From a virus, in the IMG/VR virus record IMGVR_UViG_3300042294_004673, positions 1-33,267 of that record: 33,267 nucleotides of DNA, one strand, 5' to 3'. The notes below the pieces were generated by a model. It had not been told where the DNA came from. It did not search any database and saw nothing but the letters and a program-made list of their open reading frames with translations. Numbering within the stretch: position 1 is the stretch's first letter; every line of letters starts with the position of its first letter. This document shows, piece after piece, positions 1-33,267 of this stretch. A program made the position numbers and the translations under genes.

Positions 1-110
1 CCTCCTGAGCTTATTTCAATGTCTTTTTCAAGTTCATTATCAGGATCAGCTTCAGGATTATATATATTTTTTGGTTTTTCTAATTCTTGTATGATAGAAA
101 GTAATTTCAT
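1..110 (-). CDS. Partial phage protein, N-terminus only
   Basis: An ATG at 108-110 opens a frame that runs off the left edge of the window, giving about 36 residues (begins MKLLSIIQELEKP). The stop codon of the upstream gene (111-113) abuts this ATG directly as TAAATG, which indicates translational coupling and supports the start. The visible part is charged, with a proline- and acid-rich stretch after residue 12. The function cannot be assigned from this fragment; it belongs to the same co-directional operon as the next gene. Confidence 0.6.
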   Translation of the reverse strand, partial: MKLLSIIQELEKPKNIYNPEADPDNELEKDIEISSG

Positions 111-473
111 TTAGTATGGTTTTGTAGATGTTACTTTAGATATAAGTTTGAAATTACGTACACCTTGTATACGTTTAATATTAGCAATTAATTCTTCCAT
201 ATTATCTTTACCAAACCCACCTTTACCTAAAAAAGGATGTGGATCTATTTTAACACTTAATTTTGAATAAAAATATGGATTATTTGTTACATCTGCATCA
301 GCCTTAATATCTTTACCAGATACAATAGTGACACCAGGTAATGAGCGAATATCTGAAAGTATATCGGTTTGTCCACGTATTTCAGTGTTAGTTACAAGTA
401 TACCTTCTACTTTATAAACTATGGGAGTTTCAGCTTCTTTTAGTAAAGATTTTATAATATTGATTAGTCTCAT
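111..473 (-). CDS. Conserved phage protein of unknown function, possible ferredoxin/ACT-like fold
   Basis: A 120-residue protein. The pattern is an N-terminal amphipathic stretch (1-14), then alternating strands and helices: VEGILVTN (about 23-30), a helix-like segment DILSDIRSLPGV (37-48), a strand, and KLSVKIDPHPF (71-81), followed by a helix and the strand GVRNFKLI near the end. This beta-alpha-beta arrangement resembles ferredoxin-like or ACT folds, but that is inference. I recall similar short proteins near virion genes of T4-like phages, without a known role. It is preceded by an ATATTTATAT element and ends in TAA touching the ATG of the next gene. Confidence 0.7.
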   Translation of the reverse strand: MRLINIIKSLLKEAETPIVYKVEGILVTNTEIRGQTDILSDIRSLPGVTIVSGKDIKADADVTNNPYFYSKLSVKIDPHPFLGKGGFGKDNMEELIANIKRIQGVRNFKLISKVTSTKPY

Positions 474-498
474 TAACGAAATTATATAGAGTTATCCA

Positions 499-508
499 AT
501 ATAAATAT
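499..508 (-). promoter_or_regulatory. Candidate late-promoter element ATATTTATAT
   Basis: The minus strand reads CATATTTATATTGG, ending about 26 bp upstream of the ATG at 473. The same 10-mer lies just upstream of the genes starting at 3062, 9237, 15537 and 21707, so it is a candidate for recognition by the gp55-like sigma factor. No −35 partner is evident. Confidence 0.4.
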
Positions 509-525
509 GAATAAAACTATAATAA

Positions 526-1101
526 TTATAAATTTACTTCACGTAATTTGGCTATATATTCCTTAATATCTTTAATTTGTTCTGCGCTTATTTTACCGCC
601 TTTCCATGTTTCTATATCACCTGCTTCACTAACGTATGTTTCATTTTGTTGAGTTAGCCATTCTTGCACAGCATCTTCAAAATCATCAATTGATTGGTTT
701 TTGTTAAGATTCATCATTTTACGCTGGTATTCATCAAAAGTACCATTAAGTTTTAATTGAGCTTCCATATCTATAACACAATTTAAACACATACTATGGA
801 TAGAATACATTACTTTATTAGCATGAGAAATAATCATTGGTTTATTACATTTAGGGCAAGTTATTGGAAGTACTATTAATTTTTTAAATTTATCCAATTT
901 ACTTACAGTTTGTTTAATACCGTTTTTAATTGTCCATTGACGACCATTTTCTTCCCATACTTCACCTTCTTTATGTTCAATATATGTTTTAGAATAACCA
1001 GTTTGAATACCAGTAGCAGCATTTGTATTATTTGTTATTATATTTCTAATACGGTTTATATCACGTTGAGAAAACTCTCGTTTTAATGCATTTTCACTCA
1101 T
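526..1101 (-). CDS. Zinc-ribbon-containing phage protein, function unknown
   Basis: A 191-residue protein with a clear four-cysteine zinc-binding site: CPKC (about residues 82-85) followed about 22 residues later by CLNC. The N-terminal third is basic and polar (KREFSQRDINRIRNII), which could contact nucleic acid. The C-terminal half is predicted helical (SAEQIKDIKEYIAKLREV at the end). The ATG at 1101 is overlapped by the TGA of the upstream nucleotidase gene (ATGA), and it has the GTT-ATG start context common in this genome. I do not recognise the family; a DNA- or RNA-binding role is only suggested by the zinc ribbon. Confidence 0.75.
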   Translation of the reverse strand: MSENALKREFSQRDINRIRNIITNNTNAATGIQTGYSKTYIEHKEGEVWEENGRQWTIKNGIKQTVSKLDKFKKLIVLPITCPKCNKPMIISHANKVMYSIHSMCLNCVIDMEAQLKLNGTFDEYQRKMMNLNKNQSIDDFEDAVQEWLTQQNETYVSEAGDIETWKGGKISAEQIKDIKEYIAKLREVNL

Positions 1102-1568
1102 AACCCTATCGATTTAAGTTTAAGTATTGTACTAACAGCAGAAGTATGATGTATTCCAATTCCACCTGCTTTATTCCATTCATCAATTGTACTTTTCATA
1201 TCATCAATTAGTATATGATTAGGAGCAGCGAAAAGTTGTTTTTCATGTCTGGGGTAGAATAATGCTTTTCTATATTGGTTGGGTATATTAATTTTTAGCC
1301 ATGCTTCTTTACCTATTTTAGAAGTAGTACTACGTGATGGAGATGATAAAATAAATGGTTTATATTTTTGAATATAACTCCAAAGTCGATGCCCATCAGG
1401 CATCCATTCTAAATTAGCCCAAAACATAGGACCTTCAGCATCTATTGGGGCCCAAAAAGCAGCGTCTCCTTTAATGTAAGTAGAGGTATCAATACCAGTT
1501 AAATCTAAATAACCTTTTTCAAAATTCACTAGTACACCATCCATGTCGCAGTAAATAACGTAACTCAT
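1098..1568 (-). CDS. HAD-family 5'(3')-nucleotidase-like protein
   Basis: A 156-residue protein of the haloacid dehalogenase superfamily. HAD motif I is DMDGVL (nucleophile D8, acid D10). The motif II Ser/Thr is in FILSSPSRST (about 92-101). A conserved basic region (K105-K109) follows, and motif IV is ILIDDMKSTIDEW (about 120-132). Size and motifs fit phage deoxyribonucleotidases or 5' nucleotidases, which dephosphorylate nucleoside monophosphates during nucleotide-pool remodelling in the cytoplasm. It overlaps the next gene by ATGA and follows the nucleotidyltransferase gene by three bases, so it is part of the nucleotide/replication operon. Substrate is not determined by sequence. Confidence 0.8.
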   Translation of the reverse strand: MSYVIYCDMDGVLVNFEKGYLDLTGIDTSTYIKGDAAFWAPIDAEGPMFWANLEWMPDGHRLWSYIQKYKPFILSSPSRSTTSKIGKEAWLKINIPNQYRKALFYPRHEKQLFAAPNHILIDDMKSTIDEWNKAGGIGIHHTSAVSTILKLKSIGL

Positions 1569-1571
1569 ATT

Positions 1572-3062
1572 TTATTTTCTTGTTATATTAATAACACCTT
1601 CTATTTCTTCGATATTATATTTTTCTTTAGGTAAGTTAGTATATAAAAATTTAGTGACTATTCTGTAACGACGAGGATCAATAGGATGAATAGTGACAAT
1701 ATACCAATCTTTATTTGTATTTAAAAAATCTAAAGTAGCATCCATTACAGTGGCATTTATTTTCATTGCTTTACCTTCACCTGTCATAGTACTTTTCATA
1801 CCTTTTTTCTTAACAGGAGCATATATTCTTTCATAAGCACCACCACCTTCGTTCACAAACTTAACTATATAATTAGTTTCACCTGTAGAAAAAGTATAAG
1901 TAGGATCATATCCACCTTTATATTCCCAATCAAATTTATTTTCTAAACTAAATGAAAGTTCTTGTAGTTCAATACTTTCTCTCATCATCTCATAGATCTC
2001 AGTGTGTTTAGCACCATATAATCTCATTAATATACCAGCAGCAGCATTAGCTTCATTTTCAATTGGAGATCCAGTTTCTCCTGAATCTGGTTTTAGCATA
2101 CCTAATTCATCTTGTTTTCTATGTACAAGCTCATGAGCTAAAGTTCTTAAAACATCAGCTAACAAACGAGGGCCAACTATAACAGTTAATTCACGTTTTT
2201 CAATATTATATGTTCCTAAAGCATGCATATTTTTAGCTGCTTCTTCATCATCAGTAAAAGTAATTTTAGGTGGGTCTTTTAATTCAATAGTATCTATAAC
2301 AAAAGAAATAAAATCATTTATTATATCCATTTTTTTGTCTTGGTCTTCTTCGTTCAAAGTTTCACCTAAGTTATTTTTCCACCAATTTATTGAAAATATA
2401 TTTTCTTGTAATTCATTAGGTGAATAAACATTAACATCCAGTATTTTAACTATTTTATCAAAGTATCCTTTTTGGTTTACCGAATCCGGAAAGCAACTTT
2501 TTAAAGTATTTAAAGTATTTAAATACCCGTTTCTAGCCTTAGAATAAGCTGTTGTACTTTTATCTAAAGTATGAAGTTGAGAATTATATGTTTTTAATTG
2601 AGCGACTAATCCACGAACTTGAGTACTTGATAAAGTAGAATTACCTACATTTGCTCTATCAGTAATATTAATAGGTATTACTCTTTCACCAAATGCTTTA
2701 ATCAATGATTTAATATAATTAACATCTTCAGGTTCATTTAATGTACCTGCCACATATGCTTTTAAATTTAAATCACCATCAAAATAATCAAATAAATCTT
2801 TAACAGGCGATTCTGTTGTGCTTATTTTAAATTTTACTTTATTGTTAGGTTGCGAAGCTAAAAAAATCTGCCATATTTTTTTACTCATAAGTGCTGTTAT
2901 TCCATCACTTTCTTTAGATGATATAACTATGATCACTTGAGTAATCTGTGGTAAAGATGATAAGTATTGTACTGTGTTAAAATGACCTTTATGAGGAGGT
3001 TTAAATCCACCTGGATAGAATACAATACCTGATTGAGCTTTGGCTTCTTTTAGTTTATTCAT
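1572..3062 (-). CDS. Fusion: cytidylyltransferase-fold nucleotidyltransferase plus HExxH metallopeptidase-like domain
   Basis: A 496-residue multidomain protein. Residues about 11-155 are a nucleotidyltransferase of the HxGH superfamily: GGFKPPHKGH (18-27) is the nucleotide-binding motif and SSTQVR (145-150) is the matching C-terminal motif seen in adenylyl- and cytidylyltransferases. Residues about 245-350 hold a zinc-peptidase signature HELVH (310-314), with ENEAN (335-339) as a candidate third-ligand glutamate. The C-terminal about 130 residues (DWEYKGGYDPTYTF to the end) are a separate beta-rich domain unknown to me. The first domain suggests NMN, pantetheine or sugar nucleotide transfer; the joining of a peptidase-like domain is unusual. 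It starts downstream of an ATATTTATAT element. Confidence 0.8.
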   Translation of the reverse strand: MNKLKEAKAQSGIVFYPGGFKPPHKGHFNTVQYLSSLPQITQVIIVISSKESDGITALMSKKIWQIFLASQPNNKVKFKISTTESPVKDLFDYFDGDLNLKAYVAGTLNEPEDVNYIKSLIKAFGERVIPINITDRANVGNSTLSSTQVRGLVAQLKTYNSQLHTLDKSTTAYSKARNGYLNTLNTLKSCFPDSVNQKGYFDKIVKILDVNVYSPNELQENIFSINWWKNNLGETLNEEDQDKKMDIINDFISFVIDTIELKDPPKITFTDDEEAAKNMHALGTYNIEKRELTVIVGPRLLADVLRTLAHELVHRKQDELGMLKPDSGETGSPIENEANAAAGILMRLYGAKHTEIYEMMRESIELQELSFSLENKFDWEYKGGYDPTYTFSTGETNYIVKFVNEGGGAYERIYAPVKKKGMKSTMTGEGKAMKINATVMDATLDFLNTNKDWYIVTIHPIDPRRYRIVTKFLYTNLPKEKYNIEEIEGVINITRK

Positions 3063-3066
3063 ACCT

Positions 3067-3076
3067 ATATAAATAT
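3067..3076 (-). promoter_or_regulatory. Candidate late-promoter element ATATTTATAT
   Basis: The minus strand reads CCATATTTATATAGGT, ending four bases before the ATG at 3062. It is an exact copy of the 10-mer at 499-508. Its extreme closeness to the start codon would give a leader of almost no length if it were a −10 element, so an alternative is that it acts in translation initiation. Confidence 0.35.
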
Positions 3077-3078
3077 GG

Positions 3079-3855
3079 CTATAATTTAATTATTGTTGGT
3101 AAAAGCTCAGTAGCTGGTTTAGGGTCTGGGTTTTCTAGTTTATAGATATCATATATTTTTAAAAACATTTCGAAATTCTTATCAATATCATCAATATACT
3201 TTAACTGCCATCCAGCACCTTGTATTTTATCTTTAGCAGATCCACGAGTTGCTGCTTTTAACCATAATATGCCTGTAGTTTCAATTTTAACGTCATGTGT
3301 TTCATTCCACGCTTTAGCATAAGCAGCTAATTGTAAACTATATGTTGTATGTAAAGAATTAGATGTTTTTATATCGAGAAAATGAATTTTATTATTTAAT
3401 TTAACAACTAAATCTCCGGTACCAGCAAATTCATATTCATCTGAAAATAAATGGTATTCAGTAGCAATAAGTTCAGGTTTGTATGCAGTCCAAAACTCAG
3501 CAAACTTTAGTATCATTTTCCAAACATCAAGTGAGTATTTTACATTACCATATTCATCAATCCAACTTACTTCTTCACCAGTGATGAATTGTTCAATAGC
3601 ATTATGTACTTGAGTACCTTCAGCAGCTGCTTTAGCCACAATAATATCACTGTTATGCCCTACATCTTTTAGCCAAGAATAAAAAAATTGATTTTTGGGA
3701 AAATAATTTAAAATAGTACTAACTGATGGATAGTATTTATCATTACGTTTATAAAAGCGTTGATCTAATACATTTATTTGTTTATTATCTTCACTGTATT
3801 CTACAATACGTTTAATTTTAGGATCTTTTAAAATATTAGTGTTTTTTTCTATCAT
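3079..3855 (-). CDS. PD-(D/E)XK nuclease, RecB/Cas4-like exonuclease
   Basis: A 258-residue protein with the RecB-family nuclease order: a histidine in GTQVHNAIEQF (about 80-90), GTGD (D148), LDIKTS (D161-x-K163) and QLAAY (175-179). These correspond to the metal ligands and catalytic lysine of the PD-(D/E)XK core and its QxxxY motif. Phage members act as DNA exonucleases or repair and recombination nucleases. The gene overlaps the primase gene by ATGA at 3852-3855, which supports a role in replication or recombination. It ends with TAG, one of the few annotated genes here that does; read-through would add only seven codons. Confidence 0.85.
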   Translation of the reverse strand: MIEKNTNILKDPKIKRIVEYSEDNKQINVLDQRFYKRNDKYYPSVSTILNYFPKNQFFYSWLKDVGHNSDIIVAKAAAEGTQVHNAIEQFITGEEVSWIDEYGNVKYSLDVWKMILKFAEFWTAYKPELIATEYHLFSDEYEFAGTGDLVVKLNNKIHFLDIKTSNSLHTTYSLQLAAYAKAWNETHDVKIETTGILWLKAATRGSAKDKIQGAGWQLKYIDDIDKNFEMFLKIYDIYKLENPDPKPATELLPTIIKL

Positions 3856-4787
3856 ATTAATTCAAATTTCTTCATAAGTAAATCAGTTATAGTTAATTGT
3901 TGAGCGTTATGAGTTAATCTAGTAAAACGTTCAAAACCCATATCGCTAGGATCTTTATCGTCTAAATCCACTAAATAAACGTCTTTACCCATGTTAAGTA
4001 ATTGTTCAGCGTATTCCATTGCCTCGCGTAAGGCATCATTATCTAACGCTATATAAATCGTTTTAACGTTGGGTTCTATTAGTTTCATCATTAATGCTTT
4101 AGATATACTTTTACCAAATAAAGGAATGGCATTACGTTTAATAGCTATAGCATCAAATATACCTTCACACAGTATTATAGGCACATCCCAATTAATAAAA
4201 TACTCTAATCCTATAATAGCGTTTTTATTACATTTAGGACTATCATATTTTCGGGATGATTCTTTTTCAAATGAACGGCCTATAAAATAATTTAAAATAC
4301 CATTTTTATCATATGAAGGTATTATAATCATATTTTTATATCTTCCTTCTTCACAGTAACCTATATTATATTTTAATATATCGTTTTCTGTTATACCTCG
4401 TTTTTTTAAATACATTAAAGCATGTTTAGCTATTATATCAGTACGTGATATATTAACTAATGGTTTATATTCTTTAGGTAGTTCTACTTTAATTATTTCA
4501 TTATTTTCTTCTTGTTTTTCAGTGTAACCAAGTATTGACTTTAATTCTGTTATTTTATCAGATGGAACTTTAAGTTTTTTAAATAATCCAATTAGTGTTT
4601 TACCTTTAGTACCACACACCCAACAATGCCATGGGTTTTCATTTTTAGAATTAGGTATTAGATTGACTTCGAGTTTAGGTTTACGATGATGACAAAACGG
4701 ACATTCATATGCATAATTACCACCACTAGTGGATTTACCTTTACCTAGTATATTACTAACAGCATTTAATAAAATAGCATTCACCAT
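3852..4787 (-). CDS. DnaG-type DNA primase (zinc finger plus TOPRIM)
   Basis: A 311-residue primase. The N-terminal zinc-binding domain has CPFC (29-32) and CWVC (55-58). The central region (113-200) contains the primase core segment YLKKRGITENDI and IIIPSYDKNGIL. The TOPRIM domain follows, with the glutamate in LCEGIFDA (E209) and the aspartate pair in ALDND (D249, D251), then DLDDKDPSDMG (274-284). It would synthesise RNA primers for lagging-strand replication with a phage helicase. It is shorter than cellular DnaG and lacks the C-terminal helicase-interacting domain, as in T4 gp61 relatives. TGA stop overlapping the ATG of the nuclease gene indicates coupled translation. Confidence 0.9.
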   Translation of the reverse strand: MVNAILLNAVSNILGKGKSTSGGNYAYECPFCHHRKPKLEVNLIPNSKNENPWHCWVCGTKGKTLIGLFKKLKVPSDKITELKSILGYTEKQEENNEIIKVELPKEYKPLVNISRTDIIAKHALMYLKKRGITENDILKYNIGYCEEGRYKNMIIIPSYDKNGILNYFIGRSFEKESSRKYDSPKCNKNAIIGLEYFINWDVPIILCEGIFDAIAIKRNAIPLFGKSISKALMMKLIEPNVKTIYIALDNDALREAMEYAEQLLNMGKDVYLVDLDDKDPSDMGFERFTRLTHNAQQLTITDLLMKKFELI

Positions 4788-4806
4788 ATATAGCGAATAT
4801 AAAAAA

Positions 4807-5256
4807 TTAATCTTGATCTAACAAGTCTTTTCGATAAAAGTGACTTAGAATATTATCATTAATAAACTCATCGTTTTCTAATACATTATACTGGAATAGA
4901 TATTTAGTTTCCCAATATGTTAGTTGTTTTTTAGTTTTACAAAGTTTAAGTAAGTAACGTTTTAATGTTTCTTTAGGAAGAGCTTTAATCATTTCAGATG
5001 ATCCATAATATGTCTTCCAATCACTTTCATTTATAACCTTTTTTGTAGATGGTTTTCTACCTTTAGTGATAGGTAATGCAGCTAATTCTTTTTTACCTAG
5101 TTTTTTATTTTGGGTATGAAAAAATGCTTTTTTACCTATATATTTTTTATAATCAGCGGTAACTGTAATATAACAATACCCATACCAATCAGCAGGGTTA
5201 AAATTAGGATCATTAATTAAATCTTCTATTGTTGTAGCATAACTAGTTTGTAACAT
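4807..5256 (-). CDS. GIY-YIG (Seg-like) nuclease family protein
   Basis: A 149-residue protein. The GIY-YIG core is GYCYI (26-30) and KKYIGKK (37-43), followed by SDWKTYYGSS, and a helix LLKLCKTKKQLTYWETKYLF that supplies the conserved glutamate of the family. I recall this arrangement from small Seg-like or GIY-YIG proteins of T4-like phages. Such proteins are site-specific endonucleases, some of them free-standing homing enzymes; here it sits between the primase gene and the disrupted tail gene at 5260-5619. The start ATG (5256-5254) lies 3 bp after that gene's stop. Whether it is an active nuclease cannot be told from sequence. Confidence 0.65.
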   Translation of the reverse strand: MLQTSYATTIEDLINDPNFNPADWYGYCYITVTADYKKYIGKKAFFHTQNKKLGKKELAALPITKGRKPSTKKVINESDWKTYYGSSEMIKALPKETLKRYLLKLCKTKKQLTYWETKYLFQYNVLENDEFINDNILSHFYRKDLLDQD

Positions 5257-5259
5257 AAT

Positions 5260-5619
5260 TTATGAATCGTATTTAATCAAAAAAGTCATATCGGTTGTTG
5301 AAGACATAGGAATTGGAGATGCCATTTTAGCAACACCTAATAATTCATTTGCGTCATTATATAAACCAATCGCTGTAACATAAGGTTGAAAATTAGAACC
5401 CGTAGCAAAATCTTTTACTATACCTTGTGACCCAGTCATATAATATGATCCTGAATAAGGATATAATTGTCCTTGACTACCTGATAATCAAGATGGGTTC
5501 TAACTAGATCCAAATTCATAATCTTTAATAGTACATTTAATATAGTTTTCATAAATAACATGTTCATTTTTGAAACTAATATTATAAATATATTTTGTAA
5601 AATCTACAGTTCTATTCAT
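5260..5619 (-). pseudogene. Tail protein gene with in-frame UAG and UGA codons (pseudogene or recoded)
   Basis: Reading from ATG at 5619 gives a single 119-codon frame to TAA at 5260-5262, but codon 40 is TAG (5500-5502) and codon 44 is TGA (5488-5490), in the context FGSS-stop-NPS-stop-LSGS. Protein-like sequence continues on both sides in the same frame. The part after residue about 26 matches the C-terminus of the protein encoded at 7546-8565: YIKCTIKDYEFGSS against [14 protein letters not shown], then NPS, then YVTAIGLYNDANELLGVAK against [19 protein letters not shown]. It is therefore a degenerate or recoded tail gene. No frameshift is present. Gln at UAG and Trp at UGA would read naturally, but neither is shown. 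Confidence 0.75.
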
Positions 5620-5633
5620 ATACTAATAAATAA

Positions 5634-6332
5634 TTAACATCTAAAAGATCCTAAATTAACATTTGGGTTATCACATGATGAAATACATGTTCCACAAATA
5701 GCAGCTCCAGTTGGGAAATATACTCCGGCAGTACATGCATTTATAGCTCCATAAGATGATCCAGCAGGTATAAATATATTAAAGTACTGTGTGTAGTTAA
5801 GATATAATGGTGATGAACAAATAGTTGTACTTCCAGGTTGATGATAAACTACAATATAAATGTTAGTATCTACTGTTACATTACCATCTAAACTCACATT
5901 TACTCCCATATAATCATTACCAGCTCCTCCATTACATGCTTGCATAAATCCATTTAAACTTATAACATTAACAGGAGTTGGTGTAGATGTTGGAGTTGGA
6001 GTAGGTGTAGGCGTTGGTGTTGGACTAGGCGTTGGACTAGGAGTAGGAGTAGGTGTTGGCGTTGGGCTAGGTGTAGGTGTAGATGTAGGTGTTGGACTAG
6101 GCGTTGGACTAGGAGTAGGAGTAGGTGTTGGCGTTGGGCTAGGTGTAGGTGTTGGTGTTGGTGTTGGAGTAGATGTAGGTGTTGGTGTTGGACAACTATT
6201 ATAATCCACCGCGGGAGCAATATAATCAGGATCTGAAGGTGAGTTTGGTTTAACTATTCCAGTTAATTGACCATTATCTAGATAATATTGATCTAATGTG
6301 TTATATCCTTTATATCCTGTATTTACTGGCAT
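5634..6332 (-). CDS. Tail/fibre-associated protein with Thr-Pro linker and Cys-rich C-terminal domain
   Basis: A 232-residue protein in three parts. Residues 1-47 contain [10 protein letters not shown] and a Cys, a pattern I associate with surface or virion proteins of Bacteroidota phages. Residues about 48-123 are a low-complexity Thr-Pro/Ser-Pro linker, likely extended and stiff. The C-terminal about 110 residues form a beta-rich module with many cysteines ([26 protein letters not shown]), plausibly a receptor- or glycan-binding tip. The linker DNA carries two copies of a 61-bp repeat that also occurs in the next gene. No signal peptide is seen. A role in host attachment is inference from architecture and from position at the distal end of the tail cluster. 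Confidence 0.7.
6019..6151 (-). repeat. Two copies of a 61-bp Thr-Pro linker repeat
   Basis: An identical 61-bp unit (plus-strand start GTTGGACTAGGCGTTGGACT) lies at 6019-6079 and 6091-6151, separated by 11 bp. A third exact copy is at 6793-6853 in the neighbouring gene. All lie within frames encoding [12 protein letters not shown]-like linkers, and the unit is built of degenerate 6-bp (Thr-Pro) steps. Confidence 0.9.
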
Positions 6333-6344
6333 TTTTGATTATTT

Positions 6345-7535
6345 TTATGTACAAGCTAAATTAAATCCTGTATTTCCATATAAGTTTACATTTTCATTAG
6401 TAACTATTACTGTTGATTGTCTACCAGGACATCCACTTGGTAATACTGCATAATCATTAGGTGTGCTTACTTTTAATGACATAGCTGTTGTTCCACTGCT
6501 ACTTGGTCCTAAAGTATCAGATATAGCAAAATATAATGTTGTTCCATTAGTTATATTATTAATTGTTCCTATTAATTGGCCTGTTGTTGTAACAGATGTA
6601 CTTAACATATTGTTAGATGTAACAAAATTATCTGTACTCCACCAAACATGTGCTCCAGCTTGAGTAGATGAAAGTTTAGCATACACATTCACACTATATA
6701 CAACCGCAGTTGGAGTAGGTGTAGGTGTTGGGGTTGGAGTAGGTGTAGGTGTTGGTGTAGGCGCCGGTGTATCTGTAGGTGCTAAAGTTGGTGTTGGACT
6801 AGGCGTTGGACTAGGAGTAGGAGTAGGTGTTGGCGTTGGGCTAGGTGTAGGTGTTGATGTTGGGGTAGGAGTTACTGTAGGAGTAGGAGTAACTGTTATT
6901 TGGCAAAATGGATCTGCTCCTTCCCATCCTGTTGGTCTTATACTGTTTGGTATAATAGTAAGAATAGCTATATTTTGTTCATAAAAAATATTACCTATAT
7001 AATCACCATTATTAACATTAGATCCAATAGAAGAAGATTGAGTACTTCCGCTGTAATACAAATTATAGTTTCCATCATCATATATAGCTCCACCAGAAAT
7101 AGCCATATTAAATGTAGTAGGTAATATTTTAGAACCCGCTAATTCAAATGGAATATTAATTGTAAGAATACTAGCATAAGATGATGTAGGAAACCATTTA
7201 TATGTATCTTTATTACCTAAATCAACATATCCATTATAGTACGAACTAGTACTTAAATTATCATAATATATAGTATTAATTCTAGAACCTGTATTTACTT
7301 GTGTAGGTAAAAAAGTAGGATAATATGTTAAATTAACAGAATCATAAACTAAACGATCAAACTGACCATTAGTATTATATTCATTATTAGGATCAAAAGT
7401 GCCAGGTATATTAGTTCCAAAGTTAAAAACTATATTATTAGTAACAAACGATTGAGAAGGAATATTCCAATTTTTGTTTGCTATGTAGGGTACTACAAAA
7501 GCATCAGATACACTAATTCGTTTAAATGCTGACAT
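6345..7535 (-). CDS. Tail/fibre structural protein with Thr-Pro linker
   Basis: A 396-residue protein. Residues 1-about 212 form an N-terminal domain (start [20 protein letters not shown]) typical of conserved virion proteins of this phage type. Residues about 213-277 are a Thr-Pro/Ser-Pro linker that includes the third copy of the 61-bp repeat. The C-terminal about 120 residues are a beta-sandwich-like module ([14 protein letters not shown] to GFNLACT) with two cysteines. It is co-transcribed with the linker protein downstream and with 7546-8565 upstream. The N-terminal domain probably attaches to the tail and the C-terminal module is probably exposed; this is inference. Confidence 0.7.
6793..6853 (-). 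repeat. Third copy of the 61-bp Thr-Pro linker repeat
   Basis: Identical by eye over 61 bp to the copies at 6019-6079 and 6091-6151 in the neighbouring gene. The flanks diverge (here LAPTDTPAP-type codons follow), which points to recent local copying or gene conversion of the linker rather than selection on the protein alone. Confidence 0.88.
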
Positions 7536-7545
7536 TGGCGTAACA

Positions 7546-8565
7546 TTAGAAGTCTAATTTAACTCTTAATAACATTTCTTTAGTAAAATCTTTAACCAAC
7601 GGTTTATTTAATTTAGCTACAGCTAATAGATCTCCTGAATTATTAAATAATCCTATTGTTGTGGCGTATGTTTGGGGATTATAGATTAAGCTAGTATATA
7701 ATAAATTACCATTACTATCTATAATAGATGGGTTAGTTGTATAATTAAAGTCACTATTTTTTACTCTTACAAAAAAGTAAGCAGAAGAAATAGTTTCATA
7801 GTTTTGTAAATTAAAACTATTTAATAATCTAGAAACTTGACTATTATTAGCGTTTCCTGTTGATAGTGAGGTTGCTGAATTTGAATTATCAAAAATAGCA
7901 CTTATACCACCATTTGTTCCAGGAGCTAAAGCTAGTGCTCTTGGATTTAAAACAATTAATCCTTCATTAGGTAATACTATACCATAACTACCTTGAGATG
8001 TATAAGAAGTAGAATAAACATTATTAGCTGATCCACTTAATAATTGATATACTTGAGTAGAACCAATAAATGTTGAAGTAGTAGTTACAGTAGAATCATC
8101 AGTTAAAGTAATACTATTACTACCACTAGTTAATTTTAAAGTTAAAGAACCAGGGTTAATTGCTTCTTTAAAACGAGCTCTGTTTATAGATAAAACAATA
8201 ATATCTGGAGACACTGTAGTTGAACTACCAAAAGTAAAAGCAGCGTTTTCATCTCCAAAAATTAAATTACGGTATTGACCATAAATGTCTCTGGTTGGGG
8301 TTTTATCAGGGATAGCATTGTTAAAATACGCTGAACCCGATCCGCTGACATGACCATATGCTATAGAAAACTGAACTTCTGCTGCTGATGAAAACAATGG
8401 GTTAGAATTATAAACATCAAGATAAAATCTACCTCCATTTGATACTTCTTGATTTGAAGAAGTAAAAAACGAAGTTAAAGTAGTTATACCATTAGACCAC
8501 ATAGCAGATATAGTCGCATCTGAACTTATTACTGAGTCACCTGGTTGGAATGCTGCAAACGACAT
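7546..8565 (-). CDS. Virion structural protein, tail/fibre region
   Basis: A 339-residue protein, Ser/Asn/Thr-rich and beta-strand-rich throughout. The N-terminus [20 protein letters not shown] and the C-terminus [18 protein letters not shown] followed by [15 protein letters not shown] are patterns I recall from conserved structural proteins of T4-like phages of Bacteroidota and cyanobacteria. The last about 80 residues are paralogous to the interrupted frame at 5260-5619. It lies between the 219-residue structural protein and the linker proteins, all in one direction, so it is part of the late tail operon. Exact place in the particle is unknown. Confidence 0.75.
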
Positions 8566-8577
8566 ATTATTTTTTAA

Positions 8578-9237
8578 TTATTGGTTTTTAGTTACAGTTA
8601 ATGGAATAGTAATTCTAGCACCACTATCTCTACCAACAACATTAATTGTAGTAGTTAATTGCTTTAAACTAGTACCAAATAAAGTATTAAGTGTAGTAGC
8701 TACAACTGTAAATGAAGTACCAATTTGAGTTACAGATAATGTAGTACCACTAGTTCCAATAGGTTGAGTTAAATTTAAACCTGTTGTATCTATACCAGTA
8801 CCAGTAAATGTGGATGTTAATCTTGAATCACCAATTGTCATAATATACCCTGATGGTTCAAATACTGTGGTAGCACCAAGATAATTTAAAGTTTGTGGTG
8901 TTATATTAATTGAAGCACCTTGACGTAAAGAAACAGAAGCATATCCTAAATTAAGTACTGGGAGTTTACTTGTGCCACGAGGTAAAGTAACTAATTTATA
9001 TTTCATTGCTTGTGTTTCATCTACAAATGCTTGTAATAAAGGCATAGCTTCAATAGCTTCACCAAAAAAAGCAGATCCTGATGGGTGGTTTGGATTATAT
9101 AAAGTATAATCTACTTCATCATCAGATAATGCGAATTGAGTTATTTGGAATGAACCATCATTACGAGCTAATAATTCACGGCCTTTTTTAGTTAAAACGG
9201 CGTCAATTGTTACATACTGATTGTTTAAATATGACAT
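8578..9237 (-). CDS. Virion structural protein, tail-associated
   Basis: A 219-residue protein starting MSYLNNQYVTIDAVLTKKGRELLA, a start I recognise from a widespread family of phage tail-associated structural proteins. Two parts are visible: an N-terminal helical/acidic domain (1-about 70, with FALSDDEVDYTLYNPNHPSG) and a beta-rich Thr/Ser/Ile-rich C-terminal half ending in an Ig-like pattern (TTTINVVGRDSGARITIPLTV). It sits 12 bp upstream of the 339-residue protein gene, and an ATATTTATAT element precedes it. Function in assembly or adhesion is unknown. Confidence 0.75.
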   Translation of the reverse strand: MSYLNNQYVTIDAVLTKKGRELLARNDGSFQITQFALSDDEVDYTLYNPNHPSGSAFFGEAIEAMPLLQAFVDETQAMKYKLVTLPRGTSKLPVLNLGYASVSLRQGASINITPQTLNYLGATTVFEPSGYIMTIGDSRLTSTFTGTGIDTTGLNLTQPIGTSGTTLSVTQIGTSFTVVATTLNTLFGTSLKQLTTTINVVGRDSGARITIPLTVTKNQ

Positions 9238-9251
9238 TTAAATATTATTTT

Positions 9252-9261
9252 ATATAAATAT
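9252..9261 (-). promoter_or_regulatory. Candidate late-promoter element ATATTTATAT
   Basis: An exact copy of the 10-mer in the 31-bp gap between the 1601-residue gene and the gene starting at 9237, with 14 bp to the ATG. The gap is one of the few non-coding places in the tail cluster, which makes the match more telling. Confidence 0.4.
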
Positions 9262-9268
9262 ATTAAAT

Positions 9269-12200
9269 TTAAGGTATTAATACAGTACTAAATATTTTAC
9301 TCTTAAGATCACTAACAACATTAGCAATATTATCATCTACTTCTTTAGATATATTAAGATTCTTCACAATACCTCCTGATGTTTGACCTGGATTTTTCTT
9401 TACATTCATTACTATATTAGTTTCATCAGGTATTTTTCTTGAAAAAACATACCTTACAATATTATAAGGTGCTGATGAACTTGTTAAAGCTGGGTTAACA
9501 GGTCTATCAAGTTGAAATGTTACTCTATTTGTAGTAGGTGTTTGAGGAAACACATTAATGATAGTATATTCTTCTTGAGGTAAAAAATTAACTGTATTAA
9601 CATTTCCTGACCCACTAGCAAATCTTACTAAGTCACCTACATTTAATTGAAATGGATATTCAGGAGCGCAAAATTGATTACCATAATTATCTGGAGCACT
9701 GCCTGAAAAAAACCAACCGCCTGAGGATGATCCATAATTATAATAACTTGACATTTGTGCTGAACAAGATACTATACTTGTATCTGTACTATTAACTATT
9801 AGGTTATTATAAGGAGCAATATCTGGTGGTAAATCAAAAGTAAATAAACTATATCCAGGTCCAGGAACAACAGATATAATACTATTACTTCCATTATTAT
9901 ATCTCCATCCTCCAGTGGCGTCTCCATAAGTCCCTACATAATTAGGTGAACCATCAGGATTGGTTCTTTTAATAGTAATATCAAAATAATCATCACTGCC
10001 TGCTACAATACCAATTCTAACTCTTACAATAACATCAAATGGCAAAAAAGCTCCCGGTGTAGGTGGGTTATATTGCACTGTGACGTTTCGATCAGTAAAA
10101 AAGTTAAAAAATCCCGATACTTTTTGTTGATAAAACACACTAGTAATAGTATAGTTAGCAATATTAGTAGCATATCCTGTACTAAAACCACTAGGATATA
10201 CTTGTGAATTTAATGTATAAATTAATTCATCTGTTTCTCCTAATTTCCATAATGTAGGATAATATCTATATCCTCCTTGAAAAACATCATGATTACCATC
10301 TATTGGTTTTTGACGTGATGGATTTTGATTATCAAATAAAGCTATATTAGCTATGTCATTTGTTCTAAATATATTTTGTACTTGGTATAAGTCATAATGT
10401 TGTTGCTCACTTAAAGTTGAATAATCACGTCTTGTTAAATCTGTTAAAGAACCACTAGCATCAATTAAGTATCTTAAATACAAGTTAGTTCTTTCAGGCA
10501 TTGCTATTTGCTGTGAACCTGTACAAGTAGCTTCTGAGAAGAAAGCAAATTGAATAGTATTATGGTCTATAGTGGGATTTTTACCATATGGTTTATTTAA
10601 TCCAAATAATAAATCATCGGGTAAAAAAGAATTATAGTTAGTACTTGTAGTTTTAGAACCGTTATATCTTGGTCTAATATGTCGTTGGTAAGTATAAGTA
10701 AAATCTTGTATTTCTACCCCTCCTGTTATATGAGTATTAGTGTTAGGATTATAATTTATTTTTTTTAAAAAACTAGAAGTAAATCCTCCAGAAACGTTAT
10801 TTAATAAAGGATTAGATGTTATGTTAAATATTGAGCAAGAATATAGTGTTTTAGTTGTAAAGTTATCTAAAAATGAGTTTTTATTTAATGTTACCCATTG
10901 AGCATCATAATTAATATAAGAACCACTTAATTCTCCCTTATAAAAATCACTTCCATCTCCATAACCACTAAAATATCCTCCACCATTACTTGAACTAATA
11001 AAGTCAGTTACTACAGAGGTTGAAATATTATTTTTTAATTCAATATTAGGTTCATGTCTTGTTATTTTACTTCTTTCAAGCAAATGTTGTTTTATAGTAA
11101 TACCTGTACTAGCATTTGTTCTAGCTGGTATAAAGTCTTTAAGTGTTTTAAATAACGAATTATGAAAATATTCAATTAAAGTAATAAAATCTTTATAATT
11201 ATATTTATTATTATATTTTTTAAAGTATGTTGTTTGTAACATCTCTAAGTCAAAATATGAACTAGAAAAATCATTACTTGGATTACCTATAATATCATCA
11301 ATATTATATAATGAGCCTAACTCAGCTATAATATCTTTATTTATTTCATTTTGAGGTGATAAACCAGTTTCCAATAAATGAATATCTTTAGAAATAGGTA
11401 AGATAGGTTTATTAACTATACTTAAATTAGGAGATAAAACATACCCGTATGTAGTATTATTATCAATTCTAACTTTATCAATTACTGGATTTGAATACCC
11501 AGAATTGGCTACATCAGCGTAATATTTTTCAATAAAAGATGAATAATTATTTTGATTAGGGAATCCTGAGTATGTAGAATATAATATTTGTGTATTTTGA
11601 TCTGGATGAGTAGATGCTATACTACTTGTTAAATAATGGTTATAAGTATATAAATTATTACCTAAAGTAAATCTAGCAGCTAAATCTGTAAAAGCAGATG
11701 AAGTTATATTTCCTTCAATTGAACTTGGGTTTAAAACATGAAAATTAAAAGCAGATTCAGAAATATAGTTAGACCATAATCTAATTTCTTGTATTGAACC
11801 AGAGAATGGATAAGATCCACCTCCAAAATTTAAAATCCCCTGATTATACCAGTAATTATTTTGAGTAGTAGTATTTAAACTAGCGCTCACAGCATGTCCT
11901 ATTTGATCATGAACATGGTTTTTAACATAAACATCATAGTATTGTTGGCTACCTGTACTTGATAATCTATAATTAGGATAACGTCTTTGAACTAAAACAT
12001 TATACCAACTAGTATCTCCATTTGATCCTGTTGTAAATATAGGAATAATAGATGAAGTAACTGATGATGAACCTAAATTAAATTTAAAATATCCAAAATT
12101 ACCTGTTGTATTATTATATATAGTATTAGCTGAACCTGTGTTGGTATATATTAAGTTTAATTGGAAGTTAGATCCACTATAAAACAATGATTGAGTAGGT

Positions 12201-14074
12201 AAATATGAAGGTGATGCTTTAAATCTAAATTCAATACCATCTGCTACTATATCATTATATGTTGTTCTAGCGGCACTTTGGCTTAAAAACAACCAAGGTA
12301 TTATTACTGTATTACTGCCAGATAAGTTTAAAGCGTAAGTAAATCTATCATATTCATATTCAAATGAAGATGTCACTTTATCAACACCTCCAAACTCAAT
12401 AGGAGACATTATAGTATTAGAAATACCATATATAGTATTTAAATACTGTATAAAACGATTAGTACCTTTAGATTTTAATAATAAAGGTAAGTTAGTGTAT
12501 ATTCTTTTATAAAATGATTCAATTTGATCTTTACCAGGAGTAGTATAAGAAGAAGCAGATACTAGGGTTTGATAAGATGAAGTTAAAGGCAAATAACTAC
12601 CATCAGTATTAGTACCGTATAAATAATTAAACACATCTTGTTGATCTTTATCAGTATATAAATTTATACCTAAAGAACGCAAAGCAAAATAAACTAATTC
12701 TTGAGATATACCTTCATTTAATTTATTTTTTGCTTGGTATAAATCAGTTATTGATTTAATGTGAATCCATATATCATCAAATACTTGTCCTAAAACAGAA
12801 GTAAATGTTATTACTTGAGTATTATCAGTATTATCTGTTATATATGTTGGTAAAGCATTTATTAAATAATTTTGATTATTTCTATCATAAACAGAAGCTG
12901 AATATGATTGTGAATTAAAAAACGCAATTGAAGTAGACGATGTTACTGATTGATTTATATATGGTTTAATATTATTATATTTAGGCCAAGCATAAGAACC
13001 AGATTCAGAATATAAATAATATTCATATCCATCAAAACTTTGAATTACTTTGTTTATAGCAGATTGTTGCTTAGCTGCTTCAATTTGACCACTTAAAACT
13101 CCACTGCTAACTGCTGAAGCACTGGCTGAAGTGAAAAGTTCTATTTGATTTAATTTATATTTAAAATTTACCAATCTGTAGTTAGCAGATGAGAAATGAA
13201 TAAAATTGTTATAATCAGTATAATCAACATTTACTTCAAATCCAGAAGCACTAAGTTGACTTAAAGCACTTTGTAATTCAAGATCAACTGAAGTAGTAAA
13301 ACTATTATATATATTATTAATATTATAATAAGGAGTAGAACCAATTCTATGTTGATCCAATTCTATATTAAAATTAGGACTACGTAATGTAGGAAAAGTA
13401 ACAGGTATAGCATCAGGTTCAATATTAACTTCAAATACTTGAGGATTTGAAATTTCATCAACAATAGAAACTAACTGTAAAGTAGTATATTGAGATGGAA
13501 GTGGATCTAATAATTTAATTAAAATAGAATAAGGTGAAGTATTTTTATCTAAAGCTATATTAATAGCAGGTAATAAAACATTATTTCCTAAATTAATATA
13601 AAATTCTTTAAAATAACTTAAACCTTGAATCTCATTTATAAAACTTACAGTACCATTTTCTATTTGAGTATTAGTAATATTATTAGTAGATAATCTTATT
13701 TCTTGTCTATTATCGGATATTTCTTTAATAAAAAATGTTCTATCAGAAGTAAGATTAACTTTAGGTCTTAAAATATTATATTGAACTTTATAATCACCTA
13801 CTTGAATCCCTAAATTATTTAAATCAATATCAGGAGTAAAGATAAGTTCATTAATTGTAGGATATCCAGCACTTTGTAAGTTACCAGGTATTTGATAATT
13901 TTTAAACGGAACAACAGAATAAACAAGATTATTTAAAGGATCTAAAATATGCATCTCAATAAAATCCTCAGATGCTCCAAAGTTTCTGATTAGATCTTTT
14001 GTAGATACTAAAGATGCTTCTTCAGTACTTAAAATATTATTATTAAAAGATATTTGAGTTACTTTTATTGCCAT
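9269..14074 (-). CDS. Giant baseplate/tail protein with LamG-like domain
   Basis: A 1601-residue protein, the largest in the window. Residues 1-about 240 consist of repeated beta-rich segments. Residues 430-560 are helical and conserved-looking (LYQAKNKLNEGISQELVYFA, FYKRIYTNLPLLLKSKGTNR). Residues about 610-790 form a concanavalin/LamG-like jelly roll: GIEFRFKASPS, WYNVLVQRRYPNYRL and GSIQEIRLWSNYISES. The C-terminus ends in a charged helical tail (NISKEVDDNIANVVSDLKSK). Position between baseplate wedge genes and fibre genes suggests a baseplate wedge or peripheral protein, comparable in place to T4 gp7/gp10, with the LamG domain possibly binding surface glycans. No homologue number can be assigned from sequence alone. 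Confidence 0.75.
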   Translation of the reverse strand: MAIKVTQISFNNNILSTEEASLVSTKDLIRNFGASEDFIEMHILDPLNNLVYSVVPFKNYQIPGNLQSAGYPTINELIFTPDIDLNNLGIQVGDYKVQYNILRPKVNLTSDRTFFIKEISDNRQEIRLSTNNITNTQIENGTVSFINEIQGLSYFKEFYINLGNNVLLPAINIALDKNTSPYSILIKLLDPLPSQYTTLQLVSIVDEISNPQVFEVNIEPDAIPVTFPTLRSPNFNIELDQHRIGSTPYYNINNIYNSFTTSVDLELQSALSQLSASGFEVNVDYTDYNNFIHFSSANYRLVNFKYKLNQIELFTSASASAVSSGVLSGQIEAAKQQSAINKVIQSFDGYEYYLYSESGSYAWPKYNNIKPYINQSVTSSTSIAFFNSQSYSASVYDRNNQNYLINALPTYITDNTDNTQVITFTSVLGQVFDDIWIHIKSITDLYQAKNKLNEGISQELVYFALRSLGINLYTDKDQQDVFNYLYGTNTDGSYLPLTSSYQTLVSASSYTTPGKDQIESFYKRIYTNLPLLLKSKGTNRFIQYLNTIYGISNTIMSPIEFGGVDKVTSSFEYEYDRFTYALNLSGSNTVIIPWLFLSQSAARTTYNDIVADGIEFRFKASPSYLPTQSLFYSGSNFQLNLIYTNTGSANTIYNNTTGNFGYFKFNLGSSSVTSSIIPIFTTGSNGDTSWYNVLVQRRYPNYRLSSTGSQQYYDVYVKNHVHDQIGHAVSASLNTTTQNNYWYNQGILNFGGGSYPFSGSIQEIRLWSNYISESAFNFHVLNPSSIEGNITSSAFTDLAARFTLGNNLYTYNHYLTSSIASTHPDQNTQILYSTYSGFPNQNNYSSFIEKYYADVANSGYSNPVIDKVRIDNNTTYGYVLSPNLSIVNKPILPISKDIHLLETGLSPQNEINKDIIAELGSLYNIDDIIGNPSNDFSSSYFDLEMLQTTYFKKYNNKYNYKDFITLIEYFHNSLFKTLKDFIPARTNASTGITIKQHLLERSKITRHEPNIELKNNISTSVVTDFISSSNGGGYFSGYGDGSDFYKGELSGSYINYDAQWVTLNKNSFLDNFTTKTLYSCSIFNITSNPLLNNVSGGFTSSFLKKINYNPNTNTHITGGVEIQDFTYTYQRHIRPRYNGSKTTSTNYNSFLPDDLLFGLNKPYGKNPTIDHNTIQFAFFSEATCTGSQQIAMPERTNLYLRYLIDASGSLTDLTRRDYSTLSEQQHYDLYQVQNIFRTNDIANIALFDNQNPSRQKPIDGNHDVFQGGYRYYPTLWKLGETDELIYTLNSQVYPSGFSTGYATNIANYTITSVFYQQKVSGFFNFFTDRNVTVQYNPPTPGAFLPFDVIVRVRIGIVAGSDDYFDITIKRTNPDGSPNYVGTYGDATGGWRYNNGSNSIISVVPGPGYSLFTFDLPPDIAPYNNLIVNSTDTSIVSCSAQMSSYYNYGSSSGGWFFSGSAPDNYGNQFCAPEYPFQLNVGDLVRFASGSGNVNTVNFLPQEEYTIINVFPQTPTTNRVTFQLDRPVNPALTSSSAPYNIVRYVFSRKIPDETNIVMNVKKNPGQTSGGIVKNLNISKEVDDNIANVVSDLKSKIFSTVLIP

Positions 14075-14076
14075 AA

Positions 14077-14424
14077 TTATTGGGCTAAACTACCTATTTT
14101 TATATTACTAATTTGTAATATTTGATTTTTTAAACTAACGTTTTCTTGTCTTAAACTATTAAGTTCATCTTGTAAATCTGTTAAAGATAAACCTAAATAA
14201 TTTAAACTTCTGGTTGCTAATGATAAATGAGATTCATCGGAACCCGATAAAGGAATATCATAAAATAAAGTATTATATTCATTAAAAAATCCATCAATTG
14301 TTTGAGTAGGGGCAATAGATGAAGAAACAGTTGGATTAATTAATTGAGTAAAATTAGTATCAATAATATTATTAATACCATTTATACTATAAATAGTTTT
14401 TTGTATTTTTATTGTTTCATTCAT
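14077..14424 (-). CDS. Small baseplate-region protein with C-terminal coiled coil
   Basis: A 115-residue protein. The first 60 residues are polar and beta-like (KIQKTIYSINGINNIIDTNF). The C-terminal third is a heptad-patterned helix (LSLTDLQDELNSLRQENVSL, about 75-94), which suggests oligomerisation, most simply as a trimer or dimer. It lies 2 bp upstream of the 1601-residue gene and 3 bp downstream of the next structural gene, so it is translated with them. It may be a fibre-attachment or baseplate adaptor protein; this is inference. Confidence 0.65.
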   Translation of the reverse strand: MNETIKIQKTIYSINGINNIIDTNFTQLINPTVSSSIAPTQTIDGFFNEYNTLFYDIPLSGSDESHLSLATRSLNYLGLSLTDLQDELNSLRQENVSLKNQILQISNIKIGSLAQ

Positions 14425-14427
14425 TTA

Positions 14428-15537
14428 TTATACAGTTTGCGATACTTTAAAGTAATATCCATCATCATAGGTATAAGTACCACTATTTATTTTAGATTTA
14501 ATTTGTATTTTATAGTATCTTTCAGGTTCAAGACCATTCATATATAAATTAAAATAACTACTTGTGGTATCTGCACTTAATTGAGTATAATTCCAATCAA
14601 AATCAATTACTTTATTATTTGTATCCATATCTATAATAGAATATGATGAAGATACAGGTAATAACTTATTATATATATATAATGAAGTTGTTGAAAAAAC
14701 ACGTGGTGGATATTTTTCTTTAGCAAATATTCTAAATTTAACTACTTCATTATTATAAAATATATTTTTGTTATTAGATACTGAAATCAATAAATTTTCA
14801 GTTCCAATAAATGCTGTTGATCCAGTATTAAATGTACTGTCTTTCCATTTAAATTCCAAACATGGTGGATAAATAGTATTAGTGTCTCTAGAAAAGAAAT
14901 CAAAAATATATTGATAATTCTTATCAAACTCAATAGACCCTGTATTTTTAATTATAAATCCATTATTATTTATAGAACCACTATAAAACCAAGCAGTAAA
15001 TTGAGTTACATCAGTGTTTATATCTTTATTTGTATAATATGAAAATGATTGGCTAACTGATGAAGTATACCAATTTCCTCCACCAGCGTTTGAAGTTACA
15101 TAAGAAGCAGTAACAGCAGGATTAATAAAACTATTTACTTGCCAAGCATTTGTTGAATTAGCATTCCTATATTGCCAAGTAGCACCATCGCTATTTTCAG
15201 GATTATTACTGAAGCGACCAGTACCCATATCCCAACTTTCATATATTGGATGTATTTCAATTGAGAAATTTGTTGGGATACCTTGAACATTAGCGTTATA
15301 TAATTTTAAATTAGAAACCCAACTTCCACTTGTTATACTTGGATTAATAATATTATTAACAGTATTTTGAATATCATCATTACTAAATTGTATTAGAATA
15401 CGAGCGGCAGATGATGATGGTGTTATAAGAGATATAGTTTTAGATAAATCTAAAATACTATCTAATCCTGTATTTAAAGTAGTATAGTCAGAATAAAGAG
15501 TTGTATCCTGTATTGGAAATATTTTATAAACAGCCAT
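14428..15537 (-). CDS. Virion structural protein, baseplate region
   Basis: A 369-residue beta-rich protein starting MAVYKIFPIQDTTLYSDYTT. The N-terminal about 230 residues follow the DNRLRE-like pattern (DTTLYSDY, LIQFS, SWVSNLKLYNA, PIYESWDMGTGRF, followed by a TWQYRN/WYTSS segment), a fold used in carbohydrate-binding and surface proteins. The C-terminal part resembles a fibronectin-III-like module (NGLEPERYYKIQIKSKI, near 340). It is separated from the gp6-like gene by 48 bp carrying an ATATTTATAT element. Likely a baseplate or fibre-associated protein; the exact role is unknown. Confidence 0.7.
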   Translation of the reverse strand: MAVYKIFPIQDTTLYSDYTTLNTGLDSILDLSKTISLITPSSSAARILIQFSNDDIQNTVNNIINPSITSGSWVSNLKLYNANVQGIPTNFSIEIHPIYESWDMGTGRFSNNPENSDGATWQYRNANSTNAWQVNSFINPAVTASYVTSNAGGGNWYTSSVSQSFSYYTNKDINTDVTQFTAWFYSGSINNNGFIIKNTGSIEFDKNYQYIFDFFSRDTNTIYPPCLEFKWKDSTFNTGSTAFIGTENLLISVSNNKNIFYNNEVVKFRIFAKEKYPPRVFSTTSLYIYNKLLPVSSSYSIIDMDTNNKVIDFDWNYTQLSADTTSSYFNLYMNGLEPERYYKIQIKSKINSGTYTYDDGYYFKVSQTV

Positions 15538-15554
15538 TTTATTAATTTATTCCA

Positions 15555-15564
15555 ATATAAATAT
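15555..15564 (-). promoter_or_regulatory. Candidate late-promoter element ATATTTATAT
   Basis: The minus strand reads TATATTTATATTGGAAT, 17 bp upstream of the ATG at 15537. The extended match with the site at 499-508 (ATATTTATATTGGA) is 14 bases long. Confidence 0.45.
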
Positions 15565-15585
15565 AAAAAGATTTACTTTTATATA

Positions 15586-17463
15586 TTAATAAGTAACTAT
15601 ACGACCATAAATGTCTGTATTAGGATATCTAACTTCAAAAATACATGGATCTAATGAAGGATAGATAACACCTGCTTTTGTAGCGCCTTTTATATCATAA
15701 GCGTATGGAGAATAATTACCTCCAGCTAAATTTACAATATCTACATTAATAACTGATTGTACTCCAGATACTGAAGCTATTTTATTATATATATCAGATA
15801 AAATAATTGGTTGATTTATTTGCCATTGATTTATATTAAAATAATTAGTAACAACATTAATAGCATTACTTAAAACATCTTGAGCATTATGAGCAGGTAA
15901 AACAGTAATATCGAAATTAATTTTAATATTTACGTAATAAGCATCTTTAATAATAACAGCATCACTATCCATTTTATTATATGCAAGATATGTTTTTAAA
16001 TTTTGTTTAACAACATTAGCTACTGTAGTCATATTTCCATTTATATCTGACGATAATATATAAGCTGATATAGCTAATGGGTTACTATTAATAAAATTTT
16101 GGTTTGTTGGGTTACTTATTAAATAATCTTGAGTTACATAAGCTTTACTTATATAACCATATTTGGCAGGCATAGATAAAATTCTAACTAAATAATCTTC
16201 TTTAGTAACATTTCTATTTTGAGTTGGAAAATTAGCTAACGCGTTTAAACGAATTTGATCAGTTGTTTCTCCAGGACCACCTCCAGAAGCAGCTACAGAG
16301 TTATTAAAAGTTAATGAGTTTTGAACTATATTAACTAAACTAGAATCTAAATTATAACTGTTTATAAATGTATTAGCTGTAACTGTTATATTAATATCAT
16401 TTATAGGTAAGTTAGACTCAACTCCTCCACCAGTTAAATAAGTGACAGTTAAAGTAGTATTTGAAGGAGCTATACCATATTCATTAGTGTATAAAAAATT
16501 AGATGGATCATAAGCTAAATTTAATTTACTAATACCATCAACAATACCTAAACCAACATTATTAGGATTAGGTATTAAAACTTCATCGGGCGTTGAAGTA
16601 ACACCTGAACCAAAAGATATAACTAAATTGTTATCATTGTTAAAACGAGTAATAAATCTTCTAGGTACTTTACGTAAACGTAATATAAAAGGAGCAAAAT
16701 TAGCTTGATTTGAATAATTAGGCTCATTAACTGATATATTATATGTTTCATCAAAAACAGTATCTTGAGCTAAGTATGGTACTTCATACCATGTATTTCC
16801 ATTACTATCAGTTATATTTAATACTTGTATAATATTTGTATCTGTTACAGTAGCTGAAGGAAATTGTGTTGGGGAACCAAAAGTAAATGTAGTAGTTTTA
16901 ACAGTAGCAGAAATGGCTTCTACTTGCTTTTTCAATAAATAAAAAGCAGGCTTACCATCATTAGGCCCACTAGTATAATACTGATATATAGTTACAGTTG
17001 TAGGATCAAATGATGAAGAATGAGAAAAATCAACTAAGTTTTGTGTTAAAAAAGTAATATTAGGGTTAGATGATGATTTAATAATAGAATTAGAATCTAC
17101 TCTTAAAGTATATCTGTAATCTGGTTGGAAATTATTAGATGCATCTGATGGTATTAATTGGTAGGTATCTAAATTAACACTAGCGACACTTGTTATTTTG
17201 GGTCTATAACCTAAAGCATAAGCTAAAGCTATAATATTTTTTCTTTCTTGGGCATATAATAATAAAGTTTCTTGTAATTGAGTATCAGTATAAAAACTTA
17301 AAATGTCCCCAACATACGCAGACATCTCAATAAACATATTTCCGGGAGCAGAAGGACTAAAATCTAAATATGAATTTTGAAAATAAGTTCTAGCATAATC
17401 AATCAATGATTGTTTAAGCGAATTAAAATCTTTATTAATATATTTTATATCTTGTTGAGGCAT
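15586..17463 (-). CDS. Baseplate wedge protein, gp6-like / Baseplate J family
   Basis: A 625-residue protein. The N-terminus (KYINKDFNSLKQSLIDYART, then SPSAPGNMFIEMSAYVGDIL) is the characteristic start of T4 gp6-type baseplate wedge proteins, and the central and C-terminal region (ETTDQIRLNALANFPTQNRN at about 390-410, then VTKEDYLVRIL) is the Baseplate_J-like core. In T4-like particles gp6 forms the dimeric ring that closes the inner baseplate and binds gp25 and gp53. The gp25-like gene lies immediately upstream and shares one base with it (TAATG), the order expected for this module. Confidence is high because both sequence and neighbourhood agree. Confidence 0.88.
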   Translation of the reverse strand: MPQQDIKYINKDFNSLKQSLIDYARTYFQNSYLDFSPSAPGNMFIEMSAYVGDILSFYTDTQLQETLLLYAQERKNIIALAYALGYRPKITSVASVNLDTYQLIPSDASNNFQPDYRYTLRVDSNSIIKSSSNPNITFLTQNLVDFSHSSSFDPTTVTIYQYYTSGPNDGKPAFYLLKKQVEAISATVKTTTFTFGSPTQFPSATVTDTNIIQVLNITDSNGNTWYEVPYLAQDTVFDETYNISVNEPNYSNQANFAPFILRLRKVPRRFITRFNNDNNLVISFGSGVTSTPDEVLIPNPNNVGLGIVDGISKLNLAYDPSNFLYTNEYGIAPSNTTLTVTYLTGGGVESNLPINDINITVTANTFINSYNLDSSLVNIVQNSLTFNNSVAASGGGPGETTDQIRLNALANFPTQNRNVTKEDYLVRILSMPAKYGYISKAYVTQDYLISNPTNQNFINSNPLAISAYILSSDINGNMTTVANVVKQNLKTYLAYNKMDSDAVIIKDAYYVNIKINFDITVLPAHNAQDVLSNAINVVTNYFNINQWQINQPIILSDIYNKIASVSGVQSVINVDIVNLAGGNYSPYAYDIKGATKAGVIYPSLDPCIFEVRYPNTDIYGRIVTY

Positions 17464-17867
17464 TATTGATTTATATTTATACTTAATTGATCTGTTTGAT
17501 TATTAATAGAATAGTCTATAATTATATTTATTAAGTTTTGATCAGAATATTTTTTCAAATTAATTGAATTAATTATAATATTAGGTACGTAATTATATAT
17601 TTCATTTTCTAATTTAGCACTTATATTATCAAAAGATGTATCTTGCTCAAAAATCATAGCTCTTAAATCACCTCCAAAATTAGAATCAAAAAAACGTTCA
17701 CCTTTGTTAGTTAATATATAATTTATTAAATTAGCTTTTACTTGTTCTTTAGTTGTAAAAGTTTGATTAAAAATAGATGTATTATTAAATAATACACTAA
17801 TACCAATACCTTGCTTTGGTTTAAGATCTTGAAGATTATATTTATATATTATTTTATTTTTAAGCAT
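17463..17867 (-). CDS. Baseplate wedge protein, gp25-like
   Basis: A 134-residue protein of the gp25/GPW family. The signature is the segment LTNKGERFFDSNFGGDLRAM (about 52-71), equivalent to the family's R-(F/P)-x-p-x-f-G core, followed by the alternating strand-helix pattern IIINSINLKKYSDQNLINII. gp25 proteins lie in the inner baseplate and initiate sheath assembly. Length equals that of T4 gp25 (about 132). The stop overlaps the ATG of the gp6-like gene, and the start overlaps the stop of the upstream gene by one base. Confidence 0.9.
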   Translation of the reverse strand: MLKNKIIYKYNLQDLKPKQGIGISVLFNNTSIFNQTFTTKEQVKANLINYILTNKGERFFDSNFGGDLRAMIFEQDTSFDNISAKLENEIYNYVPNIIINSINLKKYSDQNLINIIIDYSINNQTDQLSININQ

Positions 17868-18310
17868 TATATTTGGCCATTTTCTTTCATTTTACTCATC
17901 AGCGCGCTAAAATCAGGTACAGCATTTATTTGTACTGCGTTTATATCACCTGCAGGACGTGTATTAGCTAACATATCATCTATTGAATTTACAACTAATG
18001 GTTCATTGCTAAAGTCTTGCACATTTCCTGAATTCATGTTTATTCCACGCCATTCGCCTGAGTTATATGTTTCATTTAATAAATCAGCTAATGGGTTATT
18101 TGGGCTAAATAGAGGTGAAGAAGGAACTGGTGTTTTTGTTTTTTTAGCGGGTGGAAGTATTGATTGTAAAGAACTATTTTCTTTAAATGGTTTTTTAGGT
18201 GATTTAGATTCTACTATTTCATTTAATAAATCTATTTCATCTTGTATAGCGCTTCTTACTTCTTCACGTATAACTTTACGTAAAACTTTTATAAATACAT
18301 TTGTTTTCAT
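17867..18310 (-). CDS. Hypothetical baseplate-module protein
   Basis: A 147-residue protein, not recognised. The N-terminal 35 residues form a charged amphipathic helix (FIKVLRKVIREEVRSAIQDE). A proline/lysine-rich disordered region follows (ESKSPKKPF, PPAKKTKTPVPSSPL, about 40-75), and the C-terminus is hydrophobic-polar with a final helix (DFSALMSKMKEN). The disordered middle and helical ends suggest an assembly or adaptor factor. It is translationally coupled (TAATG) to the gp25-like gene. Similar N-terminal helices start several late phage proteins. Confidence 0.65.
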   Translation of the reverse strand: MKTNVFIKVLRKVIREEVRSAIQDEIDLLNEIVESKSPKKPFKENSSLQSILPPAKKTKTPVPSSPLFSPNNPLADLLNETYNSGEWRGINMNSGNVQDFSNEPLVVNSIDDMLANTRPAGDINAVQINAVPDFSALMSKMKENGQI

Positions 18311-18312
18311 GG

Positions 18313-18322
18313 TTATAAATAT
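18313..18322 (-). promoter_or_regulatory. Weak late-promoter-like element ATATTTATAA
   Basis: Nine of ten bases match the ATATTTATAT element, two bases upstream of the ATG at 18310. As with the site at 3067-3076 it almost abuts the start codon, so its status as a promoter is doubtful. Confidence 0.25.
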
Positions 18323-18324
18323 TT

Positions 18325-19281
18325 TTATATAATAAGTATTTGTTTAAGTTCATTAATTAAACTATCAGGTTTAATAAATTTACTTGGAGCTGTTTGTATT
18401 ATTTTTAAATTTGAAAATTGATTATATGCTACAGCTTGATAACTTCCATCATTTAGTTTTTCAATTTTTATAATATAAGGTCCATAAGTTTCAGTTATAT
18501 CAGTACTAGGTGATAAACCAATATTTAAATGACTTAAATCTTGTTGTCCAATAGTTGCTGTATTCCCTATAATAAGTTGTAATTGCTGTATTTTATCATT
18601 TATTAAATTATACTCATTTAGTATATTTGGTAAATAATTATTTAAAACAGCTGTTAACAATATTAATATATTTAATATATCATTTGTTGTGTTTTTATTA
18701 GGAGTAGATATTATAGGTTTACCTTCAAGTTTTCTTAATCTATCATCTATATTATCAAAAAAAGTAGTAGTTATTTGTCCAGATAATGGTTTAGCAGGGC
18801 TAGGAGAACTTGATTCAGCTTGCACAGCTTTTAATTTTATTTTAAGTATTATTTTTTCAGCTAATGATTTAGTTTGCAGTATAGTTATCAATCCTAATAA
18901 TATATTTTGAAACTTTTTGAAATCATTAATAGATATATTAAGTATAGATAATCGATTTTTTATTTTGTTTACTCCATTATTAAAATTTTTTATATATAAA
19001 TCATAAGATTCATTTTTTATTGGAATAAAAGTAATTTTAGATCCATCAATAATTATTTTACCTTTAGTTGACAGTTGATTATTAGTAGATTGAATTAAAT
19101 CATCTATTAATCTATTAATGCTAGTGTTAGAATCAAATATTTTAGATATTAAAGGTGTTACTATATTACTTAATTTAGCTAAAGTTAAAGAAGTAGCATT
19201 TAGGTCTTTTAATGAATTTTGTTGAGAAAAATCATTAAATAATGAATTTAAATTTCCTTGATTATTTATTAAATTAACCAT
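18325..19281 (-). CDS. Hypothetical baseplate/tail protein
   Basis: A 318-residue protein, not recognised. It is Asn/Ile/Leu-rich and mainly helical in the first two thirds, with a possible disordered break at ESSSPSPAKPLSG (about 155-168). A hydrophobic helix ILNILILLTAVLNNYL occurs near 205-220; it could be a buried helix or a membrane-interacting segment. The C-terminal 80 residues look beta-rich (YGPYIIKIEKLNDGSYQAVA) and end in a helix. It overlaps the upstream spike gene by one base. Its place between the gp25-like and spike genes suggests the baseplate hub. Confidence 0.65.
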   Translation of the reverse strand: MVNLINNQGNLNSLFNDFSQQNSLKDLNATSLTLAKLSNIVTPLISKIFDSNTSINRLIDDLIQSTNNQLSTKGKIIIDGSKITFIPIKNESYDLYIKNFNNGVNKIKNRLSILNISINDFKKFQNILLGLITILQTKSLAEKIILKIKLKAVQAESSSPSPAKPLSGQITTTFFDNIDDRLRKLEGKPIISTPNKNTTNDILNILILLTAVLNNYLPNILNEYNLINDKIQQLQLIIGNTATIGQQDLSHLNIGLSPSTDITETYGPYIIKIEKLNDGSYQAVAYNQFSNLKIIQTAPSKFIKPDSLINELKQILII

Positions 19282-19730
19282 TATATAGTATTAGTAATTT
19301 TAGATTTAAAATTATTTAATTTAGTTTTTAATAATAATAAACTAGTTTTTAATTTATTAGCATTAATTTTATATAATGTACTAAACATAGAAGTAGGAGA
19401 AGCGATAGCTATATTACTCATAATATCATTAAAATTATTTATATTATCTATTAATTCAATAAATATTTTTTTTAATTCTTCAGCTTTAACAACAGGCTCA
19501 ACAACACCATATCTATCTAAACCAAATTGAATTTTAGGGGCATTTACCAATAATTGGTTTTGTTTATTATCACTATCAACTACACCAATATCAATATTAA
19601 CACCTTCATTAGCACTTAAACTAATATATTGTTTAGAATTAAGTAATATATTTTCATTTCGACTATTTAATATTAAACGGCCTGATGATAATATTATTTG
19701 TTCTTTATTATATTTTGAAGGATCTATCAT
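19281..19730 (-). CDS. Small spike/needle-like baseplate protein
   Basis: A 149-residue protein. Residues 8-75 have the short repeated strand pattern of beta-helical needle proteins (EQIILSSGRLILNSRNENIL, then LNSKQYISLSANEGVNID), comparable with C-terminal gp5 or VgrG-like spikes. The remaining half is helical (KAEELKKIFIELIDNINN). In T4-like viruses the central spike pierces the outer membrane. It overlaps the transglycosylase-bearing gene by ATGA, so the hub components are made together. Assignment to the spike is based on pattern and neighbours, not on a clear family signature. Confidence 0.6.
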   Translation of the reverse strand: MIDPSKYNKEQIILSSGRLILNSRNENILLNSKQYISLSANEGVNIDIGVVDSDNKQNQLLVNAPKIQFGLDRYGVVEPVVKAEELKKIFIELIDNINNFNDIMSNIAIASPTSMFSTLYKINANKLKTSLLLLKTKLNNFKSKITNTI

Positions 19731-20890
19731 TTTATAACACTTAAAACATTATTTACTTTTAATAAGTATTTTTTAATTGCTTGCACTCCCACATTTATAT
19801 TTTTAACATCATTATATATATCATTATCATTTGGGTATACTTCTTTAAATTCTCTAATTGAAATGGCAAATAATCCTTTATATTGGTTATTACCATTATT
19901 AGGATTAAAACCGCTTTCTATATTACATATAGTTTTAATTAAATCTAAAGGCACATTAAATTTTTTAGATAAAGGAATAAATATACTATCATATTTATTT
20001 ATGCTTTGAGCTCCATTATATTTTTTTCTAAATGTTAAGATCCAATATTTTAAAAAATTAGCTGGAGTATAATTTTTACCAAACAATTTTTCAAAATTAT
20101 CCCCAACATTACCTAAGCTGGATGAATTAGGATATAATTTTTTTCCAAACATGTTTAAATTAACATCTTCAGAAGTAAATGAATTTTTAGGGACACGATT
20201 CGCTCCTATATTAGCATAGTACAAAATGGCTTTTAACCCAGCAGAACCTTGCTGGTGGATTAAATAAGATATAAGAGAAACATTATTAACATCATTAAAA
20301 GATATATTATTAGATGTAAAATTAATATCTTTTATATTTAAATCAGTTGATGTTATATTAGAAAGCCAAATATTTGTTGTTTCTATTTTATGACGTGGAA
20401 GATCATCAACATTATATAATTGATTAGGATCTTGTTGATCTTCTCTATCAGGTAAAAATTCAACTATAGTTTCACCTTCAGCTAGTTGTAAAGTATTATT
20501 TTCAATTTGAATTTTAGGTTCTATAGTTGGTAAATAATCTTCAGTTTTATTTAAAGAAGTTATATTTAAAACTGGAGTGATAATTTTTATAGGATTAGCA
20601 TTTTGAGTTAAAATATGATTAAAGGTAGTGTAATTAGTACTTCCAAGAATTATATTTTGAGTACTATTTTTTAATACACCTATAAAAGAATTATTATTAG
20701 CATTTATATCTATAGTACCTTGATAATTTTGTTTTTGAAGTTTAATTAAATCATCTGAATTTAATCCTGATAATAAAAATGAATTTTCATTATTATCTAA
20801 AATAAGCCCATTTGAAGATCTACCTTCAATAGCTACATTACCTTCAGTTGTAGATCTAAAATATTGCGCTTCTAAAAAATTATCAGACAT
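19727..20890 (-). CDS. Baseplate hub/spike protein with lytic transglycosylase domain
   Basis: A 387-residue protein. Residues 1-about 130 are strand-rich (needle- or hub-like). A segment near 207-230 (LISYLIHQQGSAGLKAILYY) looks like a small helical domain. Residues about 300-375 match an SLT-type lysozyme/transglycosylase core: PLDLIKTICNIESGFNP with the catalytic glutamate at 325, then NQYKGLFAISIREF. The enzyme would cut peptidoglycan glycan strands locally as the tail penetrates, as T4 gp5 lysozyme does with a different fold. The C-terminal location of the enzyme, rather than between OB and helix domains as in gp5, is a variation. It overlaps the small spike gene by ATGA. Confidence 0.78.
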   Translation of the reverse strand: MSDNFLEAQYFRSTTEGNVAIEGRSSNGLILDNNENSFLLSGLNSDDLIKLQKQNYQGTIDINANNNSFIGVLKNSTQNIILGSTNYTTFNHILTQNANPIKIITPVLNITSLNKTEDYLPTIEPKIQIENNTLQLAEGETIVEFLPDREDQQDPNQLYNVDDLPRHKIETTNIWLSNITSTDLNIKDINFTSNNISFNDVNNVSLISYLIHQQGSAGLKAILYYANIGANRVPKNSFTSEDVNLNMFGKKLYPNSSSLGNVGDNFEKLFGKNYTPANFLKYWILTFRKKYNGAQSINKYDSIFIPLSKKFNVPLDLIKTICNIESGFNPNNGNNQYKGLFAISIREFKEVYPNDNDIYNDVKNINVGVQAIKKYLLKVNNVLSVIK

Positions 20891-20892
20891 TA

Positions 20893-21360
20893 TTATATAC
20901 CTATTTGATTTTTTTTAATATTATTAATAGATAAACTACTATTTGAATTTTTAGTATTAATAAAAATATTATTTTTAACTATTTGATTATCATTTACATT
21001 ATTATAAACACCAATAGGATCTAAATAATATAAAGTATTATCATATTGTCCTATTTTATTTCCAACAGTTATATTAGGACCTTTAACTAAAGGAACGATT
21101 TCATTTAAAATAGGTAATCGTACTTTATATGGTTGTAAAGGCTTAGCGGTTCCTGTTTTAACATTAATATTATTAACAGCAGAAACACCTAAATTATTTT
21201 GGATAAGTTCATATTCAATAGTTCTATCAAAATTAACTTTAGTTACTCTTCCATATATATCAGTATTAGAATATAAAGTAAGAGGACTAGTATTAGATTT
21301 ATTAAATCCAACACTTGAAACACTAGAGTTTCCAGTTATTATGGTAGTTTCAAGTCCCAT
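20893..21360 (-). CDS. Baseplate hub OB-fold-like protein
   Basis: A 155-residue protein. The segment IYGRVTKVNFDRTIEYELIQ (about 34-53) and the later GPNITVGNKIGQYDNTLYYL (about 94-113) fit a beta-barrel that resembles the N-terminal OB-fold part of hub/spike proteins. The sequence KPLQPYKVRLPILNEIVPLV (73-92) suggests a binding loop. It is immediately upstream of the transglycosylase-spike gene, as if the single gp5-like polypeptide of T4 were split over several genes. The OB assignment is inference from pattern. TAATG overlap with the upstream gene. Confidence 0.55.
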   Translation of the reverse strand: MGLETTIITGNSSVSSVGFNKSNTSPLTLYSNTDIYGRVTKVNFDRTIEYELIQNNLGVSAVNNINVKTGTAKPLQPYKVRLPILNEIVPLVKGPNITVGNKIGQYDNTLYYLDPIGVYNNVNDNQIVKNNIFINTKNSNSSLSINNIKKNQIGI

Positions 21361-21707
21361 TACGCTGTAGCTTTTATAGGTAATGTTGATTCATGTAATG
21401 CTTGAAATAGCATTTCTTTATCTTTATCACTTAGTAAAGTATTCTCATCGTTGTTTGAATTAGACATAGAACGTTGAACAATACTAGCCATTTTAATAAG
21501 ATGTTCATCATTTTTAATAGAAAGTTCCATATACTCCTTAAGTAATGGAACAATCATCATAGCATCACCAACCTCTGTAATCATAGGTTTAAGTTGATCT
21601 ATAAGTGCACCTATTTGTTTTTCTTTACTTTTAGAGTTATTATAAATCTCTTTAAATAAATCAGACATTGTTTTGCCCTTAAAAATCTCTTGATTATTAA
21701 AATCCAT
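21360..21707 (-). CDS. Conserved phage protein, unknown function
   Basis: A 115-residue all-helical, acidic/Met-rich protein. Helices are visible at MSDLFKEIYNNSKSKEKQIGALIDQ (about 14-38), AMMIVPLLKEYMELSIKND (about 49-67) and DKEMLFQALHES near the C-terminus. I recall a family of this size next to late sigma-factor or hub genes in T4-like genomes but no function. It starts the hub operon: an ATATTTATAT element lies 9 bp upstream, and its stop overlaps the next ATG. Confidence 0.65.
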   Translation of the reverse strand: MDFNNQEIFKGKTMSDLFKEIYNNSKSKEKQIGALIDQLKPMITEVGDAMMIVPLLKEYMELSIKNDEHLIKMASIVQRSMSNSNNDENTLLSDKDKEMLFQALHESTLPIKATA

Positions 21708-21716
21708 ATTATTTTT

Positions 21717-21726
21717 ATATAAATAT
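21717..21726 (-). promoter_or_regulatory. Candidate late-promoter element ATATTTATAT
   Basis: The minus strand reads TCATATTTATATAAAAATAAT before the ATG at 21707. It sits in the 32-bp gap between the sigma-factor gene and the first gene of the tail module, the place where a late operon promoter would be expected. Confidence 0.45.
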
Positions 21727-21739
21727 GAAAAGTAAAAAT

Positions 21740-22486
21740 CTACTTACTTATATATCCATGTTCGTAATATTCATTATATAATTTAATACGAAGAATATTA
21801 AGACGTTTAATAATCTTAGTTATTTGTGGAGTAGTAACATCTATTTGCTCTTTAACATATATATAAATAGCTTTTTTATTAAATATATCTATATTTTCTC
21901 GTCTACGAAATAATTCTATAATAGCATCAGCTATACGAGCATCATTTGGTTTAGGAAATAAATCAAATAATTTACTATCAATATAAGCAATATATTGGTC
22001 TAAAAAAGAAGAGTATGTTGTTTCAATATATAATTCTTCACTATTATTAATAATATCAATATAAATTGATTTATCATTATCTACTTCTTCAACAGTAGCT
22101 TTATCTTTTAATTTTTTATAATTATTATTATTATAAAGAATAAGATAACGTTTAGCTATAGTACCAAAATAAGAATAAGCTTTACCTTTACTTTGATTAT
22201 ATAAATGTAATTTTTCAAGTAAAAACGCTACTACTTCATGTTGTAATTCTGGTATAGTATCAACTTCGCTATAATAAAATTTAAAAGTATGAATAATATT
22301 TTCTGTTAATTTATGAAAAGCATAATTAATTCGATCATTATAGATTTTATTTCGTTTAATAGGATCAACAGTATTAAGATACTCAATAATAGCATTTTCT
22401 GTATCTTGAGTAAAATAATTAATAGATTGTTTAGGTTTGCGTTTACGAACAGTCCCTTTCTTAGTAAGTAATATCTCTTCACTCAT
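21740..22486 (-). CDS. RNA polymerase sigma factor for late transcription, gp55-like
   Basis: A 248-residue protein. The region DPIKRNKIYNDRINYAFHKL, then ENIIHTFKFYYSEVDTIPEL and GKAYSYFGTIAKRYLILYNN, is the conserved sigma region 2-like core of T4 gp55-type late sigma factors (roughly residues 38-136). The C-terminal helical part (IADAIIELFRRRENIDIFNK, then VTTPQITKIIKRLN) also follows that family and could form a small DNA-contacting helix-turn-helix. It would direct host RNA polymerase to late promoters together with a clamp and co-activator. The basic N-terminus KKGTVRKRKPK may contact DNA. Ends in TAG. The tail genes directly downstream are its expected targets. Confidence 0.88.
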   Translation of the reverse strand: MSEEILLTKKGTVRKRKPKQSINYFTQDTENAIIEYLNTVDPIKRNKIYNDRINYAFHKLTENIIHTFKFYYSEVDTIPELQHEVVAFLLEKLHLYNQSKGKAYSYFGTIAKRYLILYNNNNYKKLKDKATVEEVDNDKSIYIDIINNSEELYIETTYSSFLDQYIAYIDSKLFDLFPKPNDARIADAIIELFRRRENIDIFNKKAIYIYVKEQIDVTTPQITKIIKRLNILRIKLYNEYYEHGYISK

Positions 22487-22489
22487 TTT

Positions 22490-22759
22490 TTAATTATTTT
22501 TAAATTCGTTAAGAGATTCTTGAATAATCTTCAAATTATTAAAAAACGCGCCAATTTGATCATCAGATTTAAAAGCTTGAGTTAATTCAGTTTGTTCAAG
22601 TATTTTATTTGATTCATTAATTATTTGAGTTATAGCACGAAGTTGATAGTCTTGTTTTTGAACTATAGTTTCTAATTTAGTATTTTTTTGAAATAAATTG
22701 TAAATTATATAACCAATGATAGTGGCTATCCATAGAATAATAGAAATCAGACCTAACAT
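22490..22759 (-). CDS. Small single-pass membrane protein with coiled coil
   Basis: An 89-residue protein. One hydrophobic segment at residues 2-22 (LGLISIILWIATIIGYIIYN) is a signal-anchor or membrane span. It is followed by a charged helix with heptad-like spacing (LETIVQKQDYQLRAITQIIN) to the end. The type II/III orientation, spanin-like size and lack of a lipobox leave open an inner-membrane scaffold or lysis-accessory role; none can be claimed. It is separated from the HD gene by four bases and from the sigma gene by three. Confidence 0.65.
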   Translation of the reverse strand: MLGLISIILWIATIIGYIIYNLFQKNTKLETIVQKQDYQLRAITQIINESNKILEQTELTQAFKSDDQIGAFFNNLKIIQESLNEFKNN

Positions 22760-22763
22760 AATT

Positions 22764-23543
22764 TTATATATTTTTTAATATGTTTGCTAAATTAGGATTT
22801 TTATTTCCTAAATTTGTTAAAGCTTTTTGTTTAACAACATAATTATTTTTATTTACAGTAACATTTATTTTTTCATTTTCCACCTTTTTTTCACCAAGTA
22901 ATTTAGGCAACCATTCATTTTCAAATTCAACTCGAGAAGCTAACAAATCAGCTTGATGTAATATAAATACTATTGAAGTACGAGGCTTTGTTTCAGGCAT
23001 AAATGTAAGTAAATATGGTTTATTAGCATCATCATATAAACCATCATGTAACTTAATAGCTAGCATTTCATTTTTAGTATAAGGGATGCTAAGTTCATTT
23101 AATAAAAAAAGAGAACGATCAGGTACACTCATATATTCTAAACGATCATTAAACATATACTGTTCATTTAATTTATCACGTCTCCATTGATCTGTTTGAG
23201 AAAGATATGACTCATGTTCAAATGTACCAAATTTGCCTAAATCATGATGTAAAGCAGAAAACACAAGCTCTTCAGTAGTATATGTATCCCAACAACCTAA
23301 TGACTTCCATACATTATTCAATTGAAGCGCCGCATCAACTACTCTATTTACGTGATCTATATATCCACCTGGAAAGCAATTATGATATTGAGGTTTATTA
23401 GACGCAGGCATCATAATAAAACGTTCTTCATATTTAGTATAAAACGCAAGTAACTTATCTGCTCGTTCAGGAGAAATATATTGTTTAACAGTGTTGAGAA
23501 ATTTATCCCAATTATCTTTTATTTGTTCTGGAGTTAAAGCCAT
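22764..23543 (-). CDS. HD-domain metal-dependent hydrolase
   Basis: A 259-residue protein with the HD superfamily signature: H54 in QYHNCFPGGYIDHVNRV (52-68, also H64), HHDLGK (99-104; H100-D101 pair), and a later HQAD near 195 as the final ligand. The layout (HNCFPGGYIDH) resembles YhaM-like or nucleotide phosphohydrolase members. It could degrade nucleotides, cyclic signals or RNA 3' ends. The C-terminal about 40 residues are Lys/Asn-rich and probably disordered. The start has the GTTATG context. It begins a short operon with the sigma factor downstream. Confidence 0.8.
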   Translation of the reverse strand: MALTPEQIKDNWDKFLNTVKQYISPERADKLLAFYTKYEERFIMMPASNKPQYHNCFPGGYIDHVNRVVDAALQLNNVWKSLGCWDTYTTEELVFSALHHDLGKFGTFEHESYLSQTDQWRRDKLNEQYMFNDRLEYMSVPDRSLFLLNELSIPYTKNEMLAIKLHDGLYDDANKPYLLTFMPETKPRTSIVFILHQADLLASRVEFENEWLPKLLGEKKVENEKINVTVNKNNYVVKQKALTNLGNKNPNLANILKNI

Positions 23544-23546
23544 AAC

Positions 23547-23726
23547 TTATTCAGATGGGTTTGCGTTAACTAATGATTTTACTTCTTCAATTCGAGCTTT
23601 TAACTCATCTATCATATCTCTAAACTTTTCAACTGTCATGTTAGGATAAGTAAGAGATGATGATAAAGATATAAGTCTATTTTCAAGTTGCTCTAACTTA
23701 TGGATTACTGCATCTTTGTATCTCAT
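23547..23726 (-). CDS. Small coiled-coil protein, 59 residues
   Basis: A short gene with its ATG overlapping the TGA of the glutaredoxin gene (ATGA, 23723-23726) and a TAA at 23547-23549 four bases before the HD gene. The protein is a double helix hairpin: KDAVIHKLEQLENRLISL (4-21) and TVEKFRDMIDELKARIEEVK (31-50) with a serine/proline turn between. Both helices have leucine/isoleucine heptads. I recall similar small two-helix proteins in T4-like cyanophages without a known role. Coupling on both sides makes it a confident gene despite its size. Confidence 0.72.
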   Translation of the reverse strand: MRYKDAVIHKLEQLENRLISLSSSLTYPNMTVEKFRDMIDELKARIEEVKSLVNANPSE

Positions 23727-24013
23727 AATAATTTTCTTATCAGGTCAATCGCCTGTGGGATTGTATCAAATATATATAAAGAAGGTGAGGGTTCCAAGTT
23801 TGTTTCTGAGAGGATAGTTATAACATCTGTTTCCCCATCAAGGAATATAATTGGGTAATGTTCTGTTTTAAACATTTTTTCAATTTCAGAGGCGAATTGG
23901 TCATGCTGTTCCACATCAATGTTAGTAAATTTTAACCCTTCACTCTCTAACTCTCTCTTTAACCAATTACATGCATCACAATAATTTAATGTTAATATTC
24001 TAATTTTTCTCAT
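23723..24013 (-). CDS. Glutaredoxin-like protein
   Basis: A 96-residue thioredoxin-fold protein. The redox pair is YCDAC (C12, C15), followed by an alpha helix NWLKRELESEGLKF and the strand TNIDVEQHD. The cis-proline motif is YPIIFLDGE (P54). These are the hallmarks of glutaredoxins, which supply electrons to ribonucleotide reductase in many T4-like phages. The C-terminal extension (PSLYIFDTIPQAIDLIRKLL) completes the last helix. The ATGA overlap links it to the 59-residue gene. Confidence 0.82.
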   Translation of the reverse strand: MRKIRILTLNYCDACNWLKRELESEGLKFTNIDVEQHDQFASEIEKMFKTEHYPIIFLDGETDVITILSETNLEPSPSLYIFDTIPQAIDLIRKLL

Positions 24014-24080
24014 CTTTACAAAAAGTTAATGAATTTTCTTTATGTTTCCAAACATTTCTACATTCTTTGCATAAATACAT
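24000..24080 (-). CDS. Possible 26-residue Cys-containing microprotein
   Basis: An ATG at 24080 opens a 26-codon frame with LCKEC near the N-terminus and FCKDE near the end, three cysteines in all, which resembles half a zinc ribbon. The frame ends in TAG at 24000-24002, overlapping the start of the glutaredoxin gene by 14 bases. It occupies most of the gap behind the T5orf172-type gene. Evidence is only the frame, the CxxC pattern and its placement. Confidence 0.25.
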   Translation of the reverse strand: MYLCKECRNVWKHKENSLTFCKDEKN

Positions 24081-24091
24081 ATACGTATATA

Positions 24092-24619
24092 CTATTTTTT
24101 CTCATTATCCTCAACTAATTTTATCCAGAGTGGTGAACGATATTTATCACCCAACTCCAGTATAACATTTTGAACAGTCATGGAATCAATGTAAAACATT
24201 TCTCTATTATCAGCAACACGATAAGCATCAAAATATTCATGGAGTTCAGCCTCCAATAAATCAGAACGTGTACATTTAAAATCAAAAACAGGAACCCATG
24301 GTGTAGGAATACCCGTGGTTTTATTTATTTCACGTACACGTTGAGAAACAGAAGTAGTAGTTAATCCTATTTTAACTATACCAGGCATAGATGAATTAAC
24401 TAGTACATATACCCATTCTGGTTTACATACAGCACCACTTGCATCATAAACTGCTTCTGTAAGATAAATTACATCCTGCCATAGTTCTTTACCATTATCT
24501 CTAAAAGCTGGATAATAAGGGTGAGTAGAGAGTAACAATGTATAATGGGTGGCTTTGCGAAATAAACGCGCAGATAACTTGATATAATAGTGGGCCTCGT
24601 TTGGGTTAACGTATTTCAT
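24092..24619 (-). CDS. T5orf172 / GIY-YIG-type domain protein
   Basis: A 175-residue protein. The core from about 69 to 145 follows the T5orf172/Mug113 branch of the GIY-YIG superfamily: WVYVLVNSSMPGIVKIGLTT (69-88; VYVL for GIY, KIG for YIG), an arginine in VSQRVREINK (91-100), the helix LLEAELHEYF (121-130) with the expected acidic and histidine residues, and REMFYID. Members occur in phages as DNA-binding or nuclease domains. The N-terminal 65 residues are unassigned. It is preceded by a perfect inverted repeat at 24643-24661 that could regulate it. Ends in TAG. Confidence 0.75.
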   Translation of the reverse strand: MKYVNPNEAHYYIKLSARLFRKATHYTLLLSTHPYYPAFRDNGKELWQDVIYLTEAVYDASGAVCKPEWVYVLVNSSMPGIVKIGLTTTSVSQRVREINKTTGIPTPWVPVFDFKCTRSDLLEAELHEYFDAYRVADNREMFYIDSMTVQNVILELGDKYRSPLWIKLVEDNEKK

Positions 24620-24642
24620 TGAAAAAAATTTTAGGCGAAAAT

Positions 24643-24670
24643 AACCGCATTATATGCGGTTTAAATGCGG
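24643..24670. promoter_or_regulatory. Inverted repeat plus direct repeat of ATGCGG, possible operator
   Basis: AACCGCAT (24643-24650) and ATGCGGTT (24654-24661) form a perfect 8-bp inverted repeat with a 3-base loop. A further ATGCGG lies at 24665-24670, eleven bp (about one helical turn) from the previous one. The site is 24-51 bp upstream of the ATG at 24619. It could be an operator, or an RNA hairpin in the leader; there is no T-tract, so a terminator is less likely. Confidence 0.45.
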
Positions 24671-24717
24671 ATATTAAACTATATAAGTATATATTCATGT
24701 TTGTGAAAAAAGATTAT

Positions 24718-24766
24718 AAAAAAAAGGGATTTGCCCTTCCGGATATTTTATACCAAAAGGGCAAAT
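24718..24766 (-). terminator. Strong Rho-independent terminator
   Basis: On the minus strand, ATTTGCCCTT (24766-24757) pairs perfectly over 10 bp with AAGGGCAAAT (24738-24729). The loop has further partial pairing (GG-ATA/TAT-CC), and the stem is followed by CCC and eight T residues (24725-24718). It lies 119-167 bp downstream of the stop of the gene at 24885-25109 and separates it from the T5orf172-type gene. Confidence 0.75.
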
Positions 24767-24884
24767 ACGAAAATTATTTATTTAATCGGATAATAATACG
24801 AGTAACAATATATCCCAATAAAACATACGGGATTATAATTTGGTACAGTAACGGAAAAAACATAACTTTATTTTAGGGGGTGTA

Positions 24885-25109
24885 TTAATATTCTTCAACT
24901 TCATGATCTTTATTGTAATCTCCATTTTCTATACTTCCTATCATTATATTTAATTCTCCTATGGCGTCTTCTAATTTGGAACCTATATTATTGTACGCGT
25001 CTGAATATATTTCTTCATCATTTGAGTTGCGTATTTCATTGTCAAAACTTTCGAATAATTCCTGTAGTTCTGTTCTTATTTCTTTCATATATTGGGCTAA
25101 TTCAAACAT
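24885..25109 (-). CDS. Small acidic helical protein, 74 residues
   Basis: I chose the start at 25109 (MFELAQYMKEIRTEL), not a longer frame to 25235, because a TTTG-N19-TATATTTA promoter lies at 25123-25153 inside the longer frame. The protein is acidic and helical, with the pattern IRTELQELFESFDNEI, then YNNIGSKLEDAIGELNIMIG, and a very acidic C-terminus. It is not recognised; the charge suggests a DNA-mimic or partner-binding protein, but this is speculative. A decamer array lies about 140-225 bp upstream. Confidence 0.6.
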   Translation of the reverse strand: MFELAQYMKEIRTELQELFESFDNEIRNSNDEEIYSDAYNNIGSKLEDAIGELNIMIGSIENGDYNKDHEVEEY

Positions 25110-25122
25110 AGTTTTTTTCTTG

Positions 25123-25153
25123 TAAATATATAAAAAAGAATTAAGGATACAAA
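25123..25153 (-). promoter_or_regulatory. Bacteroidota-type promoter TTTG-N19-TATATTTA
   Basis: TTTG (25153-25150) and TATATTTA (25130-25123) are separated by 19 bp and match the −33 TTTG / −7 TAnnTTTR pattern. It lies 13 bp upstream of the ATG at 25109. It lacks the ACC box found in the other early promoters. Confidence 0.55.
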
Positions 25154-25248
25154 GTGAGTTTTTATTTTTGGTATGGCGTGGTATATATGTATATATTTGT
25201 CGATGCAGGCTTGTGTTTAAGATGTATAAATACATAGAAGACCACGGT

Positions 25249-25334
25249 CCTCTAAAACTCCCCCATGATGGACCTCTATTGTTTGGGGAGCAGATCCTCT
25301 ATAGGTCAAAAATTTTTACTACATCCTCTAAAGA
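25249..25334. repeat. Array of four CCTCTA-type decamers
   Basis: CCTCTA occurs at 25249, 25273, 25296 and 25325 (spacing 24, 23 and 29 bp). The third copy, CCTCTATAGG, is the exact reverse complement of CCTATAGAGG at 27463-27472 in the second array. A 6-7 bp inverted repeat (ACTCCCCC at 25257-25264 with GGGGAG at 25285-25290) lies among them, as does GACCACGGTC at 25240-25249. The array fills the space between the terminator at 25331-25364 and the promoter at 25123-25153. Confidence 0.55.
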
Positions 25335-25364
25335 AAAAAGATGGACCAAATTTCTTTGATCCAT
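25331..25364 (-). terminator. Rho-independent terminator after the AT-hook-like gene
   Basis: The minus strand reads ATGGATCAAA-GAAA-TTTGGTCCAT, a 10-bp stem with one G-U pair and a four-base loop (25364-25341), followed by CTTTTTTCTT. It is 21 bp downstream of the stop of the gene at 25385-25687. Confidence 0.72.
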
Positions 25365-25384
25365 ATCCTTTTTAAATACTTGCA

Positions 25385-25687
25385 TTACTTTCCTTGGCTC
25401 TCTAAAAACATTTTAAATTGTGCTTTAAGTGCTTCGGATTTTGCTTTTTGTTCAGGTGTCATTTTTGGACGACCTAATTTCAATGTACCATTTTCTCTAC
25501 GCATTTGTAAATCAAGGATACGTTTTTGGCGGTTAGAATCCGCGATAATTGGTCTACCACGTTGTTTTTTTACTTGTTCTACTACCGGGTTAGTAATAGT
25601 AACATTTACTTGTTCTGTAATTGGAGTTTCATTTACTAATTCAAGTACATCTGTAGTTGAATTGGTGGTGTTTTTTGTTTTTTTCAT
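25385..25687 (-). CDS. Small basic protein with AT-hook-like motifs
   Basis: A 100-residue protein. The N-terminal 37 residues are Thr/Asn/Val-rich and acidic. Then come KKQRGRPIIADSNRQKR (about 40-56), which contains RGRP, the AT-hook core, and KLGRPKMTPEQKAKS (about 70-84), which contains GRPK. AT-hooks bind the minor groove of AT-rich DNA, plausible for this genome, and such small proteins can act as transcription or packaging factors. The C-terminus is a lysine-rich helix. It has its own promoter at 25723-25754 and a terminator at 25331-25364, so it is expressed alone. Confidence 0.7.
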   Translation of the reverse strand: MKKTKNTTNSTTDVLELVNETPITEQVNVTITNPVVEQVKKQRGRPIIADSNRQKRILDLQMRRENGTLKLGRPKMTPEQKAKSEALKAQFKMFLESQGK

Positions 25688-25722
25688 AACCTTTAATTTT
25701 TATTATTTATTATTTAATGAAC

Positions 25723-25754
25723 TAAAATTAATAAAGTGATTGTGGGTGATCAAA
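25723..25754 (-). promoter_or_regulatory. Early promoter TTTG-N20-TAATTTTA
   Basis: TTTG at 25754-25751 and TAATTTTA at 25730-25723, 20 bp apart, with ACCC in the position where the related promoters have ACC. It is 35 bp upstream of the ATG at 25687. First of nine similar sites in the early region. Confidence 0.65.
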
Positions 25755-25756
25755 TT

Positions 25757-25948
25757 TTATTTTTCACTTATTAAAGTATAATTATTGGGCCAATCAACAA
25801 TAGCTGTTTTTGAGCGATCAATAAAATAACTTGTTATTTTACCTAATTTAGCCTCAAGTAATTGACATGGTACTTTACTTTTATTAAATGCGGTTTGTGC
25901 TTTATTTAATGTACTGTAAATATCAATTTGATCATTAATCGTTTTCAT
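25757..25948 (-). CDS. Small protein of unknown function, 63 residues
   Basis: A 63-residue protein with no recognised domain. The first half is polar and helical (NDQIDIYSTLNKAQTAFNKS), followed by KVPCQLLEAKLGKITSYFID and a short hydrophobic-polar tail. It is transcribed alone from the promoter at 25970-26000 and ends two bases before the −33 box of the next promoter (25754). The start is supported by promoter distance (21 bp from the −7 box). Confidence 0.5.
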   Translation of the reverse strand: MKTINDQIDIYSTLNKAQTAFNKSKVPCQLLEAKLGKITSYFIDRSKTAIVDWPNNYTLISEK

Positions 25949-25969
25949 ATACTTAATTATTTAATAAAT

Positions 25970-26000
25970 TAAAATTAACATCATAATTGTGGTTAACAAA
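25970..26000 (-). promoter_or_regulatory. Early promoter TTTG-N19-TAATTTTA with ACC box
   Basis: TTTG (26000-25997), ACC (25993-25991 on the minus strand) and TAATTTTA (25977-25970). It lies 21 bp upstream of the ATG at 25948 and a few bases after the 34-residue membrane microprotein gene. Confidence 0.65.
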
Positions 26001-26007
26001 ACCAAAT

Positions 26008-26112
26008 TTAAAACGTTGTTGCGATTACATACGCAATATAAAAATATATAATATAACTCATTACCATTAATATAATGGTTTCTTTATTTTCGGTGGGGTA
26101 TTTAGTTGTCAT
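26008..26112 (-). CDS. Single-span membrane microprotein, 34 residues
   Basis: An ATG at 26112-26110 begins one base after the TAA of the upstream gene (26114-26116), indicating coupling. The 34-residue product has a polar N-terminus (TTKYPTENKE) and a continuous hydrophobic segment from about residue 13 to the C-terminus (IILMVMSYIIYFYIAYVI), so it is a likely inner-membrane microprotein. It ends just before the promoter of the next unit. Function unknown. Confidence 0.5.
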   Translation of the reverse strand: MTTKYPTENKETIILMVMSYIIYFYIAYVIATTF

Positions 26113-26113
26113 G

Positions 26114-26428
26114 TTATTTTGTTTTGGACATGTTATCAATTACCTGTTGTAATAAATCTATTCGTTGTTGCCAACCTTTTGGTGTAGGTGCAAACCAATA
26201 CGCTGGATTGTTATAATATGTCTTTTCAGGTTTCATTTTATATAATTCAGGTAAGTGTTTTTTAAATTTATCATCATCATAAGCACATATGGGATATACT
26301 TTATTTTTGATATACCAAGATTTCATTTCTCTCGTTATATAATAACAAAATCCATAACCTGTATGTGGATCATCACATACTACTTTGAGTAGTTCTTTAT
26401 AAAATGATAATCGTTGTTTGTGTGTCAT
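26114..26428 (-). CDS. Conserved small phage protein of unknown function
   Basis: A 104-residue protein. The pattern GYGFCYYITREM (24-35), LPELYKMKPE (59-68) and YWFAPTPKGWQQRIDLLQQV (about 77-96) is one I recall from many small hypothetical proteins of Bacteroidota phages; its role is unknown. It contains a high fraction of aromatic residues, suggesting a compact fold. The preceding context is GTATATG. It is the second gene of an operon starting at 26691 and is followed by the 34-residue membrane protein. Confidence 0.65.
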   Translation of the reverse strand: MTHKQRLSFYKELLKVVCDDPHTGYGFCYYITREMKSWYIKNKVYPICAYDDDKFKKHLPELYKMKPEKTYYNNPAYWFAPTPKGWQQRIDLLQQVIDNMSKTK

Positions 26429-26460
26429 ATACTTGGTTTTTTAATTATTGTTCATAACCA

Positions 26461-26691
26461 TTATTCTATATTAAATACATTTTCATCACCTCCTTTTATA
26501 ATATACTCCCAATTTAATTTAATATAATACCATTCACTTATATCATCAATAAATTCTCCACAAAATTCCATATAATCTTTTTTACTTATATTTTTACCTT
26601 CTTTAAATCTATTTTTAAACTCATTCAATATTTCTTCCTCCTCATAACTTTCAATAATTTCTAAAACTAAATCATAATTATTTACTTTCAT
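26461..26691 (-). CDS. Small acidic protein, 76 residues
   Basis: A 76-residue very acidic protein (LVLEIIESYEEEEILNEFKN, then FCGEFIDDISEWYY) with helical character and a hydrophobic-aromatic C-terminal segment (YYIKLNWEYIIKGG). Not recognised. High negative charge is common among phage proteins that target host factors or mimic DNA, but nothing here proves this. It has the GTTATG start context and a promoter 18 bp upstream at 26710-26741. Confidence 0.6.
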   Translation of the reverse strand: MKVNNYDLVLEIIESYEEEEILNEFKNRFKEGKNISKKDYMEFCGEFIDDISEWYYIKLNWEYIIKGGDENVFNIE

Positions 26692-26709
26692 AACATTTAA
26701 TTTATACTA

Positions 26710-26741
26710 TAAAATTAACAAATTAATTTAGGTGAATTAAA
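26710..26741 (-). promoter_or_regulatory. Early promoter TTTA-N20-TAATTTTA with ACC box
   Basis: TTTA (26741-26738) with ACC (minus-strand position 5-7 of the spacer) and TAATTTTA (26717-26710), 18 bp upstream of the ATG at 26691. The inverted repeat TAGGT/ACCTA lies across the −33 box and the ACC box. Confidence 0.62.
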
Positions 26742-26812
26742 CCTATTTCTTCACTTATCATCAAAAGTGATGGTATAATTAATACGGGTACTATAATTCC
26801 AAAATTGTTCAT
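26723..26812 (-). CDS. Possible 29-residue membrane microprotein
   Basis: An ATG at 26812 opens a 29-codon frame (MNNFGIIVPVLIIPSLLMIS as its hydrophobic part) ending in TAA at 26723. It is the only frame served by the promoter at 26831-26862, which lies 18 bp upstream, the same distance as for other genes here. The hydrophobic 5-19 segment suggests a membrane peptide, possibly toxin-like. Its tail overlaps the next promoter. Confidence 0.42.
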   Translation of the reverse strand: MNNFGIIVPVLIIPSLLMISEEIGLIHLN

Positions 26813-26830
26813 ATATTATTTTTTACAAAA

Positions 26831-26862
26831 TAAAATTAGTAAATTAACTGTGGTTAAACAAT
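26831..26862 (-). promoter_or_regulatory. Early promoter TTG-N20-TAATTTTA with ACC box
   Basis: TTG (26861-26859), ACC in the conserved spacer position, and TAATTTTA (26838-26831). The first downstream ATG is that of the 29-residue frame at 26812. Confidence 0.6.
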
Positions 26863-27032
26863 TTAGCCCCTTGGTTTGGTTACCCCAATTATTCTTTTTA
26901 ATTTTAGGTTGCCGATTAATGGGCGGGCGCGTAATGAAACACGTGGAGGGATCAAAGGTATGCTCGGTGTGAAGCAGGGTATGGTATAGTCTGTGATGGT
27001 TATGTATCTGTTCCACGTATCCCCCATACCAA
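26863..27032. other. GC-richer spacer without a supported gene
   Basis: Between the terminator at 27034-27064 and the promoter at 26831-26862 lies about 170 bp that is visibly richer in G and C than its surroundings (for example GGGCGGGCGCG at 26920-26930). Two overlapping minus-strand frames exist, but one starts inside the terminator hairpin and the other runs through the promoter, so neither is accepted. ACGTGG (minus strand, near 27018) and CCACGT (near 26940) could pair. It may be a small RNA or a remnant of other origin. Confidence 0.35.
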
Positions 27033-27033
27033 T

Positions 27034-27064
27034 AAAAAAAGACCCCATCACTTCTGACGGGGCC
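27034..27064 (-). terminator. Strong Rho-independent terminator after the HTH gene
   Basis: On the minus strand GGCCCCGTCA (27064-27055) pairs over ten positions (two G-U) with TGATGGGGTC (27050-27041), GAAG being the tetraloop, followed by seven T residues. It lies 22 bp downstream of the HTH gene stop and is the clearest terminator in the window. Confidence 0.85.
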
Positions 27065-27085
27065 CCCTTACCAACACTAACTGTT

Positions 27086-27292
27086 TTACGCCAATTCGCT
27101 GTTTTTTACACGACGACGTGAAATTGAATACATTGCATTTGCTAATGTATCATTAACATTTCTTTCACCTGCTTTAACATAGTTAATGAAACGCGGTGTT
27201 AATCCTGTTGCTTCGGCAAGGCGTGATGTGTCACCCTGGCGTTTACGTGCTGTGTAAAATGCAAGTTTGGCTGTTTTGTTTAATCTACTCAT
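27086..27292 (-). CDS. Small HTH DNA-binding protein, putative regulator
   Basis: A 68-residue protein with a helix-turn-helix pattern: GDTSRLAEATGLTPRFINYV (20-39; helix, turn, recognition helix), then KAGERNVNDTLANAMYSISR. The sequence is typical of short Cro/XRE-like proteins of Bacteroidota and their phages. I start it at 27292 (context GTTATG) and not at 27398-27400, because a TTTG-N20-TATCTTTA promoter at 27316-27347 would lie inside the longer frame. It is expressed alone, with a strong terminator, and a decamer array lies 80-180 bp upstream of the promoter. A role as repressor of that array is a reasonable inference. Confidence 0.75.
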   Translation of the reverse strand: MSRLNKTAKLAFYTARKRQGDTSRLAEATGLTPRFINYVKAGERNVNDTLANAMYSISRRRVKNSELA

Positions 27293-27315
27293 AACATTAT
27301 TTAATTTATTGGGCA

Positions 27316-27347
27316 TAAAGATAGTATTGTTTTTGTATGTAGCCAAA
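27316..27347 (-). promoter_or_regulatory. Promoter of HTH gene, TTTG-N20-TATCTTTA
   Basis: TTTG (27347-27344) and TATCTTTA (27323-27316) with exactly 20 bp between them, 23 bp upstream of the ATG at 27292. Unlike the nine early promoters it has neither the ACC box nor the TAATTTTA −7 box, so it may be controlled differently. Confidence 0.65.
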
Positions 27348-27427
27348 CTTGTTTTGTATAAGGTGGGTTTGGAGATGTGGTAGGGTATACGTAACTTCAT
27401 AGGCTAGCCCAAAATACAAACAGTGAA

Positions 27428-27527
27428 TCAACAGAGGCTATCATGCAACCGTTAGAGTATAGCCTATAGAGGTAACCTGTAGTGGATACGTACCAACCTG
27501 TAGTGGTTATGCACCAATTTATAGAGG
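27428..27527. repeat. Phased array of six degenerate decamers, operator or iteron-like
   Basis: Decamers related to CCTATAGAGG lie at 27428 (TCAACAGAGG), 27449 (CCGTTAGAGT), 27463 (CCTATAGAGG), 27476 and 27497 (CCTGTAGTGG twice) and 27518 (TTTATAGAGG). Spacings are 21, 14, 13, 21 and 21 bp, close to whole or half multiples of a two-turn helix. The two middle copies are part of near-identical 21-bp units. AACC-N6-GGTT is an inverted repeat at 27495-27508. The array lies upstream of the HTH promoter and next to an AT-rich stretch (27531-27553). Confidence 0.6.
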
Positions 27528-27569
27528 CATTATATATACTTATATATTATTTGAGTTATGGATAGATGG

Positions 27570-27615
27570 GGGTGTGGCGTGGGTTTTCCACCAGACCCAA
27601 ATCGCCACGTCACCC
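27570..27615. other. GC-rich nested hairpin, RNA structure or origin element
   Basis: Three stacked stems are visible: GGGTG (27570-27574)/CACCC (27611-27615), TGGCG (27575-27579)/CGCCA (27603-27607) and TGGGT (27580-27584)/ACCCA (27595-27599), with a 10-base loop and bulges of CGT and AAT. In so AT-rich a genome a 46-base structure of this kind stands out. No T-tract follows on the minus strand; on the plus strand ATATTTTATTT follows. It could be a non-coding RNA, a replication-related hairpin or a terminator. Confidence 0.5.
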
Positions 27616-27616
27616 A

Positions 27617-27877
27617 TATTTTATTTACTTTCCACCTACTATCCTATCCCTATATATTTACATAACCATATTTATATTATTGTCGGTCACCTATTAATAC
27701 TGCTTGTCATCCATACTTGTCATCTATTTGGTATTGTATAACATTGTTTTATATTATTGTAATTTATTATATTCTTGTACTACCACGTTTCATTATTATA
27801 TTTTATATTCTGGATTATATTGGTATTGGTTTGTTTCGTTACTGTGTATTTTTCTTTACTATATTTTTTATTCAGGG
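27617..27877. other. Intergenic AT-rich stretch, no gene seen
   Basis: This about 260-bp stretch lies between the nested hairpin and the end of the 58-residue membrane protein gene. The longer plus-strand frames here are AT-rich, low-complexity and run into the antisense of minus-strand genes, and no start or promoter supports a minus-strand gene. A direct repeat TTGTCATC lies near 27704 and 27717. Together with 27401-27616 it is the longest non-coding interval in the window. Confidence 0.45.
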
Positions 27878-28054
27878 TCATTCATATAATTCTTTATCTG
27901 TATTATACAGAATAACTCCTGCCTGTGACATAAGCCAAAATAATACAATCATAAACCTAATACCTACATTTAATTTTACATCATATAAAACAAATACAGC
28001 AAGTAATATATATACTACTGTTGTTATTATATGTACAAATAATCCTTTATTCAT
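27878..28054 (-). CDS. Small two-span membrane protein, 58 residues
   Basis: The ATG at 28054 follows the TAA of the upstream membrane protein gene (28063-28065) by eight bases, and the frame ends with TGA at 27878-27880. The product has two hydrophobic segments, VHIITTVVYILLAVFVLY (7-24) and GIRFMIVLFWLMSQAGVILY (31-50), and a charged tail (NTDKELYE). It is the last gene of the operon that begins at 28880. It resembles small phage inner-membrane proteins; function unknown. Confidence 0.65.
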   Translation of the reverse strand: MNKGLFVHIITTVVYILLAVFVLYDVKLNVGIRFMIVLFWLMSQAGVILYNTDKELYE

Positions 28055-28062
28055 GGTTTTGG

Positions 28063-28263
28063 TTAATTTTCAATTTCACGTTTAACTGCTATAATTAAAG
28101 CTATAGCAAAAATACCTATCAATATTTTAACAGTTGTTACTGTACCTATTGTTTTATCCATATAAATTATTCCTGCTGGTATTCCAATAAGTAATCCAAG
28201 AATAGCCGCAACAATTAATGTTGCTTTACCATATAGTTTTAATTGTTTTAGTATATTTTTCAT
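28063..28263 (-). CDS. Small membrane protein with two transmembrane segments
   Basis: A 66-residue protein. Hydrophobic stretches at about 14-33 (ATLIVAAILGLLIGIPAGII) and 43-59 (TVKILIGIFAIALIIAV) are flanked by basic N- and C-termini (KNILKQLKLYGK; KREIEN), so both ends are probably cytoplasmic. The ATG overlaps the TGA of the upstream gene (ATGA, 28260-28263). A holin is conceivable by size and two spans, but no endolysin is adjacent and nothing else supports it. Confidence 0.6.
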   Translation of the reverse strand: MKNILKQLKLYGKATLIVAAILGLLIGIPAGIIYMDKTIGTVTTVKILIGIFAIALIIAVKREIEN

Positions 28264-28880
28264 TTGTTTTCTATTTTAGTGTCGTATAATTCAGTTGCTA
28301 TCTTAATGGCTTCTTCTGTACTTAATTGGAATATTATATTACCACGATAATCAACGATTATGCTTTTTGAAATAAATAACGCCGCCCATTCCTTGATTTT
28401 GGATTCACGTTCTTTTTTCTGTGAACCTGCGATAAAACATTCTTCATAGCCACGCTTATACCCTCTATTTTCAGCTTCTTCATTCTGTTTGTTTGAGGTT
28501 TCTATTTCAAGAAAACTACCTTCTTTATTTTCCCAACTTAAATTGTTCGTTTTATTTTCTTCTTCTGCCATGAAAAGGTCGTATGGAGAATCATTAGGAG
28601 GAAAGGCTCTGCCTAAATTATCAACTGAAATTTGGCAATCTCCATCTTTAAAATAATGCCAGCCAAATTCGTTGGACTTAAAATATTTATATCCTGTTTC
28701 TTCTTTTCTAGTTATAACAGGTGCTCCAGCATGAAATAAATCTAACATATCTTTACTATCATTTAATGTTACTTCAATCTCAGATAAATCACCGTCTGTT
28801 TTTAAAATAACTACTTTATCCTTTAATTCATTTTGAATGCGTTCAAAACGATCTGTGTAAATCCAAAATGTGTATTTCAT
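28260..28880 (-). CDS. Hypothetical protein, 206 residues
   Basis: Not recognised. The N-terminal half (MKYTFWIYTDRFERIQNELK; residues 1-about 105) looks like a mixed alpha/beta domain ending in a W-H-Y-F-rich segment (FGWHYFKDGDCQISV). The middle (about 105-135) is polar and probably flexible. The C-terminal part (NRGYKRGYEECFIAGSQKKE onward) is helical. It is the first gene of an operon with two small membrane proteins and has a promoter at 28897-28928 and the AAGTTATG start context. Confidence 0.6.
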   Translation of the reverse strand: MKYTFWIYTDRFERIQNELKDKVVILKTDGDLSEIEVTLNDSKDMLDLFHAGAPVITRKEETGYKYFKSNEFGWHYFKDGDCQISVDNLGRAFPPNDSPYDLFMAEEENKTNNLSWENKEGSFLEIETSNKQNEEAENRGYKRGYEECFIAGSQKKERESKIKEWAALFISKSIIVDYRGNIIFQLSTEEAIKIATELYDTKIENK

Positions 28881-28896
28881 AACTTACTTATTTAGC

Positions 28897-28928
28897 TAAA
28901 ATTAATTAAAAGGCTTCGGGCTTTAAAA
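28897..28928 (-). promoter_or_regulatory. Early promoter with TAATTTTA −7 box
   Basis: TAATTTTA (28904-28897), 16 bp upstream of the ATG at 28880, with CCC at the ACC position and TTTT in place of TTTG at −33 (28928-28925). It is the most divergent of the nine in the −33/ACC region. Confidence 0.5.
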
Positions 28929-28952
28929 TTTACTTATAAACCCATATACTTA

Positions 28953-29216
28953 TCAACTCTCCTCCCCAATAATCTTATTAGCATCATCTATTGCTATTTC
29001 ACCGTCAATATGTTCTTTCATAGCACTAAACATCATTATGTCAACCTCATCACCCACCATTAAATCTAACTCAACCATTTCACTCAAAGTCACGGCTATA
29101 GTGGTTTTAACTCGGTTAATATCAATATCAACGTCGCATTTCATTATACCCAATATAACACCGGCTAAAGCGGCTCTTTGCGCCGCTTTTTTCTGTAATT
29201 CTTCTATTATGTTCAT
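28953..29216 (-). CDS. Hypothetical protein, 87 residues
   Basis: Not recognised. The N-terminus is an amphipathic, alanine-rich helix (EELQKKAAQRAALAGVILGI, about 5-24), followed by a beta-like acidic segment (KCDVDIDINRVKTTIAVTLS) and helices MVELDLMVGDEVDIMMFSAM and IDDANKIIG. The start has the GTTATG context; the gene follows the 86-residue gene by six bases and is probably co-transcribed with it. Confidence 0.55.
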   Translation of the reverse strand: MNIIEELQKKAAQRAALAGVILGIMKCDVDIDINRVKTTIAVTLSEMVELDLMVGDEVDIMMFSAMKEHIDGEIAIDDANKIIGEES

Positions 29217-29222
29217 AACTGT

Positions 29223-29483
29223 TTAGTTTAAGAATGAAGATATGTATTTTGTATTTATTCTTGCAACTGTTTCTAAATAATTTTTATATCGCTCAGTATC
29301 GCTTTGCATTATATATACTGGTATTATTACATACGTCGTTGTATAGTCATTATTGGCTTTACATTTTTCTTCTAAATAAGTTTCAGCTTCAGTTTGTGTG
29401 TAGTACAATATATTTTGATGATTAGCTTCATGTTGTATAATTCCATTATATATAGCTAATATTTTATAATATTTTTCTAACAT
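29223..29483 (-). CDS. Hypothetical protein, 86 residues
   Basis: Not recognised. A Tyr-rich protein (YYKILAIYNGIIQHEANHQN, YYTQTEAETYLEEKC, then TYVIIPVYIMQSDTERYKNY) with an alpha/beta appearance and a single cysteine. First gene of a two-gene unit served by the promoter at 29507-29538; start context AGGTTATG. Confidence 0.55.
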   Translation of the reverse strand: MLEKYYKILAIYNGIIQHEANHQNILYYTQTEAETYLEEKCKANNDYTTTYVIIPVYIMQSDTERYKNYLETVARINTKYISSFLN

Positions 29484-29506
29484 AACCTATTAATTTTTTT
29501 AAAAAC

Positions 29507-29538
29507 TAAAATTAACAATAAAATTTAGGTTTATCAAA
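29507..29538 (-). promoter_or_regulatory. Early promoter TTTG-N20-TAATTTTA with ACC box
   Basis: TTTG (29538-29535), ACC in spacer positions 5-7 and TAATTTTA (29514-29507), 23 bp upstream of the ATG at 29483. The cleanest copy of the consensus. TTAGGTTT and AAACCTAA form an inverted repeat around the −33 box. Confidence 0.7.
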
Positions 29539-29543
29539 CCTAA

Positions 29544-29885
29544 TTATTCTTTTACACTAAATGTAACATGTATATCATACATGCCACATCCATTTCCTAT
29601 AAAACCGGGCGAGCATGGGCAATCACATCCGCATTTTTGTCTCCATCCCCATTTTACATCTTTTAACGCATTATATACTTCTTCATTGGTGTTTTTTAAC
29701 ATCTCCATCACTAATGGAATTATTTCTTTTTTATATGTTGTATGGGGGCGGTTATGTCTGTTTATCAGGTTTTCAAACACCGTTTCTTTACTTGGCCATA
29801 TATACATTTTATTATGATGTTTATATGGTTCGTGTTTACGATTATATCTTCGTTCACACGTTAATTTTTGAATTGTAAATTTCAT
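29544..29885 (-). CDS. Cysteine-cluster protein, 113 residues
   Basis: A 113-residue basic protein. A cysteine cluster CGCDCPCSPGFIGNGCG (about 85-101), following a WGWRQK motif, could bind a metal or an Fe-S cluster, or form disulfides. The first part is His/Tyr/Arg-rich (ERRYNRKHEPYKHHNKMYIW). A similar CGCxCPCSPGF segment occurs in hypothetical proteins of Bacteroidota phages, as I recall, with no known role. It is a single-gene unit with its own promoter and the AAGTTATG start context. Confidence 0.62.
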   Translation of the reverse strand: MKFTIQKLTCERRYNRKHEPYKHHNKMYIWPSKETVFENLINRHNRPHTTYKKEIIPLVMEMLKNTNEEVYNALKDVKWGWRQKCGCDCPCSPGFIGNGCGMYDIHVTFSVKE

Positions 29886-29901
29886 AACTTATTTATTTTG
29901 A

Positions 29902-29937
29902 TAAAATTAAGTAAAGAAATTATGGTTTTTATTCAAA
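29902..29937 (-). promoter_or_regulatory. Early promoter with TAATTTTA −7 box and ACC box
   Basis: TAATTTTA (29909-29902), 16 bp upstream of the ATG at 29885. ACC is present, one position off the usual place. The nearest TTTG is at 29937-29934, 24 bp from the −7 box, longer than usual, so the −33 assignment is weak. Confidence 0.5.
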
Positions 29938-30273
29938 TTCTTTTTTTAATTCTTGAAACTGTCTAAATCGTTGGTCACGGGCTTGTATTTCTTCTTGTTT
30001 TCTCTTTTCAACTAACCATTCTTGACGTTTTCTTTTTTCTTCTGCTTCTTTTATCATACGTTCTGCATGAACTTTATCTAAATCTTCTGTGAGATTTTCA
30101 ATAGAAATTTCCTCTGATATATTATCTCCATATTCATCCCTCCATATAGCCCATATAGTATTATCTTTTTCAAGTTCTATTGCGTCTGGTTCTCCATGCT
30201 TATAAGCTGCGAGGCAATACTCAACAGCCCTGTTATAAATGATTTGTAATAATGATGTGGTAATTTGTTCCAT
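29929..30273 (-). CDS. Coiled-coil protein, 114 residues
   Basis: A 114-residue protein. Residues 1-about 60 form an acidic N-terminal domain (MEQITTSLLQIIYNRAVEYC and DNTIWAIWRDEYGDNI). Residues about 65-114 are a long Lys/Glu/Arg/Gln-rich helix (ERMIKEAEEKRKRQEWLVEK) typical of a coiled coil. Not recognised; probably a structural or binding partner protein. One base separates it from the gene at 30275-30712. Confidence 0.6.
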   Translation of the reverse strand: MEQITTSLLQIIYNRAVEYCLAAYKHGEPDAIELEKDNTIWAIWRDEYGDNISEEISIENLTEDLDKVHAERMIKEAEEKRKRQEWLVEKRKQEEIQARDQRFRQFQELKKEFE

Positions 30274-30274
30274 A

Positions 30275-30712
30275 TTATTTTATTAAGTTTTGTAATGTAT
30301 ATAAAAGAGCTGCTTCTGTGGATTCTTGAGGTGTATCAAATTTTGAAATTTCGCCTAAACTTGGAAATTTTCCATTTTCATAATATCCTACTGGAACAAC
30401 TATAATTCCTTCCCATCCTAAATCAAAATCTGCGAATATATGTATACCAAAGTTTACTCTTATCCATTCTATAGCTACAGCATGGGTTGGTGCTAATGTG
30501 AAAAAATCTATATTTTCATATCTTCCATCAGCGAGCATTAAATCATAACCTATAATATTTAATATTTCTTTATTTGGTATAAAATTTACTAAGTTATAAC
30601 CTATAGGTTTTTGTTCAAAATATTTATATTGAGAATAGACTTTAAATCCTTTTTCTTTCAATAACTTACTCACCTCAAATGAGCAATGTGGTTCTTGTAT
30701 GTTATTATTCAT
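30275..30712 (-). CDS. Conserved Bacteroidota-phage-type protein, 145 residues
   Basis: A 145-residue protein. CSFEVSKLLKEKGF (10-23), THAVAIEWIRVNFGIHI (about 75-91) and TPQESTEAALLYTLQNLIK (about 127-145) are a pattern I recall from many hypothetical proteins of Bacteroidota phages and prophages. Function unknown. The start ATG at 30712-30710 is overlapped by the TAA of the interrupted frame upstream (8-base overlap), so it would depend on translation through that frame or on its own weak initiation. Confidence 0.68.
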   Translation of the reverse strand: MNNNIQEPHCSFEVSKLLKEKGFKVYSQYKYFEQKPIGYNLVNFIPNKEILNIIGYDLMLADGRYENIDFFTLAPTHAVAIEWIRVNFGIHIFADFDLGWEGIIVVPVGYYENGKFPSLGEISKFDTPQESTEAALLYTLQNLIK

Positions 30713-30929
30713 TTTGTAAAGTTATAGGATCATTAAAATCAACAGCATCCAACATATCCCAACTATCAAAGTACTATCCAATATGATTATATCCTGAATA
30801 TCCTCCCAAATATATACCTTTATTATACTCAGTAAAAAATACTATCGCTCCATTATTTAGTTTCATTAATTTAGGAAATGGTTTAACATCCACTTTTGGT
30901 TCTTGCTTAGTGATTGTAACCTTTATCAT
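30705..30929 (-). pseudogene. Small gene with an in-frame UAG (pseudogene or recoded)
   Basis: An ATG at 30929 starts a 75-codon frame ending in TAA at 30705-30707, broken only by TAG at codon 52 (30774-30776). The product reads FPKLMKLNNGAIVFFTEYNK and later GYNHIG-stop-YFDSWDMLDAVDFNDP, a pattern I recall from small conserved phage proteins in which the broken position is usually Glu or Gln. Codon use and pattern continue unchanged after the stop, and the frame overlaps the next gene properly. It has a good promoter at 30950-30981. So either the loss is recent or the UAG is read. Confidence 0.65.
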
Positions 30930-30941
30930 AAAAAATTATTT

Positions 30942-31172
30942 TTATAAACTAAAATTAAATAGGGAGCTTAGGTTAGAAAATCTAGTTTTGCGTTTTAGTT
31001 TAGTAAAATTATAATTTTGATTCATATCTCTTGCATTAAACAATGGTTCAGAATCAGCATGTAAGCGTGACACGTTTAATTCTTTCATCCATGTTTGGAA
31101 TCCAGCTGTAAACATAATTGATTCACGTTCTTGTTCAATTTGTTGGAGACGTTCAGTTGAGGTTTGTATCAT
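30942..31172 (-). CDS. Hypothetical helical protein, 76 residues
   Basis: I start it at 31172 (MIQTSTERLQQIEQERESIM, context AAGTTATG); a TTG further upstream at 31205 would overlap the preceding gene. The N-terminal half is a charged helix, the middle WMKELNVSRLHADSE is polar, and the C-terminal part is basic (KLKRKTRF). Not recognised. Its last third overlaps the promoter at 30950-30981. Confidence 0.5.
   Translation of the reverse strand: MIQTSTERLQQIEQERESIMFTAGFQTWMKELNVSRLHADSEPLFNARDMNQNYNFTKLKRKTRFSNLSSLFNFSL
30950..30981 (-). promoter_or_regulatory. Early promoter with TAATTTTA −7 box and ACC box
   Basis: TAATTTTA (30957-30950), 20 bp upstream of the ATG at 30929, with AACC in the conserved spacer position and ATTT at the −33 place. 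It lies inside the 3' end of the gene at 30942-31172. Confidence 0.55.
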
Positions 31173-31194
31173 AACTTTTATTATTGGTTTTATA

Positions 31195-31566
31195 TTATTT
31201 ATCAAAAGATTCTATAACATCCATAATCTCTTTCACTTTACTAAAAGGTATTTCTTGACAACCTACAGTAATATTTTGAGTATTATTATTGATTTCTGCT
31301 ATGTATTTATCATTTAATTTTATTTTTATTATTTTTGGGGTACCACTAAGTAACGTACACATTTCTTCAAAGTTAACTTTTATTCTATGTTCAGTGTGGC
31401 TAGACCCTAATATTTCTCTTTCTTTAACTGCATAAACAAAATAAGGCCATTCTTCATAACCTTCTTTTATATATACACTACACATGCTTATATTTTTTGC
31501 TAAAGCTAAAGCTTTAAGAGTTTCAAATTGATATTCATGTTCTACTTTAAAATAATAATCTCTCAT
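31195..31566 (-). CDS. Hypothetical protein, 123 residues
   Basis: Not recognised. An alpha/beta protein: N-terminal strand DYYFKVEHEYQF, helix ETLKALALAKNI, strand MCSVYIKEGYEEWPYFVYAV and a late segment QEIPFSKVKEIMDVIESFDK. It starts a two-gene operon with the gene at 30942-31172 and has a promoter 16 bp upstream (31582-31613). The size and ordered pattern suggest a single globular domain. Confidence 0.58.
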   Translation of the reverse strand: MRDYYFKVEHEYQFETLKALALAKNISMCSVYIKEGYEEWPYFVYAVKEREILGSSHTEHRIKVNFEEMCTLLSGTPKIIKIKLNDKYIAEINNNTQNITVGCQEIPFSKVKEIMDVIESFDK

Positions 31567-31581
31567 AAATTTTTATTTTAT

Positions 31582-31613
31582 TAAAATTAATTAAAAGATT
31601 TTGGTATAAAAGT
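31582..31613 (-). promoter_or_regulatory. Early promoter with TAATTTTA −7 box and ACC box
   Basis: TAATTTTA (31589-31582) with ACC in the conserved spacer position, 15 bp upstream of the ATG at 31566. The −33 place reads ACTT. Followed on its left by the gene at 31195-31566. Confidence 0.55.
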
Positions 31614-31620
31614 AAATAAT

Positions 31621-31872
31621 TTAAATTTCTTCTAAATCTTCATCATCAAACATAACGTTAGTTTCAAATAAAGGAAAGCCTCCAAAATTTGGAGGCATTA
31701 AGTTAAAACAATCCCAGCATTGAAGTTTATACCATGTTTGTCCATTAATTATTTTTTCTCTACTTTTTATACAATAAGTTATATATTCATCATCAACTGT
31801 TTTTTTTAAATATTTCCAACCCGCATCAGTTATTTTAATATACATACTATCATTAATATTAAATTTTTTCAT
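31621..31872 (-). CDS. Hypothetical protein, 83 residues
   Basis: Not recognised. N-terminus KKFNINDSMYIKITDAGWKY, middle ISY-like basic-aromatic segment (YCIKSREKIINGQTWYKLQC) and C-terminus rich in Phe/Asp/Glu (MFDDEDLEEI). The pattern suggests a small beta-barrel or SH3-like fold; this is a guess. It follows the gene at 31895-32140 by 22 bp and is probably co-transcribed with it. Confidence 0.55.
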   Translation of the reverse strand: MKKFNINDSMYIKITDAGWKYLKKTVDDEYITYCIKSREKIINGQTWYKLQCWDCFNLMPPNFGGFPLFETNVMFDDEDLEEI

Positions 31873-31894
31873 GGCTTATTTTTTTTTTTTGATA

Positions 31895-32140
31895 TTAATC
31901 CCTGCTCCTTTCCAATGACTTAGAATAAGGATTGTAAACTTGTTGAGGCATAATTAAGCAGTCCTTTTCTAAAGGCAAAGTTTCATGGTTATAAGTGGTT
32001 AGAATAGCATCCCCATCAACGTAAAATGCTTCTTTTACCCCATCCAAACAAACAACCTGTTTGTGATTTTCTACGAAATGACCATTTGTAGATTTTGTAG
32101 CAACGTTTACTTTTTCTTGTAAAAATGTCTCTTTTTTCAT
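31895..32140 (-). CDS. Hypothetical protein, about 81 residues
   Basis: I start it at the ATG at 32140 (MKKETFLQEKVNVATKS). A TTG at 32164 would add eight residues and overlap the upstream stop. The sequence KQVVCLDGVKEAFYVDGDAI (about 26-46) and CLIMPQQVYNPYSKS look like a single small domain. Not recognised; it lies directly downstream of the DUF6745-like gene and is probably co-transcribed with it, so the two may work together. Confidence 0.55.
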   Translation of the reverse strand: MKKETFLQEKVNVATKSTNGHFVENHKQVVCLDGVKEAFYVDGDAILTTYNHETLPLEKDCLIMPQQVYNPYSKSLERSRD

Positions 32141-32153
32141 TTTTTTTTGTTTT

Positions 32154-33267
32154 TTAATATTCAAATTTTAATTTACTAAAATATTCATTACCTTTTAAAG
32201 ATACAACATTAGAATAATCTTCTTTTGTTAATTCGTTGTTTTTTAACTTTTTTGTTCCTTTTTCATCAAACTTAAAGCTAAATATCTCACCCTGTCTGTT
32301 AATAGAGATAAGATTATCTTTCAATTTAAGAGGAATTTGGCAAAGAGAAGCGATAGCGTCTTTAGCATTATTTATATCAGGATTAACTCCTAAAAAGAAC
32401 ATTCTATCGGTGCTGGGGCAGTAGCATCTTACATAAGATATGTCAATGTTATTGACTTTTCCTTTAAATAAAGTGTACACGCCTATATTCATTCCTTTTG
32501 TTGTTTTTTCAAGGTATTTTTCTTCTTTTTTATCTACATAAGTATCTGTTTCTTTTAAATATTTAGATAAAAACCTAAATACAAATTCTCCTCCAAATTT
32601 TTCTTCATAAAAAGCCAACACTAAAGATTTTATTTCTTCATTTTTTTCTTTAGTCCACATATCAAATGTGTACTCTTTATTTAATAATTGGTGAAACAAT
32701 TTTTCCTCAACTGTTACTCCATTAAAACTATACATACCCCACCCATCAGGATATATAATTGATTTTTCTTCAATAGAATGTAATTGACCTTGAGAGTTTA
32801 GATTTATTTTCTTGGGTCGATTACAAACTATAACAAAATCCTTGTTGCACCAAATATAATTGACAGATGAGTTTATTGATTTATATATCTCATATCTTTC
32901 TTTTATATCATTATTAACTTCTAAACCACAATAATCTATAAAAAAAGAAATATAAGCCGTTCCCCAATACCACCCGCCAACCCAAAATTGACCTCCTAAA
33001 ACATTGTGCCAACTTAATTTTTGTTTTTCTATTAAAGATAAAACAGCACCATCAACAGCACCACGAACAGCATCATGAACAGCACCACGAACAGCATCAT
33101 GAACAACACCAATAACAGCACCAAAAACAGCATCACTAACAGCACCACCAACAGCGTCACGAACAGCACCACTAACAGCGTCACGAACAGAATCAACAAC
33201 AGCAACACCAACAGCACCATTAACAGCACCACCAACAGCACCACGAACAGAATCAACAACAGCAACA
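32154..33267 (-). CDS. DUF6745-like protein with N-terminal tetrapeptide repeats (5' partial)
   Basis: The frame is open from TAA at 32154 to the right edge (about 371 codons), so the start is outside the window; the first internal ATG (32735) is in mid-domain. From high to low coordinate: a 226-bp tandem-repeat region (Ala-Val every four residues), then LSWHNVLGGQFWVGGWYWGT, ISFFIDYCGLEV, the stretch IIYPDGWGMYSFNGVTVEEK and a helical C-terminal part. WHNVLGGQ/WVGGWYWG and the YPDGW motif match the DUF6745 proteins I know, whose biochemical function is not established. Role in the phage unknown. Confidence 0.7.
   Translation of the reverse strand, partial: VAVVDSVRGAVGGAVNGAVGVAVVDSVRDAVSGAVRDAVGGAVSDAVFGAVIGVVHDAVRGAVHDAVRGAVDGAVLSLIEKQKLSWHNVLGGQFWVGGWYWGTAYISFFIDYCGLEVNNDIKERYEIYKSINSSVNYIWCNKDFVIVCNRPKKINLNSQGQLHSIEEKSIIYPDGWGMYSFNGVTVEEKLFHQLLNKEYTFDMWTKEKNEEIKSLVLAFYEEKFGGEFVFRFLSKYLKETDTYVDKKEEKYLEKTTKGMNIGVYTLFKGKVNNIDISYVRCYCPSTDRMFFLGVNPDINNAKDAIASLCQIPLKLKDNLISINRQGEIFSFKFDEKGTKKLKNNELTKEDYSNVVSLKGNEYFSKLKFEY
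33042..33267 (-). repeat. 12-bp tandem repeat coding for Ala-Val tetrapeptides
   Basis: About nineteen degenerate 12-bp units. In the sense frame they read AVRGAVHDAVRGAVDGAV: GCT-GTT is constant, and two variable codons give pairs such as RG, HD, RD, GG and SG. The unit is best kept in the region 33042-33160 and continues to the right edge. Similar four-residue repeats before DUF6745-type domains occur in other bacteria, from memory. Confidence 0.85.

Follow-up and report, generated by a model that had tools for sequence, protein, structure and literature searches.

We favor the reading that the non-coding interval at positions 27293-27877 of the DNA analyzed here is a multi-site control element, at which a protein would bind repeated sites beside a phage promoter in an Immutovirus-like phage, and we put the probability of this reading at roughly one half. 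We prefer it to a replication origin because decamers arranged in 21-bp steps stand before a promoter-like element, and because element B, as we call the part of the interval that is conserved in relatives, always lies beside a regulator gene. The first-pass annotation had proposed a candidate origin or a master operator at this place. Its view of the region as a real cis-acting element is supported, five other Flavobacterium-type phages keeping part of the interval ahead of the HTH gene, and the multi-site operator that it gave as the alternative is what fits best, the last three decamers being placed at 21-bp steps directly upstream of the promoter-like element.

The 33,267 bases analyzed here, hereafter the window, make up a virus record (IMGVR_UViG_3300042294_004673) and represent part of the genome of a T4-like, Immutovirus-like phage. 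Its exonuclease (3079-3855) has 57% identity to the counterpart in Flavobacterium phage immuto (Immutovirus, 160 kb). Collinearity of the baseplate and tail block extends to immuto and to six IMG/VR contigs of 162-174 kb, and among the collinear records a 56.9-kb contig (G005, the contig of L019) comes closest. Nearly all genes of the window lie on the minus strand. As had been claimed, the interval is the longest intergenic gap in the annotation (585 bp, with a GC content of 0.33 vs 0.28 in genes), and it adjoins the small HTH gene, so that the decamer array does lie upstream of that gene. The features are collected in Table 1.

Table 1. Positions of the features in the window
Feature	Position	Strand	Basis or remark
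Element A, conserved non-coding, with a AATNGMGGTCCATCGA-like core and TAGAGG x4	25167..25345	-	nhmmer profile
TAGAGG copies in element A	25249, 25273, 25296, 25325	-	
TATATACATATATA, after the TAGAGG sites of element A	25182-25195	-	
Intrinsic terminator after the HTH gene	27036..27069	-	
Small HTH-like protein, 68 aa, four helices	27086..27292	-	Homologues; AlphaFold2 pLDDT 87; weak XRE-like matches
HTH gene promoter of host (Bacteroidota-like) type, TTTG-N20-TATCTTTA	27316..27347	-	Pattern class enrichment
Six-decamer array, consensus YCTRTAGWGG	27428..27527	+	Unsupervised recovery, 0/500 shuffles; cluster unique in 1.44 Mb of related genomes
Decamer TCAACAGAGG	27428	+	
Decamer CCGTTAGAGT	27449	+	
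Decamer CCTATAGAGG	27463	+	
Decamer CCTGTAGTGG	27476 and 27497	+	
Decamer TTTATAGAGG	27518	+	
Element B, with homologues in the non-coding DNA that precedes HTH genes in G005, L247, L250, L262 and L271	27532..27714	-	
AT-rich element TATATACTTATATAT, copy of the phage promoter-like ATATA[CT]TTATATA	27533..27547	+	Directed away from the HTH gene
GC-rich hairpin, immediately downstream of the AT element	27566..27617	+	z -3.86 as + strand RNA
GTCAYCYAT repeats, a second and looser family, at 27609, 27686, 27706 and 27719	27609..27727	+	

The decamer array and its adjoining promoter-like element

A blind, information-weighted repeat search of the interval, with CCTATAGAGG as its seed, returned exactly the six decamer starts of Table 1. 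Their score of 58.4 was reached by none of 500 shuffles (mean 36.1, maximum 52.2), and the tandem 21-mer within the array exceeded 1000 shuffles. The information-weighted count was used in place of an unweighted decamer count, which missed the array because AT-rich repeats score higher. These positions and the 21/14/13/21/21-bp spacing agree throughout with the first-pass annotation. Its description of the array as phased applies to the pair 27428/27449 and to the triplet 27476/27497/27518, each of which runs on 21-bp steps, but not across the two groups, which are offset from one another by 27 bp, or about 2.6 turns, with the 27463 site in between. All six decamers lie on the same strand and are repeated sites in direct orientation; as initiator sites they are candidates only.

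Within 1.44 Mb of related genomes the six-fold array is found in the window phage alone; only single decamers recur in kin. Across these 11 genomes (2.9 Mb when both strands are counted), CCTGTAGTGG is present only as the two array copies. Among the further relatives it recurs in the element B copies of L250 and L271, beside the AT element. Since it otherwise occurs only in the array, CCTGTAGTGG probably belongs to element B proper and has been multiplied in the window phage.

The AT-rich stretch reported next to the decamers is also real, and it contains TATATACTTATATAT. Coding-strand copies of the corresponding consensus number 24 in the 11 genomes, where roughly 1.4 would be expected, and most of them lie 1-30 nt ahead of an ATG; the only copy on the other strand is at window position 27534. 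This copy matches the consensus exactly, but is reversed and has no gene after it. The host-type promoter assigned to the HTH gene belongs to a pattern class with 18 members in the window vs 6.5 expected (0/100 shuffles). The decamers of the interval therefore stand between two divergent promoter-like elements, adjoining the phage-type one. An open reading frame of 35 aa on the plus strand at 27558 was considered possible and was set aside for want of support.

The GC-rich hairpin that had been noted downstream is genuine as well and folds better than shuffles, with z values of -3.9 as plus-strand RNA, -1.5 as minus-strand RNA and -3.2 as DNA. No conserved fold was found for it among relatives. 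A conserved RNA fold was likewise sought in the element B block of the kin on either strand and was not found, and an Rfam search of the interval gave no match, leading us to reject an RNA gene in the interval. The lack of a conserved RNA fold indicates that the control element probably acts as DNA.

Elements B and A in related phages

Searched directly, the interval as a whole had no match in the phage collection and none by pattern scan, and as a query against 14 related records it gave short weak matches only; against the collinear G005 alone there was no significant alignment. Homology emerged only through a profile built from four relatives (G005, L247, L250 and L262) with the window left out. 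With this element B profile, nhmmer matched window positions 27714-27532, on the same strand and at the same place relative to the HTH gene, and this was the only notable match in the window. The match is modest (E=0.0033) and is partly made up of the AT element. The four profile sequences are clearly homologous to one another (0/200 shuffles). In all four, and in L271, a GC-rich non-coding stretch precedes the HTH gene, and element B stands before an HTH gene in every distinct case (6/6). The AT element is reversed, as in the window, in four of the five other element B phages (L247, L250, L262 and L271). The GTCAYCYAT repeats resemble the GGTGACAAG-type units of element B in the kin. Comparison with related phages, which had been proposed as a check, hence bears out the segment at 27532-27714, which is kept in the five other phages, but neither the six-fold array nor the hairpin.

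Element A is better conserved than the decamer array. A profile built without the window matched window positions 25345-25167 with E=2.9e-13. The element is single-copy in 9 of the 11 genomes, mostly 2-4 kb before gene 21740, and a gapped pattern located it in 31 IMG/VR contigs, all but one of which encode homologues of window proteins. The window has few TAGAGG sites (nine copies on both strands), and four of these copies cluster at 25249-25330 on the minus strand (0/2000 shuffles). Element A ends in TATATACNNATATA; the order of iterons followed by the AT element is conserved in it, and is present in the array region of the window too. When we scanned the 11 genomes for the AT element consensus with at least two same-strand TAGMGG-like sites no more than 250 bp upstream, using a pattern that took in the window's own TAGTGG, only five element A copies and the array site were found. 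A search of IMG/VR for TAGAGG abutting the promoter element produced five unconvincing matches. Several element A contigs have the HTH gene 1-4 kb before the element, as does the window. Element A as a folded RNA was rejected, with z near zero in most sequences. In the window and in L234-L264, element A shows TAGAGG/TAGCG repeats and the core GGTCCATCGA, and stands before tail and baseplate genes.

Homologues of the HTH protein are present in 18 IMG/VR loci, most of them without element B and with plain coding sequence upstream instead. The window protein has 79-85% identity to homologues without element B vs 49-58% to those with it (L019, L250 and L262). Because it is thus closer to homologues from phages without element B, the sequences suggest that the HTH gene has been replaced at a fixed locus, and this kinship may also bear on the private nature of the array. 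At L013 (485-788), and at L005 and L007 (near 5635-5930), tmRNA and tRNA genes lie directly upstream of the HTH homologues.

Proposed mechanism and competing explanations

In the control element that we favor, a sequence-specific protein of the phage or the host would bind cooperatively to the decamers, and probably to the GTCAYCYAT repeats too. The bound protein would set the activity of the promoter-like AT element, and possibly also that of the HTH promoter. With an assumed start near 27555, the decamer centers would fall at about -32, -53, -74, -87, -101 and -122, a layout expected of activator or repressor sites. The HTH protein may be what binds the decamers; its model has four helices with weak XRE-like matches. 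Since the recognition core TAGAGG is shared by the array and element A, one protein may act at both places. More tentatively, the one or two iteron-plus-promoter elements of Immutovirus-like phages (element A, with element B in some) might serve as transcription-primed origins or late-switch enhancers under one phage protein that binds TAGAGG-type sites. Counting against the control element are the missing gene downstream of the reversed promoter-like element, the lack of conservation of the six-fold array, the modest match of the window to element B, and the frequent occurrence of the HTH gene without element B. A narrower and unlikely proposal is that the interval is an autoregulatory operator of the HTH protein alone, with the decamers as its sites for repressing or activating its own promoter. 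The exclusive placement of element B upstream of HTH genes is in its favor, as is the four-helix AlphaFold2 model, which Foldseek matched to Aca11, AcrIIA15 and C-protein autoregulators, albeit weakly (E 0.2 or worse). However, most HTH homologues have no such interval, 80 bp separate the HTH promoter from the nearest decamer upstream of it, and element A, which shares the core, exists in G012, where no HTH homologue was found, and in the partial G014. Somewhat less improbable is that element A sites were once duplicated and that the array is what remains of them, decayed or neutral. In favor of this are the restriction of the array to the window phage and the good conservation of the copy in element A; against it, two identical decamers persist, and the element B copies of L250 and L271 have the decamer at a fixed position. 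We consider it very unlikely that the interval encodes a small structured RNA made from the plus-strand promoter with the hairpin as its body: the hairpin does fold on the plus strand 20 nt past the promoter-like element and is followed by T-rich DNA, yet it has no Rfam match and the fold is not kept in kin on either strand.

We judge a T4 oriE-type origin of replication to be possible but clearly less probable than the control element. Here iterons, a promoter and AT-rich DNA in element A, element B or both would yield a geneless transcript that primes synthesis. The order of iterons and AT element fits this anatomy both in element A and at 27428-27547, and in five of six phages the reversed promoter-like element of element B has no downstream gene. 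The type phage of Immutovirus also carries a 12-bp ACCCGT array in its longest gap. A GC-skew switch had been suggested as a check: over all sites, the step coincides with element A in several genomes (in G002 and G010 the cumulative maximum falls no more than 25 bp from it) and with 27588 in the window, but at third codon positions the step is absent or displaced, and the one at 27588 is not seen. The GC-skew step does not establish an origin because it is missing at those positions and coincides with a gene-block boundary, from early to tail genes, with no change of coding strand; in the window, moreover, the step is sharpened by the runs of G and C in the hairpin, which is itself not conserved. 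No initiator gene was recognized, as profile searches of the neighboring genes found no Rep and only the small HTH gene near the decamers. An origin based on DnaA boxes was rejected for lack of enrichment, with one TTATGCACC in the interval and 3 boxes in the window vs 4.7 expected.

Known systems and further repeat arrays

As systems, elements A and B are repeat-plus-promoter control regions, a known kind; in a limited search of Rfam and the open literature, neither was found matched or described. The T4-type late promoter is TATAAATA. The AT element resembles it in being a short, AT-only element just upstream of phage start codons with a strong strand bias, but differs in sequence, and the window copy is reversed and geneless. 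Like the operators of XRE, C-protein and Aca autoregulators, the array consists of repeated sites with partial dyad symmetry and is followed by a small HTH gene; unlike them, it sits on the far, upstream side of the HTH promoter and next to a different one, and the structural match of the protein is weak. The array shares with the iterons of theta-replicating plasmids the order of repeats followed by AT-rich DNA, but there is no Rep gene beside it, and the primase (3852-4787) and exonuclease are elsewhere in the phage. The T4 oriE region likewise belongs to a T4-like phage and has short, evenly spaced direct repeats near a promoter and a position near a compositional shift (PMC3016281), and its repeats have been known for years with their role unproven (PMC3016281). 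The differences are the repeat sequence, the 12-nt repeats of T4 vs 10-mers at 21/14/13 bp in the window (PMC3016281), and the missing gene strand switch. Among relatives, the oriE-like repeats are conserved in element A, whereas the array at 27428-27527 belongs to the window phage alone, L250 and L271 having only single decamers.

Across a large set of uncultivated phages, a conserved element of repeats plus promoter occupies a fixed position ahead of the tail and baseplate genes, and the window adds a second site with the same core. Comparable arrays in the isolate immuto make the role of such repeats testable in a cultured system. The longest non-coding gap of immuto (MW353176, 66260-66860; L154, 16260-16860) holds about 18 ACCCGT-type repeats at roughly 12-bp spacing. 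In G012, a non-coding gap at oriented coordinates 2600-2730 has an array of CTAGACCT (reverse complement AGGTCTAG) at about 9-bp spacing. A GC-richer non-coding block of 241 bp, highly alike in L111 (7026-7266), L112, L115, L150 and L151, contains ATATATTTATATA and lies upstream of the homologue of gene 23723. In the window, a search for relatives of the protein at 28260-28880, a neighbor of the interval, found none, and a GC-rich non-coding stretch is present past the HTH terminator (26880-27000). Low-complexity coding repeats with units of 6-12 bases occur at 5973-6192, 6709-6891 and 33042-33267, and the related contig L140 has 25 clustered tRNA genes at 949-9011.
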